Source of the DNA: Halobacillus sp. Marseille-Q1614
GTDB lineage: Bacteria; Bacillota; Bacilli; Bacillales; Halobacillaceae
DNA length: 64,000 nucleotides
NCBI RefSeq assembly: GCF_902809865.1
Contig: NZ_CADDWH010000001.1
Span: 1,798,001-1,862,000 of the forward strand
Reading direction: 5' to 3'
The position numbers were made by a program, and so were the translations under genes. Positions 1 to 64,000 of the stretch are shown here, piece by piece. The notes below the pieces were generated by a model that did not search any database, was not told the DNA's origin, and worked only from the letters and a program-made list of their open reading frames with translations. Position 1 is the first letter of the stretch. Each line of letters starts with the position of its first letter.

Positions 1-1
1 A

Positions 2-886
2 TTGCGTTATTTCCGGGCTGTTGCTGAAGAACAGCAAGTAACAAAGGCAGCCAAAAGACTTCATATGGCCCAGCCTCCGCTCAGCCAGCAAATTAAATTA
101 ATGGAAGAAGAATTAAATTTAAAGCTGTTCGACCGCCAAGGAAGAAAGCTTGAGCTGACAAAAGCCGGAGAAATTCTTTTTGAAAAAGCGGGAAAAATCC
201 TTCATGAGTTTAGTGAAACGATTGTGGAAGTAAAGGAAACTAGCGAAGGCATGCGAGGAAAAATGCATATTGGATCAACCAAATCGTGTTTTTCCTATTT
301 GAGCAGCGCCTTTAAGCTTTTTAAAGCGCAGCACCCCAATATTACTTACCAGCTCAGGGAAGGAGATACTTATTTCCTTGAAGAGTGTATTAAAAAACGC
401 GAAATTGAACTTGCGATTGTCCGGCTTCCTATGCAGTCCGATGAGTTCAACATTCTTAACATCCCCTCAGAACGATACATACTTGCAGCCCCCGATACGT
501 GGAATATATCCAGCCACAACGAATTCATCGACTTTGAGGAGCTTCGTGATATTCCTCTTATGCTCCTCCATCGGATCAGTGGAAAAGGTCAATTTGAATT
601 GATCGTAGAGGAGTGCCGCGCCCACGGAATAGAACCGAACATTATTTGTGAATGCCCTGATGCGGCGATGCTGCTGTCGCTGGTCGCAAACGGAGTCGGT
701 GCCACCATCGTGCCTGAATCGACACTGAATGCTTTTGCTTTTTATAATGTAAAGAGCTATCAGCTGGCGGGAGCGAATATTAAGTCAGAGGCTGCAGTCA
801 TATGGCACAAAGAACGCTATTTAACGAAAGCTTCACAGCGGCTGATTCAAGTGCTCGAAGACCAGGCGAACTGTGTAAGAAATTAA
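2..886 (+). CDS. LysR-family transcriptional regulator (5' end cut by window)
   Basis: DNA-binding regulator of the LysR family. The N-terminal winged helix is almost complete (AAKRLHMAQPPLSQQI at about residues 17-32), followed by the linker helix and a periplasmic-binding-protein-like effector domain from about residue 88 to the end. The family norm is 290-300 residues and normally starts MELRQLRYF, so the visible protein (294 aa) lacks only about five residues; the TTG at position 2 is just the first in-frame codon and not a convincing start. The gene ends in a strong bidirectional terminator shared with the convergent hydrolase gene. Its target is unknown: LysR proteins usually control a divergent neighbour, which here would lie left of the window. 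Family call is secure, the effector is not. Confidence 0.9.
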   Translation: MRYFRAVAEEQQVTKAAKRLHMAQPPLSQQIKLMEEELNLKLFDRQGRKLELTKAGEILFEKAGKILHEFSETIVEVKETSEGMRGKMHIGSTKSCFSYLSSAFKLFKAQHPNITYQLREGDTYFLEECIKKREIELAIVRLPMQSDEFNILNIPSERYILAAPDTWNISSHNEFIDFEELRDIPLMLLHRISGKGQFELIVEECRAHGIEPNIICECPDAAMLLSLVANGVGATIVPESTLNAFAFYNVKSYQLAGANIKSEAAVIWHKERYLTKASQRLIQVLEDQANCVRN

Positions 887-923
887 AAAAAGCTGCCTCC
901 TTATTTTGGAGACAGCTTTTTTT
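886..923. terminator. Bidirectional terminator between LysR gene and hydrolase gene
   Basis: Stem AAGCTGCCTCC / GGAGACAGCTT with loop TTATTTT, flanked by A-run on one side and T-run on the other, so it can stop transcripts from both convergent genes. Confidence 0.85.
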
Positions 924-2219
924 CTATTGTCTTAATGGATCATAAGAGCGGAGCGGTAAGGTGAATTCACTGCCAAAATCATTTTTTCTGACTGCCTCTG
1001 GATTTAATATATCATCACCATTTGGTTTTTCTCCACCTTCTGCCCAATCCGTAAGGTCTGCAAATGCTTTGGTTTCCTCTTCAGGTGTAAACTCACAATG
1101 CCCCACTGCTCTTACAGCACGGCTGACCAGTAAGTCAGAATTTCCATTGACTGCTGCTCTTTGGGCATAAATTTGTTCCATTGAGAATGGTACAAAAAGA
1201 TCTCCAAGGGTATGAAGGGTAATAACAGGTACATCGAACTGGCCTGAGATATGAGGAATTTTTGACAAACCATTCTTATTTCTACCCTGGGGATCCGCTG
1301 AAATGTCAGGAATTAATTGAGCAATTTCCCGCTCCAGCTCAGATAGCTCTGGATCAGAATCCAGTTGATAGACCGAATCTGTATTATCAATAATGTTACC
1401 CGGCGTGCCATAAGAAGAGTTATCACGATAAAGCGTGAAAAGAAAATCCTTCCAGCGGCTAAAGGCGGCATCAAACAGTGGACGTTCTCCGCCAGACAGA
1501 TTCTCGGTGAGGTTACTCAGCATTTCTCCTTCCTCCGTCAGCATTCCTGTGTTCAACCCAAGTTCTTCCTTAATCTTAGGCACTACAGCCGTCTGATAGT
1601 CCAAAGGAGCAGGGAACTGAACCTCTACTCCCGCAAGCACCTGTGAAGCAAGGTTATAATCAGCGAAAAAATCAAATAGCTCAGCATCGCCCATTACCCC
1701 GCACATTGGTAAAGCTCCATCATAAGAATTCTGGTACTGTTCTATCATTGCACCGGTGATGTGGCCACCCATCGAGTGTCCGACAACATAAGTATTTTCC
1801 GGCCTGCCTACTTTCCCATGAAAAAAGTTTTCAAGGGCATGGGTATCTTTAACTCCTTGCTTTACATCATATCCGTTTTTACTGTAGCTGGAAGCCGCCC
1901 AGGCATAACCGTTCTCAAGAAGAAATTTCCTGAGGTTTGCCGGATTATCAACCGTTAATTCCTTTACCGCTTCATTTCGATATCCGTGTGCATAAAGAAC
2001 CAGATCGCCTTTCCAGTTTTGGGGAACTTCAATACGATACCCGGCTCCATTATGTATTCCCCAAAGACGCTCAGATTCATTTCCCTCGATCGCTTCAAAA
2101 GGCAGCTTTGACTCATCAACGAAATACTCATCCTTCTCAATTTCTGCGAAAACTGTACCAGTCATACAAAAAACCGCCAATAAGCAGATTAGTGAACAGA
2201 CTCCTAAACGTTGGCGCAC
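924..2219 (-). CDS. Secreted alpha/beta hydrolase
   Basis: Exported serine hydrolase of unknown substrate. A signal peptide occupies residues 1-25 (basic MRQR, hydrophobic core, cleavage after VFA). The nucleophile elbow is GHSMGGH near residue 148, and GHCEF near residue 375 is the likely catalytic His region; a strand followed by Asp (GDLFVPF) near residue 339 could supply the acid. The start is GTG, chosen for the AGGAGGG sequence 7 nt upstream. It is monocistronic, between the terminator at 886-923 and a 190-bp gap. Related proteins are annotated only as alpha/beta hydrolases; esterase or peptidase activity cannot be separated from the sequence. Confidence 0.85.
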   Translation of the reverse strand: MRQRLGVCSLICLLAVFCMTGTVFAEIEKDEYFVDESKLPFEAIEGNESERLWGIHNGAGYRIEVPQNWKGDLVLYAHGYRNEAVKELTVDNPANLRKFLLENGYAWAASSYSKNGYDVKQGVKDTHALENFFHGKVGRPENTYVVGHSMGGHITGAMIEQYQNSYDGALPMCGVMGDAELFDFFADYNLASQVLAGVEVQFPAPLDYQTAVVPKIKEELGLNTGMLTEEGEMLSNLTENLSGGERPLFDAAFSRWKDFLFTLYRDNSSYGTPGNIIDNTDSVYQLDSDPELSELEREIAQLIPDISADPQGRNKNGLSKIPHISGQFDVPVITLHTLGDLFVPFSMEQIYAQRAAVNGNSDLLVSRAVRAVGHCEFTPEEETKAFADLTDWAEGGEKPNGDDILNPEAVRKNDFGSEFTLPLRSYDPLRQ

Positions 2220-2365
2220 CTTTAATCCCTCCTCTTATTAAATGATTCGATAAAAATTACAGAATTTTCTAACATAAGTTTAATTTTATACTAATTTAGA
2301 ATAATTTTCCATTATATTTCTCTTTGATAATGTTCCTTAACAGGTCAGGGGCTTTAAATGAGGTA

Positions 2366-2402
2366 CAAAAAAACACTTGGAACAATCATCCAAGTGTTTT
2401 TT
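2366..2402 (-). terminator. Terminator downstream of uvsE
   Basis: Stem AACACTTGG / CCAAGTGTT with a nine-base loop and T-run on the minus strand, 11 bp after the uvsE stop. Confidence 0.85.
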
Positions 2403-2412
2403 AATAAATATA

Positions 2413-3381
2413 TTAATCTTTCCATATAAAAGAGCTGTCGGAAAGCATTTCTATATTAGGATGCTCTTTTAATTCGACTGCTAGCTTAAATAAGGCATTA
2501 TCTTTTTGCTTCGCTTCAATCATACAGTCAATCTGTTCTGTGGACCCGTTCGCTTTACTCACAAACTCAAGGAGCAGACCTAAGTCTACAAAGTCAGCAT
2601 GGCTTTTGAACTCCTTCTGACTTTTTGGACTGGAAATATGCATCTTTACAGGCAGCGGTGAATGAGACCAAGTATTAACAACGCGCTCCCAATGCTCCTC
2701 CCACCTCTCCCCATCATGATTCGCCAGATGATGATGAATATCAAACACGTGAGGAATACTTAATTTTTCGCAAATGTACAGGCAGTCTTTCAGCGTATAA
2801 GAGGTGTCGTCATTTTCAATCATCACCATCTTTTGTATTCCTTCAGGGACGAGCCCCCAATTATCAATGAATCGTTCCAGCGATTTCTCCTTATCCTTAT
2901 AGCGGCCTCCTAAGTGAAACACGCAGCGATGAGTCGGATCGAATCCCATATAATGCAGCAGCAAATAATGATACTTCAATACTTTTAAAGAGTTTTTCAG
3001 GATTTTCTTATCACTTGAGTTAAGGACGACAAAATGGTCAGGGTGGAAATCAAGCCGCATCCCCTCACTGTTCGAGAAAGCTCCCAGCTCCCTAAGATCC
3101 TCTTTGATAGCCGATAAGTAATTCCACTCTTCTAATTCATCGTGCCCCGCAAGCGGAACAAGCCTTGAACTCAGCCTGAAGAACTTTATATCGTGGGCTT
3201 TATTATGTTTTAGCAGCCGCAGACAATTTTGAATGTTGGACTGAGCAATTCTTTCAAGCTTCCTTATCGCAGCTTCTCGATCCCGTAGCAGCTTAAACCG
3301 TTGGTATGTCATCGTTTGAGAAGGTGACGCATTTTGCACATTTACGCTCATCGCCACGTAGCCAAGCCTGAATAATGTCAT
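2413..3381 (-). CDS. uvsE: UV DNA damage endonuclease UvsE
   Basis: TIM-barrel endonuclease of the UVDE family that nicks DNA 5' to pyrimidine dimers and 6-4 photoproducts, starting an alternative excision repair route. The N-terminus LGYVAMSVNVQNASPSQT matches the family pattern, and metal-ligand segments are visible: FRLSSRLVPLAGH, RLDFHPDH, VFHLGGRYKDK, MIENDDTSY, VFDIHHHLAN and KMHISSPK. Length 322 aa is normal. The ATG follows GGGGTGAT at good spacing. In Bacillus the gene is often switched on in the forespore; no such promoter could be identified here. It stands alone with its own terminator. High confidence. Confidence 0.95.
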   Translation of the reverse strand: MTLFRLGYVAMSVNVQNASPSQTMTYQRFKLLRDREAAIRKLERIAQSNIQNCLRLLKHNKAHDIKFFRLSSRLVPLAGHDELEEWNYLSAIKEDLRELGAFSNSEGMRLDFHPDHFVVLNSSDKKILKNSLKVLKYHYLLLHYMGFDPTHRCVFHLGGRYKDKEKSLERFIDNWGLVPEGIQKMVMIENDDTSYTLKDCLYICEKLSIPHVFDIHHHLANHDGERWEEHWERVVNTWSHSPLPVKMHISSPKSQKEFKSHADFVDLGLLLEFVSKANGSTEQIDCMIEAKQKDNALFKLAVELKEHPNIEMLSDSSFIWKD

Positions 3382-3487
3382 ATTTCATCACCCCGTTCGT
3401 TTTTATCTTAGTATTCTCTTCTGCGGGGTTATGAACCGTGTTTTTTCAGATTAAATGATGAGTCCGAAGCTTTCCGGCTAATATAAC

Positions 3488-3522
3488 AAAAAAATAAAAG
3501 CAGTCCGTTTTAGACTGCTTTC
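3488..3522 (-). terminator. Terminator of the symporter operon
   Basis: Stem AAAGCAGTC / GACTGCTTT with a long T-rich tail on the minus strand, just past the symporter stop. Confidence 0.85.
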
Positions 3523-3529
3523 ATTATAA

Positions 3530-5113
3530 TTATTGAACAGCGTTGACTTCTTCTTTCTCCCACTCGGTTTTCTGCTTTTCACGCGTCATTAAACTAATCC
3601 CTACAAAAACAATTGTAGAAAGCGGCAGGGAATAGATCAGTGGGTCGATATGTGTCCACGGATATGGAAGTAAAAAGTCGCTGCCAAACAAGGCTTGTGA
3701 GAGACCGAATGCCGTAGACTGAGAGCTTTTTAAAAATAAAAACCCGAACACACTGATGACAAATCCGGTAATTATACTGGCAGAAGCCCCTTGCTTTGTA
3801 GCCCCTTTCCAGAATAATGCCCCTGTTAATGCCGGCAAAAATCCTGCGGCACAAATGCCGAACCAGAAGGCTGTCGCCTGGGCGATAATTCCTCCCGGCA
3901 GCAAGTAAGCCAAAACTACAGCGAGAATAACACCAACAATAACGCCGAGGCGGTTTGGGCTGACTCCAAACACTGATTTCACACCAAGCGTCCTGAGGAT
4001 ATCCTCACCAAATGCCGAAGCCTGAACATGAATGAGTGAGCTTACAGTGGATAATGTCGCTGATATAAGGGTCAGTGTAAATAAGTAAACAAACCATTCA
4101 GGCATTAAGTCACTGATCAACCTTGGAATAACGAGATCAGTGTTTCCTTCTGCGGCTTGAATAGCAAGCTGTCCGGTAGTTTCCATGAAGTATACATTAC
4201 TCAACGGGCCGATAATGTAAGACGCACCAGCCATGAAGAAGATAAAAATACCACCAACAATTACTGAACGGTAAAGAGATCGGTCACTCGATACCGTCAT
4301 GCTTCTCATCGCAAGCTGGGGCTGGGCCAGCACTCCGATTCCGACCCCCAATATCATCGTACTGACAAGTGTCCACCACATCGGTGAACCAAAATCCGGC
4401 ATGCTCATCCATCCGTTGTGTCCGTCAGCTGTCAAGTCTTCCGGCACCATGCTCGTTAACGCATTCAATGCCTGGTGCCCATTAAACAGTCCGCCGACTG
4501 CTTGATATGTGACGAATAAAAAAACAGCCATTCCAGCAAGCATGATCACAGCACCAAATGCATCTGTGTACATTACTGCTTTGATTCCGCCTGTTACTAC
4601 ATAAACCGCTACGATCAATGCAAGCAGGACAAGAGCGGCATTAAAATTCATGGCGAGTGACTCCTGCAGGAATCTTCCCCCGCCGATCAGAACAATACTC
4701 GTATACGCTGGCATAAAGATGAAAATCATCGCACCGGCAAAGATCGTTATAAATTTCGAATCATAGTGCTTCCCTAAGAAAGTCGGAAATGTCGCAGCCT
4801 TTATCTTCAGGGACATCCGGCGAATTCTTTTTCCAAAGACGGCAAACGCTACAAAAATCCCTAAAACAATGTTTAAAAAAGCAAGCCATAAAAGTCCCAT
4901 CCCGTAGACGGAAGATATGCCGCCAAAACCAACCATGGCTGAGGTGCTGATAAAAGTAGCGCCATAAGAAAGTGCCATAATAATCGAGTTGGTGTTTCGG
5001 CCGCCAACAAGATAATCTTCTTTCGTAACCGTCTTCTTGCAGCCATAATAAGCGAGATATGACATGACGGCTATATAGGTGATGAACAGTGGAATCAGGA
5101 TGGATAAATTCAT
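3530..5113 (-). CDS. Sodium:solute symporter family (SSS) transporter
   Basis: Integral membrane carrier, probably importing an organic acid or other small solute with Na+. About 13 hydrophobic helices are spread over 527 aa. The first two helices enclose YLVGGRNTNS, and the segment ISTSAMVGFGGISSVYG is the typical SSS core helix 1-2 signature with Na+-site Ser/Thr residues. A later GGIKAVMYTDAFGA matches the family GGLxAVxxTDxxQ motif. The start ATG overlaps the stop of a 38-residue upstream gene by 4 nt (ATGA), so both are translated as a pair. A candidate cre box sits upstream at 5398-5412. The substrate cannot be read off; proximity to aromatic-acid catabolic genes hints at a carboxylate. 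Confidence 0.9.
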   Translation of the reverse strand: MNLSILIPLFITYIAVMSYLAYYGCKKTVTKEDYLVGGRNTNSIIMALSYGATFISTSAMVGFGGISSVYGMGLLWLAFLNIVLGIFVAFAVFGKRIRRMSLKIKAATFPTFLGKHYDSKFITIFAGAMIFIFMPAYTSIVLIGGGRFLQESLAMNFNAALVLLALIVAVYVVTGGIKAVMYTDAFGAVIMLAGMAVFLFVTYQAVGGLFNGHQALNALTSMVPEDLTADGHNGWMSMPDFGSPMWWTLVSTMILGVGIGVLAQPQLAMRSMTVSSDRSLYRSVIVGGIFIFFMAGASYIIGPLSNVYFMETTGQLAIQAAEGNTDLVIPRLISDLMPEWFVYLFTLTLISATLSTVSSLIHVQASAFGEDILRTLGVKSVFGVSPNRLGVIVGVILAVVLAYLLPGGIIAQATAFWFGICAAGFLPALTGALFWKGATKQGASASIITGFVISVFGFLFLKSSQSTAFGLSQALFGSDFLLPYPWTHIDPLIYSLPLSTIVFVGISLMTREKQKTEWEKEEVNAVQ

Positions 5114-5226
5114 TCCTTTTCTCCTCCTTTATTCCACATGATGGCGCCGTAAAGTACACAGGCGATGGGAGCTAATATCGTTCCAAACCAAACAAATCCA
5201 ATCCAGAAATCATCGAAGCCTAACAT
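5110..5226 (-). CDS. Symporter small accessory protein (38 aa)
   Basis: Tiny single-helix membrane protein read directly from the minus strand: it begins MLGFDDFWIGFVWFGTI and ends NKGGEKE. There is one hydrophobic span from about residue 8 to 30 and a charged C-terminus. GGGAGG lies 7 nt upstream of the ATG, and the stop overlaps the start of the SSS transporter (ATGA). Short peptides of this kind are known to precede many SSS carrier genes and are annotated as symporter small accessory proteins. A role in assembly or activity of the carrier is inferred from this pairing. Confidence 0.8.
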   Translation of the reverse strand: MLGFDDFWIGFVWFGTILAPIACVLYGAIMWNKGGEKE

Positions 5227-5397
5227 GTAATTCCTCCCTTGTATTAGTGGATTTATGTAGCATCATTGATGACGATAGAGAAAGCCGGTCTTCCTAAAAG
5301 AGCACTAAAACATCCCGTTTATAAAAAACTTCTCCTTTTTTATTGCACGTGTTTTTGTCACACATTCCTCCCCCTGTATGGATTCAAAGTTTATCTA

Positions 5398-5412
5398 AGC
5401 AAGCGCTTTCAA
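5398..5412. promoter_or_regulatory. Candidate cre site (CcpA binding)
   Basis: On the minus strand TTGAAAGCGCTTGCT fits the catabolite-responsive element pattern WTGNAANCGNWNNCW at every fixed position. It lies about 170 bp upstream of the symporter accessory gene, inside the 400-bp gap 5227-5626 that otherwise holds only the leader of that operon and the terminator at its right edge. Carbon catabolite repression of the transporter is inferred. Confidence 0.55.
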
Positions 5413-5586
5413 AATTATTCTGAAATATGAAACAACTTTAGATTATCACTGAACCATTTTTTTGATAAATATAAAAATAATAGCTTAAAGTGACGAATTT
5501 CGTATACTTGCATTGGCAGAGAGCAAACAAGCTCTCAAGGTATTTACTTTCTTGTTAACTAAAGCTCATCCGTCACATCCACTTAA

Positions 5587-5618
5587 TAAAAAAAACTGTC
5601 AAGTAAATCTCGACAGTC
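5587..5618 (-). terminator. Terminator of the homoprotocatechuate operon
   Basis: Minus-strand stem ACTGTC / GACAGT followed by eight T residues, 8 bp downstream of the CHM isomerase gene. Confidence 0.75.
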
Positions 5619-5626
5619 TGGTTTCT

Positions 5627-6007
5627 CTATATAAATCTCTGGTGAATATTATTCTTTTTTAAGGCAGCATGCTGGAACTCGACAAGTTCTAAAGATAAAG
5701 CTAAGTAATGATCCTTGGCATAAGGTTCTAAATAGTCTTTGATGACCGAAAAAATACGATTGCAGACAGCTTGCTTTTCCTCTTCGCTGCGGCCTTTGCC
5801 AATCTTTAAAACGGCATGTATAAACGCATCATTTTCTTTTCCATCCGCTACTTGATAGTATTTGACTTCATGGGCCCGGCTTCTAATCCCTCCGGTCGGA
5901 AAAATATCATTCCGCTCAATTAATACATCATTAATACTTTTTAAAAGCCCCTGCATCTCTACATGTTCCGAAAGGTTATCCGTGTACTCCAAAATAACGT
6001 GCGGCAC
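5627..6007 (-). CDS. hpaF: 5-carboxymethyl-2-hydroxymuconate delta-isomerase
   Basis: Cytosolic tautomerase of the homoprotocatechuate (4-hydroxyphenylacetate) meta-cleavage pathway, which isomerises 5-carboxymethyl-2-hydroxymuconate. The protein starts MPHVILEYTDN, and Pro-2 becomes the N-terminal catalytic base after Met removal, as in the tautomerase superfamily. The family segments GGIRSRAH and LKIGKGRSEEEK are present and 126 aa is the usual size. It starts with GTG behind AAGGAGG. It is the last gene of a three-gene operon after two FAH-family genes, 12 bp downstream of the previous stop, and is followed by a terminator. The ring-cleaving dioxygenase and the semialdehyde dehydrogenase are not in this window. 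Confidence 0.9.
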   Translation of the reverse strand: MPHVILEYTDNLSEHVEMQGLLKSINDVLIERNDIFPTGGIRSRAHEVKYYQVADGKENDAFIHAVLKIGKGRSEEEKQAVCNRIFSVIKDYLEPYAKDHYLALSLELVEFQHAALKKNNIHQRFI

Positions 6008-6019
6008 AGGCTCCCTCCT

Positions 6020-6754
6020 TTAATAGACAGTATTTTTTAACCGGCCGATTCCTTCAATCTCTGTAATGACTTCATCCCCTGCTTTCGTATCGACGGTCCC
6101 TTTTGGAGTCCCCGTTAAAATCATATCTCCAGGATTAAGCGTCATAAAACTGCTTAAGTATTCGATAAGCTTAGGAATGCTGAAGATCATATCCTTAGTC
6201 GATCCTTCCTGCACCTTTTCCCCATTCACATATGTCCTTAATGGAAGGTTCATCGGGTCTTCGATATCTTCGGCACTTACCAGCCACGGACCAATCGGCG
6301 TACTGTCATCCCTGTTTTTTACACGCAGATTCGGCCGGTAATAATTCTCCAAATAGTCGCGGAACGCATAGTCATTGGCAATCGTGTAACCTAAAATATA
6401 GTCATAGGCATCTGCTTCGCTTACCTCTTTTGCCTGACGCCCGATTACGACAGCAAGCTCACATTCATAGTGCATATTTGTGACATCTTCCGGCCGCTTG
6501 GTAAAACCTCGGTGCCCGATAAACGTGTTCGGTCCTTTTAAAAAGACGAGCGGCTCTTTTGGGGCCTGAAAGTCAAGCTCACTTGCATGGTCAAAGTAAT
6601 TGAGTCCTAAAGCAAAGCATGTTTTCACTTCAACAGGCGGAAGCCAGACGACATCTTGTTCGCTGACGATCTGCCCATTTGCAAATTTAATCCCTTCTTC
6701 AGTATCGAACGCCTGATAGATCCTTCCTTCATAGGCAACTCGGGCCATTTTCAT
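6020..6754 (-). CDS. FAH-family hydrolase, HpaG C-terminal-type (OPET decarboxylase/HHDD isomerase)
   Basis: Fumarylacetoacetate-hydrolase fold enzyme of 244 aa. The chain carries the catalytic-domain signatures CFALGLNYFDHASE, FLKGPNTFIGH, HYECELAVVIGRQAK with the metal-binding E-x-E pair, GYTIANDYAFRDY and GDMILTGTPKGT. In the homoprotocatechuate pathway two such domains (fused as HpaG/HpcE in enterobacteria, separate in Bacillaceae) decarboxylate 5-oxopent-3-ene-1,2,5-tricarboxylate and isomerise the product. The start ATG overlaps the upstream FAH gene stop by 4 nt, which argues for a heteromeric pair. Assignment to this pathway rests on the downstream CHM isomerase. Confidence 0.85.
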   Translation of the reverse strand: MKMARVAYEGRIYQAFDTEEGIKFANGQIVSEQDVVWLPPVEVKTCFALGLNYFDHASELDFQAPKEPLVFLKGPNTFIGHRGFTKRPEDVTNMHYECELAVVIGRQAKEVSEADAYDYILGYTIANDYAFRDYLENYYRPNLRVKNRDDSTPIGPWLVSAEDIEDPMNLPLRTYVNGEKVQEGSTKDMIFSIPKLIEYLSSFMTLNPGDMILTGTPKGTVDTKAGDEVITEIEGIGRLKNTVY

Positions 6755-7512
6755 TGCTGGGACCTCCTTACCGTGTTTTCCAAACTACCGATCTCATCCA
6801 CTTCAATTCTTATACGATCTCCTTCTCTTGCGAAAGGACGGTTGATCCCTGTGCCAACCATAAGAAGATCACCTTCATTCAGCGTCATATACTCAGTCAC
6901 ATCGCACAGCAGCTCGGGAATCTTCCTGACGAGCCGGCCAGTATGAAACTGCTGCTGAAGTTCACTATTGATAAAAACTTTTATCATCAGGTCATGAGGA
7001 TCGCTGACCGCTTCTTTAGGAATAATCCATGGTCCCACAGGACAAAATCCATCTCTGGCTTTCTCTTTTACCGCGGGACGGAACACACTATCGAGGGGAA
7101 TGCTCACATCGTTAATTATTGTATAGCCGTCGATATAGCTAAATGCTTCACTTTCAGATATTTTTGCTGCCTGTTTTCCGATGACAACTCCGAGACTAGC
7201 CCCGATCTGGAGTGTCTCTGTATCATAAGGAAGCGGCACTTCTGACTCGTGGCCTGTTAGGGTATTAATAGGTTTTATGTATAAAACAGGTGCCTTCGGC
7301 GGCTGTTTATAAGGAGCTTCCTTGAATTTCTCCTTCATTTCTTCTACTTCCAATTGGTCATTAAGCAGCGTTCCATAAACTGTTCCATCCACAGGGGCGG
7401 CCCATGACTTAATGCCGGGATGATCTAACTGGGGAAGCGGATTATTTTGAGAAGTGATCTTCAGCTCTTCTAAGATTTGGCGCCCATTGATTCGCGCTTT
7501 TACTTTCGTCAT
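6751..7512 (-). CDS. FAH-family hydrolase, HpaG N-terminal-type partner
   Basis: Second fumarylacetoacetate-hydrolase-like protein, 253 aa. The first ATG of the open frame lies 54 nt further upstream, but MTKVKARINGRQ at 7512 is preferred because AAGGAG sits upstream at normal spacing. Visible family segments are LYIKPINTLTGHESEVPLP, LGVVIGKQAAKISE, GYTIINDVSIP and GDLLMVGTGINRP. Compared with its downstream partner the E-x-E metal pair is replaced by QIGASLGVV (the Glu are absent), as in the non-catalytic half of bifunctional HpaG-type proteins. It is first in the hpa-type operon and overlaps the next gene by 4 nt. Its specific activity is inferred from context. Confidence 0.82.
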   Translation of the reverse strand: MTKVKARINGRQILEELKITSQNNPLPQLDHPGIKSWAAPVDGTVYGTLLNDQLEVEEMKEKFKEAPYKQPPKAPVLYIKPINTLTGHESEVPLPYDTETLQIGASLGVVIGKQAAKISESEAFSYIDGYTIINDVSIPLDSVFRPAVKEKARDGFCPVGPWIIPKEAVSDPHDLMIKVFINSELQQQFHTGRLVRKIPELLCDVTEYMTLNEGDLLMVGTGINRPFAREGDRIRIEVDEIGSLENTVRRSQQ

Positions 7513-7720
7513 CTTTACACGTCTCCTTATTTTTAAATGATTAGATTTAATTTTGTAAATATTCAATAATTATAAAATACCATTCGTCTTTCTATATTAA
7601 AAATATGCATTATATCGGTTTTACATATCAAAAAAGTATTCTTAAAAAATATCTTAATCAATAATGTTGATTTTCACTAAAAAGGGGGGAGCCTCCTCGC
7701 ATTAACAACGCTTAGGATCT

Positions 7721-7760
7721 GGGATCGCCCGTTTTTTAAGCAGGAGTCTTGCCTGATTGG
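7721..7760. repeat. Dispersed repeat copy A
   Basis: Contains TCGCCCGTTTTTTAAGCAGG, a block that recurs in variant form at 33413, 34228 and 42075. It lies in the 303-bp gap 7513-7815, which holds no gene; the rest is the AT-rich promoter region of the hpa-type operon and a terminator. Confidence 0.5.
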
Positions 7761-7782
7761 ATAAACTCAACTTAATAACACC

Positions 7783-7814
7783 AAAAAAAAGAAAGCCGTG
7801 TTAAACGGTCTTTC
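7783..7814 (-). terminator. Terminator of the 2-oxoacid dehydrogenase operon
   Basis: Minus-strand stem GAAAGaCCG / CGGCTTTC with one bulge, then eight T residues; it overlaps the end of the esterase gene region. Confidence 0.75.
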
Positions 7815-7815
7815 T

Positions 7816-8667
7816 CTATCGAACTTTTAAAAACTTCCAGATCATATCCGTCGCGTCCAGCTGCTCACAAACTTTGCCTGTTCCTAGTTTCTTCTGAAAC
7901 GCCGGTCCTCCCGGCCACGTGTGCCCAGAGTCTCTCATGGAATATAGAACCACTTGCGCACTATTACTCTTGGACAGATAGGTCAATTTAGAAACTTCCC
8001 CCTGCTTATCTATTTGTTCTTCCACAGGGAAAGGCAGTGATTTGGCAAATTCGTAGACGGTCTCCTTTGCTGACAGCAGCTGATCGATCATGTAATTTGA
8101 TGTATAGTTTCCGTCATAAGGGACCACCGGATCTTTTTCTCCCATAAAAAAAATCAGCGGCATGGCTCGAGTCCAGCTTGCTTTTTCTGCAATTTCTTTA
8201 ACGACAGGCCCTCCGACACCTCCAACTCCCGCAAAAAGCTCGGGATATTCGATGGCCAGCTTTAGGGAAAAAGCCGAGCCATTAGAAAAGCCTGTCAAAT
8301 AGATCCTTTCTTCATCAATGATGTTCTTTTCACGGAAATAATCAAGCATGTTCATTACGAATCCCGTATCATCCACTTGCTGCTGGCACGATAGATTTTT
8401 ACTTCTTCCTTCATTCCACTGCTGGGTCATCGGTTTTGCAGGATCGAGCATCAATGCTTCAGGGAAAACAAAGCAGGCTTCTTCCTTCATTGGCCGTTCA
8501 TGAAATGTAGTAAGTGAAATGTGATGCTTCGCACTGCTTCCTGCACCGTGAAAGCTGAAGACAATGGGCAGTGCCTCATCGTATTGCTCCGGTAGGGTAT
8601 AGTAAAAAACTCTCTCCCCATCCTTAGACGGAATGACCTCTTTCGTTATTGGAATATGTGATTTCAT
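7816..8667 (-). CDS. PHB depolymerase/feruloyl-esterase-like alpha/beta hydrolase
   Basis: Predicted cytosolic esterase (no signal peptide) of the LpqC/PHB-depolymerase group. It has an early oxyanion-type segment VFSFHGAGSSAKHH, the nucleophile elbow GFSNGSAFSLK near residue 150, an Asp in EKDPVVPYDG and a catalytic His in DSGHTWPGGP. 283 aa is normal. It lies 15 bp after the NhaC-type gene and closes the six-gene operon that starts with the aminotransferase, followed by a terminator. In this setting it may free an acyl or aryl acid from an ester for the downstream dehydrogenase; this is inference. Confidence 0.82.
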   Translation of the reverse strand: MKSHIPITKEVIPSKDGERVFYYTLPEQYDEALPIVFSFHGAGSSAKHHISLTTFHERPMKEEACFVFPEALMLDPAKPMTQQWNEGRSKNLSCQQQVDDTGFVMNMLDYFREKNIIDEERIYLTGFSNGSAFSLKLAIEYPELFAGVGGVGGPVVKEIAEKASWTRAMPLIFFMGEKDPVVPYDGNYTSNYMIDQLLSAKETVYEFAKSLPFPVEEQIDKQGEVSKLTYLSKSNSAQVVLYSMRDSGHTWPGGPAFQKKLGTGKVCEQLDATDMIWKFLKVR

Positions 8668-8682
8668 AATGTTCCTTTCTTA

Positions 8683-10101
8683 TTAAGCATCTTTTTCAAT
8701 TAATTTTTCCTCATAGTCTACTACTTTTTCATTTAATGGAGTCAGAGAAAATCCGGTGTATCCATAAATGATGGCAATAATCGGACTGATAAAACAAAGG
8801 AAAGCGTAAGGAATATACCCCATGCCAATATTTAGTGTCGACATAATGAACACACCGGTAACGCCCCATGGGATCAGCGGGTGAATAATTGTACCTGCGT
8901 CCTCAAGGGTCCTGGATAAGTTTTTCGGATGCAGATTAGCATTCTTGTAGCTGTCTTCAAGCATCTGCCCCGGCAGAATAATAGATAAATACTGCTCTCC
9001 CACACTAACGTTGACTCCAAGACACGAGAGAACAGTAGCGAGCACAACGTTGCCCCGGCTTTGCAGGAAATTCCTTATCCCGTTAATAGCGGCGTAGGCA
9101 ATGCCGATCTCTTTAATAATACCGCCAAACGAAAGTGCAATCAAAATAAGGGAAACTCCAAACAGCATGCTGTCTAAACCGCCAATCGATAAAAGGCTGT
9201 CAATCGCTTCCTCCCCCGTCTCGGCTGTGTAACCGAAATGAGCGGTATTCATAATTTCTCGCAGAGTTACACCAGGAACTGTGTAAAAGGCAGTTGCTGC
9301 TGCAGCAGCGATACCAATCACTAAAGCAGGAATCGATCTGACCCGCTTAAATGCCAGAATAATAATGAGGAGCGGAGAAATCAGTGTAGCAGGAGTAATC
9401 GGAAATTCGCTTTCGAGCGTTGCTATCATCGCCTCTACATTACTCGTGTTGGCAGACTCCTGTGTTGTCATAAAGCTGATCACACCAAAAATTATTAAGG
9501 TGATCACAAGGCTTGGAATTGTTGTCCAAAGCATGTGCTTAATATGATCGAAAATATCAACCTTAGCCGTAGCGGATGCTAGATTCGTTGTATCCGATAA
9601 TGGAGACATTTTATCCCCAAACAGAGCGCCGCAGACGATAGCCCCTGCAGTCATTGCAGCCGAAATGCCCATTCCATACGCTACACCCATTAATGCGATA
9701 CCGATCGTGCTGATCGCACTCCAGGAACTCCCTGTCATTGTAGCGATCACAGCGGTAATAATGACTGCCGAAACGAGAAAAATAGACGGAGATAAAATGT
9801 GAAGACCGTAAAATGTAATGGTCTGCACCGTGCCATTTAATACCCAGATACCAATCAAAATCCCGATCAGACTCAAGATTAAGATGGCCGGCACACCATG
9901 TGAAACACCCTTCGTAACAGCTTTCTCTAACTCTTTCCATGTATAGCCGAGCTTTAACCCATATAGTGCAACAATGATAGCAGCGATCACAATAGGGATG
10001 TGCGGAGCCGTCCCAAAAGCAAGAATACTGACACCGAGAATAGCGACTATAAATGAAAACATGACGAGCGACATGGCAAAGGACGGAATTCTTTGTTCCA
10101 C
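8683..10101 (-). CDS. nhaC: NhaC-family Na+/H+ antiporter (or related organic-acid antiporter)
   Basis: Membrane protein with about 11-12 hydrophobic helices over 472 aa. Motifs of the NhaC family are clear: ATMTGSSWSAISTIGIA, GAIVCGALFGDKMSPLSDTT, and a second half with VSVGEQYLSIILPG. Start GTG follows AAAGGAGG at 6 nt. It sits 13 bp after the E2 gene and 15 bp before the esterase, in the same operon as a 2-oxoacid dehydrogenase. That context is unusual for a pure pH or sodium antiporter. Members of this family also exchange organic acids (MleN malate/lactate antiporter), so substrate or product exchange is an alternative. Family certain, cargo uncertain. Confidence 0.87.
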   Translation of the reverse strand: MEQRIPSFAMSLVMFSFIVAILGVSILAFGTAPHIPIVIAAIIVALYGLKLGYTWKELEKAVTKGVSHGVPAILILSLIGILIGIWVLNGTVQTITFYGLHILSPSIFLVSAVIITAVIATMTGSSWSAISTIGIALMGVAYGMGISAAMTAGAIVCGALFGDKMSPLSDTTNLASATAKVDIFDHIKHMLWTTIPSLVITLIIFGVISFMTTQESANTSNVEAMIATLESEFPITPATLISPLLIIILAFKRVRSIPALVIGIAAAAATAFYTVPGVTLREIMNTAHFGYTAETGEEAIDSLLSIGGLDSMLFGVSLILIALSFGGIIKEIGIAYAAINGIRNFLQSRGNVVLATVLSCLGVNVSVGEQYLSIILPGQMLEDSYKNANLHPKNLSRTLEDAGTIIHPLIPWGVTGVFIMSTLNIGMGYIPYAFLCFISPIIAIIYGYTGFSLTPLNEKVVDYEEKLIEKDA

Positions 10102-10114
10102 AGTTAGCCTCCTT

Positions 10115-11326
10115 TTATACGAGTTTTAAAAGCATCAGACTAGGATTCTGAATGTAATCGATAAAACGGTTTACAAAAGCAGCAGCCTGAGCTCCGTCTG
10201 CCACGCGGTGATCAAACGTAAAGGATAGATTCATAACATCACGAATCACAATTTCCTCATCTATGACGAAAGGTGTCCGTTTTGTTTTGTGAAAAGCGAT
10301 CAGCCCCGTTTCAGGGTAATTTAAAATCGGTGTAGCCCCTGTGCTGCCAAGCGGACCTACGTTACTCATTGTAAACGTGCCGCCTGTAATGTCCTTGGAT
10401 GTGAGCTCGTTATCTTTCGCTTTTCTTGTCAGCTCTTTCATTTCAGCTTGAATCGTTTCTAAGGACTTTTGCTCCACATTTTTTATAACAGGAACAATTA
10501 ATCCTTCTTCCGTATCAGTTGCTAATCCAATGTTATAAACTGACTCAAGCTTAATCCGCCCCTTCTCTTCCTCAAGCTTGGCATTGAAAATTCGGTGGAC
10601 TTTTAACGAAAGCTGCAGGGCTTTAATAAAGAAAGCGGCGACCGAAATGGAAATCCCCTGCTGCTTTAAGCTTTGTTTTAGTGCAAGCAGGTCCGTCATC
10701 ATCACTTCGTCGAAATGAGTCACATGGGGTGCCGTAAAAAGTGACTGCGTCATTTTCTTAGCAATCTGCTTTCTTCTCCCGCGAAATGGGACGTAGTCCT
10801 CTTCTTTAGCGGGTTCGGTTGTCACTGCCGGCTCTAACTGCTGCCCCTTAATTTGTGTATGCGCTTTCATGAAATTGAAAATATCATGATCCCTAATTCT
10901 CCCCGACGGCCCTGTGCCCTGCACTTCCTCAAGGTTTACACCATTTTCCCTTGCCACACGCCGTGTATGCGGAGAGGCCTGGACCCTCTTGTTCGGATTT
11001 TCTGTTTTATACGGTTTCGTGCTGTCATTACTGGATGCACTCACCTGCGGCCTCGAATCCCGGCTGATGAGCATCGTTTTTGTTTCATCGTAATCATGCG
11101 TACGGATCGATAAAATAGTTGATCCGACTTCCACGACGTCTCCGATACTTGCACAGATTTCCTCAATCACTCCATCTGAAGGCGCCGTGAGCTCAGCCGT
11201 CATCTTATCTGTCTGAATCTCAACAAGCGGCTCATCGTTCTTCACTCTTTGCCCGGCTTTCACAAAGTAATGCAGTATTTCTGCCTCATGCATACCCTCA
11301 CCGATATCATGTAACTTCACTTCCAT
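10115..11326 (-). CDS. 2-oxoacid dehydrogenase E2 (dihydrolipoamide acyltransferase)
   Basis: Core acyltransferase of a pyruvate/branched-chain-type dehydrogenase complex. Residues 1-75 form one lipoyl domain (lipoyl-Lys in QTDKMTAEL), residues about 117-153 a peripheral subunit-binding domain (SPHTRRVARENGV...GTGPSGRI), and the remainder the catalytic domain ending in TFDHRVADGAQAA with the HxxxDG active-site His and Asp. 403 aa is typical for a single-lipoyl E2. It follows the E1beta gene by 17 bp. No E3 gene is present, so the complex would borrow a lipoamide dehydrogenase from elsewhere. The acyl group is unknown; branched-chain or aryl 2-oxoacids are plausible given the linked aminotransferase. 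Confidence 0.9.
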   Translation of the reverse strand: MEVKLHDIGEGMHEAEILHYFVKAGQRVKNDEPLVEIQTDKMTAELTAPSDGVIEEICASIGDVVEVGSTILSIRTHDYDETKTMLISRDSRPQVSASSNDSTKPYKTENPNKRVQASPHTRRVARENGVNLEEVQGTGPSGRIRDHDIFNFMKAHTQIKGQQLEPAVTTEPAKEEDYVPFRGRRKQIAKKMTQSLFTAPHVTHFDEVMMTDLLALKQSLKQQGISISVAAFFIKALQLSLKVHRIFNAKLEEEKGRIKLESVYNIGLATDTEEGLIVPVIKNVEQKSLETIQAEMKELTRKAKDNELTSKDITGGTFTMSNVGPLGSTGATPILNYPETGLIAFHKTKRTPFVIDEEIVIRDVMNLSFTFDHRVADGAQAAAFVNRFIDYIQNPSLMLLKLV

Positions 11327-11343
11327 AAGCTTAAAAACCTCCT

Positions 11344-12345
11344 TTAGTCCCGCATTGCTTCCTGAATGCCTGCTAATATTTTCTTCTCGCCCGGCAAGTA
11401 CTCTTGTTCCAATGAATATACCGGAACAGGCGTATCAAAACCTGCTACTTTCTGCACAGGCGCCTTCAAATAATAAAAGCAGACGTCATTCATCACTGAA
11501 ATAATATCACCGCAAACCCCGCCGGTTTCCGGAGCTTCCTGCACGACTACGACTCGCCCTGTTTTCTCTACAGAGGCTTTGATCGTCTCTTTATCCAGCG
11601 GATAAAGGGTTCTAAGATCGATAATTTCACAGGTTTGCTGGTTAGCTGCTTCCCATTTCTCTACAGCTTTAACTGTATCCTGCACCATCGCTCCCCACGT
11701 AAAAATCGTTACATCTCTTCCTTCCTTTACAGTCGCTGCCTTTCCAAGTTCAACCGTATATTTATGTTCAGGTACCTCTAACCGTCCGGTTCGATAACAG
11801 CGCATCGGCTCTAAAAATAAAACAGGATCAGGATCTTCAATACTCGCAATCAACAGGCCCTTCGCGTCAAAGCTATTCGAAGGTACGACAACTTTCAGAC
11901 CCGGCATGTGTGTAAACAGTGCTTCCACACTGTCTGAATGAATTTCCGGAGCTTTTACCCCAGCCCCATAAGGCGCGCGGATTACCATCGGCACCGTATA
12001 TCGGCCTAATGAGCGCTGACGCAGTCTCGCTGCATGGGTCATAATCTGATTAAAAGCAGGATAAATAAAGCCGAAAAACTGCATCTCACAAATCGGCTTA
12101 AAGCCGTTAACCGCAAGTCCGATCGATGTCCCGACAATTCCTGATTCAGCAAGCGGAGTATCAATCACCCGCTCTTCTCCAAATTCATGAAAAAGCCCAT
12201 CCGTTGCCCGAAAAACACCGCCGTTAACTCCAACATCTTCTCCTAACACAAGGACAGAGTCGTCTTCTTTCATCATGGTCCGCATTCCGTCAGTAATCGC
12301 CTGCACCATCGTCAACTTTTTTACATCTGCCGCTACAGTCGTCAT
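11344..12345 (-). CDS. 2-oxoacid dehydrogenase E1 beta subunit
   Basis: Beta subunit of the thiamine-diphosphate-dependent E1. Recognisable segments are LGEDVGVNGGVFRAT, the catalytic-side DTPLAESGIVGTSIG, EMQFFGFIYPAFNQ and RAPYGAGVKAPEIHSDS, then a C-terminal transketolase domain. The open frame can begin at a TTG at 12348, but the ATG at 12345 is better placed (7 nt from AAGGAGG). This start overlaps the E1alpha stop by one base (TGATG), giving translational coupling of the two E1 subunits. Length 333 aa is normal. Substrate specificity cannot be assigned from sequence alone. Confidence 0.9.
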   Translation of the reverse strand: MTTVAADVKKLTMVQAITDGMRTMMKEDDSVLVLGEDVGVNGGVFRATDGLFHEFGEERVIDTPLAESGIVGTSIGLAVNGFKPICEMQFFGFIYPAFNQIMTHAARLRQRSLGRYTVPMVIRAPYGAGVKAPEIHSDSVEALFTHMPGLKVVVPSNSFDAKGLLIASIEDPDPVLFLEPMRCYRTGRLEVPEHKYTVELGKAATVKEGRDVTIFTWGAMVQDTVKAVEKWEAANQQTCEIIDLRTLYPLDKETIKASVEKTGRVVVVQEAPETGGVCGDIISVMNDVCFYYLKAPVQKVAGFDTPVPVYSLEQEYLPGEKKILAGIQEAMRD

Positions 12346-13406
12346 CAACGAACCTCCTTCATGACTCGGTTATGTTTCTCACGCTGTTTTTCAATTGTCC
12401 AGGTTGGCTTTTCAAACACATAGTCAAAAATCTGATCCACATGAGCGGGCTTGTAGGCTTCCGCTTCTTTAAGCGCTGTATTGATCTCCTCAGTAAATTC
12501 TTCCTCCAGGCTGACTTTCCACTGTTCATCCCACCAGCCCTTGTTCTTAAGGAGCCTCTCCATTCGTAAAAGCGGATCTGTTGTGGCTCTTCTATGTTCG
12601 CTCTCCTGCTGATCGCGGTATTTGGAAGGATCATCGGCGGTTGTATGAGCACCATCCCTCCACGTTACCGCTTCAATTAACGTCGGTCCCCCGCCATTTC
12701 GGGCACGTTCCACAGCTTTTTTCGTTTCATGATAGACGGCTATCACATCATTGCCATCCACACGCAGGCTGAAAATATCATAAGCGAGCCCTTTTTGCGC
12801 GATTGTTTTAGAATTCATCTGTTTTTCCATTGGCACGCTAATGGCAAACCCGTTATTCTGATTAAAAAATACAGCTGGCACCTGGAATACACTTGCAAAA
12901 TTCAAGCCTTCATGAAAATCTCCTTCTGACGTCGCTCCATCCCCGAAATAAACGATAGATACACGATCTGACTTTTTCTTCTTTTCCGCCCAGGCGGCTC
13001 CGACGGCATGAAGCAGCTGAGAAGCTATGGGAACAGCCGGTGGAAAAATATTTTTACCTTCTGGCGGAATACCGCCTTCAACGCGGCCTTTCCAATAAAG
13101 AAACTGATTTCTTAAAGAGTGCCCAAACGTCATCGTTGCCGCATGATCACGATACGTAGGGAACATCCAGTCTCCGTCACCGACCGCTAATGCACTGCCG
13201 ACCTGAGCGGCTTCCTGTCCTTCATACTGTACGTAAGTGCCGATTCTCCCCTGGCGCTGAAGATTTAAGCATTTTTTATCCATCATGCGCGTGCGAAGCA
13301 TATGGCGGTAAAACACTTTAATCTCTTCTTCCCTTACATCGATTCCATTTTCGATCAGATCTCCATTTTCATTGACATACTGGATGATCGGAAATTGCTT
13401 TTCCAA
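12345..13406 (-). CDS. 2-oxoacid dehydrogenase E1 alpha subunit
   Basis: Alpha subunit of E1, binding thiamine diphosphate. The TPP motif runs GDGATSEGDFHEGLNFA to NQNNGFAIS, and the phosphorylation-loop region is GAHTTADDPSKYR. The enzyme decarboxylates a 2-oxoacid together with E1beta and passes the acyl group to E2. Start choice is ambiguous: ATG at 13412 is only 2 nt from the GGAG motif, whereas the TTG at 13406 has spacing of 8 nt and is preferred; GTG at 13415 is also in frame. It begins about 14 bp after the aminotransferase stop. Length about 353 aa is normal for PdhA/BkdAA-type chains. Confidence 0.88.
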   Translation of the reverse strand: MEKQFPIIQYVNENGDLIENGIDVREEEIKVFYRHMLRTRMMDKKCLNLQRQGRIGTYVQYEGQEAAQVGSALAVGDGDWMFPTYRDHAATMTFGHSLRNQFLYWKGRVEGGIPPEGKNIFPPAVPIASQLLHAVGAAWAEKKKKSDRVSIVYFGDGATSEGDFHEGLNFASVFQVPAVFFNQNNGFAISVPMEKQMNSKTIAQKGLAYDIFSLRVDGNDVIAVYHETKKAVERARNGGGPTLIEAVTWRDGAHTTADDPSKYRDQQESEHRRATTDPLLRMERLLKNKGWWDEQWKVSLEEEFTEEINTALKEAEAYKPAHVDQIFDYVFEKPTWTIEKQREKHNRVMKEVR

Positions 13407-13419
13407 CCCCATCACTCCT

Positions 13420-14529
13420 TTACTCGGTTGATTGAGAAACCCGCGGGTGAAGAATTGCTTTTAGCCCATCAAGAAATACTTCATTTTCTTCTTTCAGCCC
13501 GATCGTCACCCGAAGCATACTGTGATATCCCATTAAGTGACCCGGTCTGACGATGACCCCTTTGTCTAATAGACCTTCAAACACTTCATCGGCAGGCCGT
13601 CCGACGTCCACCATGATAAAATTCGTCTGTGTCGGAAAATAAGATAATCCCATTTCTTTAAAGCCCTTGATTAACTGGGTGCGTCCTTCTTGATTTTTGA
13701 GAATGGTGTTATGAAGAAACTCATCATCATCAAGAGAAGCAGAAGCCGCTGCTGCCGCTAGTCGGTTGACGTTAAACGGATCTTTTACTTTCAGAAGTTC
13801 CTGAACGATTTCAGGAGCCATCAAACCATAACCAATTCGTAAAGCAGCCAGGCCGTATATTTTTGAAAAAGTTCTCAGGATGATCATGTTTGGATATTTC
13901 TCAAGCAAGGGCAGCGTCTCTAAGTATTCGTCACTGTCGACATATTCATAATACGCTTCATCTATAACGAGCAGTACATGGGGCGGCACCTGCTCGATAA
14001 ACCGCTCAAGCTGCTCTTCTTTCACAATTGTTCCTGTAGGGTTGTTAGGGTTACAAACAAATACCAATTTCGTTTTGTGAGTTATTTCCCTTAACATGGA
14101 TGTGAGATCATGGGTTCCATCCACCATTTCAACCTCTACCGGTTCTCCGCCTTCAATTAGCACATTCGTTTTGTAGCGGGGAAACGTTACACTGGCCATC
14201 ACGACCTCGTCCCCTTCATTTATGTATGATCTTGTAAGCAGCCGAATGATTTCATCCGACCCATTGCCAAAAATAAGCTGGTCAGGCTTTACATCCAGCC
14301 GATTTGCAAGTTTTACACCTAAAGCCGGTGACGTTGTCTCAGGATATCTCGTAAGTTCTGTCATTTCCTTCTGAACAGCTTGGTCCACTAATGAAGAATA
14401 ACCAAATGGATTCTCATTGGATGCCATTTTTAATATTTTCGTAAGACCTTTTTCACGCTTTAATTCCTCAATCGGTTTACCCGGTGAATACATCGAAATT
14501 CCATTTAGCTGAGGACGAGGTGAAATCAT
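13420..14529 (-). CDS. hisC: Histidinol-phosphate/aromatic aminotransferase (HisC family)
   Basis: PLP-dependent fold-type I aminotransferase, 369 aa. Visible signatures are ASNENPFGYS (substrate-binding loop), GNGSDEII, CNPNNPTGTI, IDEAYYEYV with the PLP Asp, and RTFSKIYGLAALRIGYG with the Schiff-base Lys. It heads an operon with 2-oxoacid dehydrogenase E1/E2 genes and not with his or trp genes. This suggests a catabolic or paralogous copy that turns an amino acid, possibly aromatic, into its 2-oxoacid for the dehydrogenase. HisC-family enzymes commonly also act on Phe and Tyr. ATG is preceded by AAGGAGG at 7 nt. Family sure; physiological substrate inferred. Confidence 0.85.
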   Translation of the reverse strand: MISPRPQLNGISMYSPGKPIEELKREKGLTKILKMASNENPFGYSSLVDQAVQKEMTELTRYPETTSPALGVKLANRLDVKPDQLIFGNGSDEIIRLLTRSYINEGDEVVMASVTFPRYKTNVLIEGGEPVEVEMVDGTHDLTSMLREITHKTKLVFVCNPNNPTGTIVKEEQLERFIEQVPPHVLLVIDEAYYEYVDSDEYLETLPLLEKYPNMIILRTFSKIYGLAALRIGYGLMAPEIVQELLKVKDPFNVNRLAAAAASASLDDDEFLHNTILKNQEGRTQLIKGFKEMGLSYFPTQTNFIMVDVGRPADEVFEGLLDKGVIVRPGHLMGYHSMLRVTIGLKEENEVFLDGLKAILHPRVSQSTE

Positions 14530-14744
14530 GCAAAAACCTCCTTCAGGCAGTATTGTAAAAAACAGGTATCAAAGTTAGTTTAGAATTATCTAAATTTTCT
14601 CTCAAGAACGTTATTTAAAGTGATGTTGCTTTCACGCGCTAAATCATTAGTCATTGTCGAACCTGAACCTCTATTCAGCGAGGTTTTAGAATACTTTTAT
14701 AGCTGGAGCATATGAAAATAATACAAAATAAGTATCCTTTCGCA

Positions 14745-14773
14745 TAAAAAAAGCCGGACCGAAGTCCAGCTTT
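14745..14773 (-). terminator. Terminator downstream of SDR gene
   Basis: Minus-strand stem AAAGCTGGAC / GTCCGGCTTT, loop TTCG, followed by a T-run; about 50 bp after the SDR stop. Confidence 0.85.
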
Positions 14774-14824
14774 CATTAGTTGAGGTTGTTTTTTTCTCTG
14801 GTTATCTAGTAACGGCCTGGTATG

Positions 14825-15616
14825 CTATAGGGCTTTAACGAGTCCGCCGTCAATCAGCAGGGACTGGCCGGTCATATAGGTATTTCCTTCGGACGCTAAA
14901 AAAACGATAGATTTAGCGAATTCTTCTGGTTCGCCGTAGCGCTTGATCGGGAGTGCCTGCTCGTTTTCTTTTCTAACTTCTTCAACAGACCTTCCCTGCC
15001 GGCTGGCATTCCCTTCATCTAAAGAGGCAACCCGGCCTGTCGCAATTCGGCCCGGCCCGACCGTGTTGATCAAAATATTATCCGGTGCAAGCTCCTGAGA
15101 CAGGCTTTTTGCCAAGCCTGCGACCCCCGCTCGAAATGTATTCGATAAAATGAGATGATCGATCGGCTGCTTAATAGAGGATGATGCAATGTTTATAATC
15201 CTTCCGCTTTGCTGCTTTCTCATGGAAGGAAGAACTTCACGGATCGTACGAATAAAGCTGAGCAGGTTTAATTCAAACGCGTACTGCCAGTCTGCATCCG
15301 CAAAATCGTTAAAGTCGCCAGCAGGCGGACCACCGGCGTTATTAATCAGCACATCAATTTTTCCGTTCCACTCTAAGGCTCTTGCCGCCATTTCCTTAAT
15401 CTGATCTGCTGAGGTGACATCACAGACGGCGTATTTCACATTTTCATTTCCGGAAATCTCGATAATTTCTTCTTTCGTTATTTTTAGGTCTTCTTCATTT
15501 CGACTGGATATCAACACATGAGCCCCTTCTTTTGCAAACTCCAGGGCAGAGGCTTTTCCTAATCCTTTACTTGCCGCGGTTACGATCACCGATTTTCCTT
15601 TTAAATGTAAATCCAT
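14825..15616 (-). CDS. SDR-family protein with non-canonical active site
   Basis: Short-chain dehydrogenase/reductase fold, 263 aa. The nucleotide-binding motif is TAASKGLG, the NNAGG motif is intact (INNAGGPP), and the active-site Ser is in IINIASSSIK. Where classical members carry YxxxK, aligning the following AGVAGLAKSL helix gives SNTFR, so Tyr is replaced by Ser and Lys by Arg. The C-terminal segment GEPEEFAKSIVFLASE and FTGQSLLIDGG-like end (MTGQSLLIDGG) are normal. A group of 3-oxoacyl-ACP-reductase-like SDRs with such an altered tetrad is known, so it may not be a standard dehydrogenase. It has its own AGAGGAG site and terminator and lies divergent from the YusW-like gene. Confidence 0.85.
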   Translation of the reverse strand: MDLHLKGKSVIVTAASKGLGKASALEFAKEGAHVLISSRNEEDLKITKEEIIEISGNENVKYAVCDVTSADQIKEMAARALEWNGKIDVLINNAGGPPAGDFNDFADADWQYAFELNLLSFIRTIREVLPSMRKQQSGRIINIASSSIKQPIDHLILSNTFRAGVAGLAKSLSQELAPDNILINTVGPGRIATGRVASLDEGNASRQGRSVEEVRKENEQALPIKRYGEPEEFAKSIVFLASEGNTYMTGQSLLIDGGLVKAL

Positions 15617-15667
15617 GCTATCTCTCCTCTTTCAGTAAGTTATTACCATCAGTATACCTAAGATACA

Positions 15668-15704
15668 AAATAAAAACTTTGCAGAAGATTCCTGCAAAGT
15701 TTTC
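15668..15704 (-). terminator. Orphan hairpin in the divergent intergenic region
   Basis: Perfect 12-bp stem AAAACTTTGCAG / CTGCAAAGTTTT with T-run on the minus strand, 50 bp upstream of the SDR start. No gene ends here, so it could be a leader attenuator or the relic of a lost gene. Confidence 0.5.
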
Positions 15705-15784
15705 CAAATGAAATGGATAAAAAGTATAATTTTCCCTAATACGCACATGCTACCTGTACTAAATGTAAAAAGGAATGATCTCAG

Positions 15785-16234
15785 TTGAAAAGATCTTTGG
15801 CTTTCTTACTAATTCCGCTATTTTTTCTGGCTGCCTGCAACAATGATTCCAATGAAGAAGTCAGCAACCCGCCGGAGAATGCGCCCTCTGAAAATGAGGA
15901 ACAAGTGGCGGGTCAAACTGAAACAGGCTTTAATTTTACAGGTTTTGAACTGGATGTAGAATATCCTGATGATAAGTTAGTCGATGTCGAGTATGAAAAT
16001 GAGAAAGAAAGTATGGAAGCGAAATACTTTGATGAAACGCAGGACATGGATTTAAAAAGTGATGAAGCTTTAGATAAGCTTTCACCTATTTTTGAAGATT
16101 TCACCTTCGACCAGAATACACTTGACAAAGATGTAATCGCCGAAGTGAAGAAGGCTTTCTCGATTAACGATGATTACGAGAAATTCGAATTGGAGATTGA
16201 GTTTGAAGACGGTACGGATAAAGAATACAAATAA
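15785..16234 (+). CDS. YusW-like lipoprotein
   Basis: Small exported lipoprotein. Residues 1-18 form a lipoprotein signal peptide ending in the lipobox LAAC with Cys-18. The mature part begins with an Asn/Glu-rich spacer and continues with an acidic domain (FNFTGFELDVEYPD ... FELEIEFEDGTDKEYK) of the YusW type, whose function is unknown. The frame starts with TTG behind AAGGA. 149 aa is typical. It is monocistronic and ends in a strong terminator. The high Asp/Glu content is common for surface proteins of salt-tolerant Bacillaceae. Confidence 0.8.
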   Translation: MKRSLAFLLIPLFFLAACNNDSNEEVSNPPENAPSENEEQVAGQTETGFNFTGFELDVEYPDDKLVDVEYENEKESMEAKYFDETQDMDLKSDEALDKLSPIFEDFTFDQNTLDKDVIAEVKKAFSINDDYEKFELEIEFEDGTDKEYK

Positions 16235-16263
16235 CATGCGGGGACTAAACCCGCATGTTTTTT
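16235..16263 (+). terminator. Terminator of the YusW-like gene
   Basis: Stem CATGCGGG / CCCGCATG, loop GACTAAA, then six T residues. Confidence 0.9.
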
Positions 16264-16360
16264 ACTGCGGATTTTTGTATAAAAAGGTAATCATAAAGAT
16301 GATGACAGTAACAACGATGAACAAGAATATCATACCCGGGATGCTAAATTCATATAACAT
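16262..16360 (-). CDS. Small membrane protein, 32 aa
   Basis: Short gene read directly on the minus strand: MLYEFSIPGMIFLFI at the start, then a hydrophobic stretch to residue 27 and the end YKNPQ. The whole peptide is one transmembrane helix with little else. A very good ribosome site (GGGGAGGAG, 7 nt before ATG) and the position 27 bp after another small membrane protein gene on the same strand support it as real. The stop codon abuts the terminator of the convergent YusW-like gene. No family recognised. Confidence 0.6.
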   Translation of the reverse strand: MLYEFSIPGMIFLFIVVTVIIFMITFLYKNPQ

Positions 16361-16387
16361 ATAATTACTCCTCCCCTATGGCTTGAG

Positions 16388-16606
16388 CTACCACCCGCCG
16401 CCGAAATAATTGTTTCCCCTTGTATTCTCTAAGTCAACTGCACGTTTTGCTTCTTTTTGTGCTCTCGTTTCGTTTAAAGGTTTTGCCCCTTTATTAATGT
16501 CATCACCATAAAACCTGCTTCTGCTCCAGCCTGTCTTGTCACGAATAAAAACAATCAGCCAGGGCAGTCCTATTATGACTGCCAAAACTATGAATCCATT
16601 AATCAT
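16388..16606 (-). CDS. Small membrane protein, 72 aa
   Basis: Hypothetical protein with one N-terminal transmembrane helix (residues 3-22, INGFIVLAVIIGLPWLIVFI) and a hydrophilic, basic C-terminal half ending NNYFGGGW. AGGAG is 8 nt upstream of the ATG. It is followed after 27 bp by the 32-residue membrane peptide, so the two probably form a small operon. No family recognised; function unknown. Confidence 0.65.
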   Translation of the reverse strand: MINGFIVLAVIIGLPWLIVFIRDKTGWSRSRFYGDDINKGAKPLNETRAQKEAKRAVDLENTRGNNYFGGGW

Positions 16607-16822
16607 AAAAAATCTCCTTTTGCGGTTTCTTTCCTACAGCTGCTTAAATACAGCCTCCTACCGGTTTACGAACTTCTGCTTTTTGTAAAAATTCTTTAGC
16701 TCCCTTGTTTTTAGTAATCGAGCTGCTTCCTGTTAATATTTTCAGAATTATCTATACATTCACCATATCTTATTACCATATAAATGTAAATGCTCTATTT
16801 TTTAGGGAAGTTCGTCCTCAAG

Positions 16823-17620
16823 CTAGTTAAAATAAACCGAAGTCGGATTATTTACCACTTCTTTTCTTACCACTTCCGTCAGCCTGTTTTTTAATCCTCC
16901 ATAAAAGTAACCCATAAAGGAAGTACGAATCATGTTATGCTTTTTGGCAAATACTGCTTGTTTAAAAACTTCCTGTACAGTGGGGAGATATTCAGAAGCG
17001 GGATAACGAAGCGTAACATTTTTACAGGCCGTTTCAACTGTACGCCAGGCTTCAAGAACGTCCCGCGGACTTAAGAAAGGTTTCGCAGTGTCTATAAAAG
17101 GTTTAGGGATAAAAGACGGAATAAAGGAGTGGTCGATCAGTACAGGATTACAAGAAGAGTTTTTATATTGCTTTCTCTTAGCTTCGACCTGCTTTTTGAT
17201 CTGTTGAAGCTTGTCACAAGGGGGATTTAAGGAGATGGATGCCGTGTCACTTGGGGTGTCATTTGGGGTGACATCGTCTGGTAAAAAAAGATCCTCCTGC
17301 TGGAGAATGATAAGAAGATTAACGCCGCGCTTTCCATTGGCTTTCGTTGTTTCCACTCGTTTTAAAAGCTTTTCCTCAACTAGCCGGTTAATCGCCCGAA
17401 TCACGGTTCGGCGGCTGAGCGTAGTATTTTTTTCAATCGTTGCGATCTTCGCAAAGGAAACACCCCGGTATTTAACGGAGTGTCTCCAAATAAAGCTTAA
17501 TACCTTTAAGGTTCCTTCTGATAAAGCAGGTTTCATTCTAAATAAGAATGCCCTCACATGCTTATCCATTTCTTTTACACTTTTAAAAGGCTGCATTTCA
17601 CGGATCTGTTCAATATTCAT
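16823..17620 (-). CDS. Helix-turn-helix protein resembling plasmid/phage replication initiators
   Basis: 265-aa DNA-binding protein. Residues about 35-110 carry a winged helix: LSEGTLKVLSFIWRHSVKY, then KIATIEKNTTLSRRTVIRAINRL (recognition helix with Ser-Arg-Arg-Thr) and a basic wing KRVETTKANGKRG. A Ser/Thr/Pro linker with several Asn and Pro residues follows, then a C-terminal helical domain (RDVLEAWRTVETACKN ... GYFYGGLKNRLTEVVRK). This layout recalls HTH_36-type replication or phage proteins of Bacillaceae, but no phage genes lie nearby. Its Shine-Dalgarno sequence is part of an 11-bp hairpin (17628-17667), so translation is probably controlled. Function unproven. Confidence 0.7.
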   Translation of the reverse strand: MNIEQIREMQPFKSVKEMDKHVRAFLFRMKPALSEGTLKVLSFIWRHSVKYRGVSFAKIATIEKNTTLSRRTVIRAINRLVEEKLLKRVETTKANGKRGVNLLIILQQEDLFLPDDVTPNDTPSDTASISLNPPCDKLQQIKKQVEAKRKQYKNSSCNPVLIDHSFIPSFIPKPFIDTAKPFLSPRDVLEAWRTVETACKNVTLRYPASEYLPTVQEVFKQAVFAKKHNMIRTSFMGYFYGGLKNRLTEVVRKEVVNNPTSVYFN

Positions 17621-17627
17621 TAAAATT

Positions 17628-17667
17628 CCCTCATTTCGGCTATTTACTTCTACAATCGAAACGAGGG
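17628..17667 (-). promoter_or_regulatory. Hairpin sequestering the ribosome binding site of the HTH gene
   Basis: Arms CCCTCGTTTCG and CGAAATGAGGG on the minus strand pair over 11 bp (one G-U) with an 18-nt loop. The second arm contains the GAGGG ribosome binding site, 7 nt before the ATG. As RNA it would mask translation initiation; as DNA it could also be an autoregulatory operator. Confidence 0.6.
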
Positions 17668-17954
17668 CATACTCAGGTGTCTCTTTATATATATTTTTTT
17701 AAATTATTCTGTTAAACGACATTGTTGATAGTCACCCAAAAGGCAAAGGGTTCTGCGTGACTCCTATTTAATAAACGGCCGGCCCCTTAATGAGATAACG
17801 AGTGTGGAGGCTCTTATAAAAGTTGCAAGTCCGATTAAGTCATGTGGCAACATTGAACCACCCCACATCACACATCATGTGGGGCCGCTTTAAAGCAAGC
17901 AGGTTCCCCTTTTTGTGATAATCTACATTAATAATTAACATGGCTTTTAATAAA
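17668..17954. other. Gene-free stretch between HTH gene and Tyr-rich gene
   Basis: No convincing reading frame. It holds a perfect 8-bp hairpin CCCCACAT / ATGTGGGG (17861-17884) without a T-run and a GGCCGGCC octamer near 17782. No known riboswitch or small RNA was recognised. Confidence 0.5.
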
Positions 17955-18314
17955 TTATCTCCAGCGTAAAGCTATAAGTAATTTACAGCAGTCCACACCA
18001 TGAAGCTGTGAAGAAAACTCAAGCCGAAGACCATCGGGATTATAATGAACTTCTACTTTGGAACTCACACCAATAGAATCAATAAGCCGCTTAACTTCCT
18101 GCTCATTGGACTGCTCGGCAGCCTGCATCAGCTGTTCATCAAACTCCTTTGAGTCTGCCAGCATATCAAGTACCAAACTGGCGTCCTTCATCAATTTTTT
18201 GGACTCGACAGCTGATCCATGAAGCAGTTCGGCGTCCACCTGGCGATAATAACGTACCGGCCAATACATCGGGTAATAATAATTAGGGTAGTAATAGACA
18301 TAATACACGATCAT
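17955..18314 (-). CDS. Tyr-rich, spore-coat-like protein
   Basis: 119-aa protein with an extreme Tyr/Pro-rich N-terminus (VYYVYYYPNYYYPMYWP, residues 3-19), a helical middle region (KKLMKDASLVLDMLADSKEFDEQ) and a C-terminus GVDCCKLLIALRWR. The combination resembles small Bacillus inner spore coat proteins such as YuzC, as far as memory allows; this was not checked. Tyr-rich tails in coat proteins can be cross-linked by oxidases. AGGAGG is 5 nt before the ATG. It lies divergent from the PRPP synthetase gene. No sporulation promoter was identified with confidence. Confidence 0.55.
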   Translation of the reverse strand: MIVYYVYYYPNYYYPMYWPVRYYRQVDAELLHGSAVESKKLMKDASLVLDMLADSKEFDEQLMQAAEQSNEQEVKRLIDSIGVSSKVEVHYNPDGLRLEFSSQLHGVDCCKLLIALRWR

Positions 18315-18404
18315 ACTTCCCTCCTACATCTACATACAAATTAGTATATGTAAAAGGATGCGGTACGTAGTTTGTCTGAGATTCTATAAGCTGCTTATCT
18401 CTTC

Positions 18405-18441
18405 TTGTGCATCCCTTTAATTTTTGGGATAATGTAAAGGG
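18405..18441 (+). promoter_or_regulatory. Promoter of the PRPP synthetase gene with overlapping inverted repeat
   Basis: TTGTGC (18405-18410), 17-nt spacer, GATAAT (18428-18433). The inverted repeat CCCTTTA / TAAAGGG (18413-18419, 18435-18441) brackets the -10 box and could be an operator. Confidence 0.5.
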
Positions 18442-18478
18442 TAAACGAAGAGCGTACATACACAAGGAGGAGCCAGAA

Positions 18479-19432
18479 ATGTCCAAAGGTCCAGATTCTA
18501 ATTTAAAGATTTTTTCCTTGAGGTCTAATCGAGAGCTTGCGGAAGAAATAGCGGAAAATGTGGGAATACCGTTAGGAGATTGTTCGGTTAAGGAGTTCAG
18601 TGATGGAGAATTACAAATTAATATAGAAGAAAGTGTCCGCGGTGCTGACGTTTTTGTCATCCAATCAACGAGCGAGCCGGTGAACCAGCATATTATGGAG
18701 CTGCTGATTATGATTGATGCCTTAAAGCGCGCATCTGCCGAATCCATTAACGTCGTCGTTCCATATTATGGATATGGGCGCCAAGACCGAAAAGCGCAGC
18801 CGCGCGAACCGATTACCGCAAAACTGCTGGCTGATCTGATCGAAAGAGCGGGAGCTACAAGACTAATGTCCATTGACATTCACGCCCCGCAGGCACAGGG
18901 CTTCTTCAATATTCCAGTTGATATGCTGCTCGCCATGCCGATTTTCACCGAGTACTTTACTCAAAAGAACCTCGATAACGTCGTGGTCGTTGCCCCTGAC
19001 CACGGCAGCGTAAAAATGGCCCGACAAATGGCGGAGCATCTAAAAACCCATATTGCCATTATTGATAAGCGCGGACCTAGAGCAGATTTTTCCGCAGAAA
19101 CGAATGTCGTAGGGGACATTAAAGGAAAAACCACGATCTTAATGGACGATATTGTTGATACAGCCACCCGAATTACGAGCGGAACGAAAGCACTGCTGGA
19201 TCATGGTGCGAAAGAAGTCTATGCCTGCAGCACTCACCCGGTTCTCTCTGGTCCGGCTGTCGATAAAGTAAAAGAATCACCCGTCAAAGAGCTGATCGTC
19301 ACAAATAGCATTCCACTCTCAAATGAAAAAAGACTCGATAAAATCACACAGCTGACGATTGCACCTCTCATCGGAGAAGCGATTAAACGCGTTCATGATG
19401 AAGAACCAGTCAGTCCGTTGTTTGATAATTAA
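18479..19432 (+). CDS. prs: Ribose-phosphate pyrophosphokinase paralogue
   Basis: 317-aa member of the PRPP synthetase family, which transfers pyrophosphate from ATP to ribose 5-phosphate. The ATG at 18479 is chosen over an upstream in-frame ATG because GGAGGAG lies 8 nt before it. Conserved parts are [53 protein letters not shown] and [11 protein letters not shown]. Two catalytic segments deviate from the normal enzyme: the ribose-phosphate loop DDxxDTAGT reads DDIVDTATR, and the KRRP segment reads KRGP. It stands alone and not beside glmU/ctc where the main prs lies in Bacillus, so it is likely a second, specialised copy. Activity should not be assumed. Confidence 0.85.
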
Positions 19433-19440
19433 ATGTAAGG

Positions 19441-19471
19441 AAAGCAGGATCCGGCTGGGTCCTGCTTTTTT
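19441..19471 (+). terminator. Terminator of the PRPP synthetase gene
   Basis: Stem AAAGCAGGA(T)CC / GG(G)TCCTGCTTT with a T-run, 8 bp after the stop. Confidence 0.9.
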
Positions 19472-19538
19472 GGTGCGCGCGGGAGGGACGTCGTTCGAAG
19501 CGCTGGTAACCCCATCAAACCCGGCCGTAACTCACCCT

Positions 19539-19574
19539 AAAAAATCTGGACTCCCTTAAAGAGTCCAGATTTTA
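19539..19574 (-). terminator. Terminator of the pyroglutamyl-peptidase-like gene
   Basis: Stem AAATCTGGACTC / GAGTCCAGATTT with loop of seven and T-run on the minus strand. Confidence 0.85.
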
Positions 19575-19585
19575 ATCTAATAAAC

Positions 19586-20863
19586 TTATTTCTGATCCAC
19601 AGCTCCCGCAGCAGCTTTGACCAGCTCTACCGTTTGATCGACAGTGGTCTGGCGGAATTCCCTGAAATCTTCGGTAATATAAACATCAGAGTCTTCCGGA
19701 TAATTTTCCTGTGCAGCAACATGAAGGTGTCCGCCCGGGATATCATAGGCGCCTAACCCAAGTCTTACACGATTGGATCGGTATTGGCTTTCATTAGATA
19801 AGTAGCTGCCACCGCCACCGGAACGAGCTTTTGAATTCTCCGTCGGTCCATTTTCCTGGCAGACATAATCACCGTCCCGATAATCAGGAGCCTGCCACTC
19901 ACATACTTCGTTATTTCTCTCAACCGGCCAAGGACCAGTTTCGGCACTGGTCATCGCTTTTACAGGAAGAGTAGTTTCAATAAACTCGGGCAGTTCCTCA
20001 GGCATTGGCCAGTGATCGACCGTTGGAATAACATTTGATCTTTCTTCCAGCTTATTGTCTATCCCCGTCTGCCAGCGGCCAGCATATCCCTCAATTGCCA
20101 TTACTCGCGGGCCGCCTTGACTAATCGTCATCATCAGGTCTACCTGTTCTTTCGTCTCTTTTAAATAAGGCCCAAACGTATCCTCAACAATGCCTTCCTC
20201 AAAATCTTCCCACCTTACAGGAAAATTGGCAGCCTGAATGATAGCGAGTCCGTCCTCTGTCATTACTTTTTTCCCATCTAGCTGCAACGCGGCAGCTCCT
20301 GAGGGGTTCGATCTTCTAAACTCCTGTTCGAGACGGTAAGGATCAAATCCGCTGATTAGTATCCGCTTCACCCCTTTACCTTTAGGAAAATCGATTGAAG
20401 TAATACCACGGGAAGTGTACTCGAGCTTCTTCATTAAACTCTCCCTGTCGGCATCCGACAGTCCAAATTCCGGCTCCCACTTTCTAAGAGCGCTTGTCAT
20501 ATGTAATCGTGTCCAGTACAGAGGACGGTCATCATAACGATCCAGCTCTCCTAATTCTGAGCGCTCACCTTGAGCTCTCTGTACCGCAGTCTTCCAAAGC
20601 TTTTCACCATGCTTCTTAATAATATTTTCAGCCTGCTTCATATCTTTCGCCTGGCATAAGTTCTCTTCGAACTGATCGGCATACTGTGTGAAATCAGCAT
20701 CGGCCATTATCTGCTGCGGGATTGGTTTTCCGTCTTCAATCCGCTGCTCTTCCGGAGTTAAGGGCACCTCTTTATTAAAACAATCGTCGGCAAAAACCAT
20801 CTGTCCTCCTCCTAACAGAATTGCTAAAGCAAAAATACATGCTGTTATATACTTTGTTCTCAT
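19586..20863 (-). CDS. Secreted pyroglutamyl-peptidase-like (C15 fold) protein, catalytic Cys apparently replaced
   Basis: Exported 425-aa protein with a signal peptide (residues 1-25, cleavage after VFA) and an N-terminal extension. From about residue 165 it follows the pyroglutamyl peptidase I pattern: KRILISGFDPYRLEQ, ANFPVRWEDF, EGYAGRWQTGIDNKLEER (matching the GQAGGR...E segment), GGGGSYLSNES and IPGGHLHVA with the catalytic His. In the family the Cys nucleophile sits in a TAGTYxCN motif; here that position is Ser (GSYLSNE). It may be a non-peptidase relative or use another residue. The mature part keeps further Cys residues in NEVCEW and DYVCQE that could form a disulfide. Monocistronic with its own terminator. 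Confidence 0.7.
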   Translation of the reverse strand: MRTKYITACIFALAILLGGGQMVFADDCFNKEVPLTPEEQRIEDGKPIPQQIMADADFTQYADQFEENLCQAKDMKQAENIIKKHGEKLWKTAVQRAQGERSELGELDRYDDRPLYWTRLHMTSALRKWEPEFGLSDADRESLMKKLEYTSRGITSIDFPKGKGVKRILISGFDPYRLEQEFRRSNPSGAAALQLDGKKVMTEDGLAIIQAANFPVRWEDFEEGIVEDTFGPYLKETKEQVDLMMTISQGGPRVMAIEGYAGRWQTGIDNKLEERSNVIPTVDHWPMPEELPEFIETTLPVKAMTSAETGPWPVERNNEVCEWQAPDYRDGDYVCQENGPTENSKARSGGGGSYLSNESQYRSNRVRLGLGAYDIPGGHLHVAAQENYPEDSDVYITEDFREFRQTTVDQTVELVKAAAGAVDQK

Positions 20864-21085
20864 GTCTCACTCTCCTCCTTAAAATGAATGGTTTCATTTT
20901 AAGGAAAATATAGAAACTTTTTCAAATAATTTGAATTATTTTAAAAAAATTAGTCCGTTTGTCGTGTGATTGCGGGAATAAGGTAATGAAATAAGAGCAG
21001 AACGACTTAATAGAGAAGTCACTGTTGTATAGATATGAGATATCTGGTCAATATTAACAGCAAACGAATGAAGGAGCAATTCACA

Positions 21086-21286
21086 ATGAGTCATCCATTC
21101 TTAAAAAGACTGCTATTAGGATTCATCACTGGTGTAATGATTTTCCTTGGATTTCAAGGCGGCCTTGCTCTTACAAATAACAGCGGGATATTGAGCATCT
21201 TAATTGCTGTATTCATTGGGGCGGCAACCCGCGGAATCGGCTCGTATTTTATTAAAACTGCACAGCAAAAAAACGCTTCTCTATGA
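21086..21286 (+). CDS. Small membrane protein, 66 aa
   Basis: Short hydrophobic protein with two predicted helices (about residues 8-28 and 33-53) and a polar tail KTAQQKNASL. The ATG at 21086 is preferred because GAAGGAG lies 10 nt upstream; an in-frame ATG 51 nt further up has no site. The stop codon is inside the terminator hairpin, and this stretch is the left copy of the 32-bp duplication made by the adjacent IS remnant. No family recognised. Confidence 0.6.
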   Translation: MSHPFLKRLLLGFITGVMIFLGFQGGLALTNNSGILSILIAVFIGAATRGIGSYFIKTAQQKNASL

Positions 21287-21302
21287 TGAGAAGCGTTTTT
21301 TT
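21271..21302 (+). terminator. Terminator of the 66-aa gene; left copy of 32-bp direct repeat
   Basis: Stem AACGCTTCTC / GAGAAGCGTT with loop TATGAT and seven T residues. The identical 32 bases recur at 21815-21846 on the far side of the IS remnant. Confidence 0.85.
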
Positions 21303-21351
21303 GCTGTCGAGAAAGTTCTCGACAGCCTGTTTTTTTACCTATCTCCTGGAT

Positions 21352-21639
21352 TTTAAACTTCGTAAGATTGACCGATACACAGACTTCTCCTTTATTCCTA
21401 TAAAAGTCCGTCCCTATTTAGAAGACAACGGTCGTTCATCGTGGGACCCCCGACTTTCCAGTGAAGGAAAGTGGATTTATCGCATGAGAAAAGAGAAAGT
21501 AGAGCGTAATTGTCGCTTGCGTGGAAAAGAAAAAGTGAAAGAACAGGCGCTGATGACGGCTGCCTGCCGGAACATGAAAAAGATTGCCCCCCATCTATCT
21601 AGAGTGAGCTGGGTGGAGGAGAGGCTTTTTCTATCTTAA
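21352..21639 (+). pseudogene. IS1182-family transposase remnant
   Basis: The reading frame shows KLRKIDRYTDFSFIPIKVRP and DNGRSSWDP, matching the N-terminus of IS1182 transposases (LRKIDxYIDFSFIYDKV...GRPSxDP). It jumps directly to RMRKEKVERN and VKEQALMTAACRNMKKIA, which match the extreme C-terminus (RKEKVERxFAD...CLLxAACQNMKKIA). Roughly 350 residues of catalytic core are missing, so it cannot transpose. Part of the RKEKVER block is also shortened. Confidence 0.8.
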
Positions 21640-21649
21640 GAAACTTCCA

Positions 21650-21765
21650 AGGAGCGAGGACCCTTCCACTCCTGCGGAAGAACGAGTGAGCCGAGATCGT
21701 CGAGCGTGGGCTTTGCGAGGAAGCTCGGGCACTCGTCCGCGGAAAGGGAAGGGTCCTTCGCTCCT
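21650..21765. repeat. Large inverted repeat inside the IS remnant
   Basis: AGGAGCGAGGACCCTTCC at 21650-21667 pairs with the reverse complement of 21747-21765 (one extra base), with further pairing in the loop (ACGAGTG / CACTCGT). Similar GC-rich cruciform repeats are common in Bacillaceae genomes. Confidence 0.7.
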
Positions 21766-21814
21766 CACGGCAAGAAAAAAGCTTGCGGAAAACAAAGGGT
21801 TTCTCCACAAGCTG

Positions 21815-21846
21815 AAACGCTTCTCTATGATGAGAAGCGTTTTTTT
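21815..21846 (+). repeat. Right copy of the 32-bp direct repeat (target duplication)
   Basis: Identical to 21271-21302, including hairpin and T-run. Here no gene precedes it, so it is a by-product of the insertion. Confidence 0.85.
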
Positions 21847-21934
21847 ATCCGTGATGTGCTGTCAGCAATTAGCTTTTTCTCTAGCAGCTTTTCCATGAAC
21901 ATTCTTGAAACGCACAATTGATGATAACTATGTC

Positions 21935-22255
21935 TTACTGCCGAGGCCCCCAAAGCATCACGCTTACGCCGACTATACAAATCACAGCCCCAAGCCAGTC
22001 ATAGGTGTCCGGCGCTTTTTTATCAACGCCCCACCCCCAGAGGACCGACAATATGATAAAAATCCCGCCATAAGCCGCGTAGACTCTTCCAAACGACGGA
22101 AACGACTGAAAAGTGGCGATAACCCCATACAGCACCAGGAATAAAGCACCTGATATCCCCAAGTAATACGGCTTTCCTTCACGCAGCCAGAGCCATATTA
22201 AATAACCTCCGCCAATTTCAGCTAATCCCGCTAAAAGAAACAATATGATCGCCAA
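21935..22255 (-). CDS. YnfA/UPF0060-family small membrane protein
   Basis: Four-helix membrane protein of the small UPF0060 family, 106 aa against a usual 108. Conserved segments: [40 protein letters not shown], and [15 protein letters not shown]. The frame is open for 31 further codons upstream, but the TTG at 22255 directly before the conserved N-terminus has AAAGGAAG at 6 nt and is taken as start. The family resembles small multidrug resistance proteins in fold, but its function in Bacillaceae is not established. Confidence 0.88.
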
Positions 22256-22329
22256 ATGTAATCTTCCTTTCTTATGTAATGTTAAAGAAACAGGAGTTTC
22301 GCGGGTCTCCCTATCATTCAATAAAATTA

Positions 22330-22358
22330 TAAAAAAAAGAGAGGGCATCCCCTCTCTC
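22330..22358 (-). terminator. Terminator of cadC-cadA
   Basis: Stem AGAGAGGG / CCCTCTCT, loop GATG, then eight T residues on the minus strand. Confidence 0.9.
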
Positions 22359-24565
22359 TACTTCTGTTTTAACAGCCTCATACTATTGAGTATAACAATC
22401 AAGGCCGCTCCTGTGTCACTTAATACAGCCATCCATAATGTTAAAAATCCTGGGAAGATCAACAGTAAGGCCGCTAATTTAGTGACGATCGAGAACCATA
22501 TATTTTGTTTAATAATCGCCAGGGCTCTCCGGCTCAGCTTAATCGTGTGCGGCAGTTTTTCCAAGTTATCCGCCATCAGCACGATATCAGCTGTTTCCAT
22601 CGCTGTATCAGTTCCGGCACCGCCCATTGCAATTCCAAGATCAGCAGTTGCCAGGGCAGGGGCATCATTTATGCCGTCACCGATCATCGCGACACTTTTA
22701 CCCTCTTCCTGAAGCTTCTTAACGGCTGTCACTTTATCTTCTGGCAACAGCTCAGCGAAATAGCGGTCAACACCGGTCTGACCGGCAATTTTTCTTGCAG
22801 TTCCTTCATTATCACCTGTCAGCATGACGATCTCTCCCATGCCGACCCCTTTCAACTTCCGGATGGCATTCACAGTAATATCTCGGATGGTATCAGCGAC
22901 AGCGATAATTCCAAGAATTTCACTGCGTGTTCCTACAACTACAAGAGTATTACCGTCTTTTTGCAGAGAATCGAGTTCGATTTCAATACTTGATAGATCA
23001 ACATTCATATCGCGATACAACTTCGGATTCCCTGCAAAATAATCGACTCCGTCAACCGTGGCCTGAGCTCCTTTTCCTGCGATAGCTTTAAAAAGGGAGC
23101 CTTCTGCTGAAGGAATGTTTCTCTCTTCTGCATAGTCCGTAATCGCCTGTGCGATCGGATGAGTGGAATGCTCTTCAATGGTTCTTGCCACCCTTACCAC
23201 TTCATCGATGCCTCCATTTACCGGTATAACCTGAGAAACTTTCGGCTTTCCTTCTGTCAACGTTCCTGTTTTATCAAAAGCCATCGCTTGAATGGTTCCG
23301 GCTTTTTCTAAAAATGTGCCGCCTTTAATTAATATTCCATTTCGAGCTGCGTTTCCTATCGCTGAAACGATTGCTACCGGCGTAGAAATTACTAAAGCGC
23401 ACGGACAGGCGACGACAAGTAACGCCAGACCTTTATAAAACCATTCACTCCACGTGCCAAACCCAAGAAGAGGCGGACCAGTCATGACGAATAAAGCTAA
23501 AATAAAGACAATCGGTGTATATACTTTGGCAAAACGGTCAACGAAAGCCTCAGTTGGAGCTTTCTTTTCCTGCGCTTCTTCCACGAGATGAATGATTTTA
23601 GCAATTGTTGTATCCTCGACCAGCTTGGTTACACGGACCTCAAGGGAACCTTGTTCATTAATTGTTCCCGCATAGACGGTATCTCCCTGTTCTTTATCAA
23701 CAGGCATGGACTCGCCGGTAATCGGAGCCTGATTTATGCTTGATATTCCTGTTTCGACTTTTCCATCAAGAGGAACCTTTTCACCAGGCTTAATTAAGAT
23801 TAGATCATTCACCTGAAGATCTTCGACAGGCTTTCGAACCCATTCATCTCGCACTTTAACAGCCGCTTCAGATGGAGTGAGATTAATTAAGCCGCGAATC
23901 GATTCCCTCGTTCGTTCAATGGAGCGGTTTTGCAGCGTATTCCCGAGTGCAAACAGCCAGACTACTGTTGCCCCTTCAAACCATTCACCAATTAATGCAG
24001 CTCCGATAGCTGCAGATGCCATCAGCACATTCATATCCAGCGACCGGCTTTTAATTGCATAAATAGCACTTTTAGCCGGCTTAGTTCCGCCAATAACGAT
24101 AACTGAAGCATAAAAAGCCGTTGCGACAGCAGGCGATAGGTTCGTAAAAGATAATAAAAATCCGATCGCTAGCAGCACACCTGAAATCGTAGTCGTCCAG
24201 TTCTTTTTAGCTTTTACGGAGGCCGCATTCTGCTTTCCTCTTGTCTCTAAGGAAGCTTGAAATCCGGACCTTTTCACTTCTTTAATGATTTCCTCAGAAG
24301 TCGCTGTATGATCAATATGCATCTTTCCTGAAGAAAAATTAACACGAACTTCTTTTACTTTCGGATTCCTCGATAAATGCTTCTGAATGGTGGCTGCACA
24401 AGATCCGCAGTCCATTCCTTCCACTTTGTATGTCTGCATATGTCCTAAAACCTCTGCTGATTCTAAACCTGCGGCGATTTGGGTTTTCTCCCCGTTACAG
24501 CATGCGTTTGTCTCAGTGCCGCTCGTACAGCAGCTTTTCTCTGCCGTTTCATTAGACTGACTCAT
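22358..24565 (-). CDS. cadA: Cd2+/Zn2+/Pb2+-exporting P-type ATPase CadA
   Basis: P1B-type efflux ATPase in the cell membrane, 735 aa. The N-terminus has a Cys-rich tail (SCCTSG, ACCNGE) and then one heavy-metal-associated domain with GMDCGSCAAT. Catalytic parts: TGES actuator motif (TGESMPVD), membrane metal-site CPC in ACPCALV, phosphorylation DKTGTLTEG, HP locus HSTHPIAQA, and [11 protein letters not shown]. It lies 18 bp after cadC and ends in a terminator, so both form one operon induced by metals that release CadC. Specificity for soft divalent metals is inferred from the CadC partner and the Cys-rich tail. Confidence 0.93.
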   Translation of the reverse strand: MSQSNETAEKSCCTSGTETNACCNGEKTQIAAGLESAEVLGHMQTYKVEGMDCGSCAATIQKHLSRNPKVKEVRVNFSSGKMHIDHTATSEEIIKEVKRSGFQASLETRGKQNAASVKAKKNWTTTISGVLLAIGFLLSFTNLSPAVATAFYASVIVIGGTKPAKSAIYAIKSRSLDMNVLMASAAIGAALIGEWFEGATVVWLFALGNTLQNRSIERTRESIRGLINLTPSEAAVKVRDEWVRKPVEDLQVNDLILIKPGEKVPLDGKVETGISSINQAPITGESMPVDKEQGDTVYAGTINEQGSLEVRVTKLVEDTTIAKIIHLVEEAQEKKAPTEAFVDRFAKVYTPIVFILALFVMTGPPLLGFGTWSEWFYKGLALLVVACPCALVISTPVAIVSAIGNAARNGILIKGGTFLEKAGTIQAMAFDKTGTLTEGKPKVSQVIPVNGGIDEVVRVARTIEEHSTHPIAQAITDYAEERNIPSAEGSLFKAIAGKGAQATVDGVDYFAGNPKLYRDMNVDLSSIEIELDSLQKDGNTLVVVGTRSEILGIIAVADTIRDITVNAIRKLKGVGMGEIVMLTGDNEGTARKIAGQTGVDRYFAELLPEDKVTAVKKLQEEGKSVAMIGDGINDAPALATADLGIAMGGAGTDTAMETADIVLMADNLEKLPHTIKLSRRALAIIKQNIWFSIVTKLAALLLIFPGFLTLWMAVLSDTGAALIVILNSMRLLKQK

Positions 24566-24583
24566 GTAAACTCCCCCGTTTGA

Positions 24584-24946
24584 TTACTCTTTAGCATGGA
24601 TCATGGCAATGGATACAAGCTGACGGACATGATCGTCAGCGAGTGAATAGAAAACGAGCTTCCCTTTTTTGCGATATTTAGCTAACTTCATATTACGTAA
24701 AAGCCTTAAATGGTGAGACGCTGTAGCGGTTGTTGAACCGATAATATTTGCTACATCGCAGACACACAATTCTGATTCCAGAGTTAAGGCGTAGGCAATT
24801 TTCAGCCTTGTGGCATCGGATAAAGCTTTAAAAATTAATTCAACTCCGCTTACTTCCTCGATTTGCGGCTGGATGCGATTGACCAGCTGTTCGTCATAAC
24901 AAAACGTTTCACACTTCGGCGCTTCTTTTGCAGGATTTTTGCTCAA
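24584..24946 (-). CDS. cadC: ArsR-family metal-responsive repressor CadC
   Basis: Winged-helix repressor of 120 aa in the ArsR/SmtB family. The N-terminal KCETFC and the helix segment ELCVCD provide the four Cys ligands typical for the Cd/Pb/Zn site of CadC. The recognition helix is TTATASHHLRLLRNM. Metal binding releases the repressor from the cad promoter. The start is TTG behind GAAGGTG. It precedes cadA by 18 bp. A promoter with flanking inverted arms lies directly upstream (24961-25047). Confidence 0.93.
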   Translation of the reverse strand: MSKNPAKEAPKCETFCYDEQLVNRIQPQIEEVSGVELIFKALSDATRLKIAYALTLESELCVCDVANIIGSTTATASHHLRLLRNMKLAKYRKKGKLVFYSLADDHVRQLVSIAMIHAKE

Positions 24947-24960
24947 ATGTATTCACCTTC

Positions 24961-25047
24961 ATTCTAATATTCGTTTGATTGTTTGTTTATAGTGTATGCC
25001 ACTGATCATGTTATGTCAAAGTATTATATTCAAATGGGTATTAGAAT
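24961..25047 (-). promoter_or_regulatory. cad promoter with flanking inverted repeat (candidate CadC operator)
   Basis: Minus strand: TTGACA (25014-25019), 17-nt spacer, TACACT (24991-24996). Arms ATTCTAATATTCGTTTGA (24961-24978) and TCAAATGGGTATTAGAAT (25030-25047) are inverted copies lying on either side of the promoter, as expected for a repressor that loops or occupies both flanks. CadC binding is inferred. Confidence 0.6.
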
Positions 25048-25060
25048 GTTATGGAAAAAT

Positions 25061-25107
25061 AAAAAGGCTGCCCAGTCAATCAGCTTTCACTGACTTTTGG
25101 ACAGACT
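25061..25107 (-). terminator. Probable terminator of the GrpB-family gene
   Basis: Interrupted stem (GTCTGTCC..GTCA / TGAC.GGGCAGCC) followed by TTTTTATTTT on the minus strand, about 110 bp after the gene. Confidence 0.5.
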
Positions 25108-25219
25108 TCTTAATTTCTTACTATATGTTTTATAGATAAATTAATAAGGATTGGATTCGCGGCTCTTCTTCACGACCAGGATCGTTGTTACCTTCTGTCG
25201 GGCATAAGAAGCTTTAAGA

Positions 25220-25747
25220 CTAACCTCCTATCCCCTTAGATTTCTTCCACTCCAGTGCTTTTTGCTCGGTTTCTATTATGTAGTCATCTTTTCCATTTAT
25301 ATAGCTGTCCATATCCCAAGGGTGCTTCTCTGCAAGTGACCGTTTCAGCCGGCTGTAGGCAGACGCTTCTTCCGGATAGGCAATCATGTAATCTCTAAAA
25401 GCCAAATGTCGATCCACGTTGGGGCTCCCCTTTTCAAAGATGTGAATATGATGCGTGCGTTCGTCGCCGCCTTTCATAAAAAACCTTCTCCCAGAGATGC
25501 CGTGCTCGCCTTTTACTTCATAACCTATTTGTTCCATGCCTTCGTTGTAACGATCCACTTTATTTATCTCATAAACTTCAACCATGATATCTATGACCGG
25601 CTTTGCGTAAATGGAAGGAATCGACGTACTTCCAATATGATGGATGTCAGCGATTTCTTTTCCCAAAATCTTCTCGATCTTTGCCGCTTCTTCCTTAAAC
25701 AAGATGGGCCAGTCCATAGAATATGGCACGACTTCTACTTTTCTCAT
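25220..25747 (-). CDS. GrpB family protein (UPF0157)
   Basis: 175-aa protein of the GrpB family, related to nucleotidyltransferases. The hallmark is IHHIGSTSIPSIYAKPVIDI with the GS and D-x-D-like residues, then RRFFMKGG, THHIHIF and HLAFRDYM. ATG follows AAGGAGG at 9 nt. Biological role in bacteria is not known. It is transcribed alone, divergent from an MFS transporter gene. Confidence 0.9.
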   Translation of the reverse strand: MRKVEVVPYSMDWPILFKEEAAKIEKILGKEIADIHHIGSTSIPSIYAKPVIDIMVEVYEINKVDRYNEGMEQIGYEVKGEHGISGRRFFMKGGDERTHHIHIFEKGSPNVDRHLAFRDYMIAYPEEASAYSRLKRSLAEKHPWDMDSYINGKDDYIIETEQKALEWKKSKGIGG

Positions 25748-25843
25748 TCATTTTTCCTCCTTAAAAATTGACGCTTTTTACAGCAATAAACCGACAGACA
25801 TTATCTGCGACCCCCTCTTATGATAGAAAAAGAGGTGATAAAA

Positions 25844-27073
25844 GTGAGCAGGAAGAATGTAAATATACGATATTACCTGATGGCTGGCAGTGTTTCCAGG
25901 CTGGGTGATGTTTTATCAGGGATGGCGTTTCTCTTTCTGGCGTATGACTTAACACAGTCTGCCCTTCATACGACAGCTATGGCTATGGCAGAAGCCCTGC
26001 CTTATCTCTTCTTTGGACTCATAGGCGGAGTGATTGCCGATTGGCTGCCTAAAAAGAAATTGCTCCTCTTCTTAGATATTATTAGAATTCCGTTAATTTC
26101 TTCAGTGGTTGTTTTTCACTATTTGGATATCCTCACATTTGTCTATTTAATTATCGTAAGCTTCCTCATTCAAAGCATTGGCTGTTTTTTCAACCCTGCT
26201 CACCGCTCTGTCCTTCCCCTTATTACGAATGAGGATGAGCGGACAAAAATAAACAGCTTATATGATAGTTTAACTAGAGGGGTAACTGTGATAAGTCCCT
26301 TCTTAACCGTCTGGCTGTTAAACTCACACGGTGCTATTCACTTTTTTACAGTGGACGCTTTAACTTATGGCATCAGCGCCTTATGCATCTGGTGGATGAA
26401 TATTAATGAATCGCGTACCGCAGCGAGCAGGTCCATTAAGGCCGTATTTGGAGCGGTTGCTGAATTCTTAAGGTGGCTAAAAGGGGAGTCAGTCATTCGA
26501 AAATTGTTCCTTTTTACTTTTCTCACGGTCTTCTTTAATACGTGGGTATGGGAGGTAGGGCTTCTGCTTGCTCTTACAGAGATGAGCTCGAATAGCGAAG
26601 AAATCTACAGTATTTTACAAAGTGTGTTTGGAGGCGTCGTCATTCTTACCAACCTCATTCTCCCCTATTTCATTAAAAAAATGACACTGAAAATGTATGT
26701 AACGGGGACAATCATTTGGGGTGTAGGGATTACCTATTATGGGCTGCTTTATAACCTGCCCCACTTTTTTATCGGCTGTTCAATTGTGGGGGTCGGGCTT
26801 CCGATTGCAGGGCTGTCCCGTGTTTACCTTCTTCAAACCCTTGTTCCGGAAGCTAAAATGGGAAGAGCATTTAGTACAAATGCGTTGCTTTTATATTTCT
26901 CAAATACAATATCACTCGCTTTTTACGGCACTTTGGCTGTTTTCATTCCTATTCAATATTTAATGATCGGGAGCGGGCTGGTGATTGTAATAATAAGTGT
27001 GACAGGGATGGTGATTCTATCGGTAACTGCTGCGAAACTCGGTCGGCGTTCTCCGGTAAACCTTTTTAAATAA
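25844..27073 (+). CDS. MFS transporter
   Basis: Major facilitator protein of 409 aa with about 12 membrane helices. The cytoplasmic loop 2-3 motif is seen as GGVIADWLPKKKLL and helix 1 begins NIRYYLMAGSVSRLGDVLSGMAF, similar to macrolide-type MFS exporters of Gram-positives. The GTG at 25844 is preferred to the ATG 24 nt upstream because AGAGGTGAT lies right before it. Its last 57 bp overlap, on the opposite strand, the end of the AraC regulator gene. Substrate unknown; drug export is the usual guess for this group. Confidence 0.85.
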   Translation: MSRKNVNIRYYLMAGSVSRLGDVLSGMAFLFLAYDLTQSALHTTAMAMAEALPYLFFGLIGGVIADWLPKKKLLLFLDIIRIPLISSVVVFHYLDILTFVYLIIVSFLIQSIGCFFNPAHRSVLPLITNEDERTKINSLYDSLTRGVTVISPFLTVWLLNSHGAIHFFTVDALTYGISALCIWWMNINESRTAASRSIKAVFGAVAEFLRWLKGESVIRKLFLFTFLTVFFNTWVWEVGLLLALTEMSSNSEEIYSILQSVFGGVVILTNLILPYFIKKMTLKMYVTGTIIWGVGITYYGLLYNLPHFFIGCSIVGVGLPIAGLSRVYLLQTLVPEAKMGRAFSTNALLLYFSNTISLAFYGTLAVFIPIQYLMIGSGLVIVIISVTGMVILSVTAAKLGRRSPVNLFK

Positions 27074-27820
27074 ATAATTATAGGAACTGACGCTTTTAAA
27101 CCCGTGAAATAGAGCTATAGTTAATACCGAATCTTTGGAGTGAATAAGAGATTCATGGCTTCGGAACAACCGGTACAGCTGGAGCCAGGAATAAGGAGAA
27201 AGCCCAAGCTCTTCTTTAAATTGGCGGGCAAACTGAAACTTAGTAAGCCGGGCAGCCTTTGCCATTTCATCCAATGTCCAGTCTTCCTTATAGCTTTCTT
27301 TAAGTGCGTTCAAAGCCATGGATATATTACCTTTATAGCTCTGGCCTGGGAAATCGTTAAGGTGGGTACCTGCGCCATATTGCAAAAGCAGGATAGAAAG
27401 CTGGGTCAGACTGTTTTCTAAAAAGAAGGAGTTCATGTTAATTTCCTTGTCTTTATGATTCAGGAGAAATTCCCGCACAAAACCTATCCACTGCTGGATT
27501 TGTGGATGTTTATAAGCAATCATGGAAAACTCGGGCTCACGCTGTGAGATTTCAAGCTGCTCAGCCGCCTGCCGTATTATCGAAGGCTGGAGTTCAACAA
27601 GGAGCTTTTCCTGAACAGCTTTAAGCTGCTTATGATCTTCGTTCGGGTTCATAACTAAAAACGAACCCCTTTCAATAGAGAGATCTCCCTGCCTTATCTG
27701 GTATTCTCCCCTGCCGATCGGAGAGAATATAATTTTGTAGCAGTTATCCCTTCTCCAGTCTCGTTCGCCTAAGTAGTCATTTCGCAAAAGGAGCAGGCCA
27801 TTTTCATTGGTTACTATCAT
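27017..27820 (-). CDS. AraC-family transcriptional regulator
   Basis: 267-aa regulator with an N-terminal cupin-like ligand domain (residues about 10-140, with FLVMNPNEDHKQL) and a C-terminal double helix-turn-helix (WTLDEMAKAARLTKFQFARQF, then GFKSVSSYNYLFKKVYRRTPTEFR). The final codons RRTPTEFRSSYR are encoded across the 3' end of the convergent MFS gene, giving a 57-bp antisense overlap. The downstream target is not evident; the genes could regulate each other by transcriptional collision. Start ATG has AGAGGAG 11 nt upstream. Confidence 0.87.
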   Translation of the reverse strand: MIVTNENGLLLLRNDYLGERDWRRDNCYKIIFSPIGRGEYQIRQGDLSIERGSFLVMNPNEDHKQLKAVQEKLLVELQPSIIRQAAEQLEISQREPEFSMIAYKHPQIQQWIGFVREFLLNHKDKEINMNSFFLENSLTQLSILLLQYGAGTHLNDFPGQSYKGNISMALNALKESYKEDWTLDEMAKAARLTKFQFARQFKEELGLSPYSWLQLYRLFRSHESLIHSKDSVLTIALFHGFKSVSSYNYLFKKVYRRTPTEFRSSYR

Positions 27821-27850
27821 AAACAGCTGACTCCTCTCTTTTCATTCAAA

Positions 27851-28249
27851 TTACTTTCGTTTATTTTCCGGCTGTTTCAGCCAGTGGCGTAAGCCTTTCC
27901 CTGCCAGAGGCTCATCATTATACCTCGGAATGACGTGAAAGTGGCTGTGCGGTATGGTTTGATTGGAAGGTTCTCCTACATTCCATCCCAGTGTGTAACC
28001 GTCGGGTGACTGTTTATCATTAATATACTCTTTTGCTTTATGTAACAGATCATAAGTTTCGGCCCACTCTTCTTTTGTCAGCTCAAATGTATTCATGCGA
28101 TGTTTTTTTGGAACAATGACACCAGCGCCTACTAACACATCTTGTTCGTTATTGTGCTGGAGAAAATAACAGGTTTCACTTTCAAAAACAATCTGCTGTT
28201 CGGGGTCTTTCTTAGGATAACAAAATGGACATGTTTCTTTGTTGGACAT
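27851..28249 (-). CDS. HIT family protein
   Basis: Histidine-triad nucleotide hydrolase-like protein, 132 aa. The triad is HSHFHVIPRY near the C-terminus, and an N-terminal CPFC pair may bind zinc. MSNKETCPFC at 28249 is used as start since GGGGGAGA lies 3-9 nt upstream; the frame remains open for 34 further codons but without a ribosome site. The family hydrolyses nucleoside phosphoramidates or dinucleoside polyphosphates; the specific substrate here is unknown. Confidence 0.9.
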   Translation of the reverse strand: MSNKETCPFCYPKKDPEQQIVFESETCYFLQHNNEQDVLVGAGVIVPKKHRMNTFELTKEEWAETYDLLHKAKEYINDKQSPDGYTLGWNVGEPSNQTIPHSHFHVIPRYNDEPLAGKGLRHWLKQPENKRK

Positions 28250-28344
28250 TTCTCTCCCCCTCTTTAATTGTTTTCTATCATTTTTTCTAAAGCTATGAAA
28301 AACGTGTCTGTTTGTTAATCGAAAACTTTTTATCGAGGGCAAGG

Positions 28345-28405
28345 AAATCACTCGCTTTGCTGCGGGATCTCGCCCTGCCTCTTCTTCCCGCAGGAGTCTC
28401 GCAAT
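28345..28405. repeat. Dispersed GC-rich repeat copy B
   Basis: Contains CTGCGGGATCTCGCCCTGCC and CCCGCAGGAGTCTCGC. The arms GCGGGA / TCCCGC form a hairpin. It is of the Bacillaceae type of interspersed inverted repeat and lies upstream of the HIT gene in a gene-free region (28250-28535). Confidence 0.55.
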
Positions 28406-28535
28406 TTTACTGCCCTCTTTACGATAATTAGGAGTCGTTCCCCCGTCCTTTTTTTGCTAGCAATTCTTCAATAAACCACCGACTTACTCAAATTCATCTT
28501 CCCCAGAATAGGAAACATTTACAGTTACTGTTTTT

Positions 28536-28766
28536 TTAAAAAGAATAAATAAAAGCTGTAAATACAATAATAGAAGCAGCCATATAGAAGTAACCATAGA
28601 ACTTTCTATTATTATTTTTAATTTCGTTGATACCTGAAACAACCATAAGTATACCTAAAGACAGCATCAAATATGGCATTAAAGCTGCTGTATCAGTAAA
28701 TAAACCTATAAACGACAATAAAACCACAATAACAGCCGAAAAAACGATCAATCCTTTTAACAGCAT
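28536..28766 (-). CDS. DUF3953-like small membrane protein
   Basis: 76-aa protein with two or three hydrophobic helices (residues 5-24, 29-46, 55-74) separated by the polar loop EIKNNNRKFYG. This pattern fits the small DUF3953 membrane proteins of Bacillaceae; function unknown. GGTGAGG is 5 nt before the ATG. It is transcribed alone. Confidence 0.65.
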   Translation of the reverse strand: MLLKGLIVFSAVIVVLLSFIGLFTDTAALMPYLMLSLGILMVVSGINEIKNNNRKFYGYFYMAASIIVFTAFIYSF

Positions 28767-28819
28767 GTTTGCCTCACCTCTACAGATACCGTATCAAAAG
28801 TCCTACTCTCCTTCCACTT

Positions 28820-29368
28820 CTAAAACTGTTCCTCCTGCTCACTTTTTAAATGACGGCGGATGAGACGGATTTGACCGCGGTGATTGAGCTCATCTTCAAA
28901 TACGTGAAACCAGCGAAAATAATGATTGGCCTTATAATCCGGTCCAAAAGGAGAAACTTCATCCAGCCACCTATCGTCTTTTTGTTTAAACAGCTCGAGT
29001 GTTTTCTTTCTAGCCCGCTTCAGTTTATCTATGTAAAAAGGTGGCTCATTTCCATGGATCTCCTGATGGGTCTTTTCTCCAAGAGCTAGTCCCGTTTCCA
29101 GCCGTGCTAGATCTGTTTCATTTGGATCCCTGTCTTCGAAAGTAATAATTTGATAGACGTCTTCCACACACGCAATATGATACAGCAGACAGCCGATGGA
29201 ATTTCCTTTGCCGTCGATCCGATAGTCGAGTTCCTCTGCAGTAAAGTCCTCTATTTCCTCTAGAGTCGTCCTTCTTGCATACTCCATCATGGACAGCAGC
29301 CTTCCGACAACTGGGGTATAGCCTTCTTTTTCCTCAACGATAAATCTTTTTTCATCTAAAGACTGCAT
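28820..29368 (-). CDS. DinB/DUF664-family protein
   Basis: 182-aa four-helix-bundle protein of the DinB-like superfamily, typically binding a metal with three His. Candidate ligands are His in LYHIACVED and in WFHVFEDELNHRGQIRLIRRH. Members with known activity are thiol-dependent transferases or hydrolases; the role here cannot be specified. A strong AAAGGGGAG site precedes the ATG. Confidence 0.85.
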   Translation of the reverse strand: MQSLDEKRFIVEEKEGYTPVVGRLLSMMEYARRTTLEEIEDFTAEELDYRIDGKGNSIGCLLYHIACVEDVYQIITFEDRDPNETDLARLETGLALGEKTHQEIHGNEPPFYIDKLKRARKKTLELFKQKDDRWLDEVSPFGPDYKANHYFRWFHVFEDELNHRGQIRLIRRHLKSEQEEQF

Positions 29369-29511
29369 AAAATCTCCCCTTTCTCTACTGATAGTATACC
29401 AATTTTTTCTAATGATGGGGTGATTTTTACGGCTTGCGGCTATGGAGTTCTTCTATAAAGGCTGTTGAGGCTGCCATTTATTTTTGTGCTGAGCGGTTTA
29501 AATACCTGCTG

Positions 29512-29546
29512 ATAAAGCCATCGAGCTGGTACCTCGATGGCTTTAT
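29512..29546. terminator. Hairpin at the end of the deacetylase gene
   Basis: Perfect 14-bp stem ATAAAGCCATCGAG / CTCGATGGCTTTAT, 3 bp beyond the stop of the minus-strand gene; T-run weak. Confidence 0.65.
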
Positions 29547-29548
29547 AG

Positions 29549-30706
29549 TTACTTTGGTATCTTCAATACCATACCCGGATGAATTAAACTTGGGTTTGAA
29601 ATGTTATTGTTTGCAGCGATCATCAAAACAGTCGTCCCGTGTCTTACGGCAATGCTGTACAATGTGTCACCAGGTTTTACCGTGTAGTAGATTTCGTTCA
29701 CTGGTATATTGAGCTGCTGCCCGACTCGAATATAAGATGGATTTGTAATGTTATTCACTTTGGCAATATCATTAACGGTTACGTTAAAATTTCTGGAGAT
29801 ACTGTACAGCGTATCACCAGATTTAACCGTATAGAGGGCCCCGGTAGATGGAGGCTGGTTCTCTATAGGAATCTTTAAAACCTGGCCGATTGTAATTAAA
29901 TTCGGGTTGGTGATGTTGTTTGCTGCTGTGAGTTCCTGGACGGTCACCCCGAGGCTTCTGGCAATGCTATAAAGCGTATCGCCTGCTTTCACGGTATAGG
30001 TTGTCCCACTGATTGAACCTCTGAGATTAAGAAGCTCAGACACAGTCACAAAATGATAGCCTCTGGATTTAAGCTCTCTAATTATTTCAGGTAAAGCTCC
30101 AGGAGTGCCAGAAGCCCCGGCGCCTGTGTGCATCAAAACAATTGAACCAGGAGCGATGTTATTTACGACACGATTATAGACCTCCGTTTTCGAAAGTCCC
30201 TTCCAGTCCAGTGTGTCAATATTCCAGTGAATCGTATGGCTATAGCCGGCATTGCCGACATCTGCCAGCACTTGCGAATTCACCGATCCAAAAGGCGCTC
30301 GAAACAAAGGCTTAGTGGAGAGGCCTGTCGTGCTTTTTACAATCGCTTCGGTCCGATCTAGTTCACTTTTTATTTTAGCAGTGGATAATGTAGTAAAATC
30401 AGGGTGGGAATAGGAGTGGTTGGCTAATTCGTGGCCTTTGGCTGCAATGTTTTTAATAGACTGAGGGTGATTGCTCGTACCCGATCCAGTCAGGAAGAAG
30501 GTCGATGTGACTCGTTCATCTGAAAGCGTTTTTAAGATTTTAGCGATATTGGTACCATCTGATCCATCATCAAATGTCAGAGCAACGAGTTTGCTTGAGG
30601 TATTTCCTTTGGTCACAAATTGGGAAGAAGCCGCTTCGACAGGAGGAGTGAAAGAAAGGAAAGTGGCGAGAAACAGGATGAGAGCAGTAGTCAGGAGCTT
30701 GTTCAT
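29549..30706 (-). CDS. Secreted polysaccharide deacetylase with three LysM domains
   Basis: Exported carbohydrate esterase family 4 enzyme, 385 aa. Signal peptide residues 1-25 (ending VEAAS). The NodB domain (about 40-225) shows the catalytic TFDDGSDG, metal-binding [26 protein letters not shown] and LMHTG. Three LysM repeats follow ([51 protein letters not shown]), each about 45 residues, separated by short linkers. It should deacetylate peptidoglycan or chitin-like chains while bound to the wall. It begins MNKLLTT behind AGGGGG. A second, differently arranged LysM deacetylase lies at 45282. Confidence 0.93.
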
Positions 30707-30838
30707 AACATTAACCCCCTATTCATTTTTTTAAAAAAGCTAAAAATACCCCTCCTTTAATACTGAAAATTCTGTCTTTTTATGTCTATTATACAATATT
30801 TATGTCGAATAATCTCCTCTATGAGCTTTTTAAGGCCA

Positions 30839-30871
30839 TAAAAAAAAGACTCCCCAGAGAGGGAGTCTTTA
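30839..30871 (-). terminator. Terminator of the ABC exporter operon
   Basis: Stem AAAGACTCCC / (A)GGGAGTCTTT and T8 on the minus strand, overlapping the permease stop. Confidence 0.88.
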
Positions 30872-31648
30872 ACCGCGAGATACAGCTTTTTTAGCGGAAA
30901 CAGCAGCAAACGTAATTGTGATCGTGCAGGCGATGGCAATAGCAATTACGCCCTGCATCAGCTCCCGCCAATGCCAGCCGTCGATAAGCACGGTCCGCAT
31001 ACTTTCAAAAATATAGGTAGTAGGATTGATCGTCGCTGCAATTTTTAACCACTGGGCTTCAATCAGTTCATAAGGCACAAACGTCGTACTAAGGAAAATC
31101 AACGGAAAAAAGATAAACGTTCCGGCTTGAGCGGCTTGAGCGTTCTTCGTGCGAAGTGCAACCCCGGCGGAATATCCCGCAAACGCGAGTCCCCATCCGA
31201 TCGTTATAAGAATGACGAATAAAATACCCCCAAACCCTGTCACGGATTCAAGCCCCAGCAAATAAGCAATCGCTAAAATAAACAGCGTCTGTACAAACAA
31301 CTGCAGCATGCCGGCGATAATCGGACCGAGTACGATTGCAAGCCGGGAAGCGGGCGTCAGCAGAAGTCTTGAGAAAAATCCATTCTCAATATCTTTAACG
31401 ATGGCCTGTCCGGCTCCCCCTGCTCCGCCAATAGCTGCAGATACAATCGACACAGGCAGGATAAACGCCAGGTAATTTGCGCCTTCAAAGTTCGGTAGCT
31501 GGGAAATCCCGCTAAGCCCGCCTTCATAAACAAGCAGGAAAAAGGCTGAAATCATTAAGTTAGGGATAAAAGAAAATGGGTTGCGCAATGTTGTTACGAT
31601 ATTTCTTTTTGTAATCAGCCACGTATCTTTTAGAAAACTATTGCCCAT
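30869..31648 (-). CDS. ABC-2 type exporter permease (DrrB-like)
   Basis: Membrane subunit of a two-gene ABC exporter, 259 aa with six hydrophobic helices. The ABC-2 signature region FIFFPLIFLSTTFVPYE and the following INPTTYIFESMR are typical of DrrB/NodJ-type permeases. Its start lies 11 bp inside the ATPase gene, indicating coupled translation. Daunorubicin-type exporters move drugs or lipids; the substrate is not known. A terminator overlaps the stop. Confidence 0.88.
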   Translation of the reverse strand: MGNSFLKDTWLITKRNIVTTLRNPFSFIPNLMISAFFLLVYEGGLSGISQLPNFEGANYLAFILPVSIVSAAIGGAGGAGQAIVKDIENGFFSRLLLTPASRLAIVLGPIIAGMLQLFVQTLFILAIAYLLGLESVTGFGGILFVILITIGWGLAFAGYSAGVALRTKNAQAAQAGTFIFFPLIFLSTTFVPYELIEAQWLKIAATINPTTYIFESMRTVLIDGWHWRELMQGVIAIAIACTITITFAAVSAKKAVSRG

Positions 31649-32603
31649 CTTCTTCCCCTCCTGCCGGCTCGTTCGTGATTTTAAGAAAAATATCGTCTAA
31701 AGTTGGTGATGACAGATTGGTAGTCTCTAACTCTAATTGGTGCTGATCGAGGGTCCTCACAATCTGCAGCAGCTGCTTATTCCCTTCATTTACATACACG
31801 TTCAGCTTGTCATTTCGCACGATCAGGTCAACCGTATCCAGTTCTTCTTCCAATACAGATTCTGACTTCTGTAAGTCCGCTTCATTTTTAAAGGTGAGCG
31901 TAATCAGATCACTCCCGATCTGCGCTTTTAGTTCTTTCGGTGTTCCGGAAGCAACGATCAGCCCGCGGTTGATGATGCTGATTCGATCAGCCAGCGAATC
32001 GGCCTCTTCTAAGTATTGAGTCGTTAAAAATATAGTTGTCCCCATTTCTTTATTGAGACGCTCTAATTCCTTCCAAATCGCAATCCTATTGGTAGGATCA
32101 AGACCGGTGGTCGGCTCATCTAGAAACAGGATTTTGGGTTCGTGCACGAGCGTTAAAGCGAGGTCGAGCCTGCGTCTCATCCCGCCGGAATAATTGCCGA
32201 TCCTTCTTGATGCATCCCCTTTAAGCTGAACAATTTCCAGCAGCTCATCCGCTCTCTGTTTGGCCGCTTGTTTCTGATAGCCAAAAATATGGGCCTGCAG
32301 CTCAAGCATTTCCCGGCCGGTTAAGTCAGGGTCCACCCCTGTTTCCTGAAGGGCTACTCCAATGTGACGCCTCACTTTTCCCGGGTCTTTGCTGACATTG
32401 TAACCTGCCACAAAAGCTTCCCCGCCAGTTGGGTTGATTAAAGTAGTCAGCATCTGTACAACGGTTGATTTCCCAGCACCATTAGGGCCTAAAAAAGCGA
32501 AGAATTCTCCCTCATTTACTGTGAAGCTGACATCTTTTACAGCCTTCACATTCCCTTTTTTAAAAGTTTTAGCTAAATGATTGACCTCTATCGTTCCATG
32601 CAT
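31638..32603 (-). CDS. ABC exporter ATPase (DrrA-like)
   Basis: Nucleotide-binding subunit, 321 aa. Walker A GPNGAGKST, signature NYSGGMRRRLDLAL, Walker B KILFLDEPTTGLDP, and switch His replaced by Gln in LTTQYLEEAD, as is usual for DrrA-type proteins. A C-terminal regulatory extension of about 90 residues follows. MHGTIEVNHL at 32603 is preferred over the longer frame because AAGGGG is 10 nt upstream. It overlaps the permease gene by 11 bp. Confidence 0.92.
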   Translation of the reverse strand: MHGTIEVNHLAKTFKKGNVKAVKDVSFTVNEGEFFAFLGPNGAGKSTVVQMLTTLINPTGGEAFVAGYNVSKDPGKVRRHIGVALQETGVDPDLTGREMLELQAHIFGYQKQAAKQRADELLEIVQLKGDASRRIGNYSGGMRRRLDLALTLVHEPKILFLDEPTTGLDPTNRIAIWKELERLNKEMGTTIFLTTQYLEEADSLADRISIINRGLIVASGTPKELKAQIGSDLITLTFKNEADLQKSESVLEEELDTVDLIVRNDKLNVYVNEGNKQLLQIVRTLDQHQLELETTNLSSPTLDDIFLKITNEPAGGEEDGQ

Positions 32604-32719
32604 GGCAAGCAGCCCCTTTCTTTTCGGCACTAGTGTCAGAAATTCCTTTTCTATAGAATACATGAAGTGATTGTAAGAAGCACTTCTTAGTCGGCGGATG
32701 ATGTTTCGCCCGTGTTTTT

Positions 32720-32806
32720 TAGATTTACCCGTGATATTGAGAATTTCGCCGCGGCTTTTTCATTTTAGCCGCGAAAATAAAGATTTAGCCGCGAACAGCG
32801 CTAAAT
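32720..32806. repeat. Degenerate TTTAGCCGCGAA repeat cluster
   Basis: Units TTTTAGCCGCGAAAAT and ATTTAGCCGCGAACAG are direct repeats about 20 bp apart, preceded by the inverted unit TTTCGCCGCGGCTTTTT and the diverged AGATTTACCCGTGAT. Too irregular and short for a CRISPR array. Confidence 0.55.
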
Positions 32807-32808
32807 CT

Positions 32809-33309
32809 TCAATCCTTAGCGTGATACTCCTTATATAACCGCTCATATTTTCTCTGGATAATTTTAAAAAACTCAAGCAGGAGCTTGTATTTTTCCACGT
32901 TCAGCGTCAACTCTTTTGTCCATTTCTCTTCAAGCTCCAACAATTCAAGCTGGTGCCACACTTCTAGATCGTCATGATCTAATAAGTGGAGCTTTTCATG
33001 AATTTTGCAGCGGATCTCATCAATCACACCGTCCCAGTACTCGGGATCGTTGACGACATGCACATCCCCGTCAGAAGTGAACTCTCCGTCTAAATAAAAT
33101 AAATTCTGAGGTACGGTGTAAAAGCTCTTATCCAGTCGATCTGTATATTTCAAGCTATAGCTAAAAAGCTGGTTATACAGCTCGACCAGCTTACTTTCTG
33201 TTATCGTCCTTTGGGTTTCTTTTTTATGCTGCAAAGCCTCTTTTAAATAAAGGGAAAAGTAGGTAAACAAGGTCGTGACAACAGGGATGACGATTAGGTA
33301 CCAGTCCAT
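32809..33309 (-). CDS. Hypothetical membrane-anchored protein, 166 aa
   Basis: One N-terminal transmembrane helix (MDWYLIVIPVVTTLFTYFSL) followed by a charged, helical cytosolic domain rich in Leu, Glu and Lys, with coiled-coil character (LELLELEEKWTKEL and YKLLLEFFKIIQRKYERLYKEY). AGGAGG lies 8 nt before the ATG. No family recognised. It is transcribed alone, with the repeat cluster directly behind its stop. Confidence 0.65.
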   Translation of the reverse strand: MDWYLIVIPVVTTLFTYFSLYLKEALQHKKETQRTITESKLVELYNQLFSYSLKYTDRLDKSFYTVPQNLFYLDGEFTSDGDVHVVNDPEYWDGVIDEIRCKIHEKLHLLDHDDLEVWHQLELLELEEKWTKELTLNVEKYKLLLEFFKIIQRKYERLYKEYHAKD

Positions 33310-33412
33310 AATAGGATCCTCCTGTTTAGTTGATTCACCTGGAGTTGATTCGTATGTTTATGCAAAATCACCTGTTCTCATGAATAAAGGTTTACCTCAC
33401 AAAAAACTGAGC

Positions 33413-33442
33413 CAATCGCCCAGGTTTCTTAAGCAGGAGATA
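33413..33442. repeat. Dispersed repeat copy overlapping the YitT-family gene end
   Basis: ATCGCCCAGGTTTCTTAAGC matches the block at 7721 (TCGCCCGTTTTTTAAGCAGG). It supplies the last codons (SPA) and stop of the membrane protein gene read on the minus strand. Confidence 0.5.
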
Positions 33443-34019
33443 AGGACAACCTTACAGTAAACATCATCGTTGCCAAAGCGACGCTGATAATCGTTACAAT
33501 CGAAAGCAGTAACGTCTGTGCGGAAAGTAAATAACCCCCTAACAATATAACGGCCAAATCAATGAACAAAATGACAAACCCGACATTTATTTTAAAAATG
33601 TTAGCGATCATTTGTGCGAGAAGATCCGTCCCTCCCGTGCTCGTCTGATGGCGCAGCATATACCCGATGCCGCTTCCGACTAGAATCCCGCCAATGATCG
33701 AACAGAAAACAGGCGGGATATCCAGGTGAAAGGCGCGGATTCCGCTAAAGAAGTCGATAAGAAATGAAGACATCAACAGTCCATGCAGGCTATTGTAAAA
33801 ATAAGACCGGAAATAAAACCATGCAATCGTAAAAATGGGCAAGCTTATGCAGATGATCGTAAACCCGACCTTAATGTGCCAGACATAATTGGCGATTAGA
33901 CCTAAGCCGATCACCCCCCCGTCAAGTACTTGATCCGGGATTAAAAACAGGTTGATTCCTACCGCTAAAAGTATGCTTCCCATAATAATTGCGGCTGCTT
34001 TCCTGAATAAAGTATTCAT
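33429..34019 (-). CDS. YitT-family membrane protein, probably C-terminally shortened
   Basis: Membrane protein of 196 aa with six hydrophobic helices of the YitT/YczE group (AAAIIMGSILLAVGINLFLIP, DGGVIGLGLIANYV, STGGTDLLAQMI). Most YitT proteins are about 280 aa and end in a soluble DUF2179 domain; that part is missing. The stop codon lies in a dispersed repeat (33413-33442), so an insertion may have cut the gene, although naturally short relatives such as YitE exist. MNTLFRK at 34019 is used as start (GAGGGG 7 nt upstream). Function of the family is not known. Confidence 0.8.
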   Translation of the reverse strand: MNTLFRKAAAIIMGSILLAVGINLFLIPDQVLDGGVIGLGLIANYVWHIKVGFTIICISLPIFTIAWFYFRSYFYNSLHGLLMSSFLIDFFSGIRAFHLDIPPVFCSIIGGILVGSGIGYMLRHQTSTGGTDLLAQMIANIFKINVGFVILFIDLAVILLGGYLLSAQTLLLSIVTIISVALATMMFTVRLSLSPA

Positions 34020-34087
34020 GAGCATCCCCTCAATATAAGACAAGTTTTACTTCAAATATATGAAGACATGTCCATATTAAGAATCAG

Positions 34088-34126
34088 CAAAAAAGCGCAG
34101 TTCCTATTTATAGGAAACTGCGCTTT
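34088..34126 (-). terminator. Hairpin terminator, minus strand
   Basis: Stem AAAGCGCAGTTCC / GGAAACTGCGCTTT with TTTTTT on the minus strand. The nearest upstream gene on that strand ends 190 bp away at 34314, with a repeat in between. Confidence 0.7.
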
Positions 34127-34227
34127 ATTAAAGTGATTAAGGTTAATTTTCTTAAAAGCGGGCGCCTGCTCACTTTCCTTCAGACGAACGGTCAAGCCTC
34201 CTCATGAAAACCGCACTGCGATGTCTC

Positions 34228-34264
34228 AACCGCCCTTATTTTAAGCAGGATTCTCACAGAGCCC
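34228..34264. repeat. Dispersed repeat copy C
   Basis: CAACCGCCCTTATTTTAAGC followed by AGGATTCTCACAGAGCCCC, similar to copies at 7721, 33413 and 42075. Located in the 187-bp gap after the CorC/HlyC gene. Confidence 0.5.
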
Positions 34265-34313
34265 CTTGCTTTGCCGTATAAAATCAACAAGTGCCATTCC
34301 ACGTTGCCCGAAA

Positions 34314-35618
34314 TTAAATAATGTAGCTTTGTTCGTCTTCTACCCAGACTTTAACTTTCTGAATATGGTCATCTTCAATTTTAACGACTTTAAAGTTAAA
34401 GCTGTCATGGGCAGCTACCGTGCCTTCTGTCGCATCGATATCCTGATTTAGTATCCAGCCGGATATCGTATCTACATCTTCACTTTCAAGTTCTATGTCA
34501 AAATATTCATTGATATAGGAGATCGCTGCTTTTCCATCGACAATGTAGGTTCCATCTTCGTTCTCCACTACATCCTGCTCTTCTTCTTTGTCAAATTCAT
34601 CACGGATGTCTCCGACAATCTCTTCAATGATATCTTCCGCTGTCACAATACCAGAGGTCCCGCCATACTCATCGATGAGAACAACAAGGTGGGTATTTTC
34701 GGCCTGCATCTTTACAAGAAGATCGCGGATCGGGATATTTTCAAAAACCTTGATGACAGGGTGAACGAATGGGTGAAGGCTTTCTAACGTATCCCAGTCC
34801 GTATTAAACAGCTGCTTAATATGAAGGACACCAATGATATGGTCCTTGTCTTCGTCAATGACAGGATATCTTGTATATCTCTCATTTTTCAAAAAGTCCA
34901 GCGTTTCATCGATAGGGTCATTTATATCGACAACTGCTATTTCCATCCTGGGGACCATAATTTCTTTAGCTGTTCGGTTGTCAAATTCAAAAATACGGTC
35001 CACATATTCATATTCTGACTGGTTGATTTCTCCCTTTTGATAACTTTCCGTCAGTATATGACGCAGTTCATCCTCTGAATGAACTTCATCGGATTCCTTG
35101 GCCGTCTTGTAACCAAGCATCCTGATGAGGACGTTGGCTGAACCATTTAATACCCAAATTAACGGATACATTATTTTACTATATATGATTAAAGGTCTCG
35201 ATAATAACAGGGTAATGGCTTCGGCTTTCTGTATCGCCATCGTTTTAGGAGCAAGCTCTCCTAAAACTACATGTAAAAATGTAATCACAAAAAACGCAAT
35301 TGCGAAGCTAATCGTATGGGTCAAACCAGACGGTAAATTCAGCTCTCCCAACAACGGATAGAGTAACACTTCCAGCGTCGGCTCACCCAGCCACCCCAAT
35401 CCAAGGGCTGTGATGGTAATCCCTAACTGACATGCTGAAAGATAGTAGTCTAAATTATTGGTAAGCTTGAGTGCCCTTTTAGCTCTTTTGTCACCATCAT
35501 TTGCCCGGGCTTCCATCTTGGTCTTCCTTACTTTTACAATCGCAAACTCGCTTGCAACGAAAAACGCTGTCAAAATAATTAATAGCGCGACCGCTGCAAG
35601 CTTAATCGTCGTTTCCAT
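34314..35618 (-). CDS. CNNM/CorC (HlyC)-family membrane protein
   Basis: 434-aa protein with an N-terminal DUF21 domain of three to four helices (LIILTAFFVASEFAIVKVRK, GITITALGLGWLGEP), a CBS pair (about residues 205-325: VPRMEIAVVD, RYTRYPVIDEDKDHIIGVLHI, HLVVLIDEYGGTSGIVTAEDI) and a C-terminal CorC_HlyC domain (DGTYIVDGKAAIS). The family is involved in Mg2+/Co2+ homeostasis, probably as Na+-coupled Mg2+ exporters; older databases call it hemolysin. METTIKLAA at 35618 is the preferred start, 8 nt after GAGGAGAT. Acidic stretches in the tail fit a salt-adapted organism. Confidence 0.92.
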   Translation of the reverse strand: METTIKLAAVALLIILTAFFVASEFAIVKVRKTKMEARANDGDKRAKRALKLTNNLDYYLSACQLGITITALGLGWLGEPTLEVLLYPLLGELNLPSGLTHTISFAIAFFVITFLHVVLGELAPKTMAIQKAEAITLLLSRPLIIYSKIMYPLIWVLNGSANVLIRMLGYKTAKESDEVHSEDELRHILTESYQKGEINQSEYEYVDRIFEFDNRTAKEIMVPRMEIAVVDINDPIDETLDFLKNERYTRYPVIDEDKDHIIGVLHIKQLFNTDWDTLESLHPFVHPVIKVFENIPIRDLLVKMQAENTHLVVLIDEYGGTSGIVTAEDIIEEIVGDIRDEFDKEEEQDVVENEDGTYIVDGKAAISYINEYFDIELESEDVDTISGWILNQDIDATEGTVAAHDSFNFKVVKIEDDHIQKVKVWVEDEQSYII

Positions 35619-35980
35619 GAATGCGTATCTCCTCTTTTTTAACAAATGGTATAACAATACTATTTTACATGATTTTACGGACTACTGTCTATTATTCCTA
35701 ACTTTCCCTATGATAGCCCTCTGTGCCTGTGAAATCCTTTGAATAGCTTTAGTTTAAGTCATAAAATGAGCTTTTCAAATAGGGCACACGCGCTTACACA
35801 CTCCTTTATTATACTATAAAGAATTTAGCAGCAAACACTGTTATTTTTAGAATTTTTTTAATCTTACTATTTTATATGAAATTATCTGTTCAGCTAGACC
35901 TTGTAGTCAATCTTTATGAGTGAATTTTCCTGTGAGGGGCATCCTTATTATTAGCTTACTTTTCTAAAGGAGGATCATAC
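35619..35980. other. 362-bp intergenic region
   Basis: Divergent region holding the leaders of the CorC/HlyC gene (left) and SDR gene (right). AT-rich, with promoter-like TATACTATAAAG near 35811. No reading frame, hairpin or known RNA element seen. Confidence 0.5.
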
Positions 35981-36844
35981 ATGACAAATCAAAAGAAAGA
36001 AATACAGCCAAAACAGCACCAGGACCGTCAGCCGGGGTTTGAACACGAAATGAACCCCCTCCCCCAATTTGAAGACCCTGACTATAAGGGAAGCGGCAAA
36101 CTATCAGGGAAAGTGGCCGTTATTACCGGAGGAGACAGCGGAATCGGCCGAGCGGTCAGCTTATACTTTGCCAAAGAGGGCGCCGATGTGGCCATCCTAT
36201 ACCTAGATGAACATGATGACGCCAATTTCACAAAATCTCTCGTTGAAAAAGAAGGACGAAAATGCAAGCTTCTCAGCGGCAATGTAGGGAATGCCGGATT
36301 TTGTGAAGATGCTGTCAATCAGATCATTCAGGAATTCTCCCAGATTGATATATTAGTCAACAATGCGGCGATTCAGTATCCACAGGAAGACTTTTTGAAC
36401 ATTACAAATGAGCAATTAGAGGAAACTTTTCGGGTCAACATTTTTTCATACTTCTATATGGCAAAAGCTGTCCTGACTCACTTAAAGCAGGGAAGCTCGA
36501 TTATTAATACTTCATCCATCACTGCTTATGGCGGCAATGAACAGCTGATCGACTATTCCGCTACTAAAGGAGCGATAACAACGTTTACCCGTTCTCTGGC
36601 AAAGTCGCTTGTCGGAAAAGGAATTCGAGTTAACGGCGTGGCACCCGGACCGATCTGGACGCCGCTGATTCCAGCCAGCTTTGATGCTAAGAAAACAGCG
36701 GAGTTCGGTTCTGATAACCCAATGAGCCGGCCAGGCCAGCCTAAAGAATTGGCGCCTGCCTATGTTTACTTGGCTTCAAACGATTCAAGCTACGTGACTG
36801 GGCAAATGATCCACGTAAATGGTGGAGTTATAATAAACGGCTAA
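35981..36844 (+). CDS. SDR-family oxidoreductase (YhdF/YdaD-type)
   Basis: NAD(P)-dependent short-chain dehydrogenase of 287 aa with the long N-terminal extension (QPKQHQDRQPGFEHEMNP) of the YhdF/YdaD stress group. Motifs: TGGDSGIGRAVS for cofactor, LVNNAA, active-site Ser in INTSSITAYGG, and the intact YSATK catalytic pair, then VAPGPIWTPL. B. subtilis relatives belong to the SigB general-stress regulon; no SigB promoter could be identified here. AAAGGAGG is 8 nt before the ATG. Substrate unknown. Confidence 0.92.
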   Translation: MTNQKKEIQPKQHQDRQPGFEHEMNPLPQFEDPDYKGSGKLSGKVAVITGGDSGIGRAVSLYFAKEGADVAILYLDEHDDANFTKSLVEKEGRKCKLLSGNVGNAGFCEDAVNQIIQEFSQIDILVNNAAIQYPQEDFLNITNEQLEETFRVNIFSYFYMAKAVLTHLKQGSSIINTSSITAYGGNEQLIDYSATKGAITTFTRSLAKSLVGKGIRVNGVAPGPIWTPLIPASFDAKKTAEFGSDNPMSRPGQPKELAPAYVYLASNDSSYVTGQMIHVNGGVIING

Positions 36845-36847
36845 ATT

Positions 36848-36881
36848 AAAAAGAGAAGCTCGGTACCCGGCTTCTCTTTTT
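36848..36881. terminator. Bidirectional terminator between SDR and DacB/DacF genes
   Basis: Stem AAAAGAGAAGC / GCTTCTCTTTT with ten-base loop; A- and T-runs on both sides. Confidence 0.88.
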
Positions 36882-36904
36882 AGCACGATTTGCGGCTTTG
36901 GAGC

Positions 36905-38032
36905 TTAAAGTAAAGCCAATTGCCAATAGTAAAACAGCCTGAATATCCAATGATTGGGAGAAGCTGTGGATGTTGAAGATTGTACAGAAGCCTCTTGAGC
37001 ACGATCAGCACCATTTGATTGTACCTCTTCTAATTGAAAAGTTAGAAGAGGATCTTCTCTTGTATCACTGTTTATTTCAAGGATACCATTATTCGTTATT
37101 TCTTCTTCAATGTTGTGCTCTTTAGGTTTTACAAAGTGAAGTTCCTCAGGTGTTTCATATTCCTTCCCATCGAATTTGTATACTTTATTTCCAGCGATCG
37201 AGGAAGGTTCAAAGTTATCGAAAGCATATTTAATTAACTTTTGAGTTTCTTGATAGGCAATCCTCTGTGACTCGCTTTTTAGTGTAATGACAATTACTTT
37301 AAAGTTGTCTCTCTCTGCTGATGTCGACAGCGTTGTCCCTGATTGATTAACATAGCCTGTCTTCCCGCCCGTAATATCCGTCTGATTTGGGTCAATGAGA
37401 AGCTTATGGTGGGAAATAATCTTAGTCTCCCACGCTTTGCCCTTCCAGTCGAGCTCTTTCATCCCGAAATACTCGGAAAAGGTCGGATTCTTAAGTGCAT
37501 ATCTGGTCAGGATGGCGAGGTCTTCAGCTGTGGTTTTGTGTTCAGGGTCATACAAGCCATGCGGATTTTTAAAGTGTGTATTCTTAAGCCCGACTTCCTC
37601 TCTTAAATAATCATTCAAGTCTTTTGAGAACTGCTCAACATCTCCGCTTATGTGCTCAGCAATAGCAATACCGGCGTCATTCCCGGAGTTTACTAATAAG
37701 CCCTTTACTAATTTATCAAGAGTAACTTCTTCCCCAGCTTCTAAGTATACCCTGGTCCCGTCTGCTTCTCTGGCTTTTTGGCTGACAGTCACCTTATCCT
37801 CTAAATCGGCAGTTTCTATAGCATAGATGGCTGTGGCAATTTTAGTAAGACTCGCCGGGTACATCTGTTGATCCGCATTTTTTTCATAAAGGACAGTTCC
37901 AGATGTTTCGTCGATCACGATAGCTGCCTCGCTTAATAAATTCAAAGTTTTGTCTTTTTTTTCAGCAGCTAATAGGACCGGCGGACTGCTAAGTATAATT
38001 ATGATCAGGGTAATGCTCATTTTTTTCAACAT
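36905..38032 (-). CDS. D-alanyl-D-alanine carboxypeptidase (DacB/DacF-type)
   Basis: Low-molecular-weight penicillin-binding protein, 375 aa, trimming the terminal D-Ala of peptidoglycan stem peptides outside the membrane. Signal peptide residues 1-22. Active-site motifs: SLTK in YPASLTKIATA, SGN in LVNSGNDAGIA, and KTG in GGKTGYVNQ. The C-terminal domain is followed by a hydrophobic end (WIFRLFYYWQLALL) that would hold it to the membrane. The sporulation enzymes DacB and DacF share this layout and the match cannot be decided. Single gene with AAGAGG ribosome site. Confidence 0.9.
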   Translation of the reverse strand: MLKKMSITLIIIILSSPPVLLAAEKKDKTLNLLSEAAIVIDETSGTVLYEKNADQQMYPASLTKIATAIYAIETADLEDKVTVSQKAREADGTRVYLEAGEEVTLDKLVKGLLVNSGNDAGIAIAEHISGDVEQFSKDLNDYLREEVGLKNTHFKNPHGLYDPEHKTTAEDLAILTRYALKNPTFSEYFGMKELDWKGKAWETKIISHHKLLIDPNQTDITGGKTGYVNQSGTTLSTSAERDNFKVIVITLKSESQRIAYQETQKLIKYAFDNFEPSSIAGNKVYKFDGKEYETPEELHFVKPKEHNIEEEITNNGILEINSDTREDPLLTFQLEEVQSNGADRAQEASVQSSTSTASPNHWIFRLFYYWQLALL

Positions 38033-38192
38033 TTACTTCAACCTCTTAAACTTCTCGGCTTGCTTAGCCGCATTTTTATCTGACAATATTCCTCTTTCGA
38101 GTTCCTATAAACAATATTATGAGAAAATTGTCGAATTTTGCGGTTTGTAATAAATTTTTAATATATTTGAAATATATAAGCGTTAAAATTTC

Positions 38193-38229
38193 ACAAAAAA
38201 AGAAGCCCGACTATACTGTTGGGCTTCTC
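38193..38229 (-). terminator. Terminator of csoR-copA-copZ
   Basis: Stem AGAAGCCCGAC / GTTGGGCTTCT and T-run on the minus strand, 7 bp beyond copZ. Confidence 0.9.
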
Positions 38230-38235
38230 CTCTAC

Positions 38236-38439
38236 TTATGAAACTACGTCATATCCCTGTTCTTCAATCGCATCTTTCATAACTTCTTTACTTACATCAT
38301 CACTGGCCTCAACTTCAACCTTTCCTGTTTCCAATTGAACTTTTACTTCCTGAACACCTTCGATTTCTTTTAAAGCCCCTTTTACTGCTTTTTCACAGTG
38401 TCCACAAGTCATTCCTTCTACCATTAACGTTGTTTGCAT
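38236..38439 (-). CDS. copZ: Copper chaperone CopZ
   Basis: 67-aa ferredoxin-fold metallochaperone with the metal loop GMTCGHCEKAV near residue 9-19. It carries Cu(I) to CopA and to CsoR. Acidic helices (EASDDVSKEVMKDAIEEQG) are typical. It is the last gene of the csoR-copA-copZ operon, 21 bp after copA, followed by a terminator. Confidence 0.95.
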   Translation of the reverse strand: MQTTLMVEGMTCGHCEKAVKGALKEIEGVQEVKVQLETGKVEVEASDDVSKEVMKDAIEEQGYDVVS

Positions 38440-38460
38440 ACTATTACATCCTTTCCAAAT

Positions 38461-40860
38461 TTATATTTTTGCTCTCTTTAAGCGAAGAGAGTTACTAACA
38501 ACACTTACTGAACTAAAGGCCATCGCCGCACCTGCTACCCATGGAGCTAACAATCCAATTGCCGCTACCGGAATGCCGGCTGTGTTATAAGCAAGGGCCC
38601 AGAACAGGTTCTGCCGGATATTTTTCATCGTCTTACGGCTTAACATGATGGCTTTGCTTAAGTTTTCAAGATCGCCGCCGATCAACGTCACGTCTGCAGT
38701 CTCAATCGCGACATCAGACCCTGTGCCAATCGCGATACCAATATCGGCGGTTGCGAGTGATGGGGCATCATTGATACCGTCTCCCACCATCGCGACTTTC
38801 TCTCCTTGCTGCTGGAGCACTTTTACTTTTTCAGCTTTTTCTTCAGGCAGTACTTCTGCAAAAACTCCATCAATTCCCACCTGCTTGGCAATCGCCTGAG
38901 CTGTTCGCTCATTATCGCCGGTTACCATGTAAACATTCAGTCCAAGTGCTTTTAAATCAGCAATCGCCTGCTTGGATGTTTCTTTAACCGTATCAGCGAC
39001 AGAGACGTAACCTTTCATTTCTCCGTTGATGGCAATAAGCATGGCTGTCTTTCCATTGCTTTCGAGATCTGAGATTGTCTCTTCATATCGCTCAAAAAAG
39101 ATGTTTTCGCGTCTCATCAACTTTCTCGTTCCTACGTAAACCTGATGGCCATCTACTTTCGCCTGTATGCCGTATCCCGGAATCGCTTCAAAGTCCTCCG
39201 CTTCCTTAACTTCCATATTCTGTCCGTAGGAAACAATTGCTTCTGCCAGCGGGTGCTCGGAGGCTTTTTCAGCAGCCACTAATATCGAAAGCAGTTCATC
39301 TTCGTCATGATCAAATGCAGCGAAGTCTGTAACTTCAGGCTTCCCTTTCGTAACCGTACCTGTTTTATCTAATAAAACAGTCGTTAAGCTTTGCGTTCCT
39401 TCTAAATACTCGCCGCCTTTAAAAAGGATACCCTGCTCTGCGCCTTTCCCTGTTCCTACCATAATAGACGTTGGAGTCGCAAGTCCAAGCGCACAAGGAC
39501 ACGCAATTACGAGGACTGCGATAGCGGCTTCAAGTGCTGAAGGAAGCTCGCCTGGAGATACGAAAGCAAACCAGATAATAAAAGTAAGAACGGCAATCCC
39601 TACAACAATCGGAACAAAAATGCCTGAAATCACATCGGCGGTCCGCTGAATGGGTGCTTTTGACCCTTGGGCTTCTTCCACGATTTTTACGATTCCTGAT
39701 AGAGCTGTATCTTTTCCTACTCTTTCGGCTTTTATTTGGACTGTACCATTTTTATTAATCGTTGAGCCAATAACGGGGTCGCCTTCATTTTTTTCAACAG
39801 GGATAGATTCCCCTGTAATCATCGCTTCATCCACAGACGTGGCTCCGCGAATAATACTTCCGTCGACCGGAATTTTTTCACCTGGTTTAACTATTAAAAT
39901 ATCTCCCACTTGAACTTGATCAACAGGCACTTTCACTTCTTTGCCATCACTCAGGACTATTGCTTCCTTGGCCTGTAAATTCAACATTTTGGTAAGAGCT
40001 GCCGTAGTGCGCCCCTTGGCCAGGGACTCAAACAGTTTACCCACTAAGATTAACGTTATAAGAACCGCACTTGTTTCAAAATAAAGCTCGGGCATGATCT
40101 CAGGATTCCGCTGCCAGCGAATAGCTTCTACGAGGCTGTAAAAGTAAGCGGCTGACGTTCCTAAAGCTACGAGCACATCCATGTTGGCACTTTTATTTCG
40201 CAATGCCCTGTATGCCCCGACATAGAAACGAGCTCCGATATAAAATTGAACGGGAGTCGCCAGCAGAAATTGAAACCACGGATTCATCAAGATACCCGGC
40301 ACTGGTATTCCAAGATCCCATGGCAGGTGGGCAACCATCGTATACAGTAATGGGAAAGAAAGAATGGCCGATATCCATAGCTGGCGTTTCCTTTTATTAA
40401 TCTCTTCTTCTTTATGATCCTTTTTTTCCTCGCGGTCCTGCTTGATAACCGCCTCATATCCGAGTTTCTTCACTTTTTCAATAATATCGTCGATGGAAAC
40501 CTGATCAGGCTGGTATTCAACGTATCCGGTTTCAGTTGTCAGATTCACAGTCGCATTTTCAATTCCATTCATTTTATTTAAAACCTTCTGGATCCTTGTA
40601 GAACAGGCGGAACACGTCATTCCGTGGATATCAAGCTCCACTTGTTCCTTTTGTACTCCATAGCCGAGTTTTTCTATTTTTTCAGTTATTTCACGCGGCT
40701 GAACCCGGCTTTCATCATATCTGACAGCGGCATCTTCCATTGTTAAATTCACGCTCGCTTCAACGCCGTCCATTTTATTAAGTACTTTTTCAATCCGGTT
40801 TGAGCAGGCAGAGCAAGTCATTCCAGTGATGCCGATGTGCATATTCTTTTGTCCGCTCAT
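38461..40860 (-). CDS. copA: Cu(I)-exporting P-type ATPase CopA
   Basis: P1B-1 type copper efflux pump, 799 aa. Two N-terminal heavy-metal domains with [13 protein letters not shown] and [13 protein letters not shown], eight membrane helices, TGES loop ([11 protein letters not shown]), membrane copper site [24 protein letters not shown], and [12 protein letters not shown]-terminal membrane helices carry the conserved YN and MxxSS motifs ([16 protein letters not shown]). It lies 12 bp after csoR and before copZ, so copper binding to CsoR would induce the set. Confidence 0.96.
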
Positions 40861-40872
40861 AAATACCCCTCC

Positions 40873-41193
40873 TTACTTAGAGAATTGCTGAATGACTTTC
40901 ATTAACTCATCGATGGCTTCTTCACCGTTTCCGTCTTTAATCGCACCCGCCACACAATGGTGGGTATGACGTTCAAGCAGGTTATATCCCACTTTATTTA
41001 ATGCTTTGTTAATCGCAGAAATCTGGATGAGAATATCAACACAATAGCGTTCTTCTTCCACCATCTTTTGTATCCCTCTTACCTGACCTTCAATTCGTTT
41101 TAAACGGTTAAGTACTGCATCTTTTTCTTTATTGGTTCGTGGTGTGACAGGTTTCTTATCACTGACTTCCGGCAGGATTTGATCATCAGTCAT
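40873..41193 (-). CDS. csoR: Copper-sensing repressor CsoR
   Basis: Four-helix dimeric repressor, 106 aa. The Cu(I) ligands are visible: Cys in ERYCVDILIQI and the His and Cys in LERHTHHCVAGAI. Two in-frame ATG codons are 6 nt apart; the second (41193) is at 9 nt from AGGAGG, the first at 3 nt, so the second is preferred. The operator sits between its own -35 and -10 boxes. Cu(I) binding releases DNA and induces copA and copZ. Confidence 0.95.
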   Translation of the reverse strand: MTDDQILPEVSDKKPVTPRTNKEKDAVLNRLKRIEGQVRGIQKMVEEERYCVDILIQISAINKALNKVGYNLLERHTHHCVAGAIKDGNGEEAIDELMKVIQQFSK

Positions 41194-41219
41194 GTACATA
41201 CACCTCCTATCTTTAAAAG

Positions 41220-41249
41220 ATTATACCCCGTATAGGTATATTCAGTCAA
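41220..41249 (-). promoter_or_regulatory. csoR promoter with CsoR operator in the spacer
   Basis: Minus strand TTGACT (41244-41249), 18-nt spacer, TATAAT (41220-41225). The palindrome TATACCCCGTATAGGTATA (41222-41240) fills spacer and -10, a classical steric block position. Confidence 0.8.
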
Positions 41250-41328
41250 AAGATAAATAGTTCCTATATTTAAATAAACACGCATATCACCTGATTATTT
41301 TTATGATTTCAAATGCATGTATAAATAT

Positions 41329-41347
41329 ATTACCCCATTAAGGTATA
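41329..41347. promoter_or_regulatory. Second CsoR-like operator
   Basis: ATTACCCCATTAAGGTATA repeats the 6-7-6 architecture of the csoR operator with 15 of 19 identical bases. It lies 90 bp upstream of the first and controls no evident gene. The remaining part of the gap 41194-41618 holds a terminator-like hairpin and the leader of the Asn-rich gene. Confidence 0.6.
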
Positions 41348-41374
41348 ATTACACCATTTAATCTGGAACATATA

Positions 41375-41407
41375 GAAAAAGCACAACTCCTTTGGAATTG
41401 TGCTTTT
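41375..41407. terminator. Orphan bidirectional terminator hairpin
   Basis: Stem AAAAGCACAACTCC / GGAATTGTGCTTTT with a three-base loop; no gene ends on either side. Confidence 0.6.
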
Positions 41408-41618
41408 GATCGGTTTATCCTTCACCTAACTGTTCAATTTGATTTACGATGCTTGCAACTCCAGCATGGCTGAACACAGCAGATTAGGCCTCATTAGTGA
41501 ACACCGGTTAAATCAAACGCACATTTTGTGAGAATCGTAGGAGGTTGTCTTAGCAGATTTCCATCAACTACATAAAATATAGTGTATCGCTATTTGCGAA
41601 CAAAGGGAGTGAATAAGT

Positions 41619-41933
41619 ATGGAACGCTATCGAAACAATAACGTGGGCGGTGCTTCTAACAATAGAAGACGCAACAACATTGCAGGAGTTTCTGATAATA
41701 ATAGAAGCTGCAACAATAATAACGTAGCAGGTGCTTCTTCCTGTAATGGGAATGATGTAGCAGGAGCCTCCGACAATAACTTCAGAGTACCTGTTAGATC
41801 TTATATCGACGGAGAGGATTTCTGCCGTGCGGTAAACCGCTGCTTAAGAAATGATGTAATGGGAGCCAGTAATAATAACAATAACAGAAAACGAAATAGA
41901 AGCGGCGGCAGTTTATTTGATTCCTGGTTCTAA
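41619..41933 (+). CDS. Asn-rich repeat protein of unknown function
   Basis: 104-aa low-complexity protein. About five copies of an N-N-x-(V/I)-(A/G/M)-G-(A/V)-S motif occur: NNNVGGASNN, NNIAGVSDNN, NNVAGASSCN, NDVAGASDNN and NDVMGASNNN. A non-repetitive insert VPVRSYIDGEDFCRAVNRCLR with two Cys lies between the fourth and fifth. Arg-rich spacers follow some repeats, and the end is SGGSLFDSWF. No signal peptide. AAAGGGAG is placed 9 nt before the ATG and a strong terminator follows, so it is expressed. It resembles spore or surface assembly proteins only in composition. Confidence 0.65.
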   Translation: MERYRNNNVGGASNNRRRNNIAGVSDNNRSCNNNNVAGASSCNGNDVAGASDNNFRVPVRSYIDGEDFCRAVNRCLRNDVMGASNNNNNRKRNRSGGSLFDSWF

Positions 41934-41974
41934 AATAGAAAGTGATTTATCTAATTGCAGCTAATGGGATTGAT

Positions 41975-42019
41975 GCGTGCTTTAGGTTCCACGGCTCGTG
42001 GAACCCAGCACGTTTTTTT
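41975..42019 (+). terminator. Terminator of the Asn-rich gene
   Basis: Long interrupted stem CGTGCT..GGTTCCACG / CGTGGAACC.AGCACG followed by eight T residues. Confidence 0.88.
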
Positions 42020-42074
42020 TATTATCTTTGATTACATATTAAACAGGGGAACCCGCTCGCTTTTAAGCGGACGA

Positions 42075-42115
42075 ACATCCGTCTTTTTTGCAGGATGTCT
42101 CGCAGAACCCTTACT
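42075..42115. repeat. Dispersed repeat copy D
   Basis: CCGTCTTTTTTGCAGGATGT followed by CTCGCAGAACCC, a variant of the blocks at 7721, 33413 and 34228. Confidence 0.45.
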
Positions 42116-42131
42116 TTTTTATCTAGCTGAC

Positions 42132-42169
42132 AAAAAAATTACGCGGTTCCCGTCATTAGGAACCGCGTT
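42132..42169 (-). terminator. Terminator of the exopolysaccharide operon
   Basis: Stem ACGCGGTTCC / GGGAACCGCGT with AATTTTTTT on the minus strand, 45 bp after the LCP gene. Confidence 0.82.
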
Positions 42170-42214
42170 AGTTTTCGTTCAACTCTTTAATGTACCTGCC
42201 CATCAAAGTATTCG

Positions 42215-43795
42215 TTATTTTTTATCGTTTTCGTGAAGTACTTCTACTTTAGTAGGCGTATAGCCTGCTCCATCTATCCAAGTCACGTATACGCGATAGT
42301 TTTGGGTTTGTGCTTTATTTGTCACTGTGGCAATCGCACTTTTTGTACCGCTGCCTTCTGCCCACCATAAGATCATATTATCTTTTGATAAGCCGGCCCC
42401 TTTCGCGATAGCTGTGGTCATCTCTTCCCAATCCTGTGTACCTTTTTCAAAAGTCACGATCGAGTGGTTTTCTTGATTAGTAGGTACCGCAGACCAATCT
42501 TTAGTAATCACTTTTTCTACATTTGGCTTGTCACTATTACTATCCTTACTATCTTCTTGCTTAGTTACTGACTCTCTTTCTTCGTTAGAATTCTTGCTTT
42601 CTTTTTGATCTGATTTTCTTAAGATTTCTTTACTTGAATCTTTATCTTCTCTCTGTTCATTTGTCTTTTCTTCTACTGTATTGGACTCATCTTTGCTGGT
42701 GTTATTAGAGTCTTTATTTCTTTCTTTTTCCGTACCAGATTCGCTGGTTTCCTTAGTTTCTTTTTCCGAGCTGTCTTCATCCTTGGTGTTCTTATCTGAT
42801 TCTTTGATATTTTCTTTTTCTGATTCGTCATTCTTACTTTCTTTTGAAGAATCATCAGCATCCAAATCTTTAGTCTCTAACTCTAGATGAGTTCTCAAGG
42901 TATTCGTAAGCTTCTGAAGTTCTCTTTCATCCGGCATATAATAGTAAGTTCCGAATCTTGTTTTATCCGTTCCTTCGATTTTGTGTGTCTCTATATTCTT
43001 TCGAGCAGCTTTATAATTTGATTGAACCTTCCACATATCATTGAAAGTTAAGTTGGTTTTTACGTTCTTCTCTACTACTTTACTTAATTCTCTAAATTTC
43101 GTTAAAGAAGAAATACTTGCTCCTTTTTGAATCACAGCTTCTATTACTTGACGCTGCCGTTCTTGCCGGCCAAAGTCTCCTCTTGGATCCAATTCTCTCA
43201 TTCGAGCATAAATTAAAGCTTCTTTCCCGTCTAATTCAATTTGACCTTTAGGGAAGTACAAATTCTTTTCATTTGTGAATTTTAATTCATTACTATTAAA
43301 TTCGATCTCATTGTTTACTTCAATCCCGCCTAGCGTATCTACTATATCTGTAAAACTTCTCATGTTGACTTTAACAAAATAATCAACAGGGACATCTAAG
43401 AGATTTTCAATCGCATAAATCGTCATCTCCGTCCCTCCCACTTGATAAGAGCTGTTAATCTTGTCTTTAGCTCCCTTTATCTTCGTGTACGTATCACGCG
43501 GGATACTCACCATATGCGTAGATTGAGTTTGAGGGTTAATCGTTACGAGCACTAATGTATCGGCTCGTCCGCCTTTTTCACCAGCACGAGTGTCAAGACC
43601 CATAACCAATATAGATATAGGATCGCCAGAGTCTAAATCGATGTGTTCCAACCTTTCTGCAAACCTGGGATTCCTGTCGATATCTTCATGTATGCTTGAG
43701 GAGGTAGATGTTATAAAATTAAACGCATAGCTAATGACTCCTAAAACCAATACAGTAAAAAAGGTTAAAGTAAAAAGCAGAACTTTTTTACCCAT
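42215..43795 (-). CDS. LytR-CpsA-Psr protein fused to a YrrS-like (DUF1510) domain
   Basis: 526-aa membrane-anchored protein facing the wall. Residues 5-28 are a transmembrane anchor. The LCP phosphotransferase domain (about 58-215) shows ILVMGLDTRAGEKGGRADT, SIPRDTYTKI, the HxIN-like DKINSSYQVGG and ARMRELDPRGDFGRQERQRQ with the catalytic Arg residues. A 130-residue linker made almost only of Ser, Glu, Lys, Asp and Asn follows. The last 85 residues (KDWSAVPTNQENHSIVTFEK ... VTWIDGAGYTPTKVEVL) resemble the C-terminal domain of YrrS. It closes an operon with a GT2 synthase and a deacetylase, so it may attach their glycan to peptidoglycan (inference). Confidence 0.85.
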   Translation of the reverse strand: MGKKVLLFTLTFFTVLVLGVISYAFNFITSTSSSIHEDIDRNPRFAERLEHIDLDSGDPISILVMGLDTRAGEKGGRADTLVLVTINPQTQSTHMVSIPRDTYTKIKGAKDKINSSYQVGGTEMTIYAIENLLDVPVDYFVKVNMRSFTDIVDTLGGIEVNNEIEFNSNELKFTNEKNLYFPKGQIELDGKEALIYARMRELDPRGDFGRQERQRQVIEAVIQKGASISSLTKFRELSKVVEKNVKTNLTFNDMWKVQSNYKAARKNIETHKIEGTDKTRFGTYYYMPDERELQKLTNTLRTHLELETKDLDADDSSKESKNDESEKENIKESDKNTKDEDSSEKETKETSESGTEKERNKDSNNTSKDESNTVEEKTNEQREDKDSSKEILRKSDQKESKNSNEERESVTKQEDSKDSNSDKPNVEKVITKDWSAVPTNQENHSIVTFEKGTQDWEEMTTAIAKGAGLSKDNMILWWAEGSGTKSAIATVTNKAQTQNYRVYVTWIDGAGYTPTKVEVLHENDKK

Positions 43796-43863
43796 TCTCC
43801 TGTCCCCCTCTATAAAACCTGTTACCTTTTGGGCCGCAACTATAGTTTGAAATTAAGCTGCAG

Positions 43864-45228
43864 TTACGCTGCACTTTTTGAATCCTTCTGATGATAGCTC
43901 CTGCCAGTCCGTGCAACTTTGTTCCACTTTTTGTTGAAGAAGTAAGAGATACTTCCATACATAACGAAATACATCGATACAAACCGATAGATAAATATAT
44001 CAAAAAGAATAGCGGATAGTAGACGAAGTATATCTTTCTTCTGAAAGGAGAATCCGTGATGTTTGTTCATTCCAAGTGCGACCAAATCGTACACTACTCC
44101 AAATAGGAAAATAAAGAACAGGTAAAAGAACGCATAGTCTAAAAAGGAATTTTCCGGATTTTCCATCATGTTATATATCACTATCCCTGTCATCGCATAT
44201 GAAGCGAGGGTCCCTACTAAGAAAGTTTCAAATATATAAAAGAAAGAAACGGCTTTACTAAATAGAGTTTTTCCAAAAAACGATCCGAAATGAATGACAC
44301 AGTCAACATAGGCTTTCTGCCAGCGTAAACGTTGTTTGGTTAAATCCTTCCATGTTTCAGGCAGTTCCGTGTAGCCTACCGCATCTTCTATGAAACTGAT
44401 TCTCATTTTTTTATGTTTCGCAATGTACCTCTGGATACGCAGTGTAATGTCAATGTCTTCTCCTATCGTTTTCCTATATCCTCCCACATCAAAAAGCACT
44501 TGTTTGTTAAAAATACCGAAAGCTCCTGAAATAACAGCCAAAGCTTTAAAACGTACAAGTGACAACTTTGAAATATAAAAGGCTTTTAGGAAATCAAGTA
44601 CTTGAACTCTTACCAGCATGTTTGCATGCCTAAGAGACAGACGCTCTAAAGGATTGTTGGTTTTGGTCTGCAGCACGTGGACCATTCCCCCTGCTGCCAC
44701 GACATTTTCATCTTTAAACTCATGGTTAACGGCAGTTAAAGCTTTGTCCGTTAAAATAGTGTCTGCGTCTAAAGTGATGATTAAGTCTTTAGCGGAATAC
44801 TCAATTCCCGCATTTAAGGCATCCGCTTTTCCTCCGTTCACTTTATCTAGGACGAAGATATGCGGGTATAGTTCCGATTGATATATCCCCTCAATTTTCT
44901 CATGGGATATTTTACAGTGCGGGGACAAAGAGCAAGGTTTCAGCTTCAGGAAATCATCTAAATAGGTCATGGTATTATCAGTAGATCCGTCATTTATATA
45001 GAGAACTTCGAATTGAGAATAAGGCAGTGATTTCATGTTCTCCACTGAGGTTTCAATGATGCCTTGTTCATTGAAACACGGAACTAAAATACTGACCCCC
45101 TGCTCTTTGTCATCTCCCTGAACACTTTGTTTAGTATTAGTGTCACGGAAAAAAGGGAGACAATGGTATAAGTGTAAAACCGGAAATGTCACACTAACTA
45201 AGAAAAAAATCGTAATCCATATATCCAA
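43864..45228 (-). CDS. Processive family 2 glycosyltransferase (IcaA/PgaC-like)
   Basis: 454-aa membrane glycan synthase. N-terminal helix, then the GT2 domain with VPCFNEQGIIETS, INDGSTDNT, LDADTILTDKAL (DxD), GAFGIFNKQVLFDVGGY, GEDIDITLRI (catalytic Asp) and the processive-enzyme motif QRLRWQKAY (QxxRW). Four C-terminal membrane helices form the likely export channel. The set resembles poly-N-acetylglucosamine synthases. Start is TTG, 8 nt after AAAGGAG. It lies between a LysM-deacetylase gene and an LCP gene, consistent with synthesis, deacetylation and wall attachment of one polymer. Polymer identity is inferred. Confidence 0.87.
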   Translation of the reverse strand: MDIWITIFFLVSVTFPVLHLYHCLPFFRDTNTKQSVQGDDKEQGVSILVPCFNEQGIIETSVENMKSLPYSQFEVLYINDGSTDNTMTYLDDFLKLKPCSLSPHCKISHEKIEGIYQSELYPHIFVLDKVNGGKADALNAGIEYSAKDLIITLDADTILTDKALTAVNHEFKDENVVAAGGMVHVLQTKTNNPLERLSLRHANMLVRVQVLDFLKAFYISKLSLVRFKALAVISGAFGIFNKQVLFDVGGYRKTIGEDIDITLRIQRYIAKHKKMRISFIEDAVGYTELPETWKDLTKQRLRWQKAYVDCVIHFGSFFGKTLFSKAVSFFYIFETFLVGTLASYAMTGIVIYNMMENPENSFLDYAFFYLFFIFLFGVVYDLVALGMNKHHGFSFQKKDILRLLSAILFDIFIYRFVSMYFVMYGSISYFFNKKWNKVARTGRSYHQKDSKSAA

Positions 45229-45281
45229 AGTATCACTCCTTTATTTGAAATTTTTCATTAAGTCCTATGTCTACCTCAAGA

Positions 45282-46205
45282 TTACTTACTCTCTAAAAGC
45301 TTAGTAACGGTAACGAACTCATAGCCGTCCGCTCGTAAATCGTCAATAATTTGAGGCAGAGCTTCGACAGTTTCAAATTGACCCAATGAATGGTAGTTGT
45401 GCTGAAGCACGATAACTCCGGGGCTGGCATCCTGCTTCACTCTGGTGATGATTTCTTCTGAGGATACCCCCATCCAATCTTTTGTATCAGCGGTCCATAA
45501 AATCGAATGATACCCGTCTTTATCCAACAGTTTTACTTGGCGATCTTCCATTTCTCCAAAGGGAGGGCGAAATAAGTCAGGTCTGGACCCCGTAACTTTC
45601 TTAATTTCTGCTGCTGTCGATTCAACATTTTTGTTCAGCTGCTTATCGGTAAGTTCAGTTATATTCGGGTGATTCCATGTATGATTTCCTATTACATGGC
45701 CATCTTCGTGAATTTTCTCTAACTGCGCAGGATACTCCTTAGCCTGTTTGCCCGTAACAAAAAATGTCGCCTTTACATCTTTTTCTTTAAGAATCTCTAA
45801 AATTTCTGGCGTGTACTGATCTTCTGGTCCATCATCGAAAGTCAAAGCAATACGCTTCTTACTGGAATCTCCCATATATACAGCTCCATTTGCAGATTCC
45901 GCTTTTATCAAATGTTTGGAAGAGATGCTTGGACCTATTAGTAATTCGGGTAAAGAAACACCCAGCTTTTTAGCAGCAAAATGAGGAATATCAACAGGGA
46001 TTTCTAATTGTCTTCCTGGTTCAAGCTGTGTGGACAGTAATTTGTTCAAATTAGCAATCTTATCTTCAGATACTCCAAATCTGTCAGCTATTTTCGATAG
46101 CGTGTCTCCTTTTTGCACTGTATAAGTCTCAGCTTTTAATGGTTTATCAGCTGCGGCCGTACAAATTAAAACTACTATGATTAAACCGATCACTTTTTTC
46201 AGCAT
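45282..46205 (-). CDS. Secreted polysaccharide deacetylase with N-terminal LysM
   Basis: 307-aa exported CE4 enzyme. Signal peptide about residues 1-25; one LysM (YTVQKGDTLSKIADRFGVSE, 28-71); a linker; NodB domain from about 112 with LTFDDGPEDQYT, GNHTWNHPN, RPPFGEMED and VLQHN as metal and catalytic motifs. Here LysM precedes the catalytic domain, the reverse of the protein at 29549. It heads the operon with a GT2 synthase and an LCP protein, so it probably deacetylates the polymer made by that synthase. ATG behind AGGATGTGAT. Confidence 0.9.
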   Translation of the reverse strand: MLKKVIGLIIVVLICTAAADKPLKAETYTVQKGDTLSKIADRFGVSEDKIANLNKLLSTQLEPGRQLEIPVDIPHFAAKKLGVSLPELLIGPSISSKHLIKAESANGAVYMGDSSKKRIALTFDDGPEDQYTPEILEILKEKDVKATFFVTGKQAKEYPAQLEKIHEDGHVIGNHTWNHPNITELTDKQLNKNVESTAAEIKKVTGSRPDLFRPPFGEMEDRQVKLLDKDGYHSILWTADTKDWMGVSSEEIITRVKQDASPGVIVLQHNYHSLGQFETVEALPQIIDDLRADGYEFVTVTKLLESK

Positions 46206-46784
46206 GATTTCATCACATCCTATTTCACAGTACTTTGTCGATATTTAAAATTAACGAATTTTTAACTCTGCGTTTACAAAGTTCACAAAAAGAAAACGCC
46301 CTTCAAATAAGAAGGACGAGAATTATCATAAATAAAATATTAGCAAACAATGATAGTACTCAACACAGTCCGAACATACTCATTTTTTCTAGGACAACCT
46401 GTTGACTTAATTCCATACTTTTCTATTTCTAAACACTAATATGGGTCTATTATATTGATTGGTCATTTTAACCCTCACAAAATAATGTTCTTTAAAGAGA
46501 ATGTAAAGTGATAATTGAACATTATCACTCCGTTCATGAAGTAAATCACTATACATTGGCATAATATTAAACCTATAGAATCAGATATTAGGAAAAAAAT
46601 GAGGTAATTCATAGATTTTCTTCCGTCTCAAGGTTCACTTAAATACCTATCAATCCCATTGAATACTGAGTTCTATTAAACACTAAAGCTCATCTAAAAT
46701 GAATATAGAGATGAAACACATGACTCATGCCCGTCCTATTCTTACATATATTTAGAGGAAGGCCGTTAAGAAAGGACACAGCAC
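46206..46784. other. 579-bp AT-rich intergenic region
   Basis: Divergent region between the deacetylase and EamA genes. It contains one minus-strand terminator-like hairpin (46286-46318) but no supportable gene. A long AT-rich run (46340-46700) shows no known riboswitch or repeat. Confidence 0.5.
46286..46318 (-). terminator. Hairpin upstream of the deacetylase operon
   Basis: Minus strand CGTCCTTC / GAAGGGCG followed by TTTTCTTTTT. No minus-strand gene ends here; it could isolate the operon from readthrough or act as leader attenuator. Confidence 0.5.
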
Positions 46785-47687
46785 ATGAGTTTATCTCCGT
46801 TAAAAGTAAGCGCTTCCCTTTATGCATTGATGTCGATTACCTTTTGGGGAGTTTCTTTCGTTTCCACTAAAGCCGTGTTAGAGAAAATGGATCCCTTCTC
46901 TCTTCTCGTCGTTCGATTTAGCATAGGCATTGTTTTCCTATTTTTGATAATTCTTTTATTTAAGTATCCATTAAGAATCCCAATCAAATACCTCCCTCAC
47001 CTGCTGATTCTCGGCATCTTAGGTGTCTTTGTCCATCAGGTGATCCAGGCCACCGCACTTTTGACGATTCACGCCTCAGACGCCGGATGGCTGATCTCCT
47101 TTTCGCCTATATTTACTGTAATCCTGTCATTTCTTTTTCTTCAGGAGAAACTCACCGCAGGAAAAGTTATCGGGATTACAGCTGCCGTATCAGGTGTAAT
47201 CATGATCACCACGTTAGGCAGTGGGAGAACGCTTGGTTTCACTTTAAGTATCGGGTATGTCCTGATGATTTTAAGCACTTTAAACTGGGCGGTGTATTCT
47301 GTTTTATTGAAAAAACTCGCCATTCCTATGCCTTCTGTCGTCATTACTTTTTATATGAGCCTCGTTGGATTCTGCATGACTCTGCCTTTTTTCATAAGGA
47401 ACAAGGGGCTTATGCAGCTGGCTTCTTTAGAAGCAGAACACTGGGCTCACCTCTTGTTTTTAGGCATTTTCGTTTCAGCGATCGCCTACTGGTACTGGGC
47501 GAAAGCTTTGGAAGTTATGCAAGCTTCAAAAGTATCCGTGTTTTTGTATTTCGAACCTTTAGCCACACTGATTTCAGCAATGATTCTTTTACACGAAAAA
47601 TTTATTGCTGCTTCACTGATTGGCGGCTGTTTGATTATTGCAGGAGTAATTATAGTGCAGGGAAAAATCCCTTTTATTAAAAAATAG
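46785..47687 (+). CDS. EamA-family (DMT) transporter
   Basis: 300-aa membrane protein with ten helices in two EamA repeats (residues about 12-145 and 158-292). Signature segments: ITFWGVSFVSTKAVLEKM, SDAGWLISFSPIFTVILSFLFLQEKL and FLYFEPLATLISAMILLHEKF. Exporters of this family move amino acids and metabolites. It precedes a cysteine-dioxygenase-type gene by 15 bp, which suggests export of cysteine or sulfinate compounds, but this is inference. AAAGGA is 8 nt before the ATG. Confidence 0.88.
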   Translation: MSLSPLKVSASLYALMSITFWGVSFVSTKAVLEKMDPFSLLVVRFSIGIVFLFLIILLFKYPLRIPIKYLPHLLILGILGVFVHQVIQATALLTIHASDAGWLISFSPIFTVILSFLFLQEKLTAGKVIGITAAVSGVIMITTLGSGRTLGFTLSIGYVLMILSTLNWAVYSVLLKKLAIPMPSVVITFYMSLVGFCMTLPFFIRNKGLMQLASLEAEHWAHLLFLGIFVSAIAYWYWAKALEVMQASKVSVFLYFEPLATLISAMILLHEKFIAASLIGGCLIIAGVIIVQGKIPFIKK

Positions 47688-47702
47688 GAGAGGTGCAGCG
47701 GT

Positions 47703-48257
47703 ATGATGTTAAAGCAGCGTGTACAAGAAGCTTTTCAAAAGGTAAACTCTTATGAACGTGAGGATTTAAAATCGATTCTCACAGAACTCGATGTATCGAT
47801 TCATGAACTGCAGGAATACTTAAAATCACCAGAAGGCAAGCCTTATTACAGGCAGATGATTTATGAAGACGAGCATGTTGAAATGATTGTAATGAACTGG
47901 GCCGCCATCGAATGTGCCCCGCATGACCACGGCCAGTCTGTCGGTTGGATTCAAGTGATAGAAGGGGAAACCAAACAAACGATTTATAAAGCCGAAGGAG
48001 ACTCCCTCCCACTTCCCCTTTTTACAGAGTATAAAGAAAAAGGAAAAATGTTTTTCGCTCCGAGAAGAGGAGTACACAAAATGAAACGAAACGGAGACGA
48101 TCCGCTCGTTACTCTTCATTTATACTCTCCGCCGATACGAGGAATGAAAGTCTATGATCTTGAAACATGCGCAGCTTGTGTCGTGTCCAGCGACTGTGGA
48201 GCCTGGTGGCCCAATGAACAGCGGCAGCGCCTTAAAGAAATTAAATTAAAGAATTAA
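47703..48257 (+). CDS. Cysteine dioxygenase-type cupin protein
   Basis: 184-aa cupin Fe(II) enzyme. The iron-binding motif is CAPHDHGQSVGW, with the third His in PRRGVHKMKRNG. Cysteine dioxygenases oxidise L-cysteine to cysteine sulfinate. Related thiol dioxygenases act on 3-mercaptopropionate, so the substrate should be considered open. C-terminal Cys residues (TCAACVVSSDC) are an unusual cluster. It is translated from the same transcript as the EamA exporter and followed by a terminator. Confidence 0.85.
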   Translation: MMLKQRVQEAFQKVNSYEREDLKSILTELDVSIHELQEYLKSPEGKPYYRQMIYEDEHVEMIVMNWAAIECAPHDHGQSVGWIQVIEGETKQTIYKAEGDSLPLPLFTEYKEKGKMFFAPRRGVHKMKRNGDDPLVTLHLYSPPIRGMKVYDLETCAACVVSSDCGAWWPNEQRQRLKEIKLKN

Positions 48258-48258
48258 T

Positions 48259-48294
48259 AAAGGAAGTGGACATTTGCTTCCTTTTTTATTTTTC
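48259..48294 (+). terminator. Terminator of EamA-cysteine dioxygenase operon
   Basis: Stem AAAGGAAG / CTTCCTTT and T-run directly behind the stop. Confidence 0.8.
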
Positions 48295-48340
48295 AGGCTT
48301 GGTTAAATGAATTTGATGATACGGTAATGGAATTCGCAAA

Positions 48341-48440
48341 CACTCCTGCGAGAAAACAAGACCCCATAGGAGGACGACTTCCCCCTTTCTGATCCAAATA
48401 ACAGAAGTACCCGTTACTTTAAGCAAGAACCCCCTTCCCC
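48341..48440. repeat. Diverged dispersed repeat copy E
   Basis: Contains CACTCCTGCGAGAAAACAAG and TTACTTTAAGCAAGAACCCC, similar to the other repeat copies but weaker. It lies in the gap 48295-48492 before the GNAT gene. Confidence 0.35.
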
Positions 48441-48492
48441 ATCTTTCCATAGTTCACTATAATAACTTCAAGGAAAACAGAGGAGGAATCAA

Positions 48493-48903
48493 ATGGTTGA
48501 GATTAAAGAGCTGAAAACGGGCGAAGAATGGATCGAAGCTTTTCCGGTTATGAAGCAGCTGCGCTCCCAGCATAGTCAGGAATCCTATCTAAACATTGTA
48601 GGAGAAGCGCAAAAACATGAAGGTTATAAAATGTTTGCACTCTATCAAGGTGATCAGATCGCCTCTGTCATTGGCTTTATGCCGCAGACCACTCTTTATT
48701 ACGGGCGGTTTATCTGGGTATGTGATTTAGTTACCGATTCAAACATAAGGTCTAAAGGTTATGGCAAGGTGCTTTTATCTTTTGTACATAAGTGGGCCGC
48801 TACCCACGGTTATGAGTCTGTGGCTTTGTCGTCAGGTCTGCAGCGCGAAGAAGCCCATCAATTTTATGAAGAAAAAATGGATTATCAAAAAGTGAGCAAA
48901 TAA
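48493..48903 (+). CDS. GNAT-family N-acetyltransferase
   Basis: 136-aa acyl-CoA-dependent transferase. The acetyl-CoA motif A is VCDLVTDSNIRSKGYGKVLLSFV (SKGYGK loop), and motif B follows with QREEAHQFYEEKMDYQK. Strong AGGAGG site, single gene, strong terminator. Substrate unknown. Confidence 0.9.
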   Translation: MVEIKELKTGEEWIEAFPVMKQLRSQHSQESYLNIVGEAQKHEGYKMFALYQGDQIASVIGFMPQTTLYYGRFIWVCDLVTDSNIRSKGYGKVLLSFVHKWAATHGYESVALSSGLQREEAHQFYEEKMDYQKVSK

Positions 48904-48946
48904 AATGACGCGGTTTCCTCTAAGAAAGGAAGCCGCGTCATTTTTT
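48903..48946. terminator. Bidirectional terminator GNAT / NagZ genes
   Basis: Stem AAATGACGCGGTTTCC / GGAAGCCGCGTCATTT with T-run; serves both convergent genes. Confidence 0.9.
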
Positions 48947-48948
48947 AA

Positions 48949-50721
48949 TTAATAAGACAGACCATGACCGTACGGATAAAGCTCTGGAATCGTAACCGGC
49001 ATCTTGCCTGTTGGATTTACTTCTCCACTTAATACTTTCGCCAGTGCTTCTACGGAAACTCCCCTAAAACCATACGTTAACACATTGCCTTCTACATCAG
49101 GGAAGGCCATGATGTCGTATGGATTACGCATGGATGCAACGATAACTTTGCTGCCCGCTTCTCTTAATTCATTCACCAGCCGCTGCTGTGCAGAATTTGT
49201 ATTCGCTGTATAAGCAGTAACGATGACCTTATCAAACCCTTCTGCCCTTTCCACCGCGTTAGCAATTTGACTGGAAGATGGGCTTGTATTTGTAGAGTAA
49301 GATTCAGCTTCCATCCCCTTCTCTCCCAGCAAATCTGCAAGCATAAGCGGATTTGCGATAGATGGTCCCGTAACAAAGACTTTCTCACCTTCAGAAAGCG
49401 GCAGGACCCCATCATTTTTCACAAGGGTAATGCTGTCTTCTGTCATTTGATCGGCTAACGCTAAATTCTCCTCAAGTCCGATATTTTGGATGGCATCAGA
49501 AGAAACACCTGGTTCGTGGAAAAGTCCACGTTTGAATTTTGTTTCAAGAATACGGAAGACAGATTCATCAACTCGTTTTTCTGAGATCTCCCCGCTCTTT
49601 ACTGCTTCCAGCATAGAGTTATAAGCAAGCGGAACATTCGGCGGATTCAGTAAAATATCAGCACCCGCCTTGAATGCTTCTACCGGCACGCGGTCTTGTG
49701 GGACAACATTTGCTCCTGACATGCCAAGGCTGTCCGTTATTATTACACCTTCAAAGCCCATTTCTTCTCGAAGCAGATCCGTAAGTATCGGTTTAGATAA
49801 AGTGGCCGGAAGACCGGAATCGTCTAATGCCGGAACTACGATATGTGCTGGCATGATAGCATCGATTCCCACATTAATCGCTTCTTTAAATGGCTTTAAG
49901 TCTACTTCATGTAAAGTTTCTAAATCATGGTTAATAATAGGCAGGCCGTAATGGGAATCGACATTGGTATCCCCGTGCCCAGGAAAGTGTTTAGCTGTCG
50001 CCATGACGTTCTCGTTCTGATAACCTTCGACTTGAGCAGCTCCCATTTCTGCTACAAGGTCAGGGTTTTCTGAGAAAGAACGTACCCCGATGACAGGATT
50101 CTCAGCGTTCACATTAACATCTAACACTGGGGCTAAGTCCATATTAATTCCTAAGCTCATTAATTCCATGCCCATAATTTCAGAAGACTGGCGGGCATAC
50201 TCCGTGGAACGGGTTGCTCCTAGTGCCATATTTCCCGGGAAAACTGTGGCTGGTTCGGTCACCCGCGCGACGACTCCGCCCTCCTGGTCCGTAGCAATCA
50301 TTAATGGAATCGGCATTCTTTGATCCATCGCAATATCCTGCAGGCCATTAGAGAGTGCGTTCACCTGCGCGAAGTCGATTGGTGTACCAATGTTGTCGGT
50401 CCAGTTAAAATAAATAACTCCTCCAATATGGTACTTTTCAATAGCTTCTTTAAAATTCTTCACACCGCGGTTCTGCCGCATATTAATATCTTCATAATTT
50501 GGATCAGCTGGTGTTTTACCATACACATGGATCATAAACAGCTGACCGATTTTCTCTTCTAGAGTCATATGCTGAATCTTACTCTGGATCCAGCCTTTTC
50601 GCGCCTTTTCATCATCCCATCCCGGCTTGACTGGATCATCCCAGGAGGCTTGGGCAAAACCAGGCAGCAACAAAACTAAAGCCACCATTAAAGTAAACGC
50701 TTTCAAAAATGTTTTTCTCAC
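48949..50721 (-). CDS. nagZ: Secreted beta-N-acetylhexosaminidase (GH3, NagZ-type)
   Basis: 590-aa exported glycosidase of family GH3. Signal peptide residues 1-25. The family signature is KHFPGHGDTNVDSHYGLP, holding the catalytic His and Asp of the NagZ dyad, and the nucleophile region is VIITDSLGMSGAN. A C-terminal GH3-C domain (about 410-590) follows, as in B. subtilis NagZ (YbbD). It removes GlcNAc from muropeptides outside the cell. GTG start shares its first base with the stop of the upstream phosphatase-like gene, so the two are coupled. Confidence 0.92.
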   Translation of the reverse strand: MRKTFLKAFTLMVALVLLLPGFAQASWDDPVKPGWDDEKARKGWIQSKIQHMTLEEKIGQLFMIHVYGKTPADPNYEDINMRQNRGVKNFKEAIEKYHIGGVIYFNWTDNIGTPIDFAQVNALSNGLQDIAMDQRMPIPLMIATDQEGGVVARVTEPATVFPGNMALGATRSTEYARQSSEIMGMELMSLGINMDLAPVLDVNVNAENPVIGVRSFSENPDLVAEMGAAQVEGYQNENVMATAKHFPGHGDTNVDSHYGLPIINHDLETLHEVDLKPFKEAINVGIDAIMPAHIVVPALDDSGLPATLSKPILTDLLREEMGFEGVIITDSLGMSGANVVPQDRVPVEAFKAGADILLNPPNVPLAYNSMLEAVKSGEISEKRVDESVFRILETKFKRGLFHEPGVSSDAIQNIGLEENLALADQMTEDSITLVKNDGVLPLSEGEKVFVTGPSIANPLMLADLLGEKGMEAESYSTNTSPSSSQIANAVERAEGFDKVIVTAYTANTNSAQQRLVNELREAGSKVIVASMRNPYDIMAFPDVEGNVLTYGFRGVSVEALAKVLSGEVNPTGKMPVTIPELYPYGHGLSY

Positions 50722-51626
50722 TACTCTTCACTCCTCTCCATAATATGGCCATTTTTACCTCGGTTCAGAGTCAAGTCAGCAACGACAGGAAGATGATCAG
50801 AAGCGAGAGACCCGACCACTTCGGCATTCTTGACTTTAACTGATTCTGAGACAAACACGTAATCAATCCGTTTGCTCGGCGATAAAGCAGAATAAGTATA
50901 GCCTGCATCATCCCTGACTTCACTCCAGGCATCGTTAAAGCTTTCAAATAATGGGGCCAACTCTAAAGCATTAGGAGTTGCGTTCATATCCCCCATCAGT
51001 ACTTTTTCTCCCTCTTGCTCATTAAAAATTTCAATCATGTCGGCAACTTGCATCGTTCTTACGGTTGGATCTCCGCGATAATCAAGGTGAGTGGAATAGA
51101 AAGGAACCAGGGCACCCTTCACATTAATGACAGCTTCTGCAAATCCTGGTGCTGGAGCAGGTTCTGGGGTGGAATTTTGTGTGGAAAGTCTAGTGATGTT
51201 GTGATTTTTGGCTTGTACAATTGGATACTTACTTAAAATCGCTACACCAAACTGTCTTCTTGGGTCTCCTTCAACATAAGGATCCATGTCATAAATCGGG
51301 GCAAAAAATGAAAACATGTCCAAACGCTCGGCTAAATCTGCAAGAATGTCGTCATTGCTGCTTCGTGCTCCCCAATGAACATCGACTTCCTGTAAAGCAA
51401 TGACTTCAGCGCCGGACTCCTCAATAACTTGAGCAATCCTTTCTGTGTCGTACACTCTGTCAGAACCAATCCCGGCTGCGATGTTGTAAGTCATGACCCT
51501 TACGTCTACCTTTTTGCCCACTGCTTCCTCTGCGAAAATGCTGCCAGAATTTCCAAACATACTGAGAACCATAAGGACAACAATGCCAAAACAGGACATT
51601 ACCTTTCTTCGGTCCAATAAAACCAC
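50721..51626 (-). CDS. Secreted endonuclease/exonuclease/phosphatase family protein
   Basis: 301-aa exported EEP-fold hydrolase. A signal-like hydrophobic segment covers residues 10-32. Catalytic landmarks: VMTYNIAAG (Asn), IALQEVDVHWG (metal Glu), STHLDYRGDP (His), LMGDMNATPNA (Asp and Asn), and SDHLPVVADL (Asp-His). The fold serves nucleases and phosphodiesterases acting on lipids or sugars; the target is not known. The frame starts with GTG close to GGGAG; a TTG three codons later is an alternative. It is transcribed with nagZ and overlaps it by one base. Confidence 0.87.
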   Translation of the reverse strand: MVLLDRRKVMSCFGIVVLMVLSMFGNSGSIFAEEAVGKKVDVRVMTYNIAAGIGSDRVYDTERIAQVIEESGAEVIALQEVDVHWGARSSNDDILADLAERLDMFSFFAPIYDMDPYVEGDPRRQFGVAILSKYPIVQAKNHNITRLSTQNSTPEPAPAPGFAEAVINVKGALVPFYSTHLDYRGDPTVRTMQVADMIEIFNEQEGEKVLMGDMNATPNALELAPLFESFNDAWSEVRDDAGYTYSALSPSKRIDYVFVSESVKVKNAEVVGSLASDHLPVVADLTLNRGKNGHIMERSEE

Positions 51627-51822
51627 TTCTCCCTTCCATATTATAGAAAAAGCATATCTTTAGTTTACCAGCAAGGGTTATAGTGGTCTATACAACTATA
51701 TACCTTAATTATTCTTAAAGCAGGTATTTAAATATGTAGAGTTATGTCGAGATATAGGAGTTAACCCAAATGTTTATTGGTATAATAAGCCTAACGAAGA
51801 AAAAGAAATGAGATGATCACAA

Positions 51823-53127
51823 ATGAAATCGACCTCCTATTCGGAAAGATTCTGGGTAAATGTACGCGACAGTTTCTGGTTCCTGCCCGCTGTCTATGGA
51901 ACCATTTCCATTCTCTCCGTGATCATTATGACAATTGCAGATCTCTATTTACTGCCGATTCTTCAGGATTTCATACCGACCATTGTCCTGATGAAACAGG
52001 ATATTGCTAAATCTTTATATAGTGCTTTAATCACAGCTATCTTAACGATGACGACGATCAGCTTTTCTACGATCATGGTTGTTTTGACGACTTATACAAC
52101 ACAGTTCTCCCCACGTACACTTCAGGACTTTATGAAAAACAGAATGACCCAGCACGTGCTCGGTGTTTATTCGTTCAGCTTTATTTTCGCGTTACTGAAC
52201 TTGCTGTTATTAACGGAAGATAAGAACCGGCCGATGGCGAGTCCCTTTTTTACAGTGATCGTTTCTATCGTCTGTTTAGCCTTCTTCGTTTTGTTTATCC
52301 ATCACTCTTCCCGCTACGTTCAAGTCAATAATCTTATAGGAGAAATACGCACTAGGACTTCAAAAGTCATAAGTAAAGTTTTTAGCGAAAAAAGTTTTCA
52401 ATCGGATACTGAATGGGATATAAATGTATTAGAAGAGTTAAATAACAAGAAGCCTCAGATGATTATGGCAAAAGACTCCGGCTATATTCAGCAGCTGCAG
52501 ATGAACTACTTAATAAATTGGGCCAAAGACGAAGAAGCAATTGTTCAAGCCCAGTTTCAATTTGGAGATTATATTCAAAAAGGAATGACGCTGTTTAAGT
52601 GCTGGTGCGCCCGTAAGATGGAGGCAAAAGAAAAATGCGAGGATTATTTGCTGATCGGAAATGAGCGAGTCGACCAGCAGGATATTGAATTCTCTATCCA
52701 GAAGCTAGTGGAAATTGCCGTCAAAGCGATATCCCCCGGCATCAATGACCCCCACACAGCAATCAACTGTATTAACCGGATTGGATCCTCTCTTTCAGAA
52801 CTTGGCAGTCAGTACCGTCCCGTCCAATATTATTCGGATAAAGACGGGAAGCTAAGGTTGATCATGGAACCTATACCATTTAAAGATTACCTATATAAAA
52901 GCTTTTATCAAATCCGCATCTACGGCCATCACGACATCTCCGTTATGAACGGTGTTCTTGAGGCGCTGTATAAAATAGCCCTTGTTAATGATGACGACGT
53001 AAAATACGATGTATGGAAATTTGCTCAGTATATGATGAAAGCTGTGGATTTGGAAGAAAACGGATTAGATCAGGAGTATTATCAAGAGCAGGTAGATAAA
53101 CTGGCGGAAGCGTGTGGAAAAGTGTAA
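51823..53127 (+). CDS. DUF2254 membrane protein
   Basis: 434-aa membrane protein of the DUF2254 family. Four hydrophobic segments in residues 18-165 (including AVYGTISILSVIIMTIADLYLL and LITAILTMTTISFSTIMVVL) are followed by a soluble C-terminal domain with IEFSIQKLVEIAVKAISPGINDPHTA, the family hallmark. Function not established. Its start is preceded by a weak GAGATGAT site. A shared terminator separates it from the convergent methyltransferase. Confidence 0.88.
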   Translation: MKSTSYSERFWVNVRDSFWFLPAVYGTISILSVIIMTIADLYLLPILQDFIPTIVLMKQDIAKSLYSALITAILTMTTISFSTIMVVLTTYTTQFSPRTLQDFMKNRMTQHVLGVYSFSFIFALLNLLLLTEDKNRPMASPFFTVIVSIVCLAFFVLFIHHSSRYVQVNNLIGEIRTRTSKVISKVFSEKSFQSDTEWDINVLEELNNKKPQMIMAKDSGYIQQLQMNYLINWAKDEEAIVQAQFQFGDYIQKGMTLFKCWCARKMEAKEKCEDYLLIGNERVDQQDIEFSIQKLVEIAVKAISPGINDPHTAINCINRIGSSLSELGSQYRPVQYYSDKDGKLRLIMEPIPFKDYLYKSFYQIRIYGHHDISVMNGVLEALYKIALVNDDDVKYDVWKFAQYMMKAVDLEENGLDQEYYQEQVDKLAEACGKV

Positions 53128-53153
53128 AATTGGAATCTATTTTCATCAAGAAT

Positions 53154-53195
53154 AAAAGAAAGCTGATTCCAAACTAAAAATCAGCTTTCTTTTTA
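53154..53195. terminator. Bidirectional terminator DUF2254 / methyltransferase
   Basis: Stem AAAGAAAGCTGATT / AATCAGCTTTCTTT with ten-base loop, A-run and T-run on either side. Confidence 0.9.
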
Positions 53196-53800
53196 TTTGG
53201 TGAAAGAATAAATTTCCGCATAATTGAAGACATTAACAGCTCCTGGCTTTCAACCTTCATGCCTGCTTGTTCAATGTTCTCTAACGTCTTTCGATTAATG
53301 TTGGCTCCAACAATATGAAGACCTATAGGATTAAGAAAGTCCATCGCTTTTCCGATAATTTTATTATCGCTGAGCATATGTTCCAGCATAAGGATCTTTC
53401 CATCTGGCTTTGTAACCCGCCTGATTTCTTTTAACCCTTGCACGGGATCAGGGACAGAACAGAAGACGCAAGTAGATACTACCGTATCAAACGTGTTATT
53501 TGGAAATTCCAACTCCTGGGCATCCATTTCCAGCAGTTCAAGAGTTTGAGGCAGACTGGATGCTTTTTCTATAGCTTTTCTCAGCATTGAAGGACTGAAA
53601 TCTATTCCAGTAACCTGGACATGGGCCGGGTAATATTTAAGGTTAGCCCCTGTTCCCACCCCTACTTCCAGAACGTCTCCGCAAGCATGCTGAAGCAGGT
53701 CTTTTCTCCATTGTTCACGTATCATGTGGTCCATGATGTCAAAAACACCTGCTATCCGATTATACCTGCGTTTTATCGTCTCGGTTTGTTTTTCTTTCAT
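53174..53800 (-). CDS. Class I SAM-dependent methyltransferase
   Basis: 208-aa Rossmann methyltransferase resembling the UbiE/phospholipid N-methyltransferase group. Motif I is DVLEVGVGTGANLKYYP, motif II ITGIDFSPSM-like (VTGIDFSPSMLRKA), then DAQELEFPNNTFD and LMLEHMLSD. Small lipophilic or quinone substrates are usual for this group; the actual acceptor is unknown. AAGGAGG is 7 nt before the ATG; the stop lies inside the bidirectional terminator. Confidence 0.88.
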   Translation of the reverse strand: MKEKQTETIKRRYNRIAGVFDIMDHMIREQWRKDLLQHACGDVLEVGVGTGANLKYYPAHVQVTGIDFSPSMLRKAIEKASSLPQTLELLEMDAQELEFPNNTFDTVVSTCVFCSVPDPVQGLKEIRRVTKPDGKILMLEHMLSDNKIIGKAMDFLNPIGLHIVGANINRKTLENIEQAGMKVESQELLMSSIMRKFILSPNKKKADF

Positions 53801-53865
53801 CTGCTGTCCTCCTTGTTTATTAGAATTTAGTTAGAGAGAGATAAGTCAGTAAAAACTGCTGTATA

Positions 53866-53898
53866 AAAAAATAACAGCTGGCGGATTGCCAGCTGTTT
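53866..53898 (-). terminator. Terminator of the rhodanese gene
   Basis: Stem AACAGCTGGC / GCCAGCTGTT, loop GGATT; T-rich tail on the minus strand. Confidence 0.88.
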
Positions 53899-54193
53899 AT
53901 CTAACTTCTCCGTCCCATTCTTTCATGCCTCCTTCCATGGTCTTGGCCTTAATACCATGGTCATTTAACATATCTGCCGCTTTATCAGCGCGTTTTCCAG
54001 AGCCGCACACAGTGATATATTCTTTTTCCTTATCTAACTGATTCATTTGATCTTCTACTTGATCTAATGGAATATGAATAGCACTCGGAATGATGCCTTC
54101 TTCAACTTCCTCGTCTGTGCGTACATCGATCACTTCAACATTTTCCTGTTTACGTTCTACATCTGCCATTTTCGTGTTAACCTTTGCCGCCAT
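53897..54193 (-). CDS. Single-domain rhodanese-like protein
   Basis: 98-aa sulfurtransferase domain. Conserved IDVRTDEEVEEGIIPSAIHI and active-site loop VCGSGKRADKAA with Cys as persulfide carrier. Such small rhodaneses take part in persulfide handling. A CsoR/CstR-type inverted repeat lies between the likely -35 and -10 boxes upstream (54237-54252), so control by a CstR-like regulator is possible. AAGGAGG precedes the ATG. Confidence 0.9.
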   Translation of the reverse strand: MAAKVNTKMADVERKQENVEVIDVRTDEEVEEGIIPSAIHIPLDQVEDQMNQLDKEKEYITVCGSGKRADKAADMLNDHGIKAKTMEGGMKEWDGEVR

Positions 54194-54236
54194 AATAGAT
54201 TCCTCCTTGTTTATTTATGATTACTTATTATCTATG

Positions 54237-54252
54237 TACCTCTGCGGGTATA
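54237..54252. promoter_or_regulatory. Candidate CsoR/CstR-type operator upstream of rhodanese gene
   Basis: On the minus strand TATACCCGCAGAGGTA has the TACC...GGTA core of the csoR operator in this same window, and a GATAAT -10-like box follows 6 nt later. Confidence 0.4.
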
Positions 54253-54346
54253 AATGGAAACATATTATTCGATTACAATTCAATTACCAGGCTTCATAAA
54301 GAAAAGAGTATATTAGAATGAACGATCTCTGGTATTTAACTGAAAT

Positions 54347-54385
54347 AAAAGTGGGGCAGAAATAATAAAATTCTGCCCCACTTTC
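54347..54385 (-). terminator. Orphan terminator hairpin
   Basis: Perfect 14-bp stem AAAGTGGGGCAGAA / TTCTGCCCCACTTT with TTTTATTT on the minus strand, in the 450-bp gap 54194-54650. No gene ends here. The gap also holds a near-perfect palindrome GTATAGGGGCCCCCATAC (54537-54554). Confidence 0.65.
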
Positions 54386-54650
54386 TGCCTCAAAAGCTTT
54401 TTTGTTCTTATTTCATTAAAACCCCTTATCTAGAATTCTCAGATCCGAGACATTCTACGGATTTTTTATACTTTTTTCTTTTTCAGACTTTTCTCTTAGC
54501 GTATATTTTTAGTTTATGTCGAGAGAATCGATCTTTGTATAGGGGCCCCCATACTAAATATAGTTATTAATGTTTATTTTATCCAATTTAAGTTTTTATG
54601 TGTTCTAAAGCGGGGACTTTACCTCTGAATACTATTAAGGAGGAATGAAA

Positions 54651-55103
54651 TTGTCCATCGAACTAAAAGAAAGGTTAAATTCTTCTAGTCAGGAAAATTT
54701 GCGTCAAGCTGCTGTCTTGGAATTCACGGAAGAAGTTTTTGAGTCAGACAACTTTCGCTCTTTAGAGGTACTAACTCCAGACGAACAACAACTGTATATC
54801 GTGAACCGAAACGACCGGACATTGACGATTCTGGCAATTTCAAAAGATATGGCTGTTACCAAGGAAACTTTATTTACTCAAAGAATCATTTCCATGAAAG
54901 AATGGTTTGTGGATTACAGCATGTCAGACAATACGCCTCCTAGAAAATTAGAAGTTGAGCTTATGGGTGGAAGGACGTTATTGATTGAGCCAGGTTTATC
55001 GAGCTCTCAAGAGAGAAATTATAAAAAACCTGAATTCTCAAACCAAGTGAATGAAGACTTCGAGCGCCTCATTGCCGCTCTAAAGAATACGGTCATTTTA
55101 TAA
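54651..55103 (+). CDS. Hypothetical protein, 150 aa
   Basis: Soluble acidic protein without signal or membrane segment and without a family I recognise. It begins SIELKERLNSSSQENLRQ, has a beta-rich middle (LYIVNRNDRTLTILAIS, KLEVELMGGRTLLIE) and a helical end (EDFERLIAALKNTVIL). An ATG lies at 54645 but only 2 nt from AAGGAGG; the TTG at 54651 has a 7-nt spacing and is taken as start. Strong terminator follows. It is the last gene before the accessory region. Confidence 0.65.
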   Translation: MSIELKERLNSSSQENLRQAAVLEFTEEVFESDNFRSLEVLTPDEQQLYIVNRNDRTLTILAISKDMAVTKETLFTQRIISMKEWFVDYSMSDNTPPRKLEVELMGGRTLLIEPGLSSSQERNYKKPEFSNQVNEDFERLIAALKNTVIL

Positions 55104-55135
55104 AATAAGAGCCTCCTAAACCGAAATTTTATCAT

Positions 55136-55184
55136 ATAAGCGCATCTTTCTTCGATTTTCCGAAGAAAGATGCGCTTATTTATT
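55136..55184 (+). terminator. Terminator of the 150-aa hypothetical gene
   Basis: Long stem AAGCGCATCTTTCTTCG / CGAAGAAAGATGCGCTT, loop ATTTTC, T-rich tail. Confidence 0.9.
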
Positions 55185-55326
55185 GTAAGTATATTAAACA
55201 GATTATACTTCCGTCTCTTCGCGTATAATGTGTCAATAACGACGAAAATACTGTAGTTGACAAATTCACTACTCTCCCATCTATTGGTGTAGACATAAAA
55301 CCAGTTTAATCATTAAGTGTAACTAG

Positions 55327-55467
55327 AGTAATAACTTTATATCTAAACGGCTCGGCCACTCTGATATTTGGATTACTATGGATAATTATGGTCATGCTAT
55401 TAGAACAGCAGATCAGGAAGCAGCAAACAAAATTTGCGGTATCTTTACAGAGCGTAAAAATGGCTAA
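55327..55467 (+). pseudogene. Tyrosine integrase C-terminal remnant
   Basis: In frame from about 55327: SNNFISKRLGHSDIWITMDN, then YGHAIRTADQEAANKICG and a stop after KNG. This is the end of a phage-type integrase: RLGHSDI (conserved His box region) and the catalytic Tyr in MDNYGH. No start or upstream domain is present; about 330 residues are missing. It marks an old integration event next to the tRNA fragment. Confidence 0.8.
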
Positions 55468-55502
55468 TTAAAAATTTCATCAACAAGTGCCAAAAACAAA
55501 AG

Positions 55503-55540
55503 AAATGACGCGGCCTCCCCTCTGCTGGGAAACCGCGCCA
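55503..55540 (-). terminator. Terminator downstream of the tRNA-like fragment
   Basis: Minus strand GCGCGGTTTCC / GGAGGCCGCGT followed by CATTTCTTTTG. It lies 20 bp after the tRNA 3' end, as expected for a tRNA transcription unit. Confidence 0.65.
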
Positions 55541-55559
55541 CTCCGGCACTTTGTATGGA

Positions 55560-55634
55560 TGATTCCGATTGGGCTCGAACCAACGACCTCCACCCTGTCA
55601 AGGTGCGAGGAGTATACGCCACAACGTGGGAATC
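55560..55634 (-). tRNA. tRNA-Val(GAC)-like fragment / attachment site (5' half not canonical)
   Basis: The minus strand shows an anticodon loop TTGACAG with stem CACC/GGTG (anticodon GAC), variable loop, a good T arm (GTTGG TTCGAGC CCAAT) and 3' acceptor CGGAATC plus A. The total of 75 nt to a GATTCCC at 55628-55634 would be tRNA length, yet the D-arm region lacks TAGCTC, GG and a stem, and position 7 does not pair. Most likely the 3' half (55560-55605) is an att copy left by an integrating element, with the 5' half replaced. It is probably not a functional tRNA. Confidence 0.55.
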
Positions 55635-55645
55635 GTTTAGTTTAC

Positions 55646-55664
55646 CGTTAAGTCAACGTTAAGT
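55646..55664. repeat. Short direct repeats next to the tRNA-like site
   Basis: CGTTAAGT occurs twice (55646-55653 and 55657-55664), 11 bp apart, 12 bp beyond the tRNA-like end. Spaced direct repeats are usual for arm-type binding sites of tyrosine integrases. Confidence 0.35.
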
Positions 55665-55715
55665 ACTACGCCATTCCGTATTAATTTACGTTCATTATAC
55701 AGATAGACGCGTGAC

Positions 55716-55750
55716 TGAGTATTTTGTTTGAAAAGAGCCACATTCTCGGA
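55716..55750. repeat. Left terminal inverted repeat of the IS21 element
   Basis: Matches the reverse complement of 58248-58282 at 23 of 35 positions, with identical CCAC and TTCTCGGA cores. The inner copy GAGCCACTTTCACGG lies at 55779-55793. Confidence 0.75.
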
Positions 55751-55845
55751 TAAATTGCGCACTCATCTCGGGAAAATAGAGCCACTTTCACGGAGCCAGA
55801 ACCACATAAGAAAAGGTGGAGAAACTCTCCACCCTTTGAATACGC

Positions 55846-56589
55846 TTATTTCTGTATACCATGTCGCTCTCTCATGGATACTTTCCCATCGATAAGTATT
55901 GAATAGGAATCATGAACAATTCTGTCTAATATAGCGTCTGCTATCGTTGATTCTCCAATGCGTTCATACCATCCTTCAGGCGCAAATTGGGAACAAAAAA
56001 TTGTTGAAGCCGATTGATGTCTACTTTCTACAATTTCTAGTAAATCCCTTTCCTGTGTATCTTGTAAAGGTGACAATAACCACTCATCTAATATTAGTAA
56101 ATCGACTTTTTTATACTGCTTGATCGTCTTTTGAAAGATGCCTTGTCCCCGGGCTACGGCAAGTTCTTCTAATAAATCTGGGAGTCTAACATATTTAACC
56201 TTATAGTACTTTCTACAAGCAGAAACTCCTAAAGCATTAGAAAGATAAGACTTACCATTTCCAGAGGCTCCTAAGATCATGACGTTATGATTATCTTCGA
56301 TATACTGGCAATCGGCAAGACGAAGAATTGAGGGCTTATCTAATTTTCTATCTGGATGATACTCGATGTCTTCGACACACGCCTGGCTATATCGAAAGTT
56401 TGCATTTCTGATTAAACGATCCATCTTATTACTCTTTCTTTTAGAATACTCAATGTCGACTAATAAACTAAAACGATCATCGAATGATAAGTCTTGATAA
56501 TCCGGATTTGAACGTTGGTTAATATAAGTATCGGCCATGGCATTTAGCCTCATTTCATTCAATTTCATTATTGTATTTTCATTTGTCAT
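55846..56589 (-). CDS. istB: IS21-family helper ATPase IstB
   Basis: 247-aa AAA+ ATPase that helps the transposase choose and join the target. Walker A GASGNGKSYLSNAL, Walker B VDLLILDEWLL, sensor region FCSQFAPEGWYERIGE. Start at MTNENTIMK (56589) because GGAGGAAAACAAA lies upstream; it overlaps the istA end by 11 bp, as normal in IS21. Length usual. Confidence 0.95.
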   Translation of the reverse strand: MTNENTIMKLNEMRLNAMADTYINQRSNPDYQDLSFDDRFSLLVDIEYSKRKSNKMDRLIRNANFRYSQACVEDIEYHPDRKLDKPSILRLADCQYIEDNHNVMILGASGNGKSYLSNALGVSACRKYYKVKYVRLPDLLEELAVARGQGIFQKTIKQYKKVDLLILDEWLLSPLQDTQERDLLEIVESRHQSASTIFCSQFAPEGWYERIGESTIADAILDRIVHDSYSILIDGKVSMRERHGIQK

Positions 56590-58132
56590 TTTGTTTTCCT
56601 CCAAAGTATTCGGCACCTCTAGTAAAGCCAAAAGCACCAGACGGTTTAGTTGTTTTCTTCGTATTTGAGGTATTAAAACTTTTATCTGTTCCTTGTTTTA
56701 AAATAGTCTTTATACTGTTTAATCTTGGAGAAGGTGAATAAGTCAGTGCCTGACGGCACGCCTCTTCTAAACGTTCTAGCGAATAGCGATCGGCAAGTTT
56801 AACAATCCCCATACAAATTTTTTGGGCTTGGCGTTCCACCCTATAGGACTTAAATACAGATTCCATTACAAGCTTGGTATGATTTCCGACTTTATCTGCC
56901 CAATCGAATATATGGGCCTTATCCCACTCTACATACATTCGATGATTGTCAGGCATATGTTCAGGAATAGTGGAAGGATCTTTATTTAATCCTGTTTTTC
57001 TCATATGTGAGGCGATACGAAGGTGATTAAAGAATATTTCAATCACCGTTGTGGTCGCTCTGATGTCCACTTTGTGTTTGACATATTCATAGGGAACCGA
57101 GTAATGAATTTCGTCTACGACTATGTGATAATCAAGAGGTACGGTAGCTGTTTTCCAGGTAGCTAGTTCGTACTGTTTAAACGGTAGTGGTAGTAGAGCA
57201 AATTTTTCTTCCTCATGGAAAGCAATTTGTCTACTACCTGTTTTTTTCTGAAATGACTTTTCATTGAACTCTTTCAATTTCATTTGAATGGCTAAATTCA
57301 ACTCTTTGAGTGAAAAGAAGGTTTCATTTCTTAAAGCCGCGATAATCCAAGTTGATACAACACCTACATTTCCTTCTACACTAGCTTTGTCTCTGGGTTG
57401 TCGGACTCGAGCAGGAACTACTGCGGTTCCATAATACTCTGCCATCTCATAATAAGAGCGATTAATTTTGGGATCCCAATAGTTAGATCGATCCACCCCT
57501 GTCCTCAAATTATCTGGCACAATCATATTCGTTACCCCTCCATAAAATTGAAAGGCATGAATATGAGCTGTAATCCAGTTTTCGAGGTTCTGTGACAGAA
57601 ATGCTTCCACATATGTGTATTGACTACAAGGAAGTTTAGCGACGAAAATATAGGCTGGTATTTTTTCTCCTGAAATATTATCTTTTAGAAAAGCTGTTTG
57701 ACCTGCCCAATCAACTTCCATCAACTCTCCAGGCTTTCGTTTGATCCTTAAAGTAGCTTTCGTTGTGTTTGCGTATTTTCGATAGTGAAAACAGAATTGA
57801 GTGTACATATAAGGCGTTTCATCAGCTTGATAACAAACTCTACAGTACTCCTCCCATAAGAGAGTCAATGTCACTCCTTTTTTCGCCAGCTCAGTATGAA
57901 CGTATTCATAATCAGGCATACGATGGTTTTGAACTTTGGACTTCTCTGGAAAGAGAAAATTCTGTAAGTCACCATCCGTTACTTCGTCTGACAATGGCCA
58001 GGAAATATCACAAACTGCAGCTCTGTCAAGAACTGATGTGATCGTATTCCTGGAGCACCCACAACTAGCAGCAATGCTTCTTTTACTCATTCCCTGGCTG
58101 TATAGCCGTAAGATCTCCCGGTATTTTACCAA
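56579..58132 (-). CDS. istA: IS21-family transposase IstA
   Basis: 517-aa DDE transposase. N-terminal helix-turn-helix (SKRSIAASCGCSRNTI, residues 15-30); catalytic domain with Asp in MEVDWAGQT, Asp in VPDNLRTGV and Glu in DKASVEGNVG; C-terminal domain with VPYEYVKHKVDIRATTT. TTG start, 7 nt after AGGGGGT. No frameshift visible, so an intact element. Confidence 0.95.
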   Translation of the reverse strand: MVKYREILRLYSQGMSKRSIAASCGCSRNTITSVLDRAAVCDISWPLSDEVTDGDLQNFLFPEKSKVQNHRMPDYEYVHTELAKKGVTLTLLWEEYCRVCYQADETPYMYTQFCFHYRKYANTTKATLRIKRKPGELMEVDWAGQTAFLKDNISGEKIPAYIFVAKLPCSQYTYVEAFLSQNLENWITAHIHAFQFYGGVTNMIVPDNLRTGVDRSNYWDPKINRSYYEMAEYYGTAVVPARVRQPRDKASVEGNVGVVSTWIIAALRNETFFSLKELNLAIQMKLKEFNEKSFQKKTGSRQIAFHEEEKFALLPLPFKQYELATWKTATVPLDYHIVVDEIHYSVPYEYVKHKVDIRATTTVIEIFFNHLRIASHMRKTGLNKDPSTIPEHMPDNHRMYVEWDKAHIFDWADKVGNHTKLVMESVFKSYRVERQAQKICMGIVKLADRYSLERLEEACRQALTYSPSPRLNSIKTILKQGTDKSFNTSNTKKTTKPSGAFGFTRGAEYFGGKQNDK

Positions 58133-58247
58133 TAAAAATACCCCCTATAACAAAAGATTCACTGAATATTCAGTGTGCTTTTATTATAGAGGGTGGTTCT
58201 GCCTCCGAGAAGATGGTTCTATATTTCCGTGACGCGGGCTCAAAATG

Positions 58248-58282
58248 TCCGAGAAAGTGGTTCTCTCTGAGTGAAATATTCA
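58248..58282. repeat. Right terminal inverted repeat of the IS21 element
   Basis: Partner of 55716-55750; an inner copy TCCGAGAAGATGGTTCT lies at 58206-58222. Confidence 0.75.
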
Positions 58283-58463
58283 CGTGACCTTGCAAGCGAA
58301 AATAAGCGCGGTATTTCAGCGTGTCTCCCGTTCTCCTGTTAAAGAATTATCTCGAATCGAAACTTTTTGTCTTGAAGCTATTGTAAAATTCCATAATCTG
58401 ACTTAATATGTAGAAGGTGTTATTTTTATTACTATATCATTACAAAAGGGGAGAGTTAACACC

Positions 58464-59075
58464 ATGAAGAAAATTTTCAAGTTTGGTCTCTACGCATTTT
58501 TAGCCATTATTGTACTCGGTGTTGTTGCAACGGTATTTGGAGGCGAGGATACGGCGGAAAGCACCGACTCAGAACCGGCAAGTGCTGAAGCTGAAGGTTC
58601 CGAAAGTAAAGAAGCGTCAAAAGATGAGTCAAGCGATGAAGCAGAGGAAAAAACATATGGGATCGGTGACACGGTAGAAGTCGGTGCTATGACATACACG
58701 ATAAACGAAAAGTCTACCGCTGATGAAGTCGGACCGAGTGTTATGCCCGAAACAGCAAGCGGTAAATACGTTGTACTTAACGTTACTGTTAAAAACAACG
58801 GTGACGAGGCCGTTACAGTCGACGGTACTTACTTTAAGCTGAAACAAAACGATAAAACGTTTGAGGCGGATACGATGGCAAGTACATCAGCCAACCAAGC
58901 TGAAGATGGATCTATCGAAAATTCGTTCTTCCTGGAGCAACTTAATCCAGGATCTGAGATTAGCGGTAACGTTGTTTTTGACGTAGCGCCTGAGATTGCG
59001 GATGCTGACGATTTAAGCGTAGAAGCACAGGAAGGCATATTCGGCACAGTAACCGAAACTATTACGTTACAATAA
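58464..59075 (+). CDS. DUF4352-containing membrane-anchored protein
   Basis: 203-aa exported protein. Residues 5-26 form a hydrophobic anchor (FGLYAFLAIIVLGVVATVFGG) without lipobox Cys. A 45-residue linker of Glu, Ser, Ala and Asp follows (STDSEPASAEAEGSESKEAS), then an immunoglobulin-like DUF4352 domain: YTINEKSTADEVG, KYVVLNVTVKNNGDEAVTV, NPGSEISGNVVFDVAPE. Such proteins are common on phages and integrative elements of Bacillales; function unknown. Codon use resembles the phage-like genes at 62-64 kb more than its AT-rich neighbours. Confidence 0.82.
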   Translation: MKKIFKFGLYAFLAIIVLGVVATVFGGEDTAESTDSEPASAEAEGSESKEASKDESSDEAEEKTYGIGDTVEVGAMTYTINEKSTADEVGPSVMPETASGKYVVLNVTVKNNGDEAVTVDGTYFKLKQNDKTFEADTMASTSANQAEDGSIENSFFLEQLNPGSEISGNVVFDVAPEIADADDLSVEAQEGIFGTVTETITLQ

Positions 59076-59086
59076 ATGATTAATCG

Positions 59087-59116
59087 AAGGCGGGCGTCTA
59101 GCTCGTCTTTTTTTTT
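59087..59116 (+). terminator. Terminator of the DUF4352 gene
   Basis: Stem AGGCGGGC / GCTCGTCT (two G-U pairs) with nine T residues. Confidence 0.75.
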
Positions 59117-59293
59117 GCGCTCTGTGTTGCATCGAGTTGACCGTTCCCCGTCGAAGTTACAGTAATTTGTAATATACAAAAATCGCTTTAAAAATTAAAG
59201 GTTTAGTCTCCTTTGAGGAAAACTTTATTGTAGTATGTTACTAAAGTAAGGATATAATTAAATTTTCTTTGGACGGATCATTGAAAACTAAGA

Positions 59294-59326
59294 AAAGCCC
59301 TTAACAATAAGTGCAAGGGCTCAATT
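59294..59326. terminator. Terminator of the three-gene cassette
   Basis: Stem AGCCCTT / AAGGGCT with twelve-base loop; T-runs on both strands. It lies 26 bp beyond the last cassette gene. Confidence 0.7.
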
Positions 59327-59351
59327 TTTCAGTATTGAAGAAGGTATGAAT

Positions 59352-59999
59352 TTATTCAGGTTTGGTTAGAGTCCCCCTATAAAGCTCCTTCATTGTTATG
59401 AGTTCCCCTTTAATTAATTCAAGAATTTTCTCTATATTTTCTTTATCCTCTATCTCAAAAACAATTATTTTTAAATACTTGTATATTTGAAATGATTTCT
59501 TAAATGCTTTTATATCATTATTAAATTTTTGTGTTCTTAACTCATTTAAGAAATCCGAGTAAAAAGTAAAGTCGACCTGAGTATAAATCGTTAGAAAAAT
59601 CTCTTTAACTTCTTGACCTTCAGCAATATCAATAGCTAACTCTGTTATAGATGATTGATTTATCATTTTTGAAATTTTATCTAAAGCCTCTAAATTATCT
59701 TTATATTCTTCCTTAATACTCTCGTAATGTTTGTTTTCATTTTCCTCTTTTTCTTTCTCTTTTCCCCTTTCCTGGAGTTGATATATAAAAAATGCAACTA
59801 GGCCCGACAAAGTACTACCAATTAATACAAAACTTGCTCGTATATACATATCTAATAAATCTATACTTTTGTGGTCAATTATAACTTTATTAGTTATTAG
59901 GAGTAAGACTAATGAAAAAGCACAAAATATCGCCAATGAAATAACAACTAGCAATAAACTAAATGTAGTAAATCTTCTTTTCTTTTTAGTTTTTAACAT
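59352..59999 (-). CDS. Unknown two-helix membrane protein with coiled coil (cassette gene 3)
   Basis: 215-aa protein of no recognised family. A basic start (MLKTKKKRR) leads into two hydrophobic helices (about 12-37 and 50-75), then a highly charged stretch ERGKEKEKEENENKHYES predicted as coiled coil and a helical C-terminal domain with many Lys, Glu, Ile and Phe (FNNDIKAFKKSFQIYKYLKI). Both termini should lie in the cytosol. It lies 12 bp downstream of the zinc-ribbon gene and ends before a terminator, so it is last in a three-gene operon. Its AT content is markedly higher than the flanking genes. As a membrane component at the end of a cargo operon it could be an effector, which is speculation. 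Confidence 0.7.
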   Translation of the reverse strand: MLKTKKKRRFTTFSLLLVVISLAIFCAFSLVLLLITNKVIIDHKSIDLLDMYIRASFVLIGSTLSGLVAFFIYQLQERGKEKEKEENENKHYESIKEEYKDNLEALDKISKMINQSSITELAIDIAEGQEVKEIFLTIYTQVDFTFYSDFLNELRTQKFNNDIKAFKKSFQIYKYLKIIVFEIEDKENIEKILELIKGELITMKELYRGTLTKPE

Positions 60000-60011
60000 C
60001 TACCATATTCC

Positions 60012-60605
60012 CTACAATAAATTTCTATATTTTCTAATTCTTTTTGAGCGTTCAAACGAGACTTTACTAATCATTTTCCCATCCTTGATAATTAATTCTT
60101 CAGCTGTATTAAAATTGACGTTCTCTAGATCTCCCCTCTCATCAGTTACAGCTGAAGATATTGTATTTATACTAGAAAGGGGATTTATCTTTAAATTATC
60201 GTTTACAGCTTCTAATAACTTATCCTCTATTTTAAACATTAGTTTGACTTCGCTTAAGTAATCCGAAGTCTCTAAATAATCCTCAAAACCACACCTTTTA
60301 CATTTAAAGTTCACTAATGCTTTTTCATCTTTTATGATATTAATAGCATCACATTCATCGCACTGATATTTATAATACTGTCGTAGTATTTCTTCACTAT
60401 CAGTTAACCCTAAAAAAAACCTTATAGCTGCTTTAGGCGGTTTTGAAAAAGATAAGGCGAATCTATATGGACTAAGATACTCTGCTCCTAATTCAACTTC
60501 ATTTGATATAAATTGCTGTAATAGAGGAAAATACTCGCTAAAAGGGAACTCTTCAGCTATTACTTCATTTTCAGTGTATAAAGCGTTTAATCTTTTGTAT
60601 AACAT
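60012..60605 (-). CDS. Unknown zinc-ribbon protein (cassette gene 2)
   Basis: 197-aa protein with a clear zinc ribbon: Cys-82 and Cys-85 (QCDECDA) and Cys-102 and Cys-105 (KCKRCGF), spaced C-x2-C-x16-C-x2-C. Before it is a helical region with LSPYRFALSFSKPPKAAIRF that may be a small DNA- or protein-binding domain; behind it come a variable linker and a basic tail (FERSKRIRKYRNLL). The gene starts inside the previous gene (35-bp overlap), a sign of coupled translation. No family recognised. Zinc ribbons with an N-terminal helical domain often act as adaptors for nucleic acids or protein partners. Confidence 0.72.
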   Translation of the reverse strand: MLYKRLNALYTENEVIAEEFPFSEYFPLLQQFISNEVELGAEYLSPYRFALSFSKPPKAAIRFFLGLTDSEEILRQYYKYQCDECDAINIIKDEKALVNFKCKRCGFEDYLETSDYLSEVKLMFKIEDKLLEAVNDNLKINPLSSINTISSAVTDERGDLENVNFNTAEELIIKDGKMISKVSFERSKRIRKYRNLL

Positions 60606-61848
60606 ACTCTTCCCTTATTCTCCTCTCCTTTACAGAATGATTTAGTAGTTCTGAATGAGTATCACCTACGTAATAATGAATTTCTAAAACGCTATGAATT
60701 TCTTTTAATGCTATCTCAACGAAAGAAACCTCTCTATCTTTTTCCTTTCCAGAGAGCCTTTGAAAATAATTACCTTTCAAAAATTTCCAGTAAATCCCTA
60801 ACTCAGAAACCTCTCCATACTCTTTAACTACATCTTTTAAACTCCAATAAATCTTAGAGTAATAAACTGGTTTATGTTCTTCATTTCTGTTAGTTGACCT
60901 TGTTATCCTTCGATCAATAAAACTAAAGCTAAAAATGTATCCGCCATCTCGAATAAACTTTTCATGCTCCATGCTTTTAGCTGTATCTTGATATTTTACC
61001 GTCATTACTTTCTCGACAAAAGGTTCTGGGTTCAATATATGTAATTCCTCTTTAAGATATTTTGAAATGTTTTCTTTAAAGGACTTCTCTGTTACCTCTA
61101 CACTTTCCTTTTCGCTTTTGGCAACTTCCTTTTTTATTAATTTTAATGATTTATTAGACTCTTCTAGAAATAGTTTATATAAGCCTTTATGGATTTTTGC
61201 TTCTCCAGACTTAGCAGTAGTTAATGCAAGTGGTAACTGAACATTTACTATATTTATTATATAATCAATTACCTCTTTTAACCTGAGTGTACTCGGCTTA
61301 CTAACATTCCTCAACAAATATTGATTTAATCTAATTTCCATATGATTTTGTCTAAAATCAAGAATACATGATACATAGAAATTACATCCTTCTTTTTTCA
61401 ATCCAAGTTCAGCTTCTCCCAATTTAAATAGGAAAATTAATTTTTCTCCTTCTTTTCGAATAGATATTAATTCTTCTTCCTCCGATACAACTAATGAAAG
61501 TTTTCGGTTAATATAAGGACAATATTTGCTAGAAATAAACAATTCATTAAAAGCTTTTTCTGCTGTTAAGTCCGTATTAATTTTCAAATAGTAACACCGT
61601 TCTGGAAATAGATGAACTATCGAATCAAAAAGAACATTGTCAATTATAGTATCATTAAGTCCTTTTTTAACATTTTCATTTAACAAAGCGCGAATTTTTT
61701 GGTAGTTATTGCTCCCTGGTGCTGCCTTTATTAACTTCGTATAGTTTGGGATATGGCCTTCCAATAATTTCGTTAATTGTTGTATCCCAAAATTTCTTAA
61801 TAAGCGAAACTTATAATCATAAAGCCTTATTTTTGTCTCTATCTCCAT
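60571..61848 (-). CDS. Unknown protein, 425 aa (cassette gene 1)
   Basis: Large soluble protein without signal, transmembrane segment or motif I recognise. N-terminus: helical (LLRNFGIQQLTKLLEGHIPN, LNENVKKGLNDTII). Middle: beta-rich (ELISIRKEGEKLIFLFKLGE, CNFYVSCILDFRQNHMEIRL). About residues 235-270 are Lys/Glu-rich and may form a coiled coil (SNKSLKLIKKEVAKSEKESV). The C-terminal part is Arg/Lys rich (FIDRRITRSTNRNEE). Good ribosome site AGGGGAG 5 nt before the ATG. The gene overlaps the next by 35 bp. AT-rich codon use sets it apart from the neighbouring phage-like genes. Confidence 0.7.
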   Translation of the reverse strand: MEIETKIRLYDYKFRLLRNFGIQQLTKLLEGHIPNYTKLIKAAPGSNNYQKIRALLNENVKKGLNDTIIDNVLFDSIVHLFPERCYYLKINTDLTAEKAFNELFISSKYCPYINRKLSLVVSEEEELISIRKEGEKLIFLFKLGEAELGLKKEGCNFYVSCILDFRQNHMEIRLNQYLLRNVSKPSTLRLKEVIDYIINIVNVQLPLALTTAKSGEAKIHKGLYKLFLEESNKSLKLIKKEVAKSEKESVEVTEKSFKENISKYLKEELHILNPEPFVEKVMTVKYQDTAKSMEHEKFIRDGGYIFSFSFIDRRITRSTNRNEEHKPVYYSKIYWSLKDVVKEYGEVSELGIYWKFLKGNYFQRLSGKEKDREVSFVEIALKEIHSVLEIHYYVGDTHSELLNHSVKERRIREEYVIQKIKRFIH

Positions 61849-62121
61849 GATATCTCCCCTAATTAGTTACATTTTATGTATATTTTACACTTATTTTACC
61901 ATTTAAGGAAGTACCCTGAAATTTTTTATAACCTATAACCCTTAAACTTTGAGAGGAAAATAACTCTTTCAAAATACTAACACTACTAACATTAAAAATA
62001 TCACACCACAAGGTTTGCCCCTAACATAAGGGCTACTTTATCATTTTATATGAAATTTTTTGTTATATGTCATTTTCTATTTCTTCGCTGGTATTTCGTA
62101 TTGCACCGATAGACTCGTAAA
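61849..62121. other. AT-rich leader region of the three-gene cassette
   Basis: 273 bp without a convincing gene. It holds two small hairpins, TTTGAGAG / CTCTTTCAAA near 61948-61975 and GCCC / GGGC near 62027-62045, and the likely cassette promoter, which could not be assigned with confidence. Confidence 0.45.
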
Positions 62122-62232
62122 CTAAACGAATGTGTGTATAAGATACGCCCGCCCTGCTGTTTTATGCGTTTCAAGTTCGTTGTATTCCTCGGTACTGTGT
62201 ACTCGTTGTGTTTTCGTTGTCATAATTTCCAT
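62122..62232 (-). CDS. Possible small protein, 36 aa
   Basis: Short frame on the minus strand beginning MEIMTTKTQRVHSTEEYNEL and ending AYLIHTFV. GGGGG is 9 nt before the ATG; a second ATG three codons later is also possible. Base composition matches the phage-like genes upstream. It lies beyond the terminator at 62256-62287, so it would need its own promoter. Weakly supported. Confidence 0.35.
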   Translation of the reverse strand: MEIMTTKTQRVHSTEEYNELETHKTAGRAYLIHTFV

Positions 62233-62255
62233 GTAACGTTGTCCCCCTTCGTGTA

Positions 62256-62287
62256 TTAAAAAGGAACCCCGATGATTCGAGGCTCCC
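62256..62287 (-). terminator. Terminator of the phage-like gene run
   Basis: Minus strand stem GGAGCCTCG / CGGGGTTCC (two G-U pairs), loop AATCAT, then TTTTT; 20 bp after the 99-aa gene. Confidence 0.75.
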
Positions 62288-62307
62288 CGTGTCTACGTTT
62301 CTATCGA

Positions 62308-62607
62308 TTATGCAAATGTAACGCTGTTCACTAGTGGATCAGCCGTAAACTTGGCGACTAGATGCGTCTGCAGCGTACTAGATAACGTTACCTCAGCCGG
62401 CAGGTTAACCGTAATGTCGTTGGCTGTATGGCCTTTAGATACATTACGTTGAATAACCTTGCTAACGACTTTCTCAATAAACTCGACGACGGTCATACCT
62501 GAGGTATCGTTAGTTAACGTATTCCCTGATGCGTCCTTAGCCGTTAGTGCTCGGTAATCCGCCCCGTGTCTGCCTTCGTGTTCCCTGTACATGATATTGA
62601 TTTCCAT
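62308..62607 (-). CDS. Hypothetical phage-like protein, 99 aa
   Basis: Small soluble protein, no family recognised. Sequence begins MEINIMYREHEGRHGADYRA and has a Thr/Val-rich C-terminal half (VNLPAEVTLSSTLQTHLVAKF) suggestive of beta strands. AAAGGAGG is 8 nt before the ATG. It is last in a minus-strand run with the genes at 62754, 63405 and 63749 and followed by a terminator. GC content is clearly higher than in the cassette to its left. Confidence 0.65.
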   Translation of the reverse strand: MEINIMYREHEGRHGADYRALTAKDASGNTLTNDTSGMTVVEFIEKVVSKVIQRNVSKGHTANDITVNLPAEVTLSSTLQTHLVAKFTADPLVNSVTFA

Positions 62608-62753
62608 TTATATTTCCTCCTTTGTAATTGAGCAAGGCTTTAGCGCGATGCCGGGTGCCTTGCTTACCCGTTGATGAGTCGTTTCCTTGCCCCTCCGCCG
62701 TGCCACCGATCCGCACGACGATCGATACTGCCGTGCACTCGGGGGGTTGAGGC

Positions 62754-63371
62754 TTAGTAACTCTTAGGCTTGTAGCTGAATGCCGGGTGAGTCATTTGTA
62801 AAGTACGGTACTTATGAGTAACACCCGATACCTTGGCGTCTTGCAACTCGGTTAATCTCTCTTGCTCAGGCGTCTGTAGTGCGTTAAACGTGTTGTTTAC
62901 TTGACGTAGCTTCTTCATTGCGAACTCATCGTCCTGGACGGCTTGTGCTACGTCTGGTAGTTGCTGTTTAACCGCATAAAGTCCACCCTCTGTTTCGAAG
63001 TGGCCCATTTTTTCCTCGAATCTCTCGATTGCTTGACGTTTATCACTGTCGGTCATAGCGAATGTTAATTCTGCCTTTAAGTCGGTTACAAATTGCTTCG
63101 CTAAGTCTCGATCACTAGGCATCACTCGAAAAGAGGAACGGGCTGCCTCGCGTTCTGCCTGCTCAATGTCAGCGTCGATATGTGCATGAAATTCCTTGTT
63201 GATTTCGCCTACCTTCGTATCTAGTTCGCCTTTCAGCTTGTTGATCTCGTATTCTCGTACCTCTGCGTCTTTGTAGTACGGGTTATCACTCGTGTTGATC
63301 GCGTCCACGTTCTTACGAAAGTCCTTCGTTAGCTTCTCTACTTCTTTTTTTAGTTGTTCTCTTTTATCCAT
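62754..63371 (-). CDS. Hypothetical phage-like coiled-coil protein, 205 aa
   Basis: Highly charged, almost wholly helical protein (KREQLKKEVEKLTKDFRKNV, DADIEQAEREAARSSF, QAIERFEEKMGHFETE), with an end HKYRTLQMTHPAFSYKPKSY. Size and helical charge pattern recall phage scaffolding or head-associated proteins that lie before a capsid gene, but no family is recognised. AAAGGGG is 8 nt before the ATG. 33 bp separate it from the upstream gene. Confidence 0.65.
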   Translation of the reverse strand: MDKREQLKKEVEKLTKDFRKNVDAINTSDNPYYKDAEVREYEINKLKGELDTKVGEINKEFHAHIDADIEQAEREAARSSFRVMPSDRDLAKQFVTDLKAELTFAMTDSDKRQAIERFEEKMGHFETEGGLYAVKQQLPDVAQAVQDDEFAMKKLRQVNNTFNALQTPEQERLTELQDAKVSGVTHKYRTLQMTHPAFSYKPKSY

Positions 63372-63404
63372 TTGAATTTCCCCTTTGTACTTAGTGTTGG
63401 TTTC

Positions 63405-63749
63405 TTATTTAGTGCGCTTGTTAAGCGTGCGCACATACGGCAGGTCTACGTTACTCATCACTTGCTTTTCGATATAATCCTCAGCCTTTAGAAACGTGTC
63501 TAACTGCGCTCGTGCATCGTAGTAGGCACGTTGTTCGTTCTTATCGGTGCTGTATCGTAACTTGTAAACGGTCTTCCCATCGCTGTACCGCATTACAATC
63601 GCTCGAACCTTGCATTCATGCCGGTTGACTCGATCCACCGTGATCCTCGTTAATACTTGACCCTCGGTTGCTTTGTCGCTCTCATACGCTTGCCCTCGTG
63701 GTGTATCCTTATCGTCGTCTCTTCCGAACCATTGCCCCCATGCTCCCAC
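63405..63749 (-). CDS. Hypothetical phage-like protein, 114 aa
   Basis: Soluble basic protein starting (V)GAWGQWFGRDDDKDTPRG with an Asp-rich N-terminus, a probable beta region (ECKVRAIVMRYSDGKTVYKL) and a basic end RTLNKRTK. Start codon is GTG and shares its first base with the stop of the preceding gene (TAGTG), so the pair is coupled. AAAGGCGG lies about 10 nt upstream. No family recognised. Confidence 0.65.
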   Translation of the reverse strand: MGAWGQWFGRDDDKDTPRGQAYESDKATEGQVLTRITVDRVNRHECKVRAIVMRYSDGKTVYKLRYSTDKNEQRAYYDARAQLDTFLKAEDYIEKQVMSNVDLPYVRTLNKRTK

Positions 63750-64000
63750 TATCGCCGACCGCCTTTCTTACGTTTAAATCGTCTGCTTTGTTGCTTAAAG
63801 TACTCTAAATGCTCCGGCGTCTGCCGGCTGTGGATGATCGAATACCTGCGCGGTGCTTGCCATGTACGTTTTGGCGGGGCCAAGCCCGATAATTCCTCGT
63901 CGCTCTCTAATAGTTCCTGCAGCCAACGTTCAACACTGTCATTTGGCTTTGCCTTGAATCTATTTTCCTGCTCCCTAAAGTATTTGTGACCGTCATTCCT
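63749..64000 (-). CDS. Hypothetical phage-like protein, C-terminal 83 aa (cut by window)
   Basis: Open frame entering from the right edge and ending at TAG 63751-63749. The visible part reads NDGHKYFREQENRFKAKPND, then SVERWLQELLESDEELSG and a very basic tail (RRYSIIHSRQT, QQSRRFKRKKGGRR). Its stop overlaps the next start by one base. The frame has no stop over 250 bp and codon use like its neighbours, so it is real. Basic tail suggests nucleic acid binding. Family not recognised. Confidence 0.6.
   Translation of the reverse strand, partial: RNDGHKYFREQENRFKAKPNDSVERWLQELLESDEELSGLAPPKRTWQAPRRYSIIHSRQTPEHLEYFKQQSRRFKRKKGGRR

What the first reader, a model, noticed from the sequence alone, without database searches (positions are those of the whole stretch)
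59352..61848. AT-rich three-gene cargo cassette of unknown function (candidate undescribed system)
Three minus-strand genes form one operon: a 425-aa soluble protein, a 197-aa zinc-ribbon protein overlapping it by 35 bp, and a 215-aa protein with two membrane helices and a coiled coil 12 bp further on. None shows a motif I recognise except the C-x2-C-x16-C-x2-C ribbon. The set is enclosed by terminators, is visibly more AT-rich than both sides, and sits between a DUF4352 gene and phage-like genes beside an attachment scar. That is where defence or fitness cargo is often found, and a sensor-adaptor-membrane effector order would fit. The functional idea is inference only.
Basis: partly seen in the sequence, partly recalled or inferred. 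Interest (0 to 1): 0.72.

Follow-up and report, generated by a model that had tools for sequence, protein, structure and literature searches.

The report
Prophage-borne modular putative defence operon
Three small adjacent genes of unknown function turn out to travel together between bacteria, often inside dormant viruses, with the last gene exchangeable for relatives of known cell-shutdown proteins, which makes them a good candidate for an undescribed anti-virus immune system.

Summary
Genes A (425 aa), B (197 aa, C-x2-C-x16-C-x2-C) and C (215 aa, two membrane helices) form one minus-strand operon at 29.3% G+C. It lies inside a probable 17-kb integrative element at a tRNA-Val gene, bounded by a perfect 59-bp repeat and carrying a tyrosine integrase read in two pieces.

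None of the three has a significant family match. Seventeen non-redundant loci with A were found. B follows A in 17 of 17, overlapping it by 32-53 bp wherever measured. The third gene is a C homologue in 14 of 17 and an unrelated SLATT-type protein in 3 of 17. A far, weakly linked relative has A followed by a protein ending in a SIR2 domain closest to the Lamassu effector LmuA. By eye, 11 of 17 loci are prophages or phage contigs, and one is a restriction-gene island.

Best reading: A-B is a sensor/adaptor core driving exchangeable cell-shutdown effectors, carried by prophages against rival phages. Conservation, mobility and exchange of the third gene are shown. Defence function and the roles of A and B are inferred; no structure could be predicted. 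It is probably an undescribed system of a known kind.

The parts
60571..61848 (-). gene A, 425 aa soluble protein, putative sensor (no known family)
   Evidence: homologues; profile relation to A' family
60012..60605 (-). gene B, 197 aa, N-terminal region plus C4 zinc ribbon; distant relative of the DUF5939 region of bacterial nucleotide cyclases; putative adaptor
59352..59999 (-). gene C, 215 aa, two hydrophobic segments plus a long hydrophilic tail; putative membrane effector
60571..60605 (-). 35-bp A/B gene overlap; overlap of 32-53 bp, always 2 mod 3, in 16 of 16 loci measured (starts chosen by me): likely translational coupling
59275..59335 (-). intrinsic terminator after C
   Evidence: z -3.5
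55547..55605 (.). 59-bp perfect direct repeat (probable attachment site) matching the 3' end of tRNA-Val(gac), whose repeat copy lies 17 kb further on, at 72580-72638 on the window scale (L027 12580-12638); the two bound a probable integrative element
55339..55546 (.). 208-bp stretch beside the repeat that resembles DNA beside tRNA-Val in sister genomes G001 (82.9%) and G004 (73.8%), in G004 overlapping an integrase-like ORF: probable remnant of another element at the same site
58464..59075 (+). DUF4352 gene between the repeats (neighbour, not counted as part of the system)
   Evidence: E 5.1e-23
55846..58132 (-). two ORFs resembling an IS21-type transposase pair, between the repeats (neighbour; family name recalled, not profile-tested)
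62308..63749 (-). small genes of the element (99, 205, 114 aa) without significant matches

Best explanation
It is a compact, mobile, prophage-carried immune operon. A (cytosolic) senses some sign of infection by another phage; B, a zinc-ribbon protein probably made in step with A through overlapping genes, passes the signal on; C, a two-helix membrane protein with a cytosolic tail, is the effector and on activation damages or depolarises the membrane, so that the infected cell stops before new phages are made. In related operons the effector slot is filled by a SLATT-type 2TM protein or, in one weakly linked case, by a SIR2 (NAD-consuming type) domain in the protein that follows A. Shown here: the operon, its conservation, the constant A-B pair, the exchanged third component, the prophage or integrative-element setting. 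Inferred: the defence function, which protein senses and what, the membrane damage, and abortive infection as the outcome.
For: A-B linkage in 17 of 17 non-redundant loci; C homologue third in 14 of 17, SLATT-type protein third in 3 of 17. The G685 SLATT-type protein matches NCBIfam SLATT_1 E 7.9e-9 and SLATT_4 1.1e-8 (both below curated cut-offs), PADLOC CBASS '2TM Effector' 6.2e-6 and RTasSLATT 6.9e-5; the other two match more weakly. They show no homology to C, so the gene was replaced. They form one clade in the A tree, 99/100. In G1253 a distant A is followed by a 415-aa protein with SIR2_2 (4.4e-23), closest to LmuA (1.3e-54) and ThsA (2.4e-15). A second far branch (G065, G176, viral contig L059) keeps A', B' and, where the contig continues, C' in order (hhalign 2e-10, 1.2e-11, 3e-8). 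Location: probable integrative element here; by eye, phage lysogeny modules, endolysin side or terminase side elsewhere; a restriction-gene island in G303. Sparse occurrence: 3 of 101, 5 of 397, 3 of 398, 1 of 398 and 3 of 197 genomes (overlapping samples, own genome included in the first four and the only hit of the fourth).
Against: I found no report of a test of its function. A and B have no recognised catalytic or sensing motif. C has no significant match to a known effector; matches of single C or C' proteins below cut-off or at low score are scattered: AbiP E 1.4e-4 for the plasmid copy, BhlA holin 0.0018 for the window copy, MASE1 6.2e-4 and DUF92 0.0011 for others, PD-Lambda-6 0.0018 for G176. 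The SLATT-type proteins show only one hydrophobic segment over my threshold, not two. Prophage cargo also includes lysogenic-conversion and lysis genes. Only 1 of 17 loci lies among recognisable restriction genes. The SIR2 case rests on one genome whose A is linked to A only weakly (E 3.6e-4 and 1.7e-4) and whose B part is not significantly B-like (probability 1.8%). The SLATT exchange is supported as one clade by A but only 70/63 by B, so it may be a single event. PADLOC (2023) has no model that A or B match, so they were not listed there as defence candidates.
Confidence: 0.58

Rival explanations
1. Superinfection exclusion without cell death: C sits in the membrane and blocks entry of phage DNA, with A and B as regulators or partners that control it.
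For: Prophage lysogeny-module location in several loci (by eye); C is a small protein with two hydrophobic segments.
Against: An entry block does not explain replacement of C by SLATT-type proteins, or the far A next to SIR2, whose closest PADLOC models are LmuA and ThsA.
Confidence: 0.15
2. Phage-benefit cargo (moron) for lysogenic conversion or control of the prophage's own induction or lysis, not immunity; C could be a holin-like or membrane-stress protein.
For: Some copies lie beside or near endolysin/holin genes by eye (L026, L030, L015); below-cut-off BhlA holin match (E 0.0018).
Against: Also found in lysogeny modules, in a tRNA-Val element, directly after tmRNA, in a restriction island and on a plasmid; SLATT and SIR2 proteins are not lysis proteins.
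Confidence: 0.12
3. Toxin-antitoxin-like or element-maintenance module: C is a membrane toxin held in check by A-B.
For: Overlapping genes, mobile elements, small membrane protein; broken A copies (Priestia plasmid, G1197) exist.
Against: Two large conserved partners for one toxin is unusual; in the two broken copies C still has an open frame (221 aa in G1197; 182 aa, shorter than usual, on the plasmid) although A is interrupted, which an antitoxin role for A would not readily allow.
Confidence: 0.1
4. A signalling module tied to cyclic nucleotides, since B resembles the DUF5939 region of nucleotide cyclases; A-B would sense or bind a nucleotide and C respond.
For: B profile finds long proteins with this region in G129, G092, G046, G159 (E 1.9e-9 to 1e-4); the G129 one is a DUF5939 cyclase (hhalign with B 8.7e-9).
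Against: No cyclase or CD-NTase domain found in the A, B or C proteins scanned; the shared part is the zinc-ribbon region, not the catalytic domain. What DUF5939 itself does I could not find (0 papers).
Confidence: 0.05

Closest known systems
CBASS and DRT systems with SLATT / 2TM effectors
   Same: Third gene of the L017, L018 and G685 loci is a SLATT-type protein; the 2TM effector idea carries over to C
   Different: No CD-NTase or reverse transcriptase match in the operon proteins scanned; A and B match no model above cut-off; C is not homologous to the SLATT proteins
Lamassu (LmuA SIR2 effector) and Thoeris (ThsA)
   Same: SIR2 domain of the G1253 protein is closest to LmuA (1.3e-54) and ThsA (2.4e-15)
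   Different: No LmuB-like SMC protein or ThsB TIR protein seen among the neighbouring ORFs of L054 (by eye only); the partner is an A-like protein
DUF5939-containing nucleotide cyclases
   Same: B shares the zinc-ribbon stretch and the region before it
   Different: B lacks the cyclase domain and is paired with A in mobile elements; the three cyclase loci looked at share one gene order with no phage genes in view (by eye)
AbiP
   Same: C of the Priestia plasmid copy has a weak AbiP match, E 1.4e-4
   Different: The match covers residues 49-108 only; the C or C' proteins of the window, Litchfieldia, L022, G065 and G176 gave none; AbiP having no A-B-like partners is recalled

Membership tests
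CBASS | CD-NTase (SMODS) synthase gene in the operon | tested here: not met
   No CD-NTase match in the A, B, C proteins and far relatives scanned; neighbours beyond the operon were not scanned with PADLOC; that the libraries hold CD-NTase models is recalled
CBASS | 2TM/SLATT effector | tested here: inconclusive
   Third gene of G685 matches, but below NCBIfam cut-offs; C of the window does not
Lamassu | SMC-family LmuB | tested here: not met
   No LmuB match in A or in G1253's A-like protein; G1253 neighbours read by eye only
Lamassu | LmuA-type effector | tested here: met
   Only in the far relative G1253: LmuA 1.3e-54; not in the window
Defence-associated reverse transcriptase with SLATT | reverse transcriptase | tested here: not met
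   No RT match in the A and B proteins scanned
DUF5939 family (B) | Pfam PF19363 above curated cut-off | tested here: not met
   Window B none up to E 1; G065 B' 17.8 bits against cut-off 22.5; related by profile
BhlA holin (C) | PF10960 above cut-off | tested here: not met
   18.6 bits against 22.6; none in six other C proteins and two C'
Abortive-infection systems in general | infected cells arrest or die, protecting the population | not testable with these tools
   needs a phage assay
Abortive-infection systems in general | mobile, patchy, effector exchange around a constant core | tested here: met
   at least one exchange shown (SLATT clade)

The most novel reading that the evidence does not exclude
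A-B is an undescribed class of phage-sensing core, an A superfamily paired with B-type zinc-ribbon partners, onto which evolution plugs unrelated killers (C-type 2TM, SLATT-type, SIR2) by direct protein contact rather than through a nucleotide messenger; prophages and phage-derived elements of Bacillota are its main carriers.
Probability: 0.35. Interest if true: 0.82.

Novelty: new variant of a known kind. Interest (0 to 1): 0.66.

Why it matters
If the reading is right, Bacillota prophages carry a family of immune operons that detection by existing models misses, because its constant parts (A and B) match no model above cut-off in the libraries tried here. The exchange of effectors around a constant core gives a direct, cheap experiment: related A-B pairs can be compared with unrelated effectors, to learn what A senses and how B couples to each. 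It would also tie the zinc-ribbon region of DUF5939, for which I found no paper, to a conflict system.

Tried and rejected
So there are no folds, and no fold search was made. Sequence searches of the PDB with A and with profiles of A, B and C gave only weak matches (best E 0.0069 over 42 residues of A, to an acyltransferase-type chain; others 0.14 or worse), taken as chance.

Single-sequence searches of phage records with three A sequences and one A' gave nothing. Plasmid records gave one place, on the Priestia megaterium plasmid, and none with a SLATT protein, A' or the G1253 A-like protein. The single-sequence scan of genome contigs found no relative; the alignment scan found 6. Scans of viral contigs with the G1253 and G176 A-like proteins found none. 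DNA of 61900-64000 has no match in phage records.

Withdrawn: I first read as showing an empty tRNA-Val site in sister genome G001 and a 70-kb insertion in G004. It is better read as the end of another element. No empty site was found. The element's bounds rest on the perfect repeat, the tRNA and the integrase alone.

Considered and rejected: holin (below cut-off; replacement of C does not fit); CBASS, Lamassu, DRT membership (defining enzyme not found); B as plain transcription factor (always next to A). Zinc-ribbon matches of far B proteins (Lar 2.8e-4 and HVO_0758 7.8e-4; PtuB 0.0076) are below cut-off or weak and taken as ribbon resemblance. Weak C-profile matches to single 2TM proteins in G056 and G165 were set aside as probable matches to the glycine-rich second helix, and not counted as C genes.

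Papers: no paper was opened. Seven searches, listings only: four held no paper; of the others I saw 20 of 43, 15 of 22 and 12 of 23. None of the listed titles and abstract openings describes this operon. The library is partial, so absence there is weak evidence.
Full report
1. The observation. The ribbon C-x2-C-x16-C-x2-C is in B, and its four Cys are invariant in two alignments of 12 homologues each. C has two hydrophobic segments, A and B none. The operon is 29.3% G+C against 45.4% for the part of its element to the right. A terminator follows C (z -3.5); the hairpin upstream of A is weaker and lacks a T-run.

2. No significant family match. The window's A, B and C gave nothing above curated cut-offs in Pfam and NCBIfam and nothing convincing in PADLOC and PHROGs. 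The members of the B and A alignments (12 each) gave no consistent Pfam family (B: DUF5817, 3 of 12 members, best E 0.018). PDB sequence searches gave only weak matches.

3. The element. The window lies at G000 C1:1798001-1862000. A perfect 59-bp repeat occurs at window 55547-55605 and 17 kb further on, at the 3' end of tRNA-Val(gac). Next to the tRNA are two ORFs matching tyrosine integrases (PHROG 2.3e-33 and 4.3e-8), so the integrase gene is read in two pieces. There is also a replication-type HTH gene (3.5e-44) and an endonuclease VII/HNH gene (7.6e-30). In the matches shown for the 10 genes of the element that I scanned there is no capsid, terminase or tail family (further small ORFs were not scanned). 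The A-B-C operon, the DUF4352 gene and an IS21-like pair (name recalled) thus lie between the two repeats. I looked for an empty site in sister genomes and did not find one. In G001 and G004 the repeat is intact at tRNA-Val, but the DNA beside it matches the window only over about 208 bp (82.9% and 73.8%), and in G004 that stretch overlaps an integrase-like ORF (by eye). The window's left repeat therefore seems to adjoin the remnant of another element at the same tRNA.

4. Relatives keep the three genes together. Non-redundant loci with A: window, G005, G303, Litchfieldia salsa, Priestia taiwanensis, Bacillus solitudinis, Domibacillus indicus, Ureibacillus sinduriensis, Evansella tamaricis, five IMG/VR viral contigs (L016, L017, L018, L022, L023), G685 (two copies 99.9% identical over 10.8 kb, counted once), G1197 and a Priestia megaterium plasmid: 17 in all. 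B follows A in 17 of 17. The third gene is homologous to C in 14 of 17 (9 of these were in the C profile itself; L023 is cut by the contig end after 64 residues) and a SLATT-type protein in 3 of 17 (L017, L018, G685). A is interrupted or truncated in the G1197 and plasmid copies, and B is in pieces in the plasmid copy. The A-B overlap is 32-53 bp and always 2 mod 3 in 16 of 16 loci measured: 14 of the 17 plus G065 and G176, with starts chosen by me. pN/pS is 0.21-0.48 in 10 of 10 pairwise tests. A and B trees of 15 of the 17 loci (the two broken copies left out) agree in their major well-supported splits.

5. The third component is exchangeable. The SLATT-type proteins share nothing detectable with C (hhalign probability 0.2%) but match SLATT models: NCBIfam SLATT_1 7.9e-9 and SLATT_4 1.1e-8 for the G685 copy (scores below curated cut-offs), PADLOC CBASS 2TM effector 6.2e-6, RTasSLATT 6.9e-5; the other two match more weakly. 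By my hydropathy rule they show one segment over threshold, not two. They form one clade in the A tree (99/100) and, with less support (70/63), in the B tree, so a single replacement is enough to explain them.

6. Far branches. The B and C profiles led to G065 and G176, where A', B' and C' stand in the same order. A' is linked to A by profile comparison over 317 columns (E 2e-10), B' to B (1.2e-11), C' of G065 to C (3e-8). A viral contig (L059) has A' and B' up to the contig end. In G1253 a still more distant A (E 3.6e-4 by HMMER, 1.7e-4 by hhalign) overlaps a 415-aa protein that ends in a SIR2 domain (Pfam 4.4e-23; PADLOC LmuA 1.3e-54, ThsA 2.4e-15). Its N-terminal part looks like a degenerate B to the eye, but the comparison is not significant (probability 1.8%). 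The B profile also finds long proteins in G046, G092, G129 and G159. The G129 one has DUF5939 (3.5e-22) and a cyclase domain, and those of G046 and G159 look alike. So B and DUF5939 share a zinc-ribbon region.

7. Where they sit. From ORF lists, with gene names read by eye from translations and not profile-tested: lysogeny modules with a repressor-like gene, usually an ImmA-like peptidase and often an integrase (G005, Litchfieldia, Domibacillus, B. solitudinis, L022, L023, L016/L024; also G176 of the far branch); beside or near endolysin or holin genes (L017/L026, G685, Evansella); between early genes and terminase (L018/L025). These are 11 of the 17. The other six: the tRNA-Val element here; a restriction island with type I and Mrr-like genes and a recombinase piece (G303); directly after tmRNA (Priestia taiwanensis); a mobilizable plasmid; and two unclear settings (Ureibacillus, G1197). 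Occurrence is patchy: 3 of 101, 5 of 397, 3 of 398, 1 of 398 (the own genome), and 3 of 197 genomes sampled (samples overlap).

8. Mechanism. The order 'constant pair plus exchangeable third component, the third in some cases of a type known as effector in CBASS, DRT, Lamassu or Thoeris' is what a sensor/adaptor core with plug-in effectors would look like. I therefore put most weight on abortive defence of the lysogen against other phages, with A sensing, B coupling and C acting on the membrane. Which of A and B senses, and what, is inference. Direct contact rather than a diffusible messenger is suggested by the G1253 gene pair (one protein carrying both the post-A segment and the effector), but that rests on one weakly linked genome.

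9. Known or not. The defining enzymes of CBASS, Lamassu and DRT were not found in the operon proteins, so I do not file it as a member of these; it may work like them. A and B match no model above cut-off in the four libraries tried. Seven paper searches (listings only, partly capped) showed no description of it, but that library is partial. PADLOC is of 2023, and newer candidate lists could include it.

Noticed in passing
window 55339-55605; L072 3302-3568; L073 4329-4596; L071 567-677: tRNA-Val(gac) looks like a repeated integration site: the window's left repeat adjoins a probable integrase-end remnant, and similar DNA lies beside tRNA-Val in G001 and G004; G004 has a second, imperfect repeat copy (5 of 59 mismatches) about 70 kb away
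   Followed up: partly
L027 11537-12450 (genome C1, beyond the window): The tyrosine integrase is read as two ORFs (107 and 171 aa), so the element may no longer move by itself
   Followed up: partly
window 58464-59075; L022 6420-7304: A DUF4352 gene lies next to the operon in the window, and a lipoprotein whose tail resembles it (by eye) lies upstream of A in L022
   Followed up: no
L042 949-2790, L044 928-2739, L045 487-2370: Long proteins with a B-like zinc ribbon in a shared gene order after an HD-GYP-like gene (by eye); the L042 one is a DUF5939 cyclase by Pfam; function of the ribbon region unknown
   Followed up: partly
L030 and L031 (G685): Two nearly identical prophage stretches (99.9% over 10.8 kb) in one genome, both carrying the SLATT form
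   Followed up: partly
window 61849-62307: AT-rich intergenic stretch of about 450 bp upstream of A, with a minus-strand hairpin of unclear role (z -2.2)
   Followed up: no
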